The notes under the pieces: generated by a model
What the model was told of the DNA's origin: nothing
Seen by the model: the letters and a program-made list of their open reading frames with translations, nothing else
The model's database searches: none
Shown: positions 1 to 50,505 of the stretch, one piece after another
How positions within the stretch are numbered: position 1 is the stretch's first letter
Layout of the letters: the number at the start of each line of letters is the position of its first letter
Position numbers and translations under genes: made by a program
NCBI GenBank assembly: GCA_016744905.1
Contig: JADGDM010000014.1
Coordinates: 1-50,505, forward strand
Direction of reading: 5' to 3'
DNA from: Sulfurimonadaceae bacterium
Lineage (GTDB): Bacteria > Campylobacterota > Campylobacteria > Campylobacterales > Sulfurimonadaceae
DNA: 50,505 nt

Positions 1-1
1 G

Positions 2-85
2 ATATACATTATTGGTGGTGTAGCCCTATTGCTTATTAGTTTAGCAATATATATAAAATTTACAAAAGAGAGTGGTGAGAAGTAA
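2..85 (+). CDS. C-terminal tail of an upstream membrane protein (partial)
   Basis: An open frame enters from the left edge and stops at TAA 83-85, one base before the hisH start. The 27 visible residues are a hydrophobic stretch (IIGGVALLLISLAIYI) followed by a short charged tail (KFTKESGEK). This looks like a C-terminal membrane anchor with its end in the cytoplasm. Too little is visible to name the protein. The tight spacing to hisH suggests co-transcription. Confidence 0.6.
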   Translation: MYIIGGVALLLISLAIYIKFTKESGEK

Positions 86-86
86 T

Positions 87-698
87 ATGATTGCAATCGT
101 TGATTACAAAATGGGAAATTTAGCCAGTGTCAAAAATGCATTTGCACTTTTAGGGACAGAAGTTGTGGTTGAGTCTGATCCAGATAGACTGAAACAATAT
201 GAGAGAATAATACTTCCAGGTGTTGGCGCTTATGGTGATGCGATGGAACACTTAAAAGAGCGTGGCATGGATGAAGCACTAAAATCATATGCCAAAAGTG
301 GTAAGTACATGATGGGTATCTGTCTGGGTATGCAACTTCTTTTTGACTCAAGCTCAGAGTTTGGTGATAATGCAGGCTTGGGTCTGATAAAAGGCCATGT
401 TCAGGGATTTGAACCAAAGCGTTTTGAGACTAATCTTAAAATTCCTCATATGGGTTGGAACAGAATGTTTACTAAAAATCATAAACTTTTTGAGGCTTTA
501 GATGAGGAGCATTATCTTTACTTTGTACATAGCTTTCATGTGGTGTGTGAAAATAGTGAAGATACCATAGGTAGAACAGAGTATGGATACAGCTTTAGCA
601 GTGCGGTAGCGCATGATAATATCTTAGGTATTCAGCCACACCCAGAAAAGAGCCATGAAAATGGACTCAAAATATTAAAAAACTTTATAAATTTATAA
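87..698 (+). CDS. hisH: Imidazole glycerol phosphate synthase, glutaminase subunit HisH
   Basis: HisH is the class I glutamine amidotransferase that feeds ammonia to HisF in histidine synthesis. The product is 203 aa, a normal family length. The nucleophile cysteine lies in the motif GICLGMQLLF, the oxyanion-loop region in LPGVGAYGDAM, and the His-Glu of the triad in QPHPEKSHENG near the C-terminus. The frame is open upstream to a GTG at 72, but I start at ATG 87. It follows a GAGAAG ribosome binding site and gives the conserved start MIAIVDYKMGN, and the GTG start would overlap the upstream gene. hisA follows after 15 bp, so the two form a his operon segment. HisF is not in the window. Confidence 0.95.
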   Translation: MIAIVDYKMGNLASVKNAFALLGTEVVVESDPDRLKQYERIILPGVGAYGDAMEHLKERGMDEALKSYAKSGKYMMGICLGMQLLFDSSSEFGDNAGLGLIKGHVQGFEPKRFETNLKIPHMGWNRMFTKNHKLFEALDEEHYLYFVHSFHVVCENSEDTIGRTEYGYSFSSAVAHDNILGIQPHPEKSHENGLKILKNFINL

Positions 699-713
699 AA
701 ACAAGGATTAAAA

Positions 714-1412
714 TTGACAATATTCCCAGCGATTGATTTAAAAGATGGAAAAGCAGTACGTTTAACAAAAGGTCTTATGGACACAGCTAAGATATACGCT
801 GATGAACCATGGAAACAAGTGAAAATTTTTGAAGAATTGGGCGCTGAATGGGTACATTTAGTAGACTTAAATGGTGCATTTGCCGGTGAACCTGTTAATC
901 ACGCTGAGATTGTAAAAATTCGTGAGAACTGTAATGTTAAACTGGAACTTGGTGGTGGTATTCGTGATGAAGCGACTATAAAAAAATATCTTGATATGGG
1001 GATTGATAGAGTTATTTTAGGTTCCATCGCTGTTAAAGATCCACAATTTGTTAAAGATATGGCCGCAAAATATCCGGTAGTTGTTGGAATTGACGCTATT
1101 GATGGTTATGTAGCAGTTGAAGGTTGGGGTGAAGTGAGTTCTATGAAGGCAACTGACTTAGCTAAGGAATTTGCCGCTTCAGGGGTAGAAGCAATCATCT
1201 GTACTGATGTTGGTCGTGATGGAATGCTTACTGGAGTAAATGTTGAATTTACACTAGATATTGCACGTGCTTCAGGGATTGAGACCATTGCCAGTGGCGG
1301 AGTAAAAGATGAGAGTGATATTGATGCATTAAAAGCGACTAATGAAGTTGGTGGTGTAATTATTGGTAAGGCCTACTATGAAGGCACATTGGATTTGAAA
1401 AATATTCTCTAG
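714..1412 (+). CDS. hisA: ProFAR isomerase HisA
   Basis: HisA isomerises the aminoaldose ProFAR to PRFAR in histidine synthesis, just before the HisH/HisF step. The product is a 232-aa TIM barrel, near the usual 240. It has the N-terminal [14 protein letters not shown] with the catalytic Asp, the phosphate-binding ELGGGIRD and the second catalytic region [12 protein letters not shown]. The C-terminal half repeats the glycine-rich phosphate loop as [11 protein letters not shown]. Translation starts at TTG 714 behind AAGGA at 703-707. It probably shares a transcript with hisH. Confidence 0.95.
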
Positions 1413-1503
1413 TCTTAATGGGTGAGCTTAAAGTTAGAGTAAACAAAAGTTTGCTATTATTAGGCAATTATGAATATTAACATTTTTATATAAAGGATTT
1501 AGC

Positions 1504-1878
1504 TTGAAACTAATTGTAGTTGATGACAGCTCGACAATGCGTAGAATTATTAAAAATACTCTCTCTCGCCTGGGTTACAAAGATATTTTAGAAGGTGAAG
1601 ATGGTGTTCAGGGTTGGGCAGTTTTAGATGCTAACCCAGATACTGGTATGCTTATTACTGACTGGAATATGCCTGAAATGAATGGTCTTGAGTTGGTTAA
1701 AAAAGTTCGTGCGGATGATAGGTTTACAGATTTACCTATTATTATGGTTACAACTGAGGGTGGTAAGGCTGAGGTAATTACAGCACTTAAAGCGGGTGTT
1801 AATAACTACATCGTTAAACCATTTACTCCACAAGTATTGAAAGAGAAACTCGCTGCCGTTATGGGCATAGAAGTTTAA
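1504..1878 (+). CDS. cheY: Chemotaxis response regulator CheY
   Basis: A stand-alone 124-aa receiver domain. The acidic pocket is D7 and D8, the phospho-acceptor is D53 in LITDWNMPEMNG, and the switch residues T83 and K105 lie in VTTEGG and VKPFTP, with Y102 in the aromatic switch position. There is no output domain. This is the CheY pattern: phosphorylated by CheA, it binds the flagellar switch. The start is TTG 1504 behind AAGGA. The stop overlaps the prmA start by one base. The order cheY-prmA-ftsH-psd-like is also, from memory, that of Campylobacter jejuni, which supports a Campylobacterota origin. Confidence 0.92.
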   Translation: MKLIVVDDSSTMRRIIKNTLSRLGYKDILEGEDGVQGWAVLDANPDTGMLITDWNMPEMNGLELVKKVRADDRFTDLPIIMVTTEGGKAEVITALKAGVNNYIVKPFTPQVLKEKLAAVMGIEV

Positions 1879-2711
1879 TGCAAGAATACTACTACACCTT
1901 AGTAGTGAGACCTTCGTCTCACTACGAACTCTTCCACGATTTCTTATCAGATACAACGCCTGTCGGTTTTGAAGAAAACGATAATACTTTTATCATCAGA
2001 TCAGAAGATGAACTTGAAACCATTGCTTGGGCTATTCAGCAGTTTGCTGAAGCGCTGCAAAAGGCCTTGGGTGAGAGTGTTGATGTTGAGTTAGAGCTGA
2101 GTAAAGATAAAAATGCTGATTGGGTAAAGTCATATCAAGATGCTATTGCACCCATTGAAATTGAGCAATTTTATATTCATCCAACCTTTCATGAACCAAA
2201 GGCAGAGAGAGTCAACATTGCCATTGACCCGGCTTTAGCCTTTGGTACAGGACATCACCCTACAACAGCCTCATGTCTGCGTGCTATCTCTAAGTTTGTT
2301 CAAAGAGATGATAAGGTTATTGATATTGGTTCAGGCTCAGGTATCCTCTCTATTGCGAGCGCCAAATTACATGCCAATGTTGATGCCTGTGATACAGACG
2401 AAATCTCGGTTAAAAATACTTTGGAAAATGCACAAATAAACAGTGTTAAACTGAATGCCTGTTGGGAAGGTTCTGCTGCTCAAAGTAGTGAACTTTATGA
2501 TGTGGTCATAGCAAATATTGTTGCAGATGTTTTGGTGTTTATAGCCAGTGATATTAAGAAGCTATTAAAAAAAGAGGGTGTGATTATCCTCTCAGGTATA
2601 TTAGACAAGTATGAAGATAAAGTACTCAAATCATATAAAGAATTTGATTTATTGGAACGCATTGTTCAAGATGAATGGCGTACTCTTATTTTAAATAAAA
2701 AGGACTCATAG
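1878..2711 (+). CDS. prmA: Ribosomal protein L11 methyltransferase PrmA
   Basis: PrmA uses S-adenosylmethionine to methylate ribosomal protein L11. The 277-aa product has the typical two parts: an N-terminal substrate-binding domain (about 1-110) and a Rossmann-like methyltransferase domain. The latter has the approach motif DPALAFGTGHHPTT, the SAM-binding glycine-rich VIDIGSGSGILSIAS, and the NPPY-equivalent VIANIVADVL. The ATG overlaps the cheY stop by one base (TAATG) and ftsH begins directly after the stop, so translation is probably coupled through cheY-prmA-ftsH. Confidence 0.93.
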   Translation: MQEYYYTLVVRPSSHYELFHDFLSDTTPVGFEENDNTFIIRSEDELETIAWAIQQFAEALQKALGESVDVELELSKDKNADWVKSYQDAIAPIEIEQFYIHPTFHEPKAERVNIAIDPALAFGTGHHPTTASCLRAISKFVQRDDKVIDIGSGSGILSIASAKLHANVDACDTDEISVKNTLENAQINSVKLNACWEGSAAQSSELYDVVIANIVADVLVFIASDIKKLLKKEGVIILSGILDKYEDKVLKSYKEFDLLERIVQDEWRTLILNKKDS

Positions 2712-4685
2712 ATGGGGAAAGAAAACCCAAACAACAACGATAACAATAATAATTTTTTTAATAAAAATCCACTTTTAACTTTTGCACTGTTTTCAATAGT
2801 AGTAATTTTACTATTTAAAGCAGTTGTAGGTGACAATGGATCTTTAAATGAGATGGGTGGTATGAAAAGTAGTACACGTTCTCAAGAGATAGACTATTCT
2901 GCTTTTAAACAGATGATAGTTGCAAAAGATGTATCAGAAGTGTCTATTGGTCAAACATATGTACGTGCTACACAAAATGTTGGTGGTATGCAACAAACCT
3001 TTTATGCGAAGATGGTTGGTCATGATTCAACGCTTATTCCTCTTTTAGATGAAAAAGGGATCAGTTATAAAGGGTTTTCAGAAAGTAACTGGTTTACAGA
3101 AATGTTTGGTTGGTTATTTCCATTTTTAATTATCATTGCTATCTGGATGTTTTTTGCTGGTCGTATGCAAAAAAGTATGGGTGGTGGAATGCTTGGAATG
3201 GGTAGCTCTAAAAAATTGGTTAACTCTGAACGTCCAAATACAAAATTTGATGATGTGGCTGGTGTTAAAGAAGCTAAAGATGAAGTTTTAGAGATTGTTG
3301 ATTTCCTAAAAAATCCAGGTCGTTATGTTGAATTGGGTGCAAAAATTCCAAAAGGAGTTCTTCTTGTTGGTGCTCCAGGTACAGGTAAGACACTTTTAGC
3401 CAAAGCCGTTGCGGGTGAAGCTGAAGTACCATTCTTTTCAGTTAATGGTTCTTCATTTATTGAGATGTTTGTTGGTGTGGGGGCTGCACGTGTTCGTGAT
3501 CTATTTGAACAAGCGAAAAAAGATGCGCCTTCTATTATCTTTATTGATGAGATTGATGCGATTGGTAAGTCTAGAGCTGCTGGTGGTGTTATGGGTGGAA
3601 ATGATGAACGTGAGCAGACACTAAACCAACTGCTTTCAGAGATGGATGGTTTTGGTAGTGATACACCTGTTATTATTTTAGCAGCAACAAATAGACCAGA
3701 AGTATTAGACTCTGCTTTAATGCGTCCAGGTCGTTTTGATAGACAAGTTCTTGTTGACAAACCTGACTTTGATGGTCGTGTACAGATTTTAAACGTGCAT
3801 GTAAAAGGTGTTAAAATTGATAAAGATGTTGATCTTGAAGAGATTGCGCGTTTAACGGCTGGCCTTGCTGGTGCTGACTTAGCGAATATTATCAATGAAG
3901 GGGCACTTCTTGCTGGTCGTAAAGATCAGAAAACTGTTAAATTGGAGGACCTTCGTGAAGCTGTTGAGCGGGCTATTGCAGGTCTTTCTAAAAAGAGCCG
4001 TCGTATTGATGAAAAAGAGAAACGTATTGTTGCTTATCACGAGAGTGGTCACGCACTATTAGCTGAGACAACTAAGGGTGCTAAAAAAGTTGCTAAGGTT
4101 TCTATTGTTCCACGTGGTTTAGCAGCACTTGGGTATACTTTAAATACTCCAGAAGAGAATAAGTACTTGGCTCAAAAGCATGAGCTCCTTGCTGAAGTAG
4201 ATGTGCTACTTGGTGGACGTGCAGCTGAAGAGATTTTTATTGGTGAAGTCTCTACTGGTGCGAGTAATGACCTTGAGCGCGCTACAGATATTATTAAGTC
4301 TATGGTTCAAGTATACGGTATGACAGACGTTGCTGGATTGATGGTTCTTGAAAAACCACGTCAATCATTTCTTGGTGGTGGCGGTGGTGCTACTCGTGAA
4401 TACAGTGAACAAATGGCACTTGATATGGATATGCATATTAAACAAACATTGAATGAACATTATAGTGATGTTAAAGCACGTTTAGAAGAGTACAAAGGTG
4501 CGATAGAATCAATGGTTGAAACCTTATATGAATCTGAAAATATATCAGGTGAAAAAGTTCGTGAGATTATTCAAAAATTTGAACTTGATAATGATATTGA
4601 GACAAAATTATCTAAGGTCAAATCTCTTGACGAACAAGCACAAGAACGTAAAGAGAACGAAGAGAATAAAAACTCTAAGGAGTAG
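2712..4685 (+). CDS. ftsH: ATP-dependent zinc metalloprotease FtsH
   Basis: A membrane-bound AAA+ protease that degrades damaged and regulatory membrane or cytosolic proteins. At 657 aa it has normal length. It has two N-terminal membrane segments (about 20-40 and 128-148) around a periplasmic domain, Walker A GAPGTGKT at 220-227, Walker B IIFIDEIDAIG, the second region of homology ending in RPGRFDRQ, and the zinc-binding HESGH at 443-447. The third zinc ligand lies further on, near the conserved SxGASNDLERAT stretch. The C-terminus is a charged helical tail. The start directly abuts the prmA stop and a Psd-like gene follows after 3 bp. Its codons 522-524 contain one of the GCGCGC palindromes. 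Confidence 0.97.
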   Translation: MGKENPNNNDNNNNFFNKNPLLTFALFSIVVILLFKAVVGDNGSLNEMGGMKSSTRSQEIDYSAFKQMIVAKDVSEVSIGQTYVRATQNVGGMQQTFYAKMVGHDSTLIPLLDEKGISYKGFSESNWFTEMFGWLFPFLIIIAIWMFFAGRMQKSMGGGMLGMGSSKKLVNSERPNTKFDDVAGVKEAKDEVLEIVDFLKNPGRYVELGAKIPKGVLLVGAPGTGKTLLAKAVAGEAEVPFFSVNGSSFIEMFVGVGAARVRDLFEQAKKDAPSIIFIDEIDAIGKSRAAGGVMGGNDEREQTLNQLLSEMDGFGSDTPVIILAATNRPEVLDSALMRPGRFDRQVLVDKPDFDGRVQILNVHVKGVKIDKDVDLEEIARLTAGLAGADLANIINEGALLAGRKDQKTVKLEDLREAVERAIAGLSKKSRRIDEKEKRIVAYHESGHALLAETTKGAKKVAKVSIVPRGLAALGYTLNTPEENKYLAQKHELLAEVDVLLGGRAAEEIFIGEVSTGASNDLERATDIIKSMVQVYGMTDVAGLMVLEKPRQSFLGGGGGATREYSEQMALDMDMHIKQTLNEHYSDVKARLEEYKGAIESMVETLYESENISGEKVREIIQKFELDNDIETKLSKVKSLDEQAQERKENEENKNSKE

Positions 4686-4688
4686 AAA

Positions 4689-5318
4689 ATGAATAGAAAT
4701 AACACCCTCCCCATTGCGGCAGAAGGTTTCAAGAAGATAGGCTATCTTCTTCTTGTCTTATTCTTCTTTGCTCTTCTTGACTTAGAGATACTTCAAACGC
4801 TTACTTTTATATTGTTAATTGCTACATTATGGGTCTTTAGAAATCCAGAACGCTCATCTGCTTATTTAAATAGTAGTAACACGGCCTTAAGTATGTGTGA
4901 TGGGACAGTAAGTGAAGTAGATGAGTCTGACACAGAATATAGAAAGATTGTAATTAATAACACTTATATGGATGTGGCACTTTTACGTGCCCCTTTTGAA
5001 GGAACGATTAGTGACTTGAAAATTACTCATGGTGCGCACTTGTCTCAAAGTGATTCTCACTCGTTTGCAGTAAATGAGCGCGCCAGTTATACACTCAACG
5101 ATGCTCAGGATAATACGTTATTAATTGAACATATCATTTTTAATAGTATACATTCTATTGATATTAGTACTTTTGAATTTCAAAAGATTAGTAGGTCACA
5201 GCGTTATGGCTTGATGTTAAAAGGGAAAACTACCATTTATCTTCCCCGTACTGCACGAATCTCTGTTAGTGTAGGAAATGAAGTTTTAGCGGGTGAAACA
5301 ATCTTAGCTTATTTGTAA
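4689..5318 (+). CDS. Phosphatidylserine decarboxylase-like membrane protein, probably non-catalytic
   Basis: The 209-aa product follows ftsH by 3 bp. It has two hydrophobic segments (about 19-50) and then a Psd-like domain: DGTVSEVDE, VALLRAPFEGTISD, and the C-terminal VGNEVLAGETILAYL. Active short-type decarboxylases carry a GS pair where self-cleavage makes the pyruvoyl group, roughly RFGSRVDVYLP. The matching stretch here is YGLMLKGKTTIYLP, with GK and one residue fewer. The processing serine therefore seems to be missing. In Campylobacter a similar 'decarboxylase-related' gene lies in the same place followed by pssA (from memory). No pssA is present here. The last 10 bp overlap the convergent TPR gene. 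The fold assignment is good; the function is unknown. Confidence 0.7.
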   Translation: MNRNNTLPIAAEGFKKIGYLLLVLFFFALLDLEILQTLTFILLIATLWVFRNPERSSAYLNSSNTALSMCDGTVSEVDESDTEYRKIVINNTYMDVALLRAPFEGTISDLKITHGAHLSQSDSHSFAVNERASYTLNDAQDNTLLIEHIIFNSIHSIDISTFEFQKISRSQRYGLMLKGKTTIYLPRTARISVSVGNEVLAGETILAYL

Positions 5319-7621
5319 CCTACTCTTTTAGCCAATATTTTATTTGTATCTATTGAGAAATTAAAGTATTGACTCATAAATCCACTGTTTCCAATTCTCC
5401 CAAACTGTATTCCCGCACCATGATGGTTTTCTGATTCTAAGTAAAGTAAACCTAATCCATAACGCGCTTCAAGATTGTTTTTATTTTTAAGTTTTGCCAA
5501 CTCAAGTAGTGCAATAGCATTGGCATGATGTTGAGCACCTACAGAAGCAATAGCACCTGAAAATAGTGTAATTGAATCACGCATTTTATATTCGTCTATG
5601 AGTTGATTGTAGAAAATATATGCCTCTTCAAAGTCTTGATCATAAATGGATGCAAGAGCCAAAGCATTGATGATATTTTTAGGATTACTTTGTTCGCTGA
5701 CGAGTTTCTCTTTTAGTTGTGTTCGTAGTTTGAAAAGTGTTCCACGCATTAGGGCGACTTGAGAGTACAAATACCTTGATATATATGGACCATAGTATAG
5801 ATCATCAAATTTAAGAGTTTGTTTCTTCATATAGCTGTGAAGAGCTCTTGAATACGCTTTATTGTCTAAGTCATTAAAGTGGGTATCAACATAAAGCAAA
5901 TGAGGAAGAATATCGTGTGGAAGTTGGATACTCAACTGTTGTGCCGCATGTGCAGCGATACTTTTACGATCAATTTCTGTTGCAATTAAAATATTTAACA
6001 TAAGGTATAACGGTCGCTCTTTATAGTCTTTTTCTAACCATGTGACGGTAGCCAGCATATCATCATTGGCAATTGCAAGAAGGGTACGGTAAAGTTCAAA
6101 TTCTTCTTGCTCTTTTTCATTGTAAAGATTGTCTTTGATAATGGAGTAAAGTTTTTTATTTTCTTTGTTGATAAGTGTTGATGTCATGATGGCATAGATA
6201 CCAGAAAGGTAGTTATTTGCATCTAAATGATAAGAGCGTAAAAAGTACTTATGCGCATTAATCATATCACCCATCTGCGCATAGGTCAGTGCTAAATTAT
6301 AGTGTAATATAGAGTGTTTAGGTTGTTTCTTTAACATCTCTTTTAGCATGGCATTGGCATCTTCAAGATGAAATGAAAGTGATTTTTTTATCGCTTGAGC
6401 AATAGCAAAATTAACCTTTGAAGAGTTGGCACTTTTTTTGAGATACTCTTTAGCACTGCTGATATCATCAATAAAAATATTGGCATTTCCCTTACGAATA
6501 TAACTGATGGTTTGGGTAGCATTGAATATTTTATAAGGGGAAAAATAAAAGATCTTTTGATAACGCAAAGATCTCTGTTTTACTATGTTGGTACGGTAAT
6601 GATCTTGTGCGCTTGTCGGATCAAAAAGTTTCTTTTTTAAGTTGACATGAATAGGGTAGACACCATACACTTCATCATTGTACATATCTGTAAGGGTACG
6701 TAGTTGACTGCCTCCTGTCTCATACATACCTGATTTAAGATTTAGGTAGGCGAGGGCAAGTTGCTCTTTGACAGGATGCTCACTTTGAGTGATGGCGTCA
6801 GCTACATATTTTTTTGCTAAGGTAAGATCGCCGACATTGGCATACATCAGTCCTAGACTAAAAGCATCCTCATCTTCATAATTTTCTTCTAAAGAGGTGA
6901 TAGATGCATAAAAATTACCAAAGTAGGCATTGAGCTTGGATTTAAGGTGCTCTTGCATGTTTTTATACTCTGGTGAACTTGGATGACTCAGCGCGCTAAG
7001 TGCTTCAAAGTAGTTTTGTTTATAGTAGTTTATGAGTGCATAATAGTAAGAGTAAATTTTTGAGTCACTCTCTTGAGGTAGGTAGGCAAATGCAAGATCT
7101 ATATAATAGTCAAATTGATCTTTTTGATTCAAGTGGAGTGAACACACGGCAGCATTTATAGCACTGACACAACGATTTTCACCATTTTTAATGGCGAGTT
7201 TAAATGTCTCTAATGCCGTTTCATATTGAGACTCTTTGAGTTGAGCAACCGCTAGATTGTATTGTGAGATAGCTTCTGAGTAGATGGCGATATTTTCATA
7301 AAGCTTTAGTGCATCATCTTTGTTCCCATTGGCGTAGAGATAGTTTGCTTTTGCAATCATTTTTTCTAGATTACTGGGCTCAATAACCTTCACCTCTTTT
7401 TTCAAACTACTGTCATCAAAGGATTCATAGTTAACGACTTCATCATCGCTAAGGAGTAGGACAGAAATTATAATGATTAAGATGAGGAAGAGTAAACCTG
7501 CTACGGCAATAATAATAATATTTTTTGAAGATTTGGACTTTTCAATGACCTGTTCATCATTTGAATCACTGGAAGCATCAGAGTCTTCAATGATAATTAT
7601 CTCTTCTTGTTCCTCAGCCAT
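5309..7621 (-). CDS. Single-pass membrane protein with many tetratricopeptide-type repeats
   Basis: A 770-aa protein with an acidic N-terminal tail (EEQEEIIIIEDSDASSD), one membrane segment at about 38-60 (IIIIAVAGLLFLILIIIISVLL), then an almost wholly helical body. TPR-like units are visible, for example ANYLYANGNKDDALKLYENI, YNLAVAQLKESQYETALETF and HYNLALTYAQMGDMINAHKY. It probably acts as a scaffold on the periplasmic side. The frame is open to a TTG at 7627, but I choose ATG 7621, which has AGG spaced about 6 bases upstream. The 3' end overlaps the Psd-like gene by 10 bp in convergent orientation. The partner is unknown. Confidence 0.8.
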   Translation of the reverse strand: MAEEQEEIIIIEDSDASSDSNDEQVIEKSKSSKNIIIIAVAGLLFLILIIIISVLLLSDDEVVNYESFDDSSLKKEVKVIEPSNLEKMIAKANYLYANGNKDDALKLYENIAIYSEAISQYNLAVAQLKESQYETALETFKLAIKNGENRCVSAINAAVCSLHLNQKDQFDYYIDLAFAYLPQESDSKIYSYYYALINYYKQNYFEALSALSHPSSPEYKNMQEHLKSKLNAYFGNFYASITSLEENYEDEDAFSLGLMYANVGDLTLAKKYVADAITQSEHPVKEQLALAYLNLKSGMYETGGSQLRTLTDMYNDEVYGVYPIHVNLKKKLFDPTSAQDHYRTNIVKQRSLRYQKIFYFSPYKIFNATQTISYIRKGNANIFIDDISSAKEYLKKSANSSKVNFAIAQAIKKSLSFHLEDANAMLKEMLKKQPKHSILHYNLALTYAQMGDMINAHKYFLRSYHLDANNYLSGIYAIMTSTLINKENKKLYSIIKDNLYNEKEQEEFELYRTLLAIANDDMLATVTWLEKDYKERPLYLMLNILIATEIDRKSIAAHAAQQLSIQLPHDILPHLLYVDTHFNDLDNKAYSRALHSYMKKQTLKFDDLYYGPYISRYLYSQVALMRGTLFKLRTQLKEKLVSEQSNPKNIINALALASIYDQDFEEAYIFYNQLIDEYKMRDSITLFSGAIASVGAQHHANAIALLELAKLKNKNNLEARYGLGLLYLESENHHGAGIQFGRIGNSGFMSQYFNFSIDTNKILAKRVGYK

Positions 7622-7666
7622 TCTCAACCTACATTATTAAATATCTCTTATTATACTCGGAAAAAT

Positions 7667-8083
7667 CTATACGTACATAAATTGAGATAAAAAGATAATG
7701 GTTACGACAAAAGTAAAGGGTAAGACATGACTTTTAAAGATAAAAGGTTGAATTTTAAAATAAACTTGAAGCCCACCACGTAGTCCCAACCATATACCTA
7801 GAAATGCTTTTAATGAAAGAATCATTTGAAAATTACTCATCCCTTCATCTGCAATGGGGCCAAAAACTTGAGTAATCATATAAAGTCCACTTAAAACAGC
7901 AACAATTAGACTTGGTGGAACCACTTTTCGGACGTATTTCATAAAGGATTCACGAATTTTTGCGTGCTCTTCTACGCTGTACTCATCTTTGATACGTGCT
8001 AAAAAAAGATTATCAACAATAAGAAATCCTCCATAAATAAAAGCAGAAAAGATGTGGAGTGTATGGACTATAATATAGGTCAT
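7667..8083 (-). CDS. Four-helix membrane protein, CopD/DUF2269-like
   Basis: A 138-aa protein with about four membrane helices. It opens with a His-rich helix (IIVHTLHIFSAFIYGGFLIV), as in small CopD-like or HemJ-like haem or metal membrane proteins, where such histidines can ligate haem. Other helices are SLIVAVLSGLYMIT, LSLKAFLGIWLGL and the C-terminal LPFTFVVTIIFLSQF. The ATG follows AAGGT. It lies 63 bp downstream of the EAL-HDOD gene on the same strand and may be the last gene of that operon. The haem-binding idea is inference from the histidine pattern only. Confidence 0.6.
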   Translation of the reverse strand: MTYIIVHTLHIFSAFIYGGFLIVDNLFLARIKDEYSVEEHAKIRESFMKYVRKVVPPSLIVAVLSGLYMITQVFGPIADEGMSNFQMILSLKAFLGIWLGLRGGLQVYFKIQPFIFKSHVLPFTFVVTIIFLSQFMYV

Positions 8084-8146
8084 GATTTACCTTGGAATTT
8101 TTAAGAGAGTATAGTCTATGAAAGATCAATCCTCTTTGATATATAT

Positions 8147-9358
8147 CTAGATTTTATCTTTATCTATCTCAATCCCGCCCTCTTCAAGGGTGTAGACTAA
8201 CTCTGTTGTATCGAGTTTATCAAAGTTTGCAAGCATGATTTTTTTAAGATAAGCTTTTTCTGCTTGTTCAGCACGCATTAAACTGCTGGCAAAGATTCCT
8301 TTTTTTTCTAAGAGTAGACTTGTAATATCTCTATCCATTTCAATGTGTAGCAGTAATGTCTGAATATCTGTCTCAAAAATAGAACTCAACATAGAAAACA
8401 TTCCTGCAAGATAAGCCTTGTCTTTAAGACTTGGAGATGCTTCTTTTTCCATACTCTCAGCGCGCTTGATGGCTAGAGATAAAATGGTTTCAGAGGCTGG
8501 GTTTTTAGAAAGTTCTGAGTATAGATAGACCATAAGCCATCTTAAGAGTTTATCTCTCCCCATTAATGTAATGACTTGGGTTAATGATTTTATTTTGACA
8601 TCAAATCTTTTTGAACGGTTGAAAAATTGGATAAGTTTATACGAGAGGTCAGGTTGTTTTTTAATGAAAAACTCTAATTTCTCTGTACTTTCATTGTCTT
8701 TTATAATTTTAATGAGGTGTAAGAGAATAAATTGTGCAGGCTCTTTTGAGCCGATGATTTCTATAAGTTCAGGCTTATCAATAAAATAACCTTGAAACAG
8801 TGTACAACCCAGATCCGCATATTGATTTATATCGGCTCTATTCTCGATATTGAGGGCTAGAAAATCTATATGACCATCTTTGAATTTAGAGATTACTTTT
8901 TTGAGGTTTTCTTGATCAGACAAGACAATATCCATTTTTATGTAGTCAATATAGTTAAAAAGGCGGGTGAATTTCTTAATCATTTTAGCACTAGAATCAA
9001 AGTTGTTGACACTCAGTTCAAAGCCCCGTTTTCGATACTGAATAATCTTAGCAATCACTTGTTCATTAAGTTGGATGTCCTCAACTAGATTGAGGACAAA
9101 TCGGTCTTTGTCAAGGACATCTAAAATACCCTTCATTAAAGTCTTCTCATCTATGTTAATAAAAGCACGGGTCTCTTTATTGGTGAGTTTCTCTAGTTTT
9201 GAACTGGTGATAGAATTTATAATAAGCTGAGATGTCTCTTTGAGCGTGTCTGAAAAAAGGGCAGTATTATTATGGGCATCTTTAAATAACAATTCATAAG
9301 CAAATACCTCACCTTTTTGATTGATGATTTTTTGCTTTGATATGTAGATTATATTCAT
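8147..9358 (-). CDS. EAL-HDOD (YuxH-type) signalling protein with degenerate EAL
   Basis: A 403-aa protein. The N-terminal half (about 1-190) has the EAL fold, but the signature EAL-x-R is replaced by YELLFKD and the later acidic metal ligands are not recognisable. It is therefore unlikely to hydrolyse cyclic di-GMP. The C-terminal half (about 200-390) is an HDOD domain (QPDLSYKLIQFFN, SLTQVITLMGRDKLLRWL). Such proteins usually act as protein-protein switches in motility or second-messenger control. The ATG follows AGGAG and lies 2 bp from the sirtuin stop, so translation of the two is likely coupled. Next to a soluble MCP, a chemotaxis or motility role is plausible but unproven. Confidence 0.85.
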   Translation of the reverse strand: MNIIYISKQKIINQKGEVFAYELLFKDAHNNTALFSDTLKETSQLIINSITSSKLEKLTNKETRAFINIDEKTLMKGILDVLDKDRFVLNLVEDIQLNEQVIAKIIQYRKRGFELSVNNFDSSAKMIKKFTRLFNYIDYIKMDIVLSDQENLKKVISKFKDGHIDFLALNIENRADINQYADLGCTLFQGYFIDKPELIEIIGSKEPAQFILLHLIKIIKDNESTEKLEFFIKKQPDLSYKLIQFFNRSKRFDVKIKSLTQVITLMGRDKLLRWLMVYLYSELSKNPASETILSLAIKRAESMEKEASPSLKDKAYLAGMFSMLSSIFETDIQTLLLHIEMDRDITSLLLEKKGIFASSLMRAEQAEKAYLKKIMLANFDKLDTTELVYTLEEGGIEIDKDKI

Positions 9359-9360
9359 AA

Positions 9361-10077
9361 CTATTCTCCTAAATATGTCTCTATATCTTCTACAATTTCA
9401 GCAATGGCTTCACTTGCTTTTTCATAGAGTACTTTATTAAATAGAGATGCTTCTATGGATTCACTGGGTTCGAGATTATTAAGTATGGAGTTTGGAGTAA
9501 ACTGTGCCATGGCATTCACACCTATCACTGCCCCACTGGTTCCAATGACTACAAAAAACTCACAGTCACTGAACTCTTGACTGAGTCGCTCATACATGGG
9601 GGCGGCTTCTCCAAAAAAGATGATGTCTGGTCTGAGTTTGCTTTGACATGTGGGACATAGGCCTTCATTAAAACTTTCAATTTTTTGATAGCCAATTTCA
9701 AAAGTTTGTGCACATGAATAATTACGACAACGTACTTGTGTTAAAAATCCATGTAGATGTAAAACTTCTGTATTTGAATCAAGCCCTGATTTTTCAAATA
9801 GGTTGTCTACATTTTGTGTAATGATAGCGATGTCTTGGGGATATTTTTTCTTGAGTTCACTAAGTAGTTTGTGCGCATAGTTTGGCTGTTTATCTTCAAG
9901 CTCAGCGCGCCGCTTGTCATAAAAATCTAGAGTTAAGTCTTCATTTTTATCTAATGAATCTGCTTGACAGATGAGAGATACATCGTACTCTTCCCAAAGA
10001 CCACCACTGTCTCTAAAGGTACTGATACCAGACTCTGCACTAACTCCGGCACCACTTAAGATAACTACTTTTGCCAT
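9361..10077 (-). CDS. cobB: Sir2-family NAD-dependent deacylase (CobB-like, class III)
   Basis: A 238-aa sirtuin that uses NAD to remove acyl groups from lysines. It has the NAD-binding SGAGVSAESGISTFRDSGGLW, the TQNVDNLFEKSG loop, the catalytic His in LHLHGF, and a zinc site of two Cys pairs (CRNYSC, CPTC; the first spacing is wide). FYDKRRAEL matches the Y-x-x-R pair that in E. coli CobB binds acidic acyl chains, so desuccinylase activity is possible. The later IGTSGAV and N-L-E-P motifs are intact. The ATG follows AGGGGA. It sits between a small coiled-coil protein and the EAL-HDOD gene in a tight operon. Confidence 0.9.
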   Translation of the reverse strand: MAKVVILSGAGVSAESGISTFRDSGGLWEEYDVSLICQADSLDKNEDLTLDFYDKRRAELEDKQPNYAHKLLSELKKKYPQDIAIITQNVDNLFEKSGLDSNTEVLHLHGFLTQVRCRNYSCAQTFEIGYQKIESFNEGLCPTCQSKLRPDIIFFGEAAPMYERLSQEFSDCEFFVVIGTSGAVIGVNAMAQFTPNSILNNLEPSESIEASLFNKVLYEKASEAIAEIVEDIETYLGE

Positions 10078-10086
10078 GCTAATCCC

Positions 10087-10317
10087 CTAAAGTTTATGTG
10101 TCTCTTCGTCTAAAGAGTCTTGACAGATAAGTAATTGATGTTTTAATGCATCTATTTTTTCTTTTAATAAATCATCGTTGTTTGATGAGGCTGTCATTGA
10201 TTTTAATTTTTGAATCTCATCTTCATGGTTATCAATAATCTTATGTAACATATCTACAATTAAATTGTAGTCATTCCAGTTTTCATTGTAATAGTCTAAT
10301 ATCTCATGTTCAGTCAT
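10087..10317 (-). CDS. Small acidic coiled-coil protein, unknown function
   Basis: A 76-aa protein with no recognised family. It is acidic and helical, with two probable coiled-coil stretches: about 18-40, around DMLHKIIDNHEDEIQKLK, and about 50-72, around LLKEKIDALKHQLLI. There is no signal peptide or membrane segment. It is the first gene of the operon hypothetical-sirtuin-EAL/HDOD, with 9 bp to the sirtuin. The start is the only ATG available; the ribosome binding site (GTGAG) is weak. A TATACT-like box lies about 35 bp upstream on the minus strand. Confidence 0.6.
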   Translation of the reverse strand: MTEHEILDYYNENWNDYNLIVDMLHKIIDNHEDEIQKLKSMTASSNNDDLLKEKIDALKHQLLICQDSLDEETHKL

Positions 10318-10426
10318 TTTACGCTCACTTTTGGCTAATCTTAGAAATTAGTATATAGAAAATAACGTATGAAGTAAATAATTTTTTAGAAAAATAGAGT
10401 TCGGATTAGAAAGAATCGATTAAAAC

Positions 10427-10451
10427 GCCCAAACAAAAATAAAGTTTGGAC
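10427..10451 (-). terminator. Probable rho-independent terminator of the soluble MCP gene
   Basis: On the minus strand GTCCAAAC and GTTTGGGC (10451-10444 and 10434-10427) form an 8-bp stem with one G-T pair and a 9-base A/T loop, followed by GTTTTAA. It lies about 30 bp after the MCP stop. The T run is short. Confidence 0.55.
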
Positions 10452-10479
10452 CTTGATTATACGGCTTTTGTTTTAATTG

Positions 10480-11373
10480 CTAAACGTGTTTTTTTAAGTT
10501 TGAGATGACTTTTGTTGCTAGTGTAATGTTCTCACTTGAACCTTTGATAGCACTTCTAGTATCTTCAACAAGTTGATTGATATCGCCTTTAATCATCTCT
10601 GAGTCTTGTAGTTGTATATCTACGCATTGTAGTGCGATAAGAACTTCTTCTTTGTTCTCTTTTGCATTATCACCCAGTTGATCTAAAATACTAACAGTCT
10701 CTTCGGCTAAAGTAACACTTGAATCAATGGCTTCTACCGCATCTTCTTGTTGTTGAAGTACTTCATTGGATATCCCAATAATTAGTTTCATCTCTAACTG
10801 CACTTGGTCTGCTGCTTTATTGGTACTGTCCGCAAGCTTTCTTACTTCATCAGCAACAACAGCAAATCCACGACCATGTTCACCAGCGCGCGCCGCTTCT
10901 ATAGCCGCATTAAGCGCGAGCAAATTAGTTTGATCTGCAATATCTTTAATAGATTCAACTAAAGAACTAATACCATTTATTTTTCCATGTAGTTCATCAA
11001 TCTGCATCTGAAATTCATTATTCATTTCATGATTTTTTTCTAAGGTCCGGCACAGTCGATTGATATATTCACTACTTTTACTGGTTGCTTGAAGGGTTTT
11101 ATCTGCAATCCCATCAGACATCTGTGTAATATTTTTAATCTCTATTGATTTAGAGATAAATCCATCTACCATATTTTTTGTTTTTTCAATACTACTTGAG
11201 CGCTTTTCAGATGCGTTGTTTACCTTTAAAGCATTATCATAAATAATATTGCTTAGCTCTAAAGAGTCTTGACTCATAATCATCTCAAGTAGCTTGGCCT
11301 TCTTCTCGAGCTCTTTAATATAGTTATTTTTTACTATCTGCTCATCTTCTTGAAGTTTGATTCCAAAAAACAT
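10480..11373 (-). CDS. Soluble methyl-accepting chemotaxis protein
   Basis: A 297-aa protein with an N-terminal coiled coil (about 10-120) and the highly conserved MCP signalling hairpin ([20 protein letters not shown], then [20 protein letters not shown]) at about 145-190. It has no membrane segment and no PAS or other named sensor domain, so it would cluster in the cytoplasm with CheA/CheW. The short N-terminal part may sense through a partner. It is preceded by a roughly 290-bp gap and followed by a terminator-like hairpin, so it is probably monocistronic. The hairpin tip is encoded over an extended GCGCGCGC tract at 10886-10893. Confidence 0.9.
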
Positions 11374-11598
11374 TATTATCCTTAGGGTACGTATAGTACT
11401 TTATGTTTAAGTCTGTCTCAATAATGGGATCTAATCCTATCTGAAACTCAATTTTTAGTGCATTTTTATTAAAGTGGATCGTGATAATAATTTAATAAGA
11501 CTGTGAATATATTATCCATAGTTTTAAGTAGAATCTGAAGTTATTTTCTTTTTAAGGATTATAAAATTTACTCAGTATAGCAGAATAATAAATACTTT

Positions 11599-11622
11599 GA
11601 TAAGAATTATAGAATTCTTATC
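11599..11622. repeat. Perfect inverted repeat downstream of the ATP-grasp gene
   Basis: GATAAGAATT-ATAG-AATTCTTATC, 10-bp arms and a 4-base loop, 41 bp past the ATP-grasp stop and about 226 bp before the MCP start. It may be the terminator of the ATP-grasp gene, although it lacks a clear T run on the minus strand, or an operator for the MCP gene. The rest of 11374-11662 holds a TATAAT box (11559-11564, minus) and a GCTATACT box (11581-11574, minus) that could be MCP promoters with a leader of nearly 200 nt. No gene is visible there. Confidence 0.5.
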
Positions 11623-11662
11623 ACACTAGTTAATTTTGTAGACTTTTGGAAGAGTGTACGTC

Positions 11663-12685
11663 TTATATACTCCACTCTTCAAGAAAATTACTGTTTAGTT
11701 TAATTTTACTCATTACTTGTAGTCTTGGTATACGACTTATCCCTTGTGATAGCATTAATTTAACGACATCGTTATAAGCAACACTATTATCAATTTCACA
11801 TGATTTTGGAAAGTAACTTGAACCTTCTGTCATTCCAGGAACGAGATTGACTTCCATAAAATAGCATTCACCATTTTTATCTGTTTTAATATCTATACGT
11901 GCATAATCTCTTACACCAAGTCCATAAAATACATCGGTAGCCATTTTATTCAGCTTCATTTTGAGTATATTATTGAATACTTTTTTTTGCTGTTCTGAAT
12001 TGTCTATTTTTGCTTTGTAACCTAAGATCTTAAGTCCATTTGTTGAGACTGGGGGTACTATTTCAATATGTGAGATTAATAAGCGAGCATCTTTCATTTG
12101 AATTACAGAAACTGTATATTCAGGGCCTTCTAAATACTCTTCAACTAAAACAGGAAGTGTAAACTCATTATGTAAGGCAAGAACTTTACTCTCAAATTGC
12201 TCAAAGTTAGTGACATACGAGAGATCATCAATTCCATTTCCGTTGGCAGCATCTATTGGTTTTAAAAATAGAGGAAAACCAATTGGTAATTGTTTTTCAG
12301 ATTTGTACTGGCCTGGTAGGGCAGTAAAATAATTTAGTGTTTTTATTCCTCTGTTTTTTAGGCGTGCTTTTGCCAATACCTTATTTGAATCGTATTTTAA
12401 TACATCTTTTGGTGAACCCGTATAGTTGATTTTATGTTTACTGAAATATTGAGATAGATAAAGTTTGTTTTTATCATCAAGAGATAAGTACTTTACAGCC
12501 AATATGACCAAATCAGGTTCTCTATTTACAATGGCTTGTAAATCATCTTCTGTGTTACATATATTGAGTACAACATGATGACCCATTTTACTAACTGCTT
12601 CTAAAACACTGTTACAAGCGCTTAGGTTCCCAAATCCACTCTCTTTGAGATCTTCATTTGGTGTTGTGATTATTTCTATATTCAA
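11663..12685 (-). CDS. ATP-grasp ligase related to D-alanine-D-alanine ligase
   Basis: A 340-aa protein with the Ddl-like layout: an N-terminal Rossmann part (to about 100), an ATP-grasp middle (FPLFLKPIDAANGNGIDD, LVEEYLEGPEYTVSVI) and the metal and substrate end (ARIDIKTDKNGECYFMEVNLVPGMTEGSSYFP). The housekeeping Ddl signature residues are only partly kept, and the gene stands alone between an MCP and a TetR gene rather than with mur/fts genes. I therefore read it as an amino-acid or dipeptide ligase of unknown substrate. The start is TTG 12685 with AAGGA 9 bases upstream. An unusually structured leader precedes it. Confidence 0.75.
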   Translation of the reverse strand: MNIEIITTPNEDLKESGFGNLSACNSVLEAVSKMGHHVVLNICNTEDDLQAIVNREPDLVILAVKYLSLDDKNKLYLSQYFSKHKINYTGSPKDVLKYDSNKVLAKARLKNRGIKTLNYFTALPGQYKSEKQLPIGFPLFLKPIDAANGNGIDDLSYVTNFEQFESKVLALHNEFTLPVLVEEYLEGPEYTVSVIQMKDARLLISHIEIVPPVSTNGLKILGYKAKIDNSEQQKKVFNNILKMKLNKMATDVFYGLGVRDYARIDIKTDKNGECYFMEVNLVPGMTEGSSYFPKSCEIDNSVAYNDVVKLMLSQGISRIPRLQVMSKIKLNSNFLEEWSI

Positions 12686-12704
12686 TAGTGATTATCCTTG
12701 GATG

Positions 12705-12825
12705 GATGCATTTGTTATAAAGTGAAAAAATGCATCATGAAAAAGCCTAACAAAAATCTGTTAATGTTAATTCGAGTAGATCTAGGCTTTATGTGTAGTA
12801 ATGTTGTTCTTAAAGGATTATAAAA
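12705..12825 (-). promoter_or_regulatory. Structured 5' leader and promoter region of the ATP-grasp gene
   Basis: On the minus strand a TATAAT box (12821-12816) is followed by two inverted repeats before the TTG start at 12685. These are TAGGCTTT/AAAGCCTA-type arms (12783-12790 with 12742-12749, 33-base spacer) and GATGCATTT/AAATGCATC (12705-12713 with 12728-12736, 14-base spacer). The second hairpin ends about 8 bases before the ribosome binding site. AAGGATTATAAAA and TCAGTATAGC (plus-strand reading) also occur in the gap upstream of the MCP gene. A regulatory role is inference. The remainder, 12826-12917, shows no gene. Confidence 0.4.
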
Positions 12826-12917
12826 ACGAAGTCAAATACAGATCGAGTATTATGAGATTGTATTCAGTATAGCGTAATAAAAAATAGTTCTAGGGATTGG
12901 TCTTTATAGATATTTAA

Positions 12918-13526
12918 CTATTTTGAATATAATTTAAGAATCATGTCAACTGCCTCATCAATAACCCTCTTTTGCTCACTTGGAGAAAGAATGGGTGCTC
13001 CATAAAGTTGCGGTAAAAAAGCGAAAGATTTTAACATGCCGATAAACTGTTGCGAGACAAAGGCACTACTCTCAAATAATAGCTTTTTATCTGCTTTAGC
13101 CTCATCAAACCATTTTGAAGTCATAATCATGCATTCATCTTTAGCCATCTCAAGAAGTTTCGATCCAATAGTGTTTTTTTGAATCATAACAATAGTAACA
13201 ATATGAATAAGTTTCATATTCTCTTGAGAACTTAAAAAGTCCATCTCTCTTGAAGCAATTTCTCTGAGCTGTCTATCGAGGGGTATCTCTTTTGCATAGG
13301 TATAATCAAAGCTATGCTCAAATCTTGTTTCTAATATCGTTGCGATTGATAGAAATAGATCTTCTTTATTTTTAAAATGATTGTAGACGGTAGCCTTAGA
13401 AACATTGGCCTCTTTTGAAATAGTATCCATACTAGAACCTTCATACCCTTTAGTATAAAATTCTTCTATGGCAGCTACCAATATAGCTTCTCTTTTATCT
13501 TGATTTAATGCTCTGTTTCTTTTCAT
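12918..13526 (-). CDS. TetR/AcrR-family transcriptional regulator
   Basis: A 202-aa repressor. The N-terminal helix-turn-helix is clear (about 14-58: REAILVAAIEEFYTKGYEGS, ISKEANVSKATVYNHFKNKE). The C-terminal helical domain binds an unknown ligand. A TTG in frame at 13532 is possible, but I use ATG 13526; neither has a strong ribosome binding site. The gene is divergent from an SDR/metallo-hydrolase operon, and the 120-bp gap holds two perfect palindromes. Local repression of both sides, released by a lipophilic substrate, is the likely arrangement. Confidence 0.85.
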   Translation of the reverse strand: MKRNRALNQDKREAILVAAIEEFYTKGYEGSSMDTISKEANVSKATVYNHFKNKEDLFLSIATILETRFEHSFDYTYAKEIPLDRQLREIASREMDFLSSQENMKLIHIVTIVMIQKNTIGSKLLEMAKDECMIMTSKWFDEAKADKKLLFESSAFVSQQFIGMLKSFAFLPQLYGAPILSPSEQKRVIDEAVDMILKLYSK

Positions 13527-13568
13527 ACTCAAATGATATCAACTTTGAACTTAAATATTATATTAAAC

Positions 13569-13584
13569 TAAACTGTACAGTTTA
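13569..13584. promoter_or_regulatory. Palindromic operator 1, probable TetR site
   Basis: TAAACTGTACAGTTTA, a perfect 16-bp palindrome embedded in a longer A/T dyad (ATATTAAACT and AGTTTAATAT arms). It lies about 43 bp upstream of the TetR start, in the divergent gap. Confidence 0.6.
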
Positions 13585-13601
13585 ATATAAATATAAGTTT
13601 T

Positions 13602-13626
13602 ACTATACTAAACTTCTTAGTATAGT
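13602..13626. promoter_or_regulatory. Palindromic operator 2, probable TetR site
   Basis: ACTATACTAA-acttc-TTAGTATAGT, perfect 10-bp arms, 27 bp upstream of the SDR start. It shares the TAAACT core with the first palindrome. It is positioned to cover the promoter of the SDR/metallo-hydrolase operon. Confidence 0.6.
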
Positions 13627-13652
13627 TTAAAAATAATACATTAGGATAAAAG

Positions 13653-14432
13653 ATGAAAAAAGTAGCATTAATTACCGGGGCAAGTTCAGGTATAGGAAAA
13701 GAGTTAGCAAAGATTCATGCAAGTAAGACTGGTGATCTTATTTTAGTGGCTCGAAGCGGAGATAAACTAGAGGCATTAAAAGAAGAGCTAGAAAAAGAGT
13801 ATGGTATAAATGTTAAAAATATTGTAAAAGATTTGTCGGTTTTGGGAACGGCTCAAGAAGTATATGAAGAAGTGAAGAGTTTAGGTATAGAAGTAGAGTA
13901 TCTTGTGAATAACGCAGGTTTTGGCTTACTTGGGAAATTTAATGAACTTCCTTGGCAAAGACAACAAGAGATGATTAATCTTAATATGACTGCTTTAACG
14001 GAACTGACATATCTTTTTTTACCCGAAATGGTAGCGCGTAATAGTGGTAAAATCTTAAATACATCTTCGACAGCATCTCTGTTGCCTGGACCACTTCAAG
14101 CCGTTTATTATGCTTCAAAAGCCTATGTGACTTTTTTTGGAAATGCTTTAGCTGAAGAGTTATACAATACAAATATAACGGTTACAAACCTTCTACCAGG
14201 TGCAACAGAAACAGATTTTGGCGCGACTTCAGGGATGGATAAAACACCTATGTTTCAAAATGCGGCCAGCGCTTCAGGGGTAGCAAAAGATGGATATAAT
14301 GCAATGATGAGGGGTGACTTAGATGTGATGTCAGGACTTACATTTGTACAGAAATTAATGATAAAAATGATTCCATTTACACCAAAGAAAATGCTGCTTA
14401 AAAATATTAGACAGATGCAAGAAGTAAACTAA
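13653..14432 (+). CDS. Short-chain dehydrogenase/reductase
   Basis: A 259-aa classical SDR: NAD(P)-binding TGASSGIGKELA at 8-19, the NNAGFG motif, the catalytic Ser in NTSSTASL, and the catalytic YASKAYV. There is no membrane segment. The Arg/Ser after beta-2 (LVARSGDKL) suggests NADP preference. The substrate is unknown. The gene starts behind AGGATAAAAG and is followed by an MBL-fold hydrolase after 16 bp. Both lie opposite a TetR gene, so this is likely an inducible catabolic or detoxifying unit acting on a lipid or aldehyde-like compound. Confidence 0.88.
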   Translation: MKKVALITGASSGIGKELAKIHASKTGDLILVARSGDKLEALKEELEKEYGINVKNIVKDLSVLGTAQEVYEEVKSLGIEVEYLVNNAGFGLLGKFNELPWQRQQEMINLNMTALTELTYLFLPEMVARNSGKILNTSSTASLLPGPLQAVYYASKAYVTFFGNALAEELYNTNITVTNLLPGATETDFGATSGMDKTPMFQNAASASGVAKDGYNAMMRGDLDVMSGLTFVQKLMIKMIPFTPKKMLLKNIRQMQEVN

Positions 14433-14448
14433 GAAAAAGAGTATAAAA

Positions 14449-15426
14449 ATGAATGCTATAAAAAAAGATGGAAAATTCCGTAATCTAAATGCCATCAAAA
14501 TGACTATGAATGTGGCCAAAGCCAAGGGTATGGCTAAAGACTATATGAATAAAGAAAACACTATTCCTGCCTTTGAAATTCCAAGAGTGAAGATAGAGAG
14601 AGACAATTTTATAAAAAAAGATTCACTGATATGGTTAGGGCACTCTTGTATATTGGCAAATATTGACAACATTAGCTTTATAGTAGACCCAATGCTTGGA
14701 GATAGAGCTTCGCCACTTAAATTCATGGGTCCCAAAAGGTTTAAAGGTTCTTTGACCCCTGTGGAAGAGTTGCCAAAAATAGACTATATTTTAATTACAC
14801 ATAATCATTATGACCATTTAGATAAAGAGACTATCTTAGCATTAGAAAAAAATGTGAAGCAGATTCTTGTCCCCTTAGATAATGCAAAAATTTTGATAAA
14901 GTGGGGTGTTGATACCAAGAAAATCAAAGAGTTTGATTGGTATGAAGAACTTTATATTGAGAGCGTTCGTTTTGCATTCTGTCCTACGCAACATTTTAGT
15001 GGTAGAAGCCTAAAGGATAGAGACAGGTATCTTTGGGGATCTTGGGCAGTACAGGGTCAAAAGCATAGTATTTATGTTAGTGGAGATAGTGGGTATAACA
15101 CGCATTTTAGAGAGATTGGAAAAAGGTTTGGTCCTTTTGATATCACGTCTATGGAGTGTGGTGCCTATAACGACAACTGGAGTGAAGTGCATATGCTCCC
15201 AGAAGAGTCTGTTCAAGCAAGTCTGGATTTAAATGCGAAAGTGATGCTCCCCATGCACTGGGCTGGATTTGATTTAAGTACACATGCTTGGGATGAGCCT
15301 ATTACAAGAGCACTGGATAAAGCAAAAGAGTTAAATGTTACGATAACAACCCCAATGATTGGTCAAGTTTTAGACTTAAATGATCAAGTAGAAACTAATC
15401 ATTGGTGGAAAAAAACTCAGAATTAA
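14449..15426 (+). CDS. Metallo-beta-lactamase-fold hydrolase, NAPE-PLD/UlaG-like
   Basis: A 325-aa MBL-fold protein. The binuclear metal motif is THNHYDHLD (HxHxDH), preceded by IWLGHSCILANID and FIVDPMLGD, with later ligands in FCPTQHFSGR, YVSGDSGYNTHF and MLPMHWAGFDL. The LGH and DPxxGxRASP start and the MHW motif fit the NAPE-phospholipase-D-like group, so a phosphodiester or phospholipid-like substrate is possible. It has no signal peptide. It is the second gene of the TetR-controlled pair with the SDR. Confidence 0.82.
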   Translation: MNAIKKDGKFRNLNAIKMTMNVAKAKGMAKDYMNKENTIPAFEIPRVKIERDNFIKKDSLIWLGHSCILANIDNISFIVDPMLGDRASPLKFMGPKRFKGSLTPVEELPKIDYILITHNHYDHLDKETILALEKNVKQILVPLDNAKILIKWGVDTKKIKEFDWYEELYIESVRFAFCPTQHFSGRSLKDRDRYLWGSWAVQGQKHSIYVSGDSGYNTHFREIGKRFGPFDITSMECGAYNDNWSEVHMLPEESVQASLDLNAKVMLPMHWAGFDLSTHAWDEPITRALDKAKELNVTITTPMIGQVLDLNDQVETNHWWKKTQN

Positions 15427-15742
15427 AAAGGTACTTTACTATTAATTAAGATAAAATAACTTATTAGAAGTGATAGATGATTTAAAAGTAAAAAAGGAAG
15501 TGAAACTTCTTATAATTATTTTCTTACCATGGGTCTCTTCTGTATTACGAAGAAATATTTCGAATACCTACAAATATATACGAACACTCTCTTGAAGTCT
15601 CAAATACCGAACAAGTGAACTTTTAAGGAGTGGAAGCCTATACGTGAAAACGTTGTTTTTTTATTAAAACTTTAAAAAAGAAGAAATAATGGCTAGTATT
15701 ATAAGTAAAAATAATATTAATTATAGAGCAAGGATGACCTGA
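15427..15742 (+). other. 316-bp gap without a convincing gene
   Basis: A/T-rich spacer between the hydrolase and the deaminase. It holds only two short open frames, at about 15524 (29 codons) and 15689 (17 codons). Both lack family resemblance and neither is well supported. A tiny ACGT-gaaa-ACGT hairpin followed by a T run (near 15641-15664) could be a weak terminator. No repeat or operator was seen. Confidence 0.4.
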
Positions 15743-16183
15743 ATGAACAAGTTTTTAGTCGAAGCCATCAATGAGGCAAAAAAAGGTTTAACTGAGGGTG
15801 GAATACCTATCGGAGCTGTCCTTGTGTTAGATGATAAAATCATTGGACGTGGACATAATAGACGCATACAAAATTCAAGTGCAGTTTTACACGCAGAGAT
15901 GGATTGTTTAGAAAATGCGGGTAGGTTAAGTGCCAGTGACTATAAACGAGCAACCTTGTACTCAACACTTTCCCCTTGTGATATGTGTAGTGGAGCCGTT
16001 CTTTTATATGGTATAAAGAGAGTAGTTATCGGGGAAAATCACACTTTTAAAGGACCAGAAACGTATGTACAATCACGTGGAGTTACTTTGGAAGTGCTAG
16101 ACAATGAAGAGTGTATAAATATAATGAAAAAATTTATTGAAACATCACCACTGTTATGGAACGAAGATATTGGTGAAGAGTAG
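15743..16183 (+). CDS. Cytosine deaminase of the yeast FCY1 type (CDA/TadA fold)
   Basis: A 146-aa zinc deaminase. The zinc site is H50-A-E52 and P-C79-D-M-C82. Several stretches resemble, from memory, yeast cytosine deaminase Fcy1 more than tRNA deaminase TadA: EGGIPIGAVLV, GRGHNRR, TLYSTLSPCDMCSGA, YGIKRVVIGEN and the C-terminal end WNEDIGEE (Fcy1 ends WFEDIGE). Fcy1 converts cytosine to uracil for pyrimidine salvage. Most bacteria use the unrelated CodA barrel enzyme for this. The start is ATG 15743 behind AAGGA. A Cache-GGDEF gene follows after 9 bp. TadA or guanine deaminase are the alternatives. Confidence 0.75.
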   Translation: MNKFLVEAINEAKKGLTEGGIPIGAVLVLDDKIIGRGHNRRIQNSSAVLHAEMDCLENAGRLSASDYKRATLYSTLSPCDMCSGAVLLYGIKRVVIGENHTFKGPETYVQSRGVTLEVLDNEECINIMKKFIETSPLLWNEDIGEE

Positions 16184-16192
16184 GATGCCCTT

Positions 16193-17926
16193 TTGAGTAA
16201 TGAAAAAACTTTTCTTAAGATAATAACTTACGCACCACTTATATTTATTCCACTTTTTGTTTCTATAATAATCATGTCCTCGTATCAAGTATATTCTAAA
16301 GGTTTTGACTCAAGTGTAGAAGATTTAAAAAAAGACTTAGTAGAGAGCAAAAAGGGAATGCTAAAAAATAAGGTGAATAACCTATCTGAGTTAATTGTAT
16401 ACGAACAATCTAAAATTAAAGAAGAGTTAGTAAACCGTGTTAAAGGGCGCGTTAAAACTGCATACGCCATTACAAATAAACTGTATTATGAATATAAAGA
16501 TACAAAATCGGAAAATGAAATAAAAGACCTTATTACGACTACGCTTAAAACATTTATATGGAATGAGGGTGAGAGTTATATCTGGGTCATGGACTATTTT
16601 GGCGTGCATTATTTATTAGAAAATGAGAAAATTTTAGATGGTGCCTCATTTATTGATTTTCAAGATGCAAAGGGTAGATATGTTGTACAAGAAGAAGTGT
16701 CTATTTGTAAGGAAAAAGGTGAAGGCTTTTTATGGGATACATTTACTAAACCTAATCAAAATAGCAACACTCAATATGAACAAGTGGCTTTTGTAAAAAC
16801 TTTTGAACCTTATAATTTGTGTATTGGTTCTGCTGAATTTCTAGATACGGCTACTAAAAAAACCAATAAACTTTTATTTGACATGGTAAGGCATGTTGAC
16901 AAAATAGGTCATAATTATGTCGCTATTATCAATAACAAAGGAAACTTGTTGGTGCACAATAAGCTTATTCAGTTTGTTGGTGAAGATGTAGAAATAACTG
17001 ATAAGTTAGTAGTAAAAACTATAAAAGAGTTAAGTGAAGCAATTAAAAATAAAGAACATACATCTTATGTGCATCTTTGGCGTAACCCTTCGAGTGATAA
17101 AATTGAAGAAAGATATGCATATTTAAAAAGAATACCGCATACAGACTGGTTTATTACAAGTGGTTTCTTTTTATCAGATGTAGAAAATCAACTGGCAAAA
17201 CAAAAAGTAAATATGCTGGAAATATATAATGCAAATACTAAGAATACCTTTTTCTTAGCGGTACTTATTATTTTTATATCATTAGTTATTTCATTTTTTA
17301 TATCTCAAAAAATAAGAAAACGTTTTTCTATTTATCAACTGAGCCTGGGAGAAAAAAATAGAGAATTACATGAGCTTAATATCACTTTGGAGGAGAAAGT
17401 TAAAATAAGAACAGCAGAGCTTTCACAAATCAAAGATGATTTTGAAAAATTAGCTACAACAGACGCACTTACTCGGATACATAATCGTTATTCAATTATG
17501 AATATTCTTTCAAAGGAAATTAGTCGTTCTAATAGATATGACTCTCCCTTATCGATACTTATGTACGATATAGATCACTTCAAAGCGGTCAACGATACTT
17601 ATGGACATGATATTGGTGATCAAGTTTTGGTGTCATTATCAAAGTTAGTGAGTGAGAGTATAAGAGATATTGATTATCTTGGAAGATATGGTGGCGAAGA
17701 ATTTTTAATTATTATGCCAAATACGCTACTTCAAAATGCTACTATTTATGCCCATAGGTTGAGACAAACAGTGGAAGAAAATAATTTTAAAGAAGTGGGA
17801 CAGTTGACTATAAGCATTGGTGTTGTGGAACTACAAGATGATGAAAATATTGATGTAATGTTTAAAAGAGTAGATGATTTACTTTATGAATCAAAAAATA
17901 GTGGCCGTAATAGAGTGAGTTCTTGA
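16193..17926 (+). CDS. Membrane diguanylate cyclase with Cache sensor domains
   Basis: A 577-aa protein. It has a membrane segment at about 12-30, a long periplasmic Cache-type sensor region (about 35-345; the typical WVMDYFGVHYLLEN and the repeat TDWFITSGFFLSDVE), a second membrane segment (about 352-375), a coiled coil (GEKNRELHELNITLEEKV) and a GGDEF domain (about 415-575). The active site is intact as GRYGGEEF. The inhibitory RxxD site is present as RDID directly before it. It should therefore make cyclic di-GMP with product inhibition, in response to a periplasmic small molecule. The start is TTG 16193 after AGGA, 9 bp from the deaminase stop, suggesting co-expression. Confidence 0.88.
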   Translation: MSNEKTFLKIITYAPLIFIPLFVSIIIMSSYQVYSKGFDSSVEDLKKDLVESKKGMLKNKVNNLSELIVYEQSKIKEELVNRVKGRVKTAYAITNKLYYEYKDTKSENEIKDLITTTLKTFIWNEGESYIWVMDYFGVHYLLENEKILDGASFIDFQDAKGRYVVQEEVSICKEKGEGFLWDTFTKPNQNSNTQYEQVAFVKTFEPYNLCIGSAEFLDTATKKTNKLLFDMVRHVDKIGHNYVAIINNKGNLLVHNKLIQFVGEDVEITDKLVVKTIKELSEAIKNKEHTSYVHLWRNPSSDKIEERYAYLKRIPHTDWFITSGFFLSDVENQLAKQKVNMLEIYNANTKNTFFLAVLIIFISLVISFFISQKIRKRFSIYQLSLGEKNRELHELNITLEEKVKIRTAELSQIKDDFEKLATTDALTRIHNRYSIMNILSKEISRSNRYDSPLSILMYDIDHFKAVNDTYGHDIGDQVLVSLSKLVSESIRDIDYLGRYGGEEFLIIMPNTLLQNATIYAHRLRQTVEENNFKEVGQLTISIGVVELQDDENIDVMFKRVDDLLYESKNSGRNRVSS

Positions 17927-17967
17927 GCTTGATCTGAGTCTACTTATTATTTACTTTAACAGAGAAC

Positions 17968-18513
17968 TTATAAACTCTTATACATAATGCGAACTATTCC
18001 ATAGCCATTGCCAACTTGGTATTTTTCTTCACCTAAAACTTTGTAACCCCATTTAGCATATATAGACAAAGCCAAGGTGTTCTTTTCCCAAACGCGTAAA
18101 TAAATACCATTCATTTTCATTTTCTTAGCATAGTTTATAGAATGCATATGCAGTTTTGTACTTATTCCTAGCCCTTTATATTGGTTATCAACATAAAGGC
18201 GCTGAAGCTCAATACTTTTAGGATAGGGGATACATGCAGGCAACTCTGAGTGAATTAATTTTAAATATCCATATGGATTAGATTGTTTTAAATCTTGACA
18301 AATGAAATACTCTGCTGAAGAATTTAGTATTTCACTATAAATGAACTCTTTGGAAAAAGCATTTTGGGTGTATGTTTCTAATTCATGGTAGGGTAATGCA
18401 GATAAATAAGCATCAATAAATGATTTTTTTCCAAAGTCAGATAAATATTCCGTATGGGTGAGATCTGCTTTAAGAACAGATAATATATTGCCTCTACTTG
18501 TTATCAATTTCAT
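17968..18513 (-). CDS. GNAT-family N-acetyltransferase
   Basis: A 181-aa GNAT protein. The acetyl-CoA-binding core is visible as LQRLYVDNQYKGLGISTKLH (about 104-123), followed by MNGIYLRVWEKNTLALSIYAKWGYKVLGEE, the usual motif B with a Tyr acid. The substrate may be a small molecule or a protein N-terminus; the sequence does not say. Its first codons overlap the end of the upstream MerR gene by 20 bp, so the two are one operon. It ends 42 bp from the convergent GGDEF gene. Confidence 0.85.
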   Translation of the reverse strand: MKLITSRGNILSVLKADLTHTEYLSDFGKKSFIDAYLSALPYHELETYTQNAFSKEFIYSEILNSSAEYFICQDLKQSNPYGYLKLIHSELPACIPYPKSIELQRLYVDNQYKGLGISTKLHMHSINYAKKMKMNGIYLRVWEKNTLALSIYAKWGYKVLGEEKYQVGNGYGIVRIMYKSL

Positions 18514-19174
18514 CTTTTAAAGCTTTAAATAATACCTTATAGGTTGAGCGATTGAAAATGTATTCTTTCGTTTTAAATAAAGTATCAAACATGATTTTCC
18601 ATAGTACTGAAAAGTTCTCTTCGCTACGAACAGCACATAATTGTTTTTGCATTTCGTGTTCAAGTTTCGCAAGTATCTTTGCCTGTTTGACATACTCTTT
18701 AACTATAGTGTATTCAACACCTACCTCCATAAAATTCTCTATTAAGTTGATGATAGAAGCTTCTTTTTGTGTATAGTCATTTTTACTGATGGGCATCAAT
18801 ATGTCATCGTCTAGCAAGGTAGATAATAGTTCTGTATCAATATCAAAATGGATAATGAATTCATCTTTAGAATAATGTCGTGAATTTATTTCATTTCCAC
18901 TAAGGGTATTCATTAATGGCTCTAACATCGTGTAAGAGCTAGAAAATGAGTTGTTTTTTTGCTGGAGTGTTAGTTTAAGTTGTTCGTTTGTACTTCCCAT
19001 CTCATCTTTCATATATTTTATATATTTTATAAGTTCAACATGCTCATCATTGTATCTGTGGACATTAGATTTTAACTTTTTTGCACTGGGGAGCAAACCC
19101 TCTTTTATATAATAAAGTATGGTAGATTTAGGTGTATTACTCTTAGATACTAATTCAGATATTTTGTATTCCAC
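18494..19174 (-). CDS. MerR-family transcriptional regulator
   Basis: The DNA-binding domain is at the N-terminus (YKISELVSKSNTPKSTILYY, then IKEGLLPSAKK), followed by a linker helix and a C-terminal effector domain without obvious metal-binding Cys. The open frame extends 31 codons further, to 19267, but that extension runs through a promoter and a 25-bp dyad. I start at GTG 19174, which has AAGGA 5 bases upstream and puts the MerR domain at residue 1. The product is 226 aa. It is followed by an overlapping GNAT gene and is divergent from a short ORF and a deformylase-like gene. Confidence 0.8.
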   Translation of the reverse strand: MEYKISELVSKSNTPKSTILYYIKEGLLPSAKKLKSNVHRYNDEHVELIKYIKYMKDEMGSTNEQLKLTLQQKNNSFSSSYTMLEPLMNTLSGNEINSRHYSKDEFIIHFDIDTELLSTLLDDDILMPISKNDYTQKEASIINLIENFMEVGVEYTIVKEYVKQAKILAKLEHEMQKQLCAVRSEENFSVLWKIMFDTLFKTKEYIFNRSTYKVLFKALKDEIDNK

Positions 19175-19202
19175 ACCGTTCCTTATTAATATTTTATTAA
19201 GA

Positions 19203-19245
19203 ATTATAGCATATACTTCTAAACGTAAAGTATAACTTAACGTTT
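19203..19245. promoter_or_regulatory. MerR operator dyad and divergent promoter
   Basis: A 25-bp near-perfect dyad (19221-19245, AAACGT ... ACGTTT; 10 of 12 base pairs match) contains a TATAAC box for the plus strand at 19231-19236. On the minus strand, TATAAT (19208-19203) preceded by TGC forms an extended -10 box 29 bp before the MerR start codon. A dyad of this kind between promoter elements is the usual MerR arrangement and suggests autoregulation plus control of the rightward genes. Confidence 0.6.
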
Positions 19246-19260
19246 TTGAAAAGGAAGAAT

Positions 19261-19329
19261 ATGACACATGTTAAATTAGCAGAGTTTGAGGATATGACTC
19301 CTTCTAATCTCCTTGGTTTAGGTGAATAA
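19261..19329 (+). CDS. 22-codon ORF between the MerR operator and the deformylase-like gene
   Basis: ATG 19261 follows a strong AAGGAAG site and encodes a 22-residue peptide beginning MTHVKLAEFEDMTP. It ends 2 bp before the next start, so coupled translation is possible. The beginning resembles N-termini of carboxymuconolactone-decarboxylase/AhpD-like proteins, so it may be the stump of a deleted MerR-controlled gene. A leader peptide is the alternative. Low confidence in function, moderate that it is translated. Confidence 0.4.
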   Translation: MTHVKLAEFEDMTPSNLLGLGE

Positions 19330-19331
19330 AG

Positions 19332-20132
19332 ATGATTAAAGAGATCACGAGATATCCAGCAACACCGAGTTTAGACTTTGGTGCAAATATACGGTATTTT
19401 GATGCGTCACTTGATGCATTAATCCAAGACTTAAAAGATACTATTGAAGAAAATAATTTAGATGCTTTAGCCGCTTTTCAAATCGCATCACCATATAATG
19501 TGATTGTTATTAAAGAGGAAGATAATTATATTGAGCTTATTAATGCGAGCGTTCTTAAAAGAGAAGGAACTGTTGAGCCTGTAGAGAGAACTGCTTACTT
19601 TCCTGAACTAAGTGCTAAAACAAAAAGATATAAGAAAATAAAAGTGATGTATGAAGATAGAGAGGGCAAACAACAGTTTTTGGAAGCGGATAATGATCTA
19701 TCTATTACTATTCAGAGAAAATTAGATTACTCTTTTGGTTCAAATTTTAGACTTAGATTGAATGAAGATGAAAGAAAAATATTTGATGCAAAGTTAGAGT
19801 TTGGAACAGATGCAATAACGCACAATGATTGTCCAACTGTATTTAAAAGAGACCGAATCCTTCAGATTCTTAAGGTTCTATTTATAAGTGCTATTATAGG
19901 TTTTATAGGTGGATTTTTTATTGATGGAGAAAACTTAGAGATACTTAATAGTGTTGAAAACTACATGATATTTGCTATGCTCGGGTTTATTATTATCTAC
20001 TTCTTTTATGCTCAGTATGAAGGCAAACAATATAAACATTGTACCTCATGTCAAATTGGGAATATTATTGGTGTATCTGTTATCGAGCTTAGTAAGTTAA
20101 GTCTATTAGTTGTACTAAATTACTTTTTTTAA
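19332..20132 (+). CDS. Membrane-anchored peptide-deformylase-like protein without metal ligands
   Basis: A 266-aa protein. Residues about 1-165 follow the deformylase layout, but all three signatures are broken. GLAAPQIG reads ALAAFQIA, EGCLS reads ERTAYF (no Cys), and QHEIDH reads QRKLDY (both His and the catalytic Glu lost). Flanking fold positions remain, such as VIVIKEED, LINASVLKREG and KRYKKIKVMYED. Two or three membrane helices follow (about 178-196, 212-228 and a hydrophobic C-terminus). It looks like a non-catalytic relative tethered to the inner membrane. SD is AGGTGA. A DsrE-like gene follows after 9 bp. Confidence 0.65.
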   Translation: MIKEITRYPATPSLDFGANIRYFDASLDALIQDLKDTIEENNLDALAAFQIASPYNVIVIKEEDNYIELINASVLKREGTVEPVERTAYFPELSAKTKRYKKIKVMYEDREGKQQFLEADNDLSITIQRKLDYSFGSNFRLRLNEDERKIFDAKLEFGTDAITHNDCPTVFKRDRILQILKVLFISAIIGFIGGFFIDGENLEILNSVENYMIFAMLGFIIIYFFYAQYEGKQYKHCTSCQIGNIIGVSVIELSKLSLLVVLNYFF

Positions 20133-20141
20133 GGAAATAAA

Positions 20142-20591
20142 ATGATTAAAATATTTTTATTAGTGAATTTACTTTTAATGAGTCTTCTTCAAGCCAAAGA
20201 AAACAAAGTTATTTATGACTGTAGTTCTAGTGATGCGGGATATATCAAAAGTAGAATGTGGTTGGTTGGTAAAACAATAGACATGATGAAAGAGCAAGGC
20301 GATAGCAGCAAGGTTGTTCTTACTCTTCATGGTGGTTGTGTATCCATGGTCTCTGAAGATTATGACATGATAACCCCAGATGAAGATATAGATAAAATTC
20401 AAAAAGCACAAGAGTATCTCACAAGTTTATCAAAACGAGAAAATGTTAAAATCATAGTATGTGCGATGTCTTTAAGTTCTAACGGTATCGAGAAAAAAGA
20501 GGTGTTGCCTTTTGTTAAAATATCTAAAAATAGTTTTCTTGATACTATCAAGTACCAAAATGACGGTTATGCGATAATGACATTTAAATAA
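20142..20591 (+). CDS. Periplasmic DsrE-family protein
   Basis: A 149-aa protein with a signal peptide (about 1-18, cleavage after LLQA). The mature part has the DsrE/F-like alternating pattern: KVVLTLHGGCVSMVSED, an acidic helix (DIDKIQKAQEYLTSL), KIIVCAMSLSSNGI, and the final DGYAIMTFK. Two cysteines (GGC and VCAM) sit at places where DsrE-like proteins often have one. Such proteins occur in sulfur relay systems, but exported members have no settled role. The ATG follows AAGGAAA. It probably shares a transcript with the deformylase-like gene. Confidence 0.7.
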   Translation: MIKIFLLVNLLLMSLLQAKENKVIYDCSSSDAGYIKSRMWLVGKTIDMMKEQGDSSKVVLTLHGGCVSMVSEDYDMITPDEDIDKIQKAQEYLTSLSKRENVKIIVCAMSLSSNGIEKKEVLPFVKISKNSFLDTIKYQNDGYAIMTFK

Positions 20592-20654
20592 CAAACATGT
20601 TTTTCGTGTTCTCTTTGTAACGAATTTTTACACGGTGCGCTTGGAATTCTTTTG
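20591..20654. repeat. 64-bp degenerate copy of an internal serS segment
   Basis: Bases 20591-20654 match 21261-21324 inside serS in the same orientation, with five differences by eye: A/C at 20593, G/T at 20606, A/G at 20630, T/C at 20636 and T/C at 20651. The match stops abruptly on both sides. The copy lies between the DsrE stop and the slyD terminator, so it is not translated. The pair forms a direct repeat flanking slyD and the serS 3' end. The GCGCGC palindrome in serS is GTGCGC in the copy. Confidence 0.85.
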
Positions 20655-20672
20655 GCAGCTAAAGAACTGCCA
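20653..20672. terminator. Hairpin terminator between convergent DsrE and slyD-like genes
   Basis: TGGCAG-ctaaagaa-CTGCCA, a 6-bp stem flanked by AAAT on one side and TTTT on the other, directly after the slyD stop on the minus strand. It probably serves both converging transcripts. Confidence 0.6.
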
Positions 20673-20673
20673 T

Positions 20674-21132
20674 TTAATGTTCATCTTCCATATTAAGGAC
20701 TTCTTTGACAGCTTCATCTGAGAGTTCTTGTAACTCTAGAATTTCACCAGATAATCTAAGTGGAATTCCTGCTAATTCGTGATTTGCATTTAGAGTTGCA
20801 TAGCCATCTTCTATACTTTCAAGAACCCAAATAGTATTCTCATCTTCTCCATCAAACTCTGTGCCTATCTCAATATCTTCAGGTAGATCACTGAGGGGTT
20901 CTTTGACAACTAAAGATGTGTCGTATTCACCAAAAGCGTCTACTGGCTGGAGTAAAATATTAAAAGTATCTTGTGCCTGTTTTGATTCTAGTGCATCTTC
21001 AAGTTTTTGAAATATCTGTTTATAACCACCATGAAGATACATAAGCTTTTCGCTCTCATCTAATAGGTCGCCTTTTTCAGTTTCAATTTTTAATGAAAGG
21101 GTAACGAGTGTATTTTTTGTAATTTTTTTCAT
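20674..21132 (-). CDS. FKBP-type peptidyl-prolyl isomerase, SlyD-like
   Basis: A 152-aa protein. The FKBP core is split by an insert-in-flap domain as in SlyD: KNTLVTLSLKIETEKGDLLD and the start of the flap at YLHGGYKQIF, then the insert (TFNILLQPVDAFGEYD and following), then the end of the core (LNANHELAGIPLRLSGEILEL). It would assist folding and may bind metals, although the His-rich SlyD tail is absent; only EDEH remains. The frame is open 20 codons further into serS, but ATG 21132 with GGGGA upstream, just after the serS stop, is the natural start. Confidence 0.85.
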   Translation of the reverse strand: MKKITKNTLVTLSLKIETEKGDLLDESEKLMYLHGGYKQIFQKLEDALESKQAQDTFNILLQPVDAFGEYDTSLVVKEPLSDLPEDIEIGTEFDGEDENTIWVLESIEDGYATLNANHELAGIPLRLSGEILELQELSDEAVKEVLNMEDEH

Positions 21133-21136
21133 GAAG

Positions 21137-22387
21137 TTACATCCCCATATAAGGACGTAAAACTTCAGGAATAGTAATCGTTCCATCAGCATTTTGGTGA
21201 TTTTCCATGATGGCTACGATCGTACGTCCAACAGCGAGTGATGAACCGTTTAATGTATTTACCAACATGTTTTTCTTGTTCTCTTTGTAACGAATTTTTG
21301 CACGGCGCGCTTGGAATTCTCTTGTGTTTGAGATAGAAGAGATTTCACGGTATTTGCCTTGGCCTGGTAACCAAACTTCGATATCGATAGTTCTAGCAGC
21401 GCTAAAGCCTAAGTCTCCTGTACAGAGCTGAACGATACGGTGAGGTAAGTCTAGCGCGCTGAGGATGCCTGAGGCGGTTTCTACCATGTCATTAAACACG
21501 TCTTCACTCTGTTCAGGTTTTGTAATGGCAACAAGCTCTACTTTATGAAACTGATGTTGACGAATCATTCCACGAGTGTCACGACCAGCTGCACCTGCTT
21601 CTTTTCTAAAGCATGAGGTGTATCCTGTCATCTTAACTGGAAGTTTATCCTCTGGTACGATTTCATCTTGAAAAAGATTTGTTAGAGGAACTTCAGCTGT
21701 TGGAATTAAGTAAAGCTCTTCGTCTTGCATTTTGTAAAGATCATCTTCAAACTTTGGAAGTTGACCTGTACCCTCAAGTGCTTGGCGATTAACTAGCTGC
21801 GGTACACTTACTTCATGATAACCACGTTCACGGTTAAAGTCCAACATAAAGTTAATCAGTGCGCGCTCAAGTCTCGCACCTTCTCCATGAAGAACAACAA
21901 AACGAGAATGTGCTAATTTAACACCACGCTCAAAGTCGATCCATCCATTTTTATCACCCAGTTCAAAATGTTCTTGGATATCAAAGTCAAACTCACGAGG
22001 TGTCAATACTTTTTTAAGCTCTACATTTTGATCCTCATCATCTCCATCGGGTACATCCGCATCTGGAATGTTTGGAATAGCCATGACTACTTTAGTTAAA
22101 GCTTCCTCAGCCTCACGTTGGACATCAATGAGAGAAGTGAGCTTCTCTTTGTTCGCATCAACTTTTTCTTTCAGTTCTGCTGTATCTTTTCCCTCACGTT
22201 TATACTGGCCAAAAAGTTTACTCATTGCATTTTGATCTGCTTGCGCAGCCTCAAAGGACTGCTTCGCTATCTTAAGTGTTTCATTTTTATCTTTTAAATC
22301 GCTGAGCAGTTCAACAGATACTTTTTTTCTTGCCAGCGCGCCAGCTACAGTGTCAAAATCTTTTTGTAATAGTTTTAAATCGATCAA
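21137..22387 (-). CDS. serS: Seryl-tRNA synthetase
   Basis: A class II synthetase of 416 aa, the usual length. It has the N-terminal tRNA-binding coiled coil (about 28-105) and the catalytic core with motif 2 ([21 protein letters not shown]) and motif 3 ([17 protein letters not shown]). It charges tRNA-Ser with serine. The start is TTG 22387 behind AAGGA. The slyD-like gene follows 4 bp after the stop. The gene has four GCGCGC palindromes, and its segment 21261-21324 is duplicated 670 bp away. Confidence 0.96.
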
Positions 22388-22408
22388 GGTTTTCCTTTTG
22401 GGTAGTTA

Positions 22409-23320
22409 TTAGTCTAATAGTCTGTTGGCCAAGCCAAATTGGTTTGCCGTCATAAGGTGAATCTTTGGATGCAGTTCTTTGATAGAATCAAAGAGCTTTT
22501 TACTCAGTTCAAAACCTACTTTTTTCTCTTCTTCTTCGCTTATCTCAGCTGCACTGCGTAGTTTCTCAATCCAATAAGGAGGAACTTCAATACCTGGAAC
22601 ATGTGCGCTAAGAAATTGAGCAGTACGTAGTTTCATGATAGGAAAAACACCTAATATCATCTGTGCTTGTGAACCTTTCTCACAACACTCACTCTTAGCT
22701 TGTTCTAAATGTTCTAGCATCTTTTTTGCATTTTCCAGATCATACACGGGTTGAGTGATGATGCCACTAACTCCATGAGAGATCTTTTTAAGGATCTTTT
22801 TTTGAAGTGTTTTTGGATTTTTAGCGTAAGAGTTTACAACAGCAAAAGGGTGAATACTGAGTGGTTTTTCTTTCAGTGGTTTTCCTGCGTAATCAATACC
22901 TGAATTAAAACATGAGATGATATCAAGAAGCAGTGTTGAATCACTTTCAAAAACACCCTTTGTGTTTGGCTGATCTGACATTTTTGCAGGATCACCGGTG
23001 AGTGCTAAGATAGCGCGAATATCTGCTTCATTGGCTCCAAGTAGGTCTGATTGCAAGGCGATACGGTTACGATCGCGCATACTCATGGTTGCGATAACTG
23101 GCTTATCAAACCTGTCTTGCAACATCTTTGCCGCAAACAGTGAATTGTATTTCATTTTTGCTAGGGGAGAATCTGTAGTACTAAAAGCATCTACTTTTTT
23201 ATCCAATCCAAGTTCTGCGATTTTATCAATTATCGGCGAAAATTTAGGAGAGTGTCCCGGAGTGGTCTCTAAAGAGATAAAGGTTTTGTTCTGTAATTTG
23301 TCAATTAGGGTTTTAAACAC
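22409..23320 (-). CDS. Methylenetetrahydrofolate reductase family protein
   Basis: A 303-aa TIM-barrel protein of the MetF type. Supporting stretches are FISLETTPGHSPKFSP near the start, KPVIATMSMRDRNRIALQSDLLG, ILALTGDPAKMSDQP, and GVSGIITQPVYDLENAKK with LGVFPIMKLRTAQFL. MetF reduces methylene-THF to methyl-THF for methionine synthesis using FAD. Campylobacterota can carry more than one MetF-like gene, so this may be a paralogue with a different one-carbon role. It lies 21 bp upstream of serS on the same strand. Confidence 0.85.
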   Translation of the reverse strand: MFKTLIDKLQNKTFISLETTPGHSPKFSPIIDKIAELGLDKKVDAFSTTDSPLAKMKYNSLFAAKMLQDRFDKPVIATMSMRDRNRIALQSDLLGANEADIRAILALTGDPAKMSDQPNTKGVFESDSTLLLDIISCFNSGIDYAGKPLKEKPLSIHPFAVVNSYAKNPKTLQKKILKKISHGVSGIITQPVYDLENAKKMLEHLEQAKSECCEKGSQAQMILGVFPIMKLRTAQFLSAHVPGIEVPPYWIEKLRSAAEISEEEEKKVGFELSKKLFDSIKELHPKIHLMTANQFGLANRLLD

Positions 23321-23377
23321 ATAGTTTCCATATAGATTAAGATATAATTCGCGTAATTATAACTAAAGTGGTATGAA

Positions 23378-24004
23378 ATGAAACTATGTGTATTTGATTT
23401 TGATTCAACATTGATGGATGGAGAGACAATTGACTTCTTCGCCCAAGAGTTGGGTATCGGTGAGCGTGTCAGTGAAATTACTGAGCGCGCTATGAATGGT
23501 GACCTTGATTTTTTTGAATCACTTCAAGAAAGAGTAGGGCTTCTTAAGGGCTTAGAATATAAAAAAGTAGAAGAGATCTCTCATGACTTGCCTTATATGA
23601 ATGGAGCTATTGAGACTATCAAAGCTTTAAAAGAACAAAATATTAAAGTGGTCTGTTTTAGTGGTGGATTTAGAACAGCAACATCGTATGCTAAGGATAT
23701 CCTTGGTTATGACGCTGACTTTTCAAATGTACTGCACCACAAAGATGGTTTGCTAACGGGTCTTGTTGGTGGAGATATGATGTTTAATTATTCAAAAGGA
23801 GACATGATCACACGCCTTCAAAAGATACTTAACATCTCTGAAGAAGAGACTATGGTTGTTGGTGATGGGGCAAATGATTTAAGTATGTTTGCTCACGCAG
23901 GTACTCGTGTCGCTTTTTGTGCCAAAGAAGTTCTAAGAAATGAGGCAAATATCATTATTGATACCAAAGACTTAACTCAAATATTACCAAAAATAGGAAT
24001 GTAA
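23378..24004 (+). CDS. serB: Phosphoserine phosphatase SerB
   Basis: A 208-aa HAD-family phosphatase that makes serine from phosphoserine. The nucleophile and acid are in VFDFDSTLMDGE (DxDST), motif II in VCFSGGF, motif III Lys in YSKGDMI, and motif IV in VGDGANDLSMF. There is no ACT domain, so it is the short form. The gene is divergent from metF/serS. The next gene starts directly after its stop, suggesting an operon. Confidence 0.92.
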   Translation: MKLCVFDFDSTLMDGETIDFFAQELGIGERVSEITERAMNGDLDFFESLQERVGLLKGLEYKKVEEISHDLPYMNGAIETIKALKEQNIKVVCFSGGFRTATSYAKDILGYDADFSNVLHHKDGLLTGLVGGDMMFNYSKGDMITRLQKILNISEEETMVVGDGANDLSMFAHAGTRVAFCAKEVLRNEANIIIDTKDLTQILPKIGM

Positions 24005-24340
24005 ATGTTAGAAAATTCTGTATGGAAACGTTACCACGAAGATAAAACAATTAATGAAACACTGTTCCCACTGTTGAACTTTGAAGAGGGTTACATCAGT
24101 AATGATGAGACCGTTTTATACAATATAGTGAAAAGACTGTTGACAAAAAAAGAACTTCGTGCTTTTATTATGCTTGAAGCGGGCATCAATGAAGATGAAA
24201 TTATGAAAGAACTCTCATTTGATACTAAAGAGGATTTTGAGAAAAATAAGAAAAAAGCTTATGGAAAGATTAGAGGCAATAAGATGGCTCAAGAGTTGAA
24301 AAATACACATGTAAGTGTAAGAAAAGAAGTTGAAGAATAA
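24005..24340 (+). CDS. Conserved-looking small protein downstream of serB
   Basis: A 111-aa soluble protein, not recognised. It is helical, acidic in the first half and basic in the second. The stretch KELRAFIMLEAGINEDEIMK, then ELSFDTKEDFEKNKKKAYGKIRG looks like a sigma-factor region-4-like helix-turn-helix, but the match is weak. The start codon abuts the serB TAA, so translation is coupled. Function is unknown. Confidence 0.65.
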   Translation: MLENSVWKRYHEDKTINETLFPLLNFEEGYISNDETVLYNIVKRLLTKKELRAFIMLEAGINEDEIMKELSFDTKEDFEKNKKKAYGKIRGNKMAQELKNTHVSVRKEVEE

Positions 24341-24402
24341 TTTTTAGCTAACTTTTAGACTAACTCTGTACAATTGTTGCAGATAAAATTCAGGAGAAAT
24401 AT

Positions 24403-24735
24403 ATGAAAAAAACTACTTCAGTCCTTTTAAGCGCACTTGTTGCACTTGGCATGATGAGTACTGCTGCAAATGCAGAGATCAAAAAAGGTCAAAAGGGTTA
24501 CCTTAAGAAATGTAAAAAGTGTCATGGTAATGGTACTAAAGGTGCAGCGATGAAAACTCAAGGTGAGTGGGAAGCACTATTTGCAAATGATGCAGCTAAT
24601 TTTATAGCAGATCATAAAGGTACTAAAGCAGAGAAATTTGTTAATGGTAAAAAATTCAAAAAACTTGCACCACACTTAAAAGACTTTTTATGGGAATATG
24701 GTTCTGATTCAGGCAATGTTCCTTCTTGTGGTTAA
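24403..24735 (+). CDS. Periplasmic monohaem cytochrome c
   Basis: A 110-aa protein with a signal peptide (1-24, cleavage after ANA) and one haem site C37-K-K-C40-H41. The mature protein is only about 86 aa and lysine-rich. No obvious Met sixth ligand is present after the haem motif apart from M48-region residues. HLKDF and ADHKG supply candidate His. A third Cys sits second from last (PSCG). It probably shuttles electrons in the periplasm. ATG is behind AGGAGAA. It is followed by two tandem hairpins, so it is monocistronic. Confidence 0.9.
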   Translation: MKKTTSVLLSALVALGMMSTAANAEIKKGQKGYLKKCKKCHGNGTKGAAMKTQGEWEALFANDAANFIADHKGTKAEKFVNGKKFKKLAPHLKDFLWEYGSDSGNVPSCG

Positions 24736-24753
24736 TCACTAACCCAAGTATCT

Positions 24754-24798
24754 AAGAGCTTATCGCTCTTAAAATACACAAGGTATTACCTTGTGTAT
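24754..24798 (+). terminator. Tandem hairpins ending the cytochrome c transcript
   Basis: Two stems in a row: AAGAGC/GCTCTT (24754-24770, 5-base loop), then ATACACAAGGT/ACCTTGTGTAT (24774-24798, 11-bp stem, 3-base loop) followed by CTTCTCTATTT. The second is a good terminator candidate. The gap from here to 24917 shows nothing else. Confidence 0.7.
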
Positions 24799-24917
24799 CT
24801 TCTCTATTTAAAATTCACTTTTTACTTTTCTACTCTTAATTAATACATATTCTCTTTATATTATAATAACAAATGAATCCAGTAATATAGAAAGTTTGTC
24901 TGGACTAATTTATATGA

Positions 24918-25058
24918 TTATTCTGAATCTATTGGAGTCTCTTTTTCTTGTTGTTCATCAGCTTTTAGAGCTAACTTCTTTTTGCGCTTTTCTTCTTTTT
25001 TTTTCTCTTTTTCAAGTTCACGGGCTCGTTTCTCATAAGTGTAGTTTGTTTTTGCCAT
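24918..25058 (-). CDS. 46-aa lysine/glutamate-rich protein
   Basis: ATG 25058 behind AGGATTATTA encodes 46 residues, MAKTNYTYEKRARELEKEKK in front, then KKK/EEK runs and an acidic end (ETPIDSE). It is highly charged and probably a single helix. A TATACT box lies about 45 bp upstream on the minus strand. Proteins with a similar MAKTNYxYEKRxRELxKxKK start are, as I recall, common small conserved proteins in Proteobacteria. The function is unknown; RNA or ribosome contact is a guess from the charge. The opposite-strand ORF here is a shadow. Confidence 0.7.
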   Translation of the reverse strand: MAKTNYTYEKRARELEKEKKKEEKRKKKLALKADEQQEKETPIDSE

Positions 25059-25229
25059 TAATAATCCTATTTATTTAATATTTGGTATTGTGTATAGTAT
25101 AGCGAGTTTTGTCATTTATATTGTTGTATTATTGATTTGATAAGGAATGTGCAGGAGAAAGAAAATTATATAAGAGATCAAAATAGAATCGATCTCTTAT
25201 GTAAAAATGTAGATATTGCGATATTGAGT

Positions 25230-25325
25230 CTAGTCTTTTTTCGCTTTTTTCTCATTACGCTTCTCTTTTAAGGTTTTAGTTGGTGCTTTTTTAACTGATT
25301 TTTGACTGTCTTTACCTTTTGCCAT
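25230..25325 (-). CDS. 31-aa lysine-rich protein
   Basis: ATG 25325 is preceded by AAGGAGAGATT, an ideal ribosome binding site, and encodes 31 residues beginning MAKGKDSQKSVKKAPTKTLK, of which more than a third are Lys. The MAKGKDxxK...KAPxKTLKEKR pattern recalls a family of tiny conserved basic proteins in marine Proteobacteria. It lies close to the 46-aa lysine-rich gene on the same strand, about 170 bp apart. Function unknown. Confidence 0.7.
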   Translation of the reverse strand: MAKGKDSQKSVKKAPTKTLKEKRNEKKAKKD

Positions 25326-25412
25326 AATCTCTCCTTTACCTGAAATTTATTAATTAAGTATTCTTCGATACATTGTATAGGACTTACGCTTAAAGTATCA
25401 AATTATTATTTT

Positions 25413-27143
25413 TTACTTTTTCAAAACAATTCTGAGCCCAACTCTACGAGACTTCTCTCTGTTTTCTTCTTTGTTCGTCACTAAAATAGGTTCACGGAAA
25501 GATTGTGCATCTGCACTGAGTATCTGGCTTAAATACTTTTTATCTTTTGAACTCAGCGCGCTGGTAAAGAGTGCATTACTAACACACAATGAACGTTTAG
25601 AAGAGAGTTCAAGATTTTTAAGATATCTGGTTTCAAAGTTTTTACTTTTCCATTCACTTGAAGTATGCCCATTTATCTTTAGATTTGAAATATTGGATTG
25701 AAAGGGTGATATCGCTTTTAATAGTCTGGGAGTAAACCCTGAAATGAATTTTTCTTGAGGTTTATTTAATTTAAATTTACCAGTTTCAAAATGTAGATAA
25801 CCAGCATTCAACTCTATACTGAGGTCTTGATTTATTTTTATGATCTCTTTAGAAATTTCTACTTTAAACTCTTCACATAAGGCATCATAGATACTACCTG
25901 AAGGCAGGGCCAGTGCGCTAGAACCATCACTATTTAGTTTTGTTATCCACATATCGGTATTCTCACTATTTGCGGGTGTCGATTCTCCTACGATAGCATA
26001 TTGTGAATTTTGTAAAATATGAACAGCGTTAAACTCTTGCGTCGCATCAGAAGCAAACTCTCTTTTCCAAAGTGGATGAAGTTTGGAGTTTAGTTTCATA
26101 GCAAAAGCATTGGTATTCATAGAAGTTTTTGAACGTCCAACTGCTATAAAACTACCATTAACCTGCTCTTTAATATCATGAAGGAGCGTCGGATTCTTGG
26201 TCACAATAGTACGTTCATCTATAATATTTCTTTGTAAGTCAAACTTAACAAGTTGAATTCTATTTCCTTCTTTATGGGAATAGTGACTGGCATTGACTAA
26301 GAAGTGATTGTCTTTAAGCGTGATAATACTGTGTGGATTGACAACACCTTCTTTACCATATTTTTTGAGCCATATCTTATCTCCATTTTCACTGAGTCTC
26401 ATGAGTGTAAGTTGTCGTGTCTTTTTATCATCAGCAGAGGAGAGTACTAAAATAGTTCCATCATAAGCCTCAGTCGCATCAATACCCCGATCATCCATTG
26501 TTGTTCCATACTTCTTACTCCATAATTTTTTTCCATTAAGAGAGAAACGTGTGATAAAGATATCATTCAGGCCTAGGCCACCTTCGAAGATATCGTCACT
26601 AAAAGAGCGAGATGTAATGGATGAGCCTACAGCAAGAATCCCTCCATCGTGCAGTGGTACAAGTTTATGCATTCTATCAAAGTTTTTAGTCCCAAAGAAT
26701 TTGATAAATTTGGGACTGCCATCAGAACCAAGACGTAAAATAATGAGCTCACCATCTTGCGTGTAGCCACCAATATAATAGCCATTATCTGGTGTTTTTA
26801 CTAAAGAGACGGCCTTATTAAAACGATTGAGAGCCATGCTTTTATCTATAGTGATCTCAGCGCGCTCATCTAATTTTATCAGACGCATTTGTTCACCAAG
26901 GTTATTTGAAAGAGTATCGAGATAGTCGTAGGGGTTATTATAGCTTTGAACAGGCGTTTGTTGACGTTTGAAGTTTTGAGAATAGCCGATAGCGCTAATA
27001 TCTCCATCATAATCTTGAACAATATCATAAAGAGAATCACTGAAATGACCGTCTATTTTTTTATCAAAATACTCTTGAGCTAAGAGTGAACTGCTAAGAA
27101 GAAGAGTAGCGTATAATACGCTGAGTAAGCTATGTTTTTTCAT
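25413..27143 (-). CDS. Exported repeat (propeller-like) protein with OmpA-like C-terminal domain
   Basis: A 576-aa protein with a signal peptide (MKKHSLLSVLYATLLLSSSL, cleavage near LLA-QEYF). The centre (about 30-390) has repeating blade-like units with the pattern 'GGY/LAVG ... I-R-L/LN-S-G-K-W-K-K-G', such as GYYIGGYTQDGELIILRLGS and GGILAVGSS. This suggests a beta-propeller. The end (about 450-576) resembles an OmpA peptidoglycan-binding domain (HFETGKFKLNKPQEKF, LKINGHTSSE, KSRRVGLRIVL). It probably links the outer envelope to peptidoglycan. The frame extends 12 codons upstream, but ATG 27143 begins the signal peptide. Confidence 0.72.
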   Translation of the reverse strand: MKKHSLLSVLYATLLLSSSLLAQEYFDKKIDGHFSDSLYDIVQDYDGDISAIGYSQNFKRQQTPVQSYNNPYDYLDTLSNNLGEQMRLIKLDERAEITIDKSMALNRFNKAVSLVKTPDNGYYIGGYTQDGELIILRLGSDGSPKFIKFFGTKNFDRMHKLVPLHDGGILAVGSSITSRSFSDDIFEGGLGLNDIFITRFSLNGKKLWSKKYGTTMDDRGIDATEAYDGTILVLSSADDKKTRQLTLMRLSENGDKIWLKKYGKEGVVNPHSIITLKDNHFLVNASHYSHKEGNRIQLVKFDLQRNIIDERTIVTKNPTLLHDIKEQVNGSFIAVGRSKTSMNTNAFAMKLNSKLHPLWKREFASDATQEFNAVHILQNSQYAIVGESTPANSENTDMWITKLNSDGSSALALPSGSIYDALCEEFKVEISKEIIKINQDLSIELNAGYLHFETGKFKLNKPQEKFISGFTPRLLKAISPFQSNISNLKINGHTSSEWKSKNFETRYLKNLELSSKRSLCVSNALFTSALSSKDKKYLSQILSADAQSFREPILVTNKEENREKSRRVGLRIVLKK

Positions 27144-27162
27144 AACTACTTTAAAGCAAATT

Positions 27163-28545
27163 TTATTCCTTTGCTCCAAACTCTTCGAGTAGGGTAACTA
27201 TACTTTCTCTTTTATGTTCTTTCGCAATTTTATAAGCATCCAAACCATGCTCTGATTCGATAGAAATATCACATCCATATTCAAGTAGTAGGAGGACAAT
27301 ATTTTCATGGTTATAGTAAACAGCCAGCATTAAGGCACTCCATCCAAAATTATCTTTGAGATTTACATTGGCATAATTCTCCATTAGCTGTTGTACGGGT
27401 GCATATTTACCCATAGATCCAGCCAGCATTAATGCTGAACGACCATTGGTATCTTGGTAGTTGATATGCGCTCCTAAATTAACCAGTAAATTAATGTGAT
27501 TTTTAACAAATGTATTTTGTGCTCTGGTGACACATTGAATTAGTGGTGTCCATTTGAGTTTATTGGTGGACATATCTACATTGGCACCTTTTATTAAAAG
27601 CAGTGACTCTAACTCTTGATACTCTTTTCGAAGATTTGGATAGGTATCTATCGCATTATGGACCAAGGTAAGTGGTGTTTGAATCGCATCATAGATATGG
27701 ATATTGGCACCATTCTCGATTAGGAATTTGGCACTTTTAACATGTCCAAACTGTAGACATAGCATCAAAGGAGCACTTCCTTTTGCATTTTTATGATCAA
27801 GAAGATGGTGACGCTCATTTAGTAATTCTAGTATATCTATTCGATCGTGAGTGATACAACTTAATGTAAATGCGGTGTTTCCAAATTGATCTTTACACTC
27901 TACATCTACATTTTTATTGAGTAAGTAATTTATGAGTTTAATATTGCCACTTTTAACAGACAGATGAAGTAGTGTTTGCTTCTCTAAAGTTTTAATGAGC
28001 AAGTCTTGTGGTGATTGTACGCTTTCACTTACTTGCGCCAGATTTCCTTCTATAACAGCATGAAAAATATTCATATTTTGATCGAGCATAGTAGATGTGT
28101 CATTGAGTATTTCAATCATAGTAGTGTCATTTAAGTTCTGAGCAATACTGAGTGCAGTTTCATTGTCTGCTGTTTCAAGTTTCTGATCTGCTCCATAGCG
28201 AACTAAAAGGAGTGCCATCTCGTAGTTTTGTAATTTGATAGCATAATGCAGCGCGCTACAACTGTCTTTATGTAAGATATTTACGTTTGCGCCATGAACT
28301 AGAAGTACTTGCGCAATTTGATGTGCTTCATGTTCTAGGGCATAGATGAGAGGAGGGGTATGTCCAAAGTCACTATGGTCAACATCAAAGCCATCATAAA
28401 TCATACCGATTATTTTATCGCTGTCATTACGTTTAATAGCATCATAAAAATAAAAATAGTCTTTATCTAAGATAGCAGCTTCTAATGGATGGTAGAGTGA
28501 TGTTTTTAAAATAAGTGCGCTTTGCAGGCGTTCCATAAATGGCAT
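27163..28545 (-). CDS. Ankyrin-repeat protein
   Basis: A 460-aa cytoplasmic protein made almost wholly of ankyrin repeats, at least nine. Examples are GHTPPLIYALEHEAHQIAQV, CSALHYAIKLQNYEMALLLV, GNTAFTLSCITHDRIDILEL, GRSALMLAGSMGKYAPVQQL and GWSALMLAVYYNHENIVLLL. There is no signal peptide. Start ATG 28545 has AAGGAGATATC upstream. It ends 19 bp before the exported OmpA-like protein on the same strand, so the two are probably an operon. Binding partner unknown. Confidence 0.88.
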   Translation of the reverse strand: MPFMERLQSALILKTSLYHPLEAAILDKDYFYFYDAIKRNDSDKIIGMIYDGFDVDHSDFGHTPPLIYALEHEAHQIAQVLLVHGANVNILHKDSCSALHYAIKLQNYEMALLLVRYGADQKLETADNETALSIAQNLNDTTMIEILNDTSTMLDQNMNIFHAVIEGNLAQVSESVQSPQDLLIKTLEKQTLLHLSVKSGNIKLINYLLNKNVDVECKDQFGNTAFTLSCITHDRIDILELLNERHHLLDHKNAKGSAPLMLCLQFGHVKSAKFLIENGANIHIYDAIQTPLTLVHNAIDTYPNLRKEYQELESLLLIKGANVDMSTNKLKWTPLIQCVTRAQNTFVKNHINLLVNLGAHINYQDTNGRSALMLAGSMGKYAPVQQLMENYANVNLKDNFGWSALMLAVYYNHENIVLLLLEYGCDISIESEHGLDAYKIAKEHKRESIVTLLEEFGAKE

Positions 28546-28736
28546 GATATCTCCTTAATATATATAAGATACTATCGGAGAATTATATGAATACCTAGAG
28601 ATAGAATCAGATTTGAGACTTATTATCTAAATTATGTGCCTAAATTACGCATCTAACCCAAACTGTTTGATTTCGTAATAAACTTGTTATAAAACTATTT
28701 TAAACTTCTTTTATAAAAACAATAGGAAGCTTCATT

Positions 28737-28961
28737 ATGAAAAGAAGAGAGTTTAATATTTCAAGACAAAGTGCTGAGTTAGATATCATTAATGATTTAG
28801 ATATGGATGTGGTTGAAGAGTATATTACTGAGGACTTAGAAGTTCCTCCAGATTGTATTTACTCTTTTGAACTTTTGGATGCACATGTAAATATTAAATT
28901 GAGCACAGAGAGTTTCTATTTTAATGATGACTGGTATATTAATTTGCAAAGAGTTGCCTAA
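28737..28961 (+). CDS. Small acidic protein, unknown function
   Basis: A 74-aa soluble protein, unrecognised. It starts basic (MKRREFNISRQSAE), then is acidic (DLDMDVVEEYITEDLEVPPD), and ends with aromatic residues (FYFNDDWYINLQRVA). ATG follows AGGAAGC. It is preceded by a 190-bp gap (28546-28736) with a TATAAA box but no other feature. It is followed after 51 bp by a membrane protein gene. Confidence 0.6.
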   Translation: MKRREFNISRQSAELDIINDLDMDVVEEYITEDLEVPPDCIYSFELLDAHVNIKLSTESFYFNDDWYINLQRVA

Positions 28962-29012
28962 GTCATTTTTTTTACACTAATAAATATTAAAATCCAGCGC
29001 AAAGGATGAAAT

Positions 29013-29810
29013 ATGTTGGTGTTTAAAATATTTTTTGCAGCCATTATTGTAATTGGTTTGGCTGAAATAGCTGAACGTTCCAGTACAAAAGTAGCGGCTT
29101 TGATAGCTGGGTTACCCATTGGATCTGCATTGGTTTTACTTTTTTTTGCACTGGATTATGGAGTAGACTTTGTAGATACGGTTACTCCCTACAATTTATT
29201 GGGATTAAGTGCCTCTTTAAGTTTTGTGAGCTTTTACTACTTAGGTTCTAAACTAGTAAAACGCTATTCACTTCTTTTTGGACTACTTAGTGGATTAAGT
29301 GCGTATGTAATTATGGCGTATTTATTAAGTTATATTAGTGTTTCAAATGGATTTATTCCTGCCCTTATCTTGTTGGCATTGATTGTCTTAACAACAATTT
29401 GGTTTCAAGAGATACCAGAGGTAGTAAGTCGAAAAAGTGGAAAGTTGAAATCGTCTCAGATGTTGGGACGTGGTCTGTTTGCAACGAGTTTTGTATTGAT
29501 TTTGAGTTTTGTTCCAGAGCTATTTGATGCTAAGATGTCTGGAATATTTTCCTCTTTTCCCTCTTCACTATTACCATTACTTTTAATTTTACACGTTTCC
29601 CAAGGAAAAGAGGTTGTTCACTCTGTTATTAAATTTTTACCGATGGGCTATATTGGGGTGATGATTTATAGTATTGTGGTGGGGAAATTATATGTTGGAT
29701 TTGGAATAGGATTGGGTACAGTGATGGCTTTGAGCATCTCAATTGGATACTTGATATTGGTTTTAGTGTTACAGTTTGGTTTGGGAAGTTTAAAAATAAG
29801 AAGGGTATAA
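29013..29810 (+). CDS. Polytopic membrane protein, unknown function
   Basis: A 265-aa protein with about eight hydrophobic helices and very short loops: IFFAAIIVIGLAEIAERSST at the start, then AALIAGLPIGSALVLLFFAL, NLLGLSASLSFVSFYYLG, and a mirrored set in the second half (GIFSSFPSSLLPLLLIL, VMALSISIGYLILVLVL). The two halves share a small-residue GLPIG/FSSFPSS loop, hinting at an internal duplication. No transporter signature was recognised. ATG is behind AAAGGATG. Confidence 0.65.
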   Translation: MLVFKIFFAAIIVIGLAEIAERSSTKVAALIAGLPIGSALVLLFFALDYGVDFVDTVTPYNLLGLSASLSFVSFYYLGSKLVKRYSLLFGLLSGLSAYVIMAYLLSYISVSNGFIPALILLALIVLTTIWFQEIPEVVSRKSGKLKSSQMLGRGLFATSFVLILSFVPELFDAKMSGIFSSFPSSLLPLLLILHVSQGKEVVHSVIKFLPMGYIGVMIYSIVVGKLYVGFGIGLGTVMALSISIGYLILVLVLQFGLGSLKIRRV

Positions 29811-29812
29811 GT

Positions 29813-29830
29813 TTTCCCCAAGAGGGGAAA
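29813..29830. terminator. Hairpin between convergent membrane-protein and rpsR genes
   Basis: TTTCCCC-aaga-GGGGAAA, a 7-bp stem with a 4-base loop in the 28-bp gap between the two stop codons. It is placed to end both transcripts; T runs are short. Confidence 0.6.
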
Positions 29831-29838
29831 GTGAAGAC

Positions 29839-30102
29839 CTATTTAAGGTTCTCAAATGGATTAGTTACAACTGCTTTACGAGTTACAGTGTAAGGAACTA
29901 GTGCTGCTGCACGAGCTTGTTTGATAGATACAGTTACCATGTCTTGGTGACGTTTACAGTTACCAGTTAAACGACGTGGCATAATTTTATAACGCTCAGA
30001 TAATGAGAATTTTAAAGATGCAGTGTCTTTGTAATCGATATAATCGATTTTTGATTCACAGTATTTACAAAATCTTTTTTTATATTTTCTTTTTTCAGCC
30101 AT
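29839..30102 (-). CDS. rpsR: Small ribosomal subunit protein bS18
   Basis: An 87-aa protein of the 30S subunit that pairs with bS6 on 16S rRNA. It has the family signature [22 protein letters not shown] and an N-terminal [17 protein letters not shown] with CxxC (a zinc-ribbon form, with a third Cys at TGNCK). It is the last gene of rpsF-ssb-rpsR. The gap of 29 bp to ssb carries the ribosome binding site AAGGAAATAATT before ATG. Confidence 0.96.
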
Positions 30103-30131
30103 AATTATTTCCTTATGTGTTTTCTATTTGT

Positions 30132-30719
30132 CTAAAATGGAATTTCATCTTCATCAATATCAATTGATGGAATGTCATTCGTTGGCATTTGATGCGCAGG
30201 TTGAGCATTTTGTTGCTGAGCGTACTGAGGTTGTTGTTGCGATTGCTGTTGAGCAGGCGCGTTATAACCTTGGTTTTGACTCGGCTTATTATAAGAGTTA
30301 TTTTGAGCAGGTGCATTGTATCCACCTTGTTGCTGTTGAGACGGTGCATTATACTCTTGGTTTCCACCTTGAGCACCACCTGAATTCTGTGCATCAGCAC
30401 GAGAATCAAGCATTTGCATGTTTTCAACAACAATAGAGTGTTTATTACGCTTCTGTCCATTTTGATCTACCCATTGATCAAAGTTAAGTCTACCGTCTAC
30501 AAGGATTTTAGATCCTTTACGAAGATATTGGTTAGCTATCTCAGCTGAACGTCCGAAAAAAGTGATGTCAATAAACATAACTTCTTCTTTCTTTTCACCA
30601 TTGGCAGTGAATTTACGACTTGTTGCGATAGCAGTATTGGCAATGCCAGTTCCACTTTGCGCATAACGCAATTCGATGTCACGAGTTAGATTTCCAACTA
30701 AAACTACTTTGTTATACAT
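30132..30719 (-). CDS. ssb: Single-stranded DNA-binding protein SSB
   Basis: A 195-aa SSB. The OB fold is in the first 110 residues (MYNKVVLVGNLTRDIELRYA, then FGRSAEIANQYLRKGSKILV). It is followed by a long Q/N/G/P-rich linker (about 113-180) and the acidic partner-binding tip ending DEDEIPF. It coats single-stranded DNA in replication and repair. It lies between rpsF and rpsR, as in most bacteria. The Gln-rich linker explains the open frames seen on other strands. Confidence 0.96.
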   Translation of the reverse strand: MYNKVVLVGNLTRDIELRYAQSGTGIANTAIATSRKFTANGEKKEEVMFIDITFFGRSAEIANQYLRKGSKILVDGRLNFDQWVDQNGQKRNKHSIVVENMQMLDSRADAQNSGGAQGGNQEYNAPSQQQQGGYNAPAQNNSYNKPSQNQGYNAPAQQQSQQQPQYAQQQNAQPAHQMPTNDIPSIDIDEDEIPF

Positions 30720-30748
30720 AGGGCGACCTTTTAATTATCTATTATAAA

Positions 30749-31192
30749 TTATGCTTCAGTAGTTGTTTCAGCAGCAGGTGCTTCTTCAGTTACTGGTGCT
30801 TCTTCAGCTGCAGGTGCTTCAGCAGCAGTTTTAGCCGCTGTTGCTTTCATTGCAGTTTTGCGTTCAGCATTGTCTACCATTTTAGACCATGCAGCTACTT
30901 CACGCTTTGAATCGTATTTCATTGTCATGAAACGTAACATATCTTCGTTGATACGGTATTTACGTTCGATTTCAGCGATATCTTTTGGCTCCATAGTAAA
31001 GAAAACAACATAGTAGTAACCACGTAGTTGTTTTTCAATTGCGTATGCAAGTTTACGCATACCCATTTCGTCGCGTGCAACAATAGTTCCACCGTTTTCA
31101 ACGATAGTAGCATCGATTGCCGCTAGTTGTGCTTTTGTTTCTTCGTCAGTTAGTGTTGGTTTAATAATCACTAGATTTTCGTAATGTCTCAT
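30749..31192 (-). CDS. rpsF: Small ribosomal subunit protein bS6
   Basis: A 147-aa bS6: MRHYENLVIIKPTLTDEE at the start, GMRKLAYAIEKQLRGYYYV, and the RYRINEDMLRFMTMK strand. The family core ends near residue 105. The remaining 40 residues are an Ala/Glu/Thr-rich low-complexity tail (TAAEAPAAEEAPVTEEAPA), long compared with E. coli, and probably disordered. ATG is behind AAGGAG. It is the first gene of the operon with ssb and rpsR. Confidence 0.95.
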   Translation of the reverse strand: MRHYENLVIIKPTLTDEETKAQLAAIDATIVENGGTIVARDEMGMRKLAYAIEKQLRGYYYVVFFTMEPKDIAEIERKYRINEDMLRFMTMKYDSKREVAAWSKMVDNAERKTAMKATAAKTAAEAPAAEEAPVTEEAPAAETTTEA

Positions 31193-31240
31193 AGAGTATA
31201 ATCTCCTTTTGGATTTTGGTCCCTCTTGGTTTTAAATATA

Positions 31241-31287
31241 TGTTATTTTCAATAAATAACACAAAGAGAAAGGAACGCGGGATTATA
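31241..31287 (-). promoter_or_regulatory. rpsF operon promoter and leader hairpin
   Basis: On the minus strand a TATAAT box at 31287-31282 follows TTTGAG. Its transcript would pass a perfect inverted repeat, TGTTATTT-N5-AAATAACA (31241-31261), before the rpsF start at 31192. The hairpin may be a leader element, but I do not see the known bS6:bS18 binding motif with confidence. Confidence 0.5.
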
Positions 31288-31313
31288 CTCAAAGCAAACT
31301 TTAGTGTTGTTTA

Positions 31314-31380
31314 AAGGGAATTGCTAAAAATCTCAACAAATTCAGCATCTGCGAAAGTTAGGGTTTTTAGAAGTTCCCTT
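31314..31380. repeat. 67-bp imperfect inverted repeat
   Basis: AAGGGAA-ttg-CTAAAAA at 31314-31330 pairs with TTTTTAG-aag-TTCCCTT at 31364-31380: 15 of 17 positions match around a 33-base centre. It lies in the divergent gap between rpsF and the histidine kinase gene, upstream of the rpsF promoter. Long stems of this kind may be an operator, a small RNA or a remnant mobile element. Confidence 0.6.
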
Positions 31381-31423
31381 AGGATAGAATATTAACAATA
31401 AGTCAATAATAAGGTAGTTTAAA

Positions 31424-32713
31424 ATGTTGTCTAATAGAAGCATACGTACGCAGTTTTTAGTTCAGTTGGTTTTTGCAGGTGCTTCGTTGATTGTCCTTTT
31501 CTCTTCAGTACTTTATCTCTATATCCAAACATCTATTTTTGAAGATAAGCGCGATGAATTAACCTTAGTGGCAAAAAATATTTGTGCTTCTAACTCCTTG
31601 ATATCAAAAACAGCAGATACTATCTTTGGTCTTAATGTTGAACTGATTACGGTTAAAGATGATCAGATACGTGAATTAGAGATGTATGAGTCTAAAAAAG
31701 AGAATATCAATCTTTTAACACTGATATATCCCTACGACATAGATACAAAAAGCTACTTGAAAATCACGCAAGATGTTACAAATACAACACTACTTTTAGA
31801 AAAAATTCTACACTCTATTTTTATCATTAATGCCGTTGGTTTTGTATTGATACTCTTTTTTGCCTTTGGACTTTCTCGTATGTTGGTGATACCAATTAAA
31901 ACATTAACGCGAAAACTCTCTAATATGAATGAATATATTATCAATCCACTAAGAACAGATGAGTTACCAGATGAGTTTATGGATTTAGGAGAGACTCTAA
32001 ACCGTCTTATACATCGTGTTCAAAATTCTGTCAAATATCAAAAAGAGCTTTTTATAGGTGCTGCTCATGAGTTAAAAACTCCACTCGCCGTTATCAAACT
32101 CAAAAATCAAGTGACATTGATTAAAAAAAGAGAATCAGCAGAATATATAGAAGCGATTAAAGTGACCAATAAGTCAATTGATGCGATGAATAAAATCACG
32201 GGAGATATTTTAAATATTGGACGTCAAGAGTCTGCTCAGTTGGAGACTCCTGTTGAAATTGATGTGATTGAGCAACTTCTGCATAAGGCCAGTGATTTTC
32301 AGTTGTTGGCTAAAAATGAGAAAAAAGAGTTACTGGTTGAATTGACTCCTGATGTATTTATGGCAACTCTTCAGGTTAATTCATTAAACTTAATCGTACA
32401 AAACTTCTTACAAAATGCTCTAAAGTTTACCGCACCAGAGAGACGTATTACACTGCGAACCAAACAAGTACCCCAAGGCCTTCGAATAGAGGTTATTGAC
32501 GAAGGGTGTGGGATTGATGATACGGCAGATCTATTTGCACCATTTAAACGCGATGGGAATAAATCAGGGGTTGGTTTGGGACTATTTTTAGCTAAGAGTG
32601 CAGCGGATTCATTGGGAGCAGATATTGATCTTAAAAATCGAGATGATGGTACAGATGGTACGGTCGCTTCTCTAACTTTACTTTCAAAACTATGTTGTTC
32701 TTTAGTACGATGA
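31424..32713 (+). CDS. Sensor histidine kinase without an adjacent response regulator
   Basis: A 429-aa kinase. It has a membrane segment at about 10-33, a periplasmic sensor of about 95 residues, a second membrane segment (about 130-152), a HAMP-like linker (RMLVIPIKTLTRKLSN), the phospho-acceptor H215 in AAHELKTPLAV, and the ATPase domain with N-box QNFLQNALKF, G1 VIDEGCGIDD and G2 GVGLGLFLAKS. All catalytic boxes are intact. No response regulator lies on either side, so its partner is elsewhere. The ATG has only a weak AAGGTAG upstream. A likely promoter for the next gene starts 32 bp after its stop. Confidence 0.9.
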   Translation: MLSNRSIRTQFLVQLVFAGASLIVLFSSVLYLYIQTSIFEDKRDELTLVAKNICASNSLISKTADTIFGLNVELITVKDDQIRELEMYESKKENINLLTLIYPYDIDTKSYLKITQDVTNTTLLLEKILHSIFIINAVGFVLILFFAFGLSRMLVIPIKTLTRKLSNMNEYIINPLRTDELPDEFMDLGETLNRLIHRVQNSVKYQKELFIGAAHELKTPLAVIKLKNQVTLIKKRESAEYIEAIKVTNKSIDAMNKITGDILNIGRQESAQLETPVEIDVIEQLLHKASDFQLLAKNEKKELLVELTPDVFMATLQVNSLNLIVQNFLQNALKFTAPERRITLRTKQVPQGLRIEVIDEGCGIDDTADLFAPFKRDGNKSGVGLGLFLAKSAADSLGADIDLKNRDDGTDGTVASLTLLSKLCCSLVR

Positions 32714-32744
32714 TCGTAGAAGTTAAAGTAAATCAATTTTTAAC

Positions 32745-32750
32745 TATAAT
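32745..32750 (+). promoter_or_regulatory. -10 box before the outer-membrane protein gene
   Basis: TATAAT in an A/T-rich run. It overlaps the upstream TTG (32750) that would be the longest start for the next gene and therefore argues for the later start at 32777. Confidence 0.45.
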
Positions 32751-32776
32751 TGCGTACTTTTAAGACAGGATACTTT

Positions 32777-33337
32777 TTGTATAGACTATTATTTATTATT
32801 TTTTTAGGCCTTGGTTCTGCGCAAGCAGATGAACGTGTTATTATTGGTGCTGGTGCTGGTTGGGTGAATGAAGACTTTAGTTTTACCAATTCACAAGGTG
32901 AAAAAACAGTAGGCTCATCTGCAGCAATTGAGAATTTAAAAATTGGTTATGGTGATATAAAAAAATACGCCATTACTTTTACAGTTAGTTATAGCGAGTA
33001 CTCTCAAAATCTTTTTTCTCTCAATGATGGCAGTAAGATGAATTTAGATATTGATCTGATTAAATCTTTTGATCTTAATTCTAGTTTTATTCCTTTTGTC
33101 TCAATGGGAATGGGTGTTGGACATATGACGGTAGAGAGAGAATTAGAAAACTATGTTGAGGGCGGTTCTTTTCAAGTAGGTACTGGATTGTATTATCAGA
33201 TTGCTCCCTATATGGATTTGGAGTTAAATATTCAATATAAATGGGCACACTGGACATCGTTAGATTTTATCAGTACAAAGCCTGAAACATCATCAACATC
33301 ACTATTAGGCACACTAGGTGTCAACTTTAGATTTTAG
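32777..33337 (+). CDS. Small outer-membrane beta-barrel protein
   Basis: A 186-aa protein with a signal peptide (MYRLLFIIFLGLGSAQA, then DERV) and an eight-strand-type barrel: alternating hydrophobic strands, glycine and aromatic-rich turns (FVSMGMGVGHMTV, YYQIAPYMDLELNIQYKWAHW) and the C-terminal strand GTLGVNFRF ending in Phe, the BAM signal. It resembles OmpA/OmpW-type porin-like barrels. The frame extends to TTG 32750, but TTG 32777 has AGGA 7 bases upstream and begins the signal peptide. It is followed after 8 bp by a lipoprotein gene. Confidence 0.75.
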   Translation: MYRLLFIIFLGLGSAQADERVIIGAGAGWVNEDFSFTNSQGEKTVGSSAAIENLKIGYGDIKKYAITFTVSYSEYSQNLFSLNDGSKMNLDIDLIKSFDLNSSFIPFVSMGMGVGHMTVERELENYVEGGSFQVGTGLYYQIAPYMDLELNIQYKWAHWTSLDFISTKPETSSTSLLGTLGVNFRF

Positions 33338-33345
33338 GACTCCTT

Positions 33346-34026
33346 ATGCATACAATATATAAATTATTACTACTACTGTCAATGCTTAGTATCTTTACAG
33401 CTTGTGATGAGAAAACGGAAGGTGACCCTTTAGTTCCTGATATTCTTGGACTTAAAGCCATTGATGCACCAAATAAAAGTTATGCACTTAATAAACATCT
33501 ATTAAATATTAATGCAATGTACAGCAGTGATTATGAAAGTGATGTGACGGAGTATGTCTCATGGAATGTTAGTGATACACAAAGTGGTGTGATGTCAACG
33601 ACTACACTTAATGAATACTTGGCTAATGCAAAATCAGGAACACCAACAATCTCTTTTAGTTATAAAGGGATAGTCGGCAGTGTAATTATAGAAAACATTG
33701 CTATTCGTGATATGAATGTCTCTTTAAGTGATGAAAACCTTAGCATTAACTCAACGTATCAATGTGATCTTAATGCTACATATGAGGACAATACAAGCAG
33801 TGCAGATATTGATTACTCCACACCATTTATCTCTCAAGTGTTGTGGGAAAGTAATAATACAACACTGGCAACAGTTGATCAAAATGGTTTAATTACGACC
33901 ATAGAATCAGGTTTAGTTAAAATTACAGCACGTGCTTTTGAAAATTATACTATTGAAATAAATGGGGCAAATGAAGTTAACAGCTCTATTGAGATAATAA
34001 TTAGTGAAAATAATTCATCCATTTAA
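33346..34026 (+). CDS. Lipoprotein with Ig-like (BIG2-type) domains
   Basis: A 226-aa protein with a lipoprotein signal (lipobox FTAC, lipidated C20). Two bacterial Ig-like repeats follow. The second is clearest: a Ser/Thr-rich strand, then VLWESNNTTLATVDQNGLIT and TIESGLVKITARAFENYTIE, the BIG2 pattern. The first half has the related VSWNVSDTQSGVMSTTTL. It is likely anchored in the outer membrane with the beta-barrel protein encoded just upstream. The function is unknown. Confidence 0.75.
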   Translation: MHTIYKLLLLLSMLSIFTACDEKTEGDPLVPDILGLKAIDAPNKSYALNKHLLNINAMYSSDYESDVTEYVSWNVSDTQSGVMSTTTLNEYLANAKSGTPTISFSYKGIVGSVIIENIAIRDMNVSLSDENLSINSTYQCDLNATYEDNTSSADIDYSTPFISQVLWESNNTTLATVDQNGLITTIESGLVKITARAFENYTIEINGANEVNSSIEIIISENNSSI

Positions 34027-34085
34027 AACTTACCTAAGCTTTGTTTAGTTATAAATCGACTACTAAGAAAATATAAGGTTTTTAA

Positions 34086-34346
34086 ATGTCACTAATAATC
34101 AATGATGTCTGTATCGCATGCGATGCATGCCGAGAAGAATGTCCTACTGAAGCGATAGAAGAGGGCGATCCAATTTACATTATTGATCCAGATAGATGTA
34201 CAGAATGTGTAGGCATCTATGATGAGCCTTCATGTATCTCCGTCTGCCCAGTTGACTGCATAGTTCCAGATAAAGATAATGTTGAAACGATAGCAGAACT
34301 CCGTTTTAAACATGAAAAGATAGAAGCAGAATACGAAGAGGAATAG
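34086..34346 (+). CDS. 2[4Fe-4S] ferredoxin, YfhL-like
   Basis: An 86-aa low-potential ferredoxin. Cluster I ligands are C9, C12, C15 and C19; cluster II ligands are C38, C41, C50 and C54, with the CX2CX8CX3C spacing of the YfhL/Allochromatium type. An extra Cys (C58) lies in CPVDC. The acidic C-terminal helix (KHEKIEAEYEEE) also fits. It carries electrons to an unknown partner. It starts 59 bp after the lipoprotein and is followed after 3 bp by ppx/gppA, a pairing that I recall from other Campylobacterota. Confidence 0.92.
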   Translation: MSLIINDVCIACDACREECPTEAIEEGDPIYIIDPDRCTECVGIYDEPSCISVCPVDCIVPDKDNVETIAELRFKHEKIEAEYEEE

Positions 34347-34349
34347 ACA

Positions 34350-35816
34350 ATGGCAAAACGTACAGCAATTATAGATATTGGCTCTAACTCAGTTAGGATT
34401 GCTATCTATGAAAAAAGTAGTCGTTTTGCTTTCCATCTTCTAAAAGAGGCAAAAAGTCGTGTACGCATCAGTGAAGATGCTTATGAAAACGACGGTTACC
34501 TACAAGATAAAGCCATTGAGAGAACACTCAGCGCGCTAAGAGACTTCCAATCAATCATTCAATCATATAAAGTAAGAAAGACACTCTGTGTGGCTACCTC
34601 TGCTGTTCGTGATGCTAAAAATTCTAAAGAATTTATTTCACGTGTTCAAAAAGAGATAGGGATACAGATTAAAGTGATAGAGGGTAAAAAAGAAGCCTTC
34701 TACGGTGGACTGGCATGTGCAAACTTGCTGACTGCGAAAGATGGTGTAACTATTGATATAGGTGGAGGTTCTACAGAATGTGCTTGTATTGTTGATGGAA
34801 AAGTCGTTGATTCACACTCTCTTAATCTGGGAACGGTACGTCTGAAAGAACTCTATTTTGACTATGGAAAGATCGACGAAGCAAAAAACTATATTGATAA
34901 ACAACTAGAGTTGATACCTGCCTCTGGTGGTACACATATTTATGGCGTAGGGGGAACACTAAGAGCATTGAGTTCATCTATTCTAAATATGAGTGATTAT
35001 CCTTTAAAAAAATTGCATGGTTTTAATTATGATATTGGATTAGCAAAAGCATTGGCTGAAAATATTTTGGAAACTCAAAATCCTGATGAACTTGAAATAT
35101 TGGGTATTAAACCTGAGCGTTTCGATGTTATTAAACCAGGGGCACTCATCTTTTTACGTATTATCAAACATTTTGATACCAAAGAGATTACCACCAGTGG
35201 TGTGGGTGTGCGGGAAGGCGTCTTTTTAAGTGATCTTTTACGTCATAACAACTACCGTTTCCCAGTAAACTTTAATCCATCTGTTCGTAATTTATTGGAC
35301 AAACATGAGGGTGAACAAGAACAGTCGACAAAAATTTCTGACTTAAGTAAAAAAATATTTGATTTGATGTCAGAAGATTTAGGATTGGATACAGTTTATC
35401 GAAGACCTTTAGTGATTGCCTCTAAACTCTCAAAGATTGGCGAATCATTACACTTTTATTCGTTTCATCAACACAGTTATTATTTGATACAGAGTGCTTT
35501 GGAGTATGGGTTTTCACATCAAGAAGTAATGTTGATTTCAACGCTAGCGCGCTATCAAAAACGTAAGCGTCTAGGCAGTACACATCGTAAAAAATATCGT
35601 TCACTTTTACCACCTGAAAACCAAGTAGTTCTATTAAGTGCTATTCTTTCTATTGCCAATGCTCTATTGGCACATCGTCCTAGAAATATTGATTTTACAC
35701 TGGTCTATGAAGATAAGAAATTACTTGTCTCTTGTCCTAAACATGAAATGCACTTGGCGCAAGAGAAGTTAAAAGCGATAGAAATTCCTAAAGAGTTCCC
35801 ACTTATTTTCTCTTAG
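34350..35816 (+). CDS. ppx: Ppx/GppA exopolyphosphatase/pppGpp phosphatase
   Basis: A 488-aa protein: the N-terminal sugar-kinase-like ATPase fold with IDIGSNSVRIAIYE, TSAVRDAKNS and DIGGGSTECACI (phosphate loops), then GVGGTLRALSS. The C-terminal half is an HD-like helical domain (SALEYGFSHQEVMLISTLAR). The enzyme trims polyphosphate or the pentaphosphate alarmone; the sequence cannot tell which. The stop overlaps the convergent bamA stop by 4 bp. It contains two GCGCGC sites. Confidence 0.9.
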   Translation: MAKRTAIIDIGSNSVRIAIYEKSSRFAFHLLKEAKSRVRISEDAYENDGYLQDKAIERTLSALRDFQSIIQSYKVRKTLCVATSAVRDAKNSKEFISRVQKEIGIQIKVIEGKKEAFYGGLACANLLTAKDGVTIDIGGGSTECACIVDGKVVDSHSLNLGTVRLKELYFDYGKIDEAKNYIDKQLELIPASGGTHIYGVGGTLRALSSSILNMSDYPLKKLHGFNYDIGLAKALAENILETQNPDELEILGIKPERFDVIKPGALIFLRIIKHFDTKEITTSGVGVREGVFLSDLLRHNNYRFPVNFNPSVRNLLDKHEGEQEQSTKISDLSKKIFDLMSEDLGLDTVYRRPLVIASKLSKIGESLHFYSFHQHSYYLIQSALEYGFSHQEVMLISTLARYQKRKRLGSTHRKKYRSLLPPENQVVLLSAILSIANALLAHRPRNIDFTLVYEDKKLLVSCPKHEMHLAQEKLKAIEIPKEFPLIFS

Positions 35817-38047
35817 AATCGTTGTCCCATTGTAAACTCGAAGTTAGACTCTCTGTCTCCATCTTCGAAATTTAGAGGCAGTGCGTAGATCAATTGGATT
35901 GGTCCGACTGGTGAGAACCACTCTATAGCCGCACCGTAACCACCTTTTGATATTTCAGTTAAGTCATGCTGTCCAATAAATCCCCAGTCAACAAATGTTG
36001 TCAGACGCATCTTGGCTTTTGGCACCAATGGGAAACTCACTTCAGCACTGTTTGAGAAGGTTTGTTTCCCCCCGATACGAATTAACTCGCCATTGATATT
36101 TTCTTCACGTGGAGAGAGTGAATAGGACTCGTACCCTCTAACACTGCCCAGTCCACCCATGTAAAAGCGTTCGGCTAAAGGAATATAACCAGTGTCTGCT
36201 AAGAAGCTGTAGCGTGCTTTATAACGAAAGATTGCATCAAAACCAATAAGGTCTTCTATTCCATAATATTTGTTAAAACTGGTTCTACTTTTAAGAAAAT
36301 CAGCCTCTCCACCCAGTCCGGCGCGCTCAAAACTTTGTGTGGCAGAAAAACCGATTCTTGGAAGATAATAATCATCGGTATTGTCAAAGTTGGCACTTAA
36401 GGTGACGGCACTTTTATTGTAGCTTTCAAAAAAGATACGATTGTCAGGTTGAATAGTGGCCAAATCAATATCTTCATACTTGGTTGCTGAATAACCATAA
36501 CTCATATACCCAGTAATATAACGCGTAAATCGGTGACCTGTTCCTACTGTTATACCATCAGAAGCAACAGAGTAGTCATTATAAGCATAACGAGATTTAT
36601 AAATGGAAAAATTACCACTAAAGTCACTGTCATTTAAGTGTGGATTTGAGATATTAAATGAGTAACTTTGAGTAAGCTCTGAGTGCTCGATATTTACACC
36701 CATATTGATACCTGAACCCCAGATATTTCTATCAGTTATACTGGCTGAAAGTAGTAAACCACCATAACTACCATATCCACCACCAAGTTGAATATTTCCT
36801 GTTGGTGCCTCTTTAACCTTAACAACCAAATCCATTAATGAATCGGTGATACGTTTCTCTTCAACGGTATTGGTTTCAAAGTAACCAGAACGCCCAATGG
36901 CGTTTCTTGAGTCTCTAAGATCGGTGAGATTATACAGATCCCCTGGAGCTAAAAAGAGTTCGCGACGAATAATACGATCAAGTGTACGGTTGTTCCCTTC
37001 TATAATTACATTACGAATAAAAACTTTATTTCCTGGAATGATTTTGTAGATTACATTAACGGTATGATTGACTTCATCTTTTTGAAGGTCAGGTAGAACT
37101 TGAACAAAGGCGTAACCTAGGTCTGCAATCTTAGTTTTAATACGTTCTGAGTCATCTCTAAAGGTCTGAATATTAAATGCTTCATTGACTTTGAGGTTCA
37201 AGACATCATATAAAATCTCATCACTGATAACTTTCTTTTGTTGAAAAAGTTTAATATTTTCGATGAAATAAACTTCACCCTCATCAACTTGATAAGACAT
37301 TTGTGCACTGTAATGATCGAAGTCAACGCGAACAAATGGCTCATCAATTTTTGCATCAAGATATCCAAACTGCATGTAAAGATCACGAATGCGTAGAGGA
37401 TCATAACTGAGTTGTTCCAGTGCCATTTTTCCATCGTTACGTCCAAAAAACCATCCAGCCCATTGGTGCTCTTTGTTGGCTATGACTGTATTGAACTCTG
37501 ATGGCTTGAGGCCTTCTACCCCGTAATAGTCAAGTTTTTGAATGATAATCGTTTCACCCTCATTGACGAGAAAAGTGACCTTCATACTTCCATTTTCAAG
37601 TAAGGTTGTCTCTATCTCTACAACAGAATCAATTTTTCCTTCTTGTGAGAGGGCATTGATGATACGTGTTTTAGCTGCTTCGAGTTTTTTCTCATCATAA
37701 AGCATCCCTTTTTTGATCTGTAAAAGAGAAGCTTGAACTTCTTCATCGTCTTCTTTGTATCCCTTCATCTCAATTTTTGAGATAACTGGTTTTTCTACAA
37801 ATTTAAAAGTGAGGACTCCATTATCTTCTAATATGAGAAGATCTTTGAAGTATCCTTGTTTATAATATTTTTTAAATGCTTCATTCAGCGTTTTATCATC
37901 AACAGTGTCTCCAACTTTAAAGTCAAGCATACGAAGGGCAACGGATTCAGAGATATGAACCATTCCTTCAAAGTTTATCTCTTTGACGATACGTTCGTTT
38001 GAGAATAGAAGTGTAGAAAGTAGAAGTAAAATAGAGAATAATTTCAT
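35813..38047 (-). CDS. bamA: Outer-membrane assembly factor BamA
   Basis: A 744-aa protein: signal peptide (MKLFSILLLLSTLLFS), five periplasmic POTRA repeats (about 20-400; starts such as VKEINFEGMVHISES, KLDYYGVEGLKPSEF, FIRNVIIEGNNRTLD), and a 16-strand barrel with the conserved loop-6 motif region (LSPREENINGELIRIGGKQT; VRGYESYS) and a C-terminal strand ending EFTMGQRF. It inserts barrel proteins in the outer membrane and is the core of the BAM complex. It is a single gene, without skp or lpxD downstream. Confidence 0.95.
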   Translation of the reverse strand: MKLFSILLLLSTLLFSNERIVKEINFEGMVHISESVALRMLDFKVGDTVDDKTLNEAFKKYYKQGYFKDLLILEDNGVLTFKFVEKPVISKIEMKGYKEDDEEVQASLLQIKKGMLYDEKKLEAAKTRIINALSQEGKIDSVVEIETTLLENGSMKVTFLVNEGETIIIQKLDYYGVEGLKPSEFNTVIANKEHQWAGWFFGRNDGKMALEQLSYDPLRIRDLYMQFGYLDAKIDEPFVRVDFDHYSAQMSYQVDEGEVYFIENIKLFQQKKVISDEILYDVLNLKVNEAFNIQTFRDDSERIKTKIADLGYAFVQVLPDLQKDEVNHTVNVIYKIIPGNKVFIRNVIIEGNNRTLDRIIRRELFLAPGDLYNLTDLRDSRNAIGRSGYFETNTVEEKRITDSLMDLVVKVKEAPTGNIQLGGGYGSYGGLLLSASITDRNIWGSGINMGVNIEHSELTQSYSFNISNPHLNDSDFSGNFSIYKSRYAYNDYSVASDGITVGTGHRFTRYITGYMSYGYSATKYEDIDLATIQPDNRIFFESYNKSAVTLSANFDNTDDYYLPRIGFSATQSFERAGLGGEADFLKSRTSFNKYYGIEDLIGFDAIFRYKARYSFLADTGYIPLAERFYMGGLGSVRGYESYSLSPREENINGELIRIGGKQTFSNSAEVSFPLVPKAKMRLTTFVDWGFIGQHDLTEISKGGYGAAIEWFSPVGPIQLIYALPLNFEDGDRESNFEFTMGQRF

Positions 38048-38164
38048 TGAAAACCTAGTAAAAAATATTGCGCTATTTTATCATTAAGAGCATTAACGGG
38101 GCGTAAATATAAAGGCTTTATAACAAAGAAAGCGCTAAAATTCGATTAGAAAAAAAGGAGAGTT

Positions 38165-38995
38165 ATGAAAGTTGGAATTATTGGACTAGGATTGATGGGT
38201 GGTTCACTGGCTTTAAGTCTTAAAAAGCTCTCTTTTGTTGATGAAATTGTGGGACATGATCACAATAAAGGACATCAAAAACAGGCCTTAGAATTAGGTT
38301 TGGTAGATGCCATTGTTGACTTTGAAGTTATCAAAAAATGTGACATCATTGTTTTAGGTATTCCTGTAAATGGAATCATCGCCGTTTTACAAGAGCTTAA
38401 AGATGTAGCACCGAATACCACCATTATTGATTTGGGAAGTACCAAAGAGATTATTATTAAGGCACTGCCTCAAGAGATACGTAAAAACTTTGTTGCGGTG
38501 CATCCGATGACAGGAACAGAGTACTCTGGACCAGAAGCGGCTTTTGAAGACCTTTATAAAGATAAGGTTGTTGTGATCTGTGACTTGGCAGATAGTGGAG
38601 AGTATCAACAAGAAGTAGCGGTACGACTTTTTAGTGGTATTCATATGGAGTTGCACTATATGCATGCGCATGAACATGATCGTCATGCAGCATTTATCTC
38701 GCATCTGCCTCACGCTATCTCTTACTCTTTAGCCAACACCGTACTTTCTCAAGAGAAAAAAGAGGATATTTTGGCACTTGCAGCGGGGGGATTTCGTTCG
38801 ATGAGTCGTCTGGCAAAATCTTCACCATTGATGTGGGAAGATATCTTTAAACAAAATTCTGGAAATCTTTTAGAGTCGATTGAACTTTTTGAAGCAGAGT
38901 TGGCGCGCTTGAAAAAGGATATTAAAAATGAAGATTGGCAATCACTTCATGAGAAGATGATTGAGGGGAATAAACTACAAGAGATCTTTTCGTAG
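38165..38995 (+). CDS. tyrA: Prephenate dehydrogenase TyrA
   Basis: A 276-aa enzyme of tyrosine synthesis. NAD-binding VGIIGLGLMGGSLA at the N-terminus, then LGIPVNGI, HPMTGTEYSGPEAA with the catalytic His, and the C-terminal helical dimer domain with AFISHLPHAISYSLA and AAGGFRSMSRLA. There is no fused chorismate mutase or ACT domain. ATG is behind AAAGGAG. The last 21 bp overlap the convergent batD gene. Confidence 0.94.
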   Translation: MKVGIIGLGLMGGSLALSLKKLSFVDEIVGHDHNKGHQKQALELGLVDAIVDFEVIKKCDIIVLGIPVNGIIAVLQELKDVAPNTTIIDLGSTKEIIIKALPQEIRKNFVAVHPMTGTEYSGPEAAFEDLYKDKVVVICDLADSGEYQQEVAVRLFSGIHMELHYMHAHEHDRHAAFISHLPHAISYSLANTVLSQEKKEDILALAAGGFRSMSRLAKSSPLMWEDIFKQNSGNLLESIELFEAELARLKKDIKNEDWQSLHEKMIEGNKLQEIFS

Positions 38996-40447
38996 TCTAT
39001 TTGCCATATCTTTTAAAACTTTTTTATCAATACTTAACTCTTTACCTTCGTATAAGTGTGCTTCTAGCGCGCTGATAACCTTATGTACTTCACTGTTTTC
39101 TTTATATGGGATGAGTTGAACCAAAAGCGTTTTATAATCTTTTAGATTCATTTTTTGTTCTTTCTCTTTGTTAAGCAACTTTTTCCATGGAAGCAAGGAT
39201 AAAGTGACGCCAAGCATGACACCAATAAAAAGTGCTAAAATTAAATAGAGCATTGAAAATGGACGTTCAATACTCACTGTTTTTACCTCTACTGGCGTAC
39301 TGTGAATATCTGCTCTTTGAATTTTTACCTCTTCATTAAGACTGCTAACTACTCCACCATTAACATGTACCTTAATAGCTTCTGTTGTGAGTACCTTGAC
39401 AAGCTTCTCTTTTGGATCAAAGTATTTAAGTACAATAGGGGGAATAGTGAAATCTTCACTAGAGATAATGGCCATTTTTTGAGTCAGTTGAGCTCTATAG
39501 TTTTGATTCTCAATTTGTGACTCAACCTTAGGCTCTTCATCAAAAATAGAGGCATTGGCGATACGTGGTTTGAGTGTTTCGATATCTTCAAAGTTACCAT
39601 CTCCACTAATCTTTACCACTAAGTTAACCGCTTCATTCGCATCAACAGTGGTTTTATCTACCAGGGCAGTTATTTTAAAGTCACCTACTAAGGTGATGTC
39701 TGTGGGAAGAGGTTTGACATTAAATTTAAGTGTATTTGAAAAATAACTTTTCCATTTTAGACCTGAAACCCACTGACCCCATGCATCACGTGAGTTTCCT
39801 CGAGAAGCGATTTTCATCACTGCTGGAGTGATCTCTTGGGGACCAGCGCGCTGGGGTGCCAAGATGTACGTGATGGAAGTGATGTTAAAACCATCTTTTT
39901 GATATGCCTTCCCTTGCTCCTCTTTTTTAACCCAAAAGTTATCTGTAGAAGAGGGGGTAAAGGCAGAATCAACCGCGCGGTTTCCAGTGCGCTGTTTAAA
40001 AGTAAGGACAACTTTAAAAGGTTCACCTACATAAAGTTCCTTGGCATCACTTTTTATCTCTAGTAGAAAGTCTGCACTTTTATCTTGAGTGGGTGCTTTG
40101 ACCGTGATATTAATAGCTTCAGTATGGACTACCTTTTTATCGACCTCCATTGAAATAGGCTGAATGATACATGACTTTGTTGCTACAAATCCATAGGAGA
40201 GTGTATACAGTTTGGTGAAGTTTCCATTGATAGAACGGATATTGGTGGCACTTGATTTACTGGCTATTTTTTCTCCACAAAGCTTGGTGATGCTGGGTGG
40301 GCTGATAAGTTGTCCACCAGCTTTGATAGTGAGTGTTACTAACTCTCCTTGTGTTACCGTAGTTTGGTCCACATGGGACTCTAAAGAGGCAAAAAGTGTG
40401 TTAGAAAATAGGCTTATAAAAAGTAAATATTTACCAAGGTTTTTCAT
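38975..40447 (-). CDS. BatD-like protein (second Bat operon)
   Basis: A 490-aa protein with a signal peptide (MKNLGKYLLFISLFSNTLFA), Ig-like oxygen-tolerance (BatD) repeats (about 20-380; VDQTTVTQGELVTLTIKAGG, DKTTVDANEAVNLVVKISGD), a membrane segment (about 400-420, YLILALFIGVMLGVTL) and a cytoplasmic helical tail. The frame extends 32 codons into batB, but ATG 40447 begins the signal peptide, with a 17-bp overlap of batB. It is the last gene of the operon and overlaps tyrA by 21 bp. Its exact function is unknown; BatD is thought to sit in the envelope with the vWA proteins. Confidence 0.85.
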   Translation of the reverse strand: MKNLGKYLLFISLFSNTLFASLESHVDQTTVTQGELVTLTIKAGGQLISPPSITKLCGEKIASKSSATNIRSINGNFTKLYTLSYGFVATKSCIIQPISMEVDKKVVHTEAINITVKAPTQDKSADFLLEIKSDAKELYVGEPFKVVLTFKQRTGNRAVDSAFTPSSTDNFWVKKEEQGKAYQKDGFNITSITYILAPQRAGPQEITPAVMKIASRGNSRDAWGQWVSGLKWKSYFSNTLKFNVKPLPTDITLVGDFKITALVDKTTVDANEAVNLVVKISGDGNFEDIETLKPRIANASIFDEEPKVESQIENQNYRAQLTQKMAIISSEDFTIPPIVLKYFDPKEKLVKVLTTEAIKVHVNGGVVSSLNEEVKIQRADIHSTPVEVKTVSIERPFSMLYLILALFIGVMLGVTLSLLPWKKLLNKEKEQKMNLKDYKTLLVQLIPYKENSEVHKVISALEAHLYEGKELSIDKKVLKDMANRLRKDLL

Positions 40448-42275
40448 TATCTGGCCTTTGTTGTTTAGTCGGTTGTAGTTTATAGATGTGTGCGCTTTGA
40501 TTTTTATTGAGCTCTTTAAGCCATTTTTTTGCTTCAGCGTCACTCATCTTAATCTCTTTTATATCTTGTGGTTGTTGTTCTTGAGACTCTTTATCTTCTT
40601 TTTTCTCTTTATCGCTTTTTTGAGACTCCGGTTTTTTATCCTCTTTCATCTTATCTTCGTCGTTTTTCTTTTCACTTTGCGCATCATCTTTTTCGTTTTT
40701 CTCTTTATCACTTTTGTCATCTGACTTTTTCTTATCACTTTTTTCTTGATTCTCTTGATCATCTTTTTTGTTTTGATCTTTTTTCTCTTTATCTTCTTTT
40801 TTCTGTTCGTCTTGATCTTTTTTATCTTGATCTTTTTTGTCTTTGTTTTTTTTCTCGTCTTTTTGTTCTTGTTCTTTTTTACGCTTCTCTAGCTCAGCCT
40901 TAACCAACTCTAAATTCTCTTTGGTCTCTTTATCTTCTTGAATTTTAAGGGCACTTTCATAGGCCTTTACTGCTTTTTCAAGTTCAGGAGTCTCCATGAG
41001 TTTGGTGTGGGCATTTCCAAGGTTATGAAGACGTTTAAACTCTAAGTCTTCATCAGTAGAGCGCATTTTGGAAAGGATATTGACACTGGCATTAAAATCA
41101 CCTGACTTATACAGTGAAGAGGCTTGATTGTAGAGTGCGTCATTGGAGTTATGATTGCTGTTGTACTCTTTATAATGCTTTTGCGCCTCATTGTATTCAC
41201 CATTTTTATAACTTGTCTTTGCCTTATCTAATGTCATAAAGTCAAAGAAAACAGCTTCCGCACTCTGAGGTGAAAAGAGTAACAGACCTAAAAGAAGGGC
41301 AGAGGGAAGATCCACTTGATGTCGTTTACTCATTGAACTGGTAGCAATCATTAGTAGTAAAAGTGCCAGTCCCGTAGGATAATAAAATAGAGGAATAAAC
41401 TTAGTAATCTCTTCTTCCTTTAGTGACTTTTGTATGGTTTTACTTTTAATTTCTTTGAGCATTGCTTTTACATCTTTGTCTGAGTGAACACTTTGAATAT
41501 ACGCACCATCTGTTTGTGTCGCAAGTTTGGCGACATTTTCGTTCAGTTTAGTGATGACGATATTTCCTTGGTACTCTATAAAACCATTTTCAGTTTTAAT
41601 AGGCGCACCCTTAGTGGTTCCTAAACCTAATACAAATACTTTGATATTTTGCTCTTTAGCAAAATCTATCTCTTCTTCAAAATCTTCTTGATCACCACCA
41701 TCGGTGAAGATAAAAAGATATTTATTTTCATTTTCACGCATCATCTTTGCACTCACATCAAGGAGTTGCATAAAGTTGGTTCCCTTCTCTGTCATGGCTG
41801 ATGGGTGGAGCTGTTTGGTAAGAAACTTCACTGCTCTATGATCAAAACTAAGAGGTGAAACAAGGTAAGCATCTTTTGCAAAGGCCATAACTCCGATACG
41901 TTCGACTTCACTGAAATCTAAAAATTCTATAATCTTTTTCTGCGCTGATTTCAAACGCGTGGGATAAACATCTTCCGCCAACATCGAATTTGAAATATCA
42001 AGTGCAATCATTACATCCGCACTTTTTGCTTCTATCTTTACTTTCCCATCATGAATAACAGGTTGCGCCAGTGCGAATGTTATGAGTATCATAATAAGGA
42101 AAAAGAGACCGTTTCTAAATCTTAGGCTTAGGGTATTGCTGGCTATAGTCAGCTTTTCTAAAACTTCATCAGAGAAAAAAGTGAACTTGTGCTCTTTTTG
42201 GGTGATGATAAAATAGAAAAGTATGAAGATGATAGGCAACATCACATAAAGGAAAATGGGATATAAAAAACTCAT
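40431..42275 (-). CDS. BatB/BatC fusion: vWA domain, TPR and highly charged tail
   Basis: A 614-aa protein. It has membrane segments near the N-terminus, a von Willebrand A domain with the metal site DISNS (MIALDISNSM) at about 90-280, further membrane segments (about 298-315 and 322-345), a TPR region (about 345-460), then about 110 residues of Lys/Asp/Glu/Gln (repeats of KDQDKK and KEDKE). The final 40 residues are less charged and end EKPW. A fused BatC TPR is known in several phyla. Start ATG 42275 overlaps the batA stop (ATGA). Confidence 0.85.
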   Translation of the reverse strand: MSFLYPIFLYVMLPIIFILFYFIITQKEHKFTFFSDEVLEKLTIASNTLSLRFRNGLFFLIMILITFALAQPVIHDGKVKIEAKSADVMIALDISNSMLAEDVYPTRLKSAQKKIIEFLDFSEVERIGVMAFAKDAYLVSPLSFDHRAVKFLTKQLHPSAMTEKGTNFMQLLDVSAKMMRENENKYLFIFTDGGDQEDFEEEIDFAKEQNIKVFVLGLGTTKGAPIKTENGFIEYQGNIVITKLNENVAKLATQTDGAYIQSVHSDKDVKAMLKEIKSKTIQKSLKEEEITKFIPLFYYPTGLALLLLMIATSSMSKRHQVDLPSALLLGLLLFSPQSAEAVFFDFMTLDKAKTSYKNGEYNEAQKHYKEYNSNHNSNDALYNQASSLYKSGDFNASVNILSKMRSTDEDLEFKRLHNLGNAHTKLMETPELEKAVKAYESALKIQEDKETKENLELVKAELEKRKKEQEQKDEKKNKDKKDQDKKDQDEQKKEDKEKKDQNKKDDQENQEKSDKKKSDDKSDKEKNEKDDAQSEKKNDEDKMKEDKKPESQKSDKEKKEDKESQEQQPQDIKEIKMSDAEAKKWLKELNKNQSAHIYKLQPTKQQRPDNEKPW

Positions 42276-43198
42276 GCGCTACCTCTTTTATTGCGTAAAA
42301 ATACATAAGCAAGGAGTGAAAAGAAGGCAGCAAAAAGAGGATAAATATTAAAATAACTCAAATACTCAAAACTCTCTTTTTCAATTTCGGACTTTTCGAG
42401 TATATCAATATGCTCATAAATACGTTTAAGTTGCTCAGAATTGTTTGCTCCAAAAGCTTCTCCACCTGTTTCTTGCGCAATGTAATTAAGTAACTCACCG
42501 TTGTACTCATTTGCGCGACCAATTCCGATGGTATAAATCTTAATACCCTCTTTTTTAGCCAAGTCCATTGCCACATCAAGAGGAATTTTTCCACCAGGAG
42601 TATTGTGCCCATCCGTTAAAAGAATAGCGATTTTACTTTTGGCTTTAGAACCTTGAAGCAAGTTCACAGATTGTGCCAGTGACTCATATAACGCAGTGTA
42701 TTTTCCTGCCATTCCGATGTAGAGTTGATCAACAACAGTAGAGAGGATATCTTGATCATAGGTTAGTGGAGAGGCAACAAAAGAGTATTGTCCAAATACA
42801 ACAATGCCGATATTGTCATTTTGTCGCTCTTTGATAAAGGAACCTACGATATTTTGCACGGCGTCAAAACGGGTGCTCGCTCTGTTTGTTGAGTCAAAAC
42901 CTTGTGCTTGCATGGATTGAGACGCATCTAAAAGTAAGGCGATGTCATAACCCAGTTCAGGAGGAAGTGTCACCTCTTCATCTTTAACAGGGGACATGAG
43001 TGCCAATAGTAACATTACAATTCCTATCCATTTGAGTAAAAATAGGGTTTTAGACTGCGCAACTGATTTTTGCATAAAAGTACTGGTGTGTGGAAAGTAG
43101 ATAGAGGGCAATCTCATCTTACACAGTGTTTCACAAGCGATAAAAAAGAAGATAAGAAAGACGAGTTTAGGAAACTCGAAATAGAGACCCTCAAACAT
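42272..43198 (-). CDS. BatA-like vWA membrane protein
   Basis: A 308-aa protein with two N-terminal membrane segments (about 8-25 and 50-70), a von Willebrand A domain with the MIDAS motif DASQS (ALLLDASQSMQ) and ILLTDGHNTPGG, and a C-terminal membrane segment (LSYFNIYPLFAAFFSLLAY). I start at ATG 43198 rather than TTG 43201; both overlap the preceding stop. It is fourth in moxR-DUF58-DUF4381-batA-batB-batD. Its paralogue in the other Bat operon is the protein at 49293-50192. Confidence 0.87.
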   Translation of the reverse strand: MFEGLYFEFPKLVFLIFFFIACETLCKMRLPSIYFPHTSTFMQKSVAQSKTLFLLKWIGIVMLLLALMSPVKDEEVTLPPELGYDIALLLDASQSMQAQGFDSTNRASTRFDAVQNIVGSFIKERQNDNIGIVVFGQYSFVASPLTYDQDILSTVVDQLYIGMAGKYTALYESLAQSVNLLQGSKAKSKIAILLTDGHNTPGGKIPLDVAMDLAKKEGIKIYTIGIGRANEYNGELLNYIAQETGGEAFGANNSEQLKRIYEHIDILEKSEIEKESFEYLSYFNIYPLFAAFFSLLAYVFLRNKRGSA

Positions 43199-43592
43199 CA
43201 ATCATCCCAAGATAGATTTCATACAGTCCCTTAGTATTGCTGTCAATTTTATCTACGTCTTTTCTGTACTTATACTGCTCAAGTGCATTGTTTAAGTTTC
43301 TATACGCCTCTTCTTGTCGAGCGCCATCAAAGGTGAAAGTGTAGCCATACTCAGAGATAGAATAGGCCGCTTTTTTAGGGTTAGTAAAGTCAATAATCTC
43401 TAAAAGTTTATAGTGCTCGGCTCTGATATTAAAGGCATTGCGTCTTTTAAAGTAGTTGATGATTAAATACAAAACACCAAAAAGTAAAAAAAGTATCAGC
43501 GCGCTAGAGAGCAGCAAGAAAACCAAAGAGTAGTCTTCTACGTCCATCAAAGGTTTGATGTCGTGGATAGGAATGTCAACACTTTGTGGCAT
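43191..43592 (-). CDS. Single-pass membrane protein, DUF4381-like
   Basis: A 133-aa protein with a short periplasmic start (MPQSVDIPIHDIKPLMDVED), a membrane segment at about 23-45 and a cytoplasmic helical domain containing FTFDGARQEEAYRNLNNALE. Position between DUF58 and batA matches DUF4381 genes in other MoxR operons. The start overlaps the DUF58 stop by one base, and the stop overlaps batA. It contains a GCGCGC site at 43499. Confidence 0.75.
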   Translation of the reverse strand: MPQSVDIPIHDIKPLMDVEDYSLVFLLLSSALILFLLFGVLYLIINYFKRRNAFNIRAEHYKLLEIIDFTNPKKAAYSISEYGYTFTFDGARQEEAYRNLNNALEQYKYRKDVDKIDSNTKGLYEIYLGMIDV

Positions 43593-44434
43593 TATTTTCT
43601 CCCCTCAAATAGTCGTTTAAGTTGAACAGAAGTGATATCATCGGTATAGATTTTGATAAAACGCACCTGATCTTTTCTAAAGGTCTCATAAAGTTTATGA
43701 TCATGATCATGCACTTTTTTAGCGTAGGCTTTAACACTAGAATTGTTAAAATCACCCTCTAAAACCATCCCACTCTCAGGATCTTTAAGTGATGAAAAAC
43801 CCATTGAAGGTGGTGTCTCTTCAAGACGGTCACGGACAATAATAGCAATAACCTCATGTTTTCGTGCCAAAAGTTTAAAGTCTGGAATCTCAAAAAAGTC
43901 ACCTGTGATAATAAGCAGTGACTTACGTTTTAGACGTTTGTAGAGTGTATCTGCCATCAGTTTGTAGTTTGCTACTTTATTTAGGGCATCAAACTCTAAA
44001 ATATCCGAGACATTTTTTTGTACGGCAAACATCTTTTTGGAGGGTTTAGAAAAGTTATACATCTTATCTGCAAAAATAGACGAACTGAGTAAGTCTCCAT
44101 TTTTAAGTACTGAAAAACTGAGTAGTGCGCTGATTTCAGCGATAAGATCTTGTTTGAGTTTTTTAGAACCAAAGTGCACGCTACCGTTAAGCATTGACGC
44201 CATAACAATATTAAGCTCACGCTCTTCTCTAAATATCTTGATGTAAGGTGTACGCATCTTGGCGGTGATATTCCAGTCAATATGACGGATATCATCACCA
44301 GGTGAATACTCACGCAGCTCGATAAAGTCGTAACCTTCACCTTGAAAGATACTGGGATTGTTCCCCACCATTTCTGAAAAGACCTGACGTTTAGCGCGTA
44401 CTAAAATCTTTTGGAGTTTAAGTTTATCGCCCAT
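43592..44434 (-). CDS. DUF58-family protein
   Basis: A 280-aa cytoplasmic protein. The DUF58 signature EGYDFIELREYSPGDDIRHIDWNITAKM lies at about 32-60 and is followed by a degenerate vWA-like fold (ELNIVMASMLNGSVHFG; the usual MIDAS Asp-x-Ser-x-Ser is not seen). DUF58 proteins pair with MoxR ATPases. It starts one base after the moxR stop, so translation is coupled. The role is presumably handing a client to the vWA proteins, but this is unproven. Confidence 0.88.
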   Translation of the reverse strand: MGDKLKLQKILVRAKRQVFSEMVGNNPSIFQGEGYDFIELREYSPGDDIRHIDWNITAKMRTPYIKIFREERELNIVMASMLNGSVHFGSKKLKQDLIAEISALLSFSVLKNGDLLSSSIFADKMYNFSKPSKKMFAVQKNVSDILEFDALNKVANYKLMADTLYKRLKRKSLLIITGDFFEIPDFKLLARKHEVIAIIVRDRLEETPPSMGFSSLKDPESGMVLEGDFNNSSVKAYAKKVHDHDHKLYETFRKDQVRFIKIYTDDITSVQLKRLFEGRK

Positions 44435-44435
44435 A

Positions 44436-45383
44436 CTAAGGAATTGGAACCGCTGTTAAAATTTTCTCGATAATCTCATCGGTAGTAACACCCTCAGCTT
44501 CTGCCTCATAGGTAAGTAAGATACGGTGACGCATAATCTCTTTAGCGATGTAGGCCACATCGACAGGACTCACAAAATCTTTTTGACGTAAAAATGCCAT
44601 CGCTTTGACTGCTTTGAACATATCAATACTCACACGAGGACTGGCACCAAACTGGATGTAGTCAGCGATACTCTCTAGGTTATACTCTTTAGGGTTACGC
44701 GTAGCACTCACCAACTCGATGATGTACTTTTCAACTTCATCATCAACATGAACAGCTTTGATGGCTGTTTTGATGTCGTTTAATTCATCAGGAGAGATGA
44801 CGGCACTGATAGCTTCAGACGTTCCATTGGCGATACGGCGCGCTATCTCTAACTCTTCATCTTTGGTGTTATAACCTACAACGAGTTTTAGCATAAAACG
44901 ATCAAGCTGTGCTTCTGGGAGTTGATAAACACCCTCTTGCTCAACAGGATTTTGCGTGGCCATTACAAAGAAAGGAAGATCAAGTTTAAAACTCTCATCA
45001 CCGATGGTAACTTGACGCTCTTGCATCACTTCTAGTAGGGCTGATTGAACTTTTGCAGGGGCACGGTTGATCTCATCTGCGAGTAGAAGGTTGGTAAATA
45101 TTGGACCATGTTTGATCTTGAAGTCATTGTTTTGAGGGTCATAAATTTCTGCCCCTAAGATGTCTGAAGGAAGAAGATCGGGAGTAAACTGAACCCGTTT
45201 AAAACCCAGACCCAAACTTTTTGAAAGTGCATTAACCGTCGTTGTTTTAGCCAAACCAGGAATACCCTCGATGAGGATATGCCCCTCACATAAAAGACCA
45301 ATAAGAAGACCATCAATCATCTTCTCCTGCCCTACAACAACCTTAGCTACTTCTTTTTTAATCGCTTCAATCTTAGTAAACAT
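44436..45383 (-). CDS. MoxR-family AAA+ ATPase
   Basis: A 315-aa ATPase. Walker A EGIPGLAKTTTV (about 38-49), Walker B LLLADEINRAPAK, sensor 1 ATQNPVEQEGVYQLPEAQLD, and the MoxR helical lid with YIQFGASPRVSIDMFKAVKA. It acts as a chaperone-like ATPase for vWA partners. It is the first gene of its operon, with TATAAT about 30 bp upstream of ATG on the minus strand. There is no MoxR copy in the second Bat operon upstream, so it may serve both. Confidence 0.93.
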   Translation of the reverse strand: MFTKIEAIKKEVAKVVVGQEKMIDGLLIGLLCEGHILIEGIPGLAKTTTVNALSKSLGLGFKRVQFTPDLLPSDILGAEIYDPQNNDFKIKHGPIFTNLLLADEINRAPAKVQSALLEVMQERQVTIGDESFKLDLPFFVMATQNPVEQEGVYQLPEAQLDRFMLKLVVGYNTKDEELEIARRIANGTSEAISAVISPDELNDIKTAIKAVHVDDEVEKYIIELVSATRNPKEYNLESIADYIQFGASPRVSIDMFKAVKAMAFLRQKDFVSPVDVAYIAKEIMRHRILLTYEAEAEGVTTDEIIEKILTAVPIP

Positions 45384-45408
45384 CTACACCCTTTTTAATA
45401 GTGGTGAA

Positions 45409-45414
45409 ATTATA
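45409..45414 (-). promoter_or_regulatory. -10 box of the moxR operon
   Basis: TATAAT on the minus strand, 25 bp before ATG 45383, preceded by TTTTTAC. No clear -35 box. AGGGTG serves as ribosome binding site. Confidence 0.5.
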
Positions 45415-45585
45415 GTAAAAAGCAGTTAACAAAGGGCTAATAATAGCTTTTATTGCTTGATGCAATATTTATGAGTGGAGCTGATTTATTGATATAAAAT
45501 AGTGATGTAGTTGGCGATTAGATTGTGGGTTTGTGTTGTGAAGGAGAAGGTGGAACAGGGTCAGCCTTTGAATAAGGATATAACA

Positions 45586-45645
45586 ATGCGACTCGCAATC
45601 ATAATTGTTATACTGGTGTTTCTACTAGAAACACCAGTATATTAA
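45586..45645 (+). CDS. 19-aa hydrophobic peptide, Ibs-like type I toxin candidate
   Basis: ATG 45586 has AAGGA (45574-45578) at 7-base spacing and encodes MRLAIIIVILVFLLETPVY. Length, the MRL/MKL start, the Ile/Val/Leu run and the terminal Tyr match, from memory, E. coli Ibs toxins (IbsC: MMRLVIILIVLLLISFSAY). The last 13 codons are folded into a 14-bp stem (45609-45641) that could also act as transcription end. Caution: the frame is open further up, to GTG 45550 or TTG 45511, so it could be the end of a longer or decayed gene with a membrane tail. Too small for standard gene finders. Confidence 0.5.
   Translation: MRLAIIIVILVFLLETPVY
45609..45641. terminator. Strong hairpin within the 19-aa ORF
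   Basis: TATACTGGTGTTTC-tacta-GAAACACCAGTATA, perfect 14-bp arms. On the plus strand TTAAAAGCTTTT follows it. It may act as a terminator for either strand, or as a structured toxin mRNA/antisense element. Confidence 0.7.
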
Positions 45646-45651
45646 AAGCTT

Positions 45652-45673
45652 TTAGAGAGTTCTAGCTCTCTAA
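45652..45673. terminator. Second hairpin, downstream of the WD40 gene
   Basis: TTAGAGAG-ttctag-CTCTCTAA, 8-bp perfect arms. It lies about 36 bp after the WD40 stop on the minus strand and could end that operon, or form the 5' stem of a short antisense RNA. Confidence 0.6.
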
Positions 45674-45708
45674 CTGTCCCAACTACGGAAATTATAACAT
45701 ATCTTCGA

Positions 45709-46668
45709 CTAATCAAGTCTCCAATAATAGACAAGCTCTTCTCTAGCTGAACTGAGTAGCCCTTTTTCAGTGATGAATTTTATTTGATTGACTAAGCTTT
45801 TATGACCGACTAAAAGGTCACCTTTTTTCTTAGTATGGATATTGAAAAGTTGAAGATTATTTTCTTCATCTGCTAGGTAGACGCCTGTTTTTGCACTGGG
45901 ACTGAGACCTACACAGTAGACAAAAAAACCACTTTTTATATAGTATGGCTTTTCATTTTCACTGTAAACACCGACTCTTCTGTCCTGTCCAGCTGTAATC
46001 AGTGTTTCATGCTCGTAGGCGATGTGAAAAACTTTGTCTACATTTTGCCCTGAGTAAGTGTGTAAAAGTTTTGAGCTTTTGACATCCATTAAATAAACTT
46101 CTCCACCCTCATCTGAGGCGAGTAGTTTTGTATGATCACGACTTAGTGTGATGTCTCCTTGATTTCCACCTGAAATCTGTTTGGTATAATGTTTATAGTT
46201 TTCACCATAATCAAATAAAATAGATTCAGAGGCAAAGGTTCCAAAGATTATTTTTTCATCATCTACAAAACGTGCCTCTTTGATACTCATTTCTTGAGTT
46301 TCATCTACTATCTGTTTGAGTTGGTTGTCTTGAAACAGCCAGACATTTCTAAACCCTTTTACGCCACTGCTGATAAATAGAAGTTTGTCTTTATAGATAT
46401 CAATAGAGTGGATTTTTGTTTTTATTTTATCCCCTAATCCAGAGTGAATAAGGGGAAGAGTGATTTGATTCACAATACTTTGACTTTTGATATCGAAAAC
46501 ATCTACGACACCAACATCGGTGGCCACGTAAAGATAGTGTGCATCAAAAACAAAGTCACTAACAAACCCTGAGGTTTTGAATTTAAAGGTTGGTTCTATC
46601 TCACGGGCGTGCGCGCTAAGTGAGAGTAGCAGCAAAAAGAGCTTTACTATGTTGTATTTTACTGACAT
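45709..46668 (-). CDS. Exported WD40-type beta-propeller protein
   Basis: A 319-aa protein with a signal peptide (VKLFLLLLSLSAHA at about 6-20) and WD-like blades: FVFDAHYLYVATDVGVVDVF, IAYEHETLITAGQDRRVGVY, GVYLADEENNLQLFNIHTKK and LSSAREELVYYWRLD. It probably folds into a seven-blade periplasmic propeller. Campylobacterota nap operons have a similar exported propeller, NapL, but no nap genes are near, so I do not name it. It overlaps batD by 10 bp and ends the upstream Bat operon. Confidence 0.8.
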   Translation of the reverse strand: MSVKYNIVKLFLLLLSLSAHAREIEPTFKFKTSGFVSDFVFDAHYLYVATDVGVVDVFDIKSQSIVNQITLPLIHSGLGDKIKTKIHSIDIYKDKLLFISSGVKGFRNVWLFQDNQLKQIVDETQEMSIKEARFVDDEKIIFGTFASESILFDYGENYKHYTKQISGGNQGDITLSRDHTKLLASDEGGEVYLMDVKSSKLLHTYSGQNVDKVFHIAYEHETLITAGQDRRVGVYSENEKPYYIKSGFFVYCVGLSPSAKTGVYLADEENNLQLFNIHTKKKGDLLVGHKSLVNQIKFITEKGLLSSAREELVYYWRLD

Positions 46669-47771
46669 CGAATCTCTTTTTTTATTTCAGATAGGTTGAT
46701 GTTTGTCCCTTGTTCAAGTTTATATATCAAGCCTTGATACTTTTTATCATCACTAAGTGCAAGTAGAAAAAGCAGCTCTTCATGAGTTTTTGCTTTTTTT
46801 ATACGTTTGCACCATGAGTTGTATTCAGTGATTTCCTTGCTCTTTTTATATTTAACAAAGTATAGTGCACTGATAAAACCAAAGGCAAAGGTGAGGACGA
46901 AATTTAAGATGTCAATGTAAGGGAAAGTACTCTCTTGAGTATCTTCTTTGGCTTCATCTAATAGTTCCTCTTTTGTATAAGGGTTGTTGATTTTTATCTC
47001 TTGCGCTGAGGTTTTTAAGTGTTTATGACTTTGTGAGATTACATCATAATAGGCAATCTCAAAGCTGGGAATCGTAAAGTCTTTGTCTGAAACAATGGCA
47101 AACTCTTTAGTGATACTCCCCTGATACCCTTTTGATGTAAGTTGCAGATCCTCTTTTGCATCTTCGGTAAATATTTTTGCGCCGTCTATTTCCAAGGTTT
47201 GAAAACTAAAACCTTTTAAATTCCCAGCGCCTTTAAGCGTAAGGGTGAGGTTGACAGGTTTGTAGGCATAGGCTTGTGTTTTATTAAAGAGGGCATCTAA
47301 GCTCAAAGCTCCACTGAGCGCGCTGGGAGTTTTGGCGACATATAATTGAATTGGTTCGAGTTTAACCAAGGTGTCTTTAAAGTCAAAGTCTTCCGCATTA
47401 TCGCGACCAAGAACAGTGTTCTCTATAGACTCCTTGGTTGTTTTTCTCATAAGTGCCTGAAAGGGGATAGTAAAGTCTCCTGTCTTATTGGCAAAGAGAA
47501 CAAATCTATAGACATTTACCCGCTTTTCATCAACAATCATCTCTTTTTCGCTGAGTATCTCAATACTATACGCTTCACTCTTTTTTGGGAGTTGAAATTC
47601 GATAGAGGTGAGTGCTTCTTTGGTGTCAAAATGACACTTGAATTCTAACTCTATGGACTCGTGTTGGTAAATATTTGCACTGCTGATATTTTGCTGCCAA
47701 CTGTAATCTGACGCGCTTAGTGCTGTAAAGAGAAAAATTAATATTAATAATTTACCAAGGACTTTTTTCAT
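46659..47771 (-). CDS. BatD-like protein (first Bat operon)
   Basis: A 370-aa short BatD with a signal peptide (MKKVLGKLLILIFLFTALSA), two Ig-like repeats (about 30-280; KVGGAG-type loop as LTLKGAGNLKGFSFQ), a membrane segment (about 290-310) and a short cytoplasmic tail. It is 120 residues shorter than its paralogue at 38975. The ATG at 47771 follows AAGGAG, with a 20-bp overlap of the batB stop. Both batB/batD junctions here share this overlap style, which supports duplication of the operon. Confidence 0.82.
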   Translation of the reverse strand: MKKVLGKLLILIFLFTALSASDYSWQQNISSANIYQHESIELEFKCHFDTKEALTSIEFQLPKKSEAYSIEILSEKEMIVDEKRVNVYRFVLFANKTGDFTIPFQALMRKTTKESIENTVLGRDNAEDFDFKDTLVKLEPIQLYVAKTPSALSGALSLDALFNKTQAYAYKPVNLTLTLKGAGNLKGFSFQTLEIDGAKIFTEDAKEDLQLTSKGYQGSITKEFAIVSDKDFTIPSFEIAYYDVISQSHKHLKTSAQEIKINNPYTKEELLDEAKEDTQESTFPYIDILNFVLTFAFGFISALYFVKYKKSKEITEYNSWCKRIKKAKTHEELLFLLALSDDKKYQGLIYKLEQGTNINLSEIKKEIRCQ

Positions 47772-49296
47772 TAACACTCCTTTGATTGATTAGTTCGTAC
47801 TGCTTTGAGCTCAGCTTTGCCTTAGAAGAAGAGATATTAAGTTTGGCTTTTGCCTCAACTTCTTGTCCATTTTTACTCTCACCACTGCTGGCATCTGCAT
47901 CGACTTTCATATTGCTACTTCCGGCACTTTCACGTTTCTCTTTCTCTTCGCTTTTTTGTTTCTCGATACTGTTCTCTTGAAGCGCATCTTCAGCGCGCTC
48001 TTTACCCTCTTGTTGACCAGTGAGCAGATGGTTCTGCGCACTGGCACTTAAGATGTATTCTAAGTTTTCACGTGCTGCTGTAGACTCTTGTAGGGTTAAA
48101 GATTTGAGATAGTTCTCTTGAGCTTTTTCAAACTCTTTTAGCCTGGTATACGCACAGCCGAGATTAAAATAGAGTGTGGCTTTAAACTGTATATCTGAAC
48201 TTTTTATGCCTTGATAGATAAAGATTGCTTTTTCGTACTCACCACTTTTATAATAAGCATTTGCCCTATTGTAGCGCGCTTGGTTGGAGTCTATCTTTTC
48301 AAAAAACTCAGCAGACTTTATAAACTCTTTTTTCTCATAATAGTTCAGCGCGCTGGCATGGTTCATAGCGTCAAAAAGTGAAGCTTCAAGGTTGGTGCCT
48401 AGAAGTAGGGCAATAGGCAAGATGATAAATTTGAGTCTGTTTTTCAGTGAGGTGTAGGCGATAATAAAACTCAAGAGAGCTAAAACAATAAAAAGATAAA
48501 AATACTCTTCATAACGTTCGCTTCTACTTTTGGTTTTAAAGTCCTCTTCTCTTTGATCATTTAACACATCAATCAAATCACTGCTATCAAAAGAGTTAAT
48601 ATACATTCCCTCAGAGCGCTGTGAAATAGTTTCTATAGCGCGATTAGCGGAACTAAGAACAATGTCTCCGTCTTCATCTTTTAAGAGGTCTCCATTGAGC
48701 GTGAGTGTTGAACCGATGGCAGTGGCGAGCATCATAATATTGACCTGCATCTTGTTCTCTTTGGCAAAAACAGCTTCCTCTTCGTAACCTAAGTTGTCCC
48801 CTCCATCAGTGAGAAGAACAACTTTTAAGTGAGGGGATTTAGACATTTTTTTTGCCAACTTCAGCGCGCTGTGAACATTGGTTCCTTTGGTGATGATAAG
48901 GTTCTCATCTAAACCTTCAAAAAGATGTAGAAGTAGTTCGTCATCTCGTGTTAGTGGAGAGAGTACAATGGCATTGGTGGTATATGCCAAGATACCAAAT
49001 CGGTCTTTATCATTACTTTGAACCAACTTTTTTAATATCTCTTTCGCGCGCTCAAGTCGTGTGGGCTTAATATCACTACCTTGCATGGAGTAAGAGAGAT
49101 CAAGGGCAATGATGACATCACTACCTGCCTCATCAACTTCCAAACTTTTGAGTGCTGCAACAGGGCGCGCTAGGGCGATGAGTAGAAAAGAGAGAGAAAG
49201 CAGTAACCAGATACTCTGAGGAGTTTTCTCAGCGCGCTTGAAAAGAAAGAGAAGCGGGAAAAGAAACCATAAAAATTCAGGATTTAAGAGACTCAT
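47752..49296 (-). CDS. BatB-like vWA/TPR protein (first Bat operon)
   Basis: A 514-aa protein. It has an N-terminal membrane segment, a von Willebrand A domain with MIDAS DLSYS (IIALDLSYSMQ) and LLTDGGDNLGYE, membrane segments at about 266-285 and 290-308, a TPR region (about 320-410; RYNRANAYYKSGEYEKAIFI), and a Ser/Lys/Glu-rich tail ending NEKSPW. The paralogue at 40431 ends NEKPW and has a much longer charged tail. Start ATG 49296 (GGAGAAAAG) overlaps the batA stop. It has nine GCGCGC sites, the densest in the window. Confidence 0.85.
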   Translation of the reverse strand: MSLLNPEFLWFLFPLLFLFKRAEKTPQSIWLLLSLSFLLIALARPVAALKSLEVDEAGSDVIIALDLSYSMQGSDIKPTRLERAKEILKKLVQSNDKDRFGILAYTTNAIVLSPLTRDDELLLHLFEGLDENLIITKGTNVHSALKLAKKMSKSPHLKVVLLTDGGDNLGYEEEAVFAKENKMQVNIMMLATAIGSTLTLNGDLLKDEDGDIVLSSANRAIETISQRSEGMYINSFDSSDLIDVLNDQREEDFKTKSRSERYEEYFYLFIVLALLSFIIAYTSLKNRLKFIILPIALLLGTNLEASLFDAMNHASALNYYEKKEFIKSAEFFEKIDSNQARYNRANAYYKSGEYEKAIFIYQGIKSSDIQFKATLYFNLGCAYTRLKEFEKAQENYLKSLTLQESTAARENLEYILSASAQNHLLTGQQEGKERAEDALQENSIEKQKSEEKEKRESAGSSNMKVDADASSGESKNGQEVEAKAKLNISSSKAKLSSKQYELINQRSVNEKSPW

Positions 49297-50192
49297 CTTT
49301 TCTCCTTTCTATATAATAAAAAAAGCCCTAATAGTAAGGCTAAGGAGAGCGGATATTGATAAAAGTACTCTTGTGAAATATAGGCCTTACTTTTTATTTT
49401 AGACTTTTCTAACTTTTCAATCTCTTTATAGACTTCACTAAGCTCTTCACTGTCATAAGCGGCAAAAAATTCACCACCAGATTCATTGGCAATTTTCTCT
49501 AGTAAGGTTTTATTGAACTCACCTTTGTTTCCTATACCTATTGTATAGACACGAATATTCTGCGCATTACTCATGGTGATGGCATCTTGTGGAGAGATGG
49601 AACCACTGTTGTGTTCACCATCACTGAGTAAAATAATCACCTTTGTCTCAGCCTTTGAGTGTTTAAAAGCACGTACACCCATAGCTAAGCCCTCACCTAT
49701 AGCGGTGTTTTGTCCTGCTATACCACTAGAGAGGTAAGAGATCATCTCATTGACAATCTCTTTTTCATAGGTAATAGGTGAGGCGATAAAGGCAAAGTCT
49801 CCATAGACTACGATGCCAACATTGTCTTGTGTGCGCCTGCTGATAAACTCTTGAACGATGCCTTGTAAGACCTCAAACCTATCGAGTTGTCTCTGCTCTT
49901 TATCAAATCCCGAACTTCCCATCGAACCACTGGCATCTAAACTGAGGACGATATCGATACCATTTCTATTTTGAGGATCGTATTTGTTTTGAATAACAGG
50001 TGAGGACAGTGCGCTGATGAGTAATATTATGATGAGGTATTTGATATATTGTTCGAGTCTAAGCCATTGAAGTTTAAGGGGCATAAGATGTAGATGGACA
50101 AAATAAGCTTGCATACTTTTCTCTTTACACTTGTATAAACAGTAAAGTGCTGGAATAATCAGCAGTAAAAGTAAGGCATATTCTAAATTCAT
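49293..50192 (-). CDS. BatA-like vWA membrane protein (first Bat operon)
   Basis: A 299-aa protein with N-terminal membrane segments (ALLLLLIIPALYCLY and YLIIILLISALSSPVI), a von Willebrand A domain with MIDAS DASGS (VLSLDASGSMGSSG), LLSDGEHNSGSISP, and a C-terminal membrane segment (YPLSLALLLGLFLLY). It is the first gene of batA-batB-batD-WD40; no MoxR or DUF58 precedes it. The next gene upstream is the divergent tRNA-Lys. It is closely similar in layout to the BatA at 42272. Confidence 0.87.
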   Translation of the reverse strand: MNLEYALLLLLIIPALYCLYKCKEKSMQAYFVHLHLMPLKLQWLRLEQYIKYLIIILLISALSSPVIQNKYDPQNRNGIDIVLSLDASGSMGSSGFDKEQRQLDRFEVLQGIVQEFISRRTQDNVGIVVYGDFAFIASPITYEKEIVNEMISYLSSGIAGQNTAIGEGLAMGVRAFKHSKAETKVIILLSDGEHNSGSISPQDAITMSNAQNIRVYTIGIGNKGEFNKTLLEKIANESGGEFFAAYDSEELSEVYKEIEKLEKSKIKSKAYISQEYFYQYPLSLALLLGLFLLYRKEKR

Positions 50193-50285
50193 AGCTGTAT
50201 TTTAACGATAATTAATGTAATTTAGATGAGAAATGTGCGAAAAATAAACTTTTATAAATCTTTTGTTTCTTTTTTAACAAAAGCC

Positions 50286-50314
50286 TTGACATTAAAGATG
50301 GTTTTGTCTATAAT
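50286..50314 (+). promoter_or_regulatory. Consensus sigma-70 promoter of the tRNA operon
   Basis: TTGACA (50286-50291), a 17-base spacer, TATAAT (50309-50314), then a GC-rich discriminator (TCCCGTCC) typical of stable-RNA promoters. An 8-bp inverted repeat (CTTTTGTT/AACAAAAG, 50260-50283) lies just upstream of the -35 box. Confidence 0.85.
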
Positions 50315-50347
50315 TCCCGTCCAACAAACGAAGGTTTGAAGGAAAAC

Positions 50348-50423
50348 GTCTTGTTAGCTCAGCTGGTAGAGCATCTCACTTTTAATGAGGATGCCGATGG
50401 TTCGAATCCATCACAGGACACCA
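50348..50423 (+). tRNA. tRNA-Lys (anticodon TTT)
   Basis: 76 nt including encoded CCA. The acceptor stem GTCTTGT pairs with ACAGGAC, the D-loop contains AGCTGGTAGAGC, the anticodon loop is CTTTTAA, and the T-arm has the conserved GGTTCGAATCC. Confidence 0.95.
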
Positions 50424-50436
50424 TTTATAATTTTGT

Positions 50437-50505
50437 GGCCCCATCGTCTAGCGGTTAGGATCCATGGTTTTCATCCATGTTACAGGAGTTCAATTCTCCT
50501 TGGGG
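50437..50505 (+). tRNA. tRNA-Glu (anticodon TTC), 3' end outside the window
   Basis: Starts GGCCCCATCGTCTAGCGG as usual for tRNA-Glu. The anticodon arm is CATGG-TTTTCAT-CCATG, giving TTC. The T-arm is present, and the sequence breaks off within the 3' acceptor strand (TTGGGG), so about 6 bases are missing. It follows tRNA-Lys by 13 bp. Confidence 0.92.

Follow-up and report, generated by a model that had tools for sequence, protein, structure and literature searches.

A membrane-anchored pseudo-deformylase conserved in Campylobacterota and often encoded behind an SQR gene

The window analysed here, a 50,505-nucleotide stretch of the genome of a sulfur-oxidizing Sulfurimonadaceae bacterium, includes a rightwards-transcribed gene of 266 codons with an ATG start (19332–20132), recognized from its open reading frame and a Pfam match, that codes for a pseudo-deformylase membrane protein. 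Immediately upstream is the rightwards-oriented remnant of an AhpD-like (CMD) gene (19261–19329), reduced to 22 codons by an in-frame internal deletion; its translation matches the two ends of intact homologues, and it stops two bases before the pseudo-deformylase start. An intact PF02627 gene was sought in this genome and none was found. A leftwards-transcribed gene for a MerR-family regulator (18494–19174; PF13411, E 1.6e-14) lies beyond the remnant, with its start placed by homologues, the listed reading frame extending to 19267. Downstream, a rightwards-transcribed gene (20142–20591) codes for a DsrE-like protein of 149 residues whose start resembles a signal peptide by eye, and which matches PF02635 (E 1.8e-11, 44.7 bits against a cut-off of 22.7) and was aligned with seven homologues. 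A possible rightwards terminator follows it (20653–20672; one site found, 0.3 expected), and a promoter scan of the operon gave fewer sites than the chance expectation. The DsrE-like gene is also followed directly by one copy of a 64-nucleotide direct repeat (20591–20654 and 21261–21324, 92% identical), which by eye is a copied piece of a serine-tRNA ligase-like gene and may be a scar left when the operon arrived.

The N-terminal domain (residues 3–159; 19338–19808, rightwards) has the peptide deformylase fold according to PF01327, Foldseek and VIA-align. The preliminary description had proposed a pseudo-enzyme of this fold carrying a membrane anchor, and both parts of the proposal hold, the anchor having three predicted helices: a profile search, free to place the domain in another family, assigns residues 3–148 to Pep_deformylase (PF01327; E 3.8e-23, 82.3 bits against a cut-off of 22.8), phmmer matches the protein to solved peptide deformylases (PDFs) with E 4.8e-11, and the best 50 solved structures found by Foldseek are all deformylases (E 8.4e-13). 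The score against the NCBIfam equivalog TIGR00079, 46.1 bits, is under the cut-off of 103.95. An AlphaFold2 model built from 79 rows (pLDDT 86.8, pTM 0.60) comprises a deformylase fold and three long helices, and this predicted structure overlays on the Helicobacter pylori PDF 2ew5 with Z 20.3 and rmsd 2.7 over 153 aligned residues (VIA-align), residues 1–159 being the fold held in common with that enzyme and with the true PDF of the same genome. Because the pTM is 0.60, the placing of the deformylase and membrane domains relative to each other is unreliable.

The 3.0 Mb genome, in 122 contigs, contains three such genes: the true PDF (L001, with motifs EGCLS and QHEMDH), the window gene, and a second pseudo-PDF (L002) that adjoins a gene for sulfide:quinone oxidoreductase (SQR). 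Alignment of the window protein with L001 shows that the former motif II (EGCLS) now reads E85-R-T-A-Y-F (19584–19601, rightwards) and the former motif III (QHExDH) Q128-R-K-L-D-Y133 (19713–19730, rightwards), so that Cys95 has become T87, His137 R129, Glu138 K130 and His141 Y133. Q50, E85, Q128 and D132 of the common fold are kept, whereas the Cys, both His and the HExDH Glu are replaced, a three-helix membrane domain is added and the gene neighborhood is different. This corrects the preliminary description on one point: the lost catalytic Glu is that of HExDH (now K130), and the Glu of EGCLS (E85) is present. The corresponding four residues of L002 are S, V, Q and Y.

To place the protein in its family we used a first set of 82 loci, 80 from a scan of a species-genome collection together with the two copies of this genome, and a distant set of 20 members from a search of the phylum, 19 of which cover the deformylase domain. 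The first-set alignment has 81 rows, the fragment L077 being excluded; L004 and L017, truncated by contig ends, are missing from A1 only. At the Cys site, 80 of these 81 rows have T and one has S; R replaces the first His in 80, K replaces the Glu in 80, and Y replaces the second His in all 81. L002 is the single exception to the T/R/K/Y pattern. Distant members have S, D or N in place of the Cys, Q in place of the first His, M, Q, T or Y in place of the Glu and F, M or I in place of the second His, and a ligand-retaining true deformylase was sought among the 19 full-length ones and none was found. Over 100 relatives the metal-site Cys occurs in none (T 88, S 7, D 4, N 1) and the two His and the Glu of motif III are all absent from every one; the losses first noticed in the window protein thus recur throughout its homologues, and since all four residues are missing in 100/100, the loss of the active site goes far beyond chance. 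Retained residues include E85 and D132 (100/100 each) and Q50 (97/100), the last belonging to motif I (GxGxAAxQ), in which the window protein has L and A for the two Gly. The reading frames are intact in the 100 relatives, and 12 close pairs are under purifying selection, with dN/dS of 0.055–0.148 and, for the PDF domain, 0–0.153, such that the dead domain is under as much constraint as the remainder. Judged from these alignments, the window protein is a conserved pseudo-deformylase, a working protein without what a deformylase needs. Dead enzymes repurposed as binding modules are already known.

The membrane part includes C167 (19830–19832), immediately N-terminal of membrane helix 1 (residues 173–196; 19848–19919; AlphaFold2 model and hydropathy), followed in the model by helix 2 and its extension (residues 200–232; 19929–20027), a predicted cytoplasmic loop with C237-x-x-C240 (CTSC; 20040–20051; placed by loop charges) and helix 3 (residues 242–265; 20055–20126), all encoded rightwards. 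C167, C237 and C240 are present in 101/101 family members. The motif YFFYAQYE (residues 223–230), in helix 2 and its extension, is identical in 81/81 first-set members and varies in the distant set. Predicted alone, the membrane domain has a pLDDT of 88.7, gives no Foldseek match to a known fold at E <= 0.001, and resembles generic three-helix bundles only (best Z 13.6). The mean number of K and R residues in 100 sequences is 3.15 before helix 1, 1.9 in the CxxC loop and 0.69 between helices 1 and 2; these positive charges, together with an N-terminus without a signal sequence, suggest that the deformylase domain is cytoplasmic, and the predicted topology therefore puts C167, C237 and C240 at the cytoplasmic face of the membrane.

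The window copy and 24 relatives have no SQR in their loci, and in a quick tree the window copy sits in a branch (support 99) of 25 SQR-less and seven SQR-linked rows; because of the latter seven, the SQR-less set is not demonstrated as a clade of its own. Of the 25 SQR-less loci, 12 have a MerR gene, 12 an AhpD-like gene and seven a DsrE-like gene, 14 having at least one of them, and none of the three occurs in the other 57 loci. The gap between the MerR gene and the operon contains an inverted repeat, AAACGTAAAGTATAACTTAACGTTT (19221–19245), that is the likely MerR operator, and dyads related to it, near AACGTTAAGTTTAACTTAACGTT, are found in 12/12 MerR loci, the weakest being that of L005. 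The repeat, conserved in the 12/25 loci of the branch that have the MerR gene, supports control of the window operon by MerR, in keeping with the regulator that the preliminary description had put forward. The DsrE-like protein had been named there as the partner, an assignment that stands for the seven of 25 loci in the window's branch that carry the gene and fails in the other loci (0/57). As a general partner of the family it is rejected, the commonest neighbor being SQR.

The family gene has an SQR-like gene (cluster c1) upstream of it in 53/82 first-set loci and in 19/19 distant-set loci without a contig-end truncation. Among 298 Campylobacterota genomes, this SQR subtype is present in 71, a small protein discussed below in the same 71, and the pseudo-PDF in 51, all of which fall within the 71 (Fisher's p 2e-41 for co-occurrence of SQR and pseudo-PDF, a statistic that ignores shared ancestry). 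These counts exclude A2 matches in G158 and G123 (E 0.002 and 0.009, with stops), the fragments G037:C18 and G249:C32, and nine A4 matches at E > 1e-4, all containing stop codons. The pseudo-PDF gene is immediately downstream at 47 of 73 SQR places, and nine pseudo-PDF places, including the window's, are not directly behind SQR; in G163 and G116 the pseudo-PDF is about 7 kb from SQR on the opposite strand. A histidine kinase (c2) and a response regulator (c3) are encoded in 47/82 and 42/82 loci, usually after the SQR-linked gene.

The neighboring SQR is a protein of 489 residues with 84% mean column identity over 20 rows. It resembles the Aquifex SQR (3hyv, 3sz0) in sequence (E 1.2e-38) and retains counterparts of the three SQR cysteines, among them the catalytic ones; its SQR type number is probably IV. 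The gene arrangement is where it departs from the Aquifex enzyme, since here SQR is followed by the small reading frame and often by the pseudo-PDF. As 20 of the 71 genomes have SQR and the small reading frame without a pseudo-PDF, the latter is not needed for SQR as such. Nineteen of these 20 genomes were inspected (all except G206). In five genomes of one other family (L106–L109, L120), the slot after the small reading frame is read from the sequence as a thioredoxin gene, and by eye both thioredoxin-like and thioredoxin-reductase-like genes follow SQR and the small reading frame. In G218, the SQR operon encodes a 98-residue protein (L118, 2051–2347) that matches the family in the membrane domain only, with the CxxC kept, which indicates that the family is modular.

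SQR and the family gene are separated by 179–559 nucleotides, a stretch that contains a small reading frame of about 52–60 codons in 72/72 loci, and such a frame lies directly downstream of SQR at 73/73 SQR places in the phylum (e.g. L039, 4728–5000, and G000:C38:4283-4441 in this genome). The product is a predicted one-helix protein with a near-invariant core, the residues invariant across the 72 gaps being P, R, Q, R, F, N, K, M, V, V, K, S and H, and three representatives matched nothing in NCBIfam and nothing in Pfam with an E value below 0.13. It is found in 0/25 SQR-less loci, some of which end early on the upstream side (L020, L024). In a set of 72,556 plasmid records, the SQR subtype occurs in three at 60–80% identity, from Sulfurovum (also Campylobacterota), Thiodictyon (a gammaproteobacterium) and Marivivens (an alphaproteobacterium), and the small protein is encoded behind SQR in all three; a search for the small protein itself returned the same three only, though 31 other records carry more distant SQR relatives. 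The pseudo-PDF with its membrane part occurs among these records only in Sulfurovum, other matches covering the deformylase part at most. The small protein of about 53 residues is possibly a missed subunit of SQR, and as a finding it may outrank the pseudo-PDF in importance. How so small a protein could be missed is illustrated, with no claim of homology, by subunit IIa of the ba3 oxidases, which an excerpt of PMC3128077 describes as a one-helix respiratory subunit overlooked in annotation and detected by mass spectrometry in a supercomplex also holding SQR.

The only links of the pseudo-PDF to SQR are gene order and co-occurrence. It is somewhat more likely than not that the SQR-linked form acts together with SQR. 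We favor, with middling confidence, a broader reading in which the family supplies sulfide oxidation with an accessory membrane protein that combines a docking fold with a cysteine site, and the window copy is a paralogue in a MerR operon. The usual setting of the family is the operon of one SQR subtype, in the order SQR, one-helix protein of about 53 residues and pseudo-deformylase. The deformylase domain, cytoplasmic in the predicted topology, would serve for docking and would have given up catalysis, and the working part would be C167 and C237-x-x-C240. Brought together at the cytoplasmic face, these cysteines would form a thiol or metal site for taking up sulfane sulfur, for sensing it, or for keeping an assembly together. 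The SQRs of some bacteria face the periplasm, which would leave SQR and the deformylase domain on opposite faces of the membrane and counts against a partnership. The window gene may have departed from SQR to its MerR-controlled operon; there, beside DsrE-like and AhpD-like genes, it could do the same job for an inducible thiol or sulfur response; we are less sure of this role than of the action of the SQR-linked form with SQR. A more far-reaching and rather doubtful version makes this SQR subtype the core of a membrane complex instead of a solitary flavoprotein, with the near-invariant 53-residue one-helix protein as a subunit in three bacterial classes and, in Campylobacterota, a pseudo-PDF whose three invariant cysteines take SQR's sulfane sulfur; the window gene would then be a MerR-induced paralogue that either hands sulfur to the exported DsrE-like carrier or tunes the SQR module under thiol stress.

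Two other functions are each unlikely, to a similar degree. The domain could bind peptides with an N-terminal formyl-Met or Met, leave them uncleaved, and escort nascent chains at the membrane, for example those of the small SQR-linked protein. Binding of nascent N-termini was the idea of the preliminary description, and the analysis turned up nothing for it other than the fold. The escort role is suited to a retained fold with its scaffold residues, to the membrane tether, and to the tiny membrane protein encoded directly before the pseudo-PDF in 72/72 SQR-linked gaps. However, the metal ligands and catalytic Glu that act on the formyl group in true PDFs are gone in 100/100, the small protein occurs in 20 genomes that have no pseudo-PDF, and the window's own genome also has a true PDF. 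Alternatively, the protein could be a membrane sensor whose cysteines or altered pocket respond to sulfide, to polysulfide or to the redox state, passing the signal to the adjoining kinase (47/82 loci) and regulator (42/82); yet by eye the kinase pair also stands behind SQR and the small reading frame where there is no pseudo-PDF (L104, L105), it is missing from most distant loci, and the pseudo-PDF has no output module of its own. Quite improbable is an enzyme that catalyses a new reaction at the altered site, with Thr, Arg, Lys and Tyr in place of Cys, His, Glu and His: the fixation of T, R, K and Y in 80/81 first-set members does go beyond mere loss, but the set of residues varies across the family, distant members having others and the second copy in this genome S, V, Q and Y. 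That the gene is a decaying duplicate without function, as the lost enzyme residues and a damaged or misread copy on a plasmid of Sulfurovum mangrovi might hint, is scarcely credible, being contradicted by dN/dS of 0.055–0.148 in 12 pairs, by frames open in 100 relatives and by invariant residues.

The literature searched contained no paper joining deformylase with Sulfurimonas or SQR, and neither a membrane-fused dead deformylase tied to SQR nor a universal small companion of this SQR subtype was found there. At vents and in sediments, sulfide enters respiration by way of SQR, and our observations suggest that the pseudo-PDF and the small protein are unrecognized partners of this basic energy-yielding enzyme. 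If this SQR subtype always has a tiny membrane protein and often a dead deformylase, the exit of sulfane sulfur from the enzyme and the attachment of SQR to the membrane become open to experiment. The link between SQR and the pseudo-PDF is easily missed because the annotated Sulfurovum plasmid record names the three genes 'FAD-dependent oxidoreductase', 'hypothetical protein' and 'peptide deformylase', the last in two pieces, and automated deformylase counts in genomes with pseudo-PDFs would be wrong. The two annotated pieces in this record, which is from Sulfurovum mangrovi, are a single pseudo-PDF (L126, 4868–5683) divided by a frameshift or a sequencing error.
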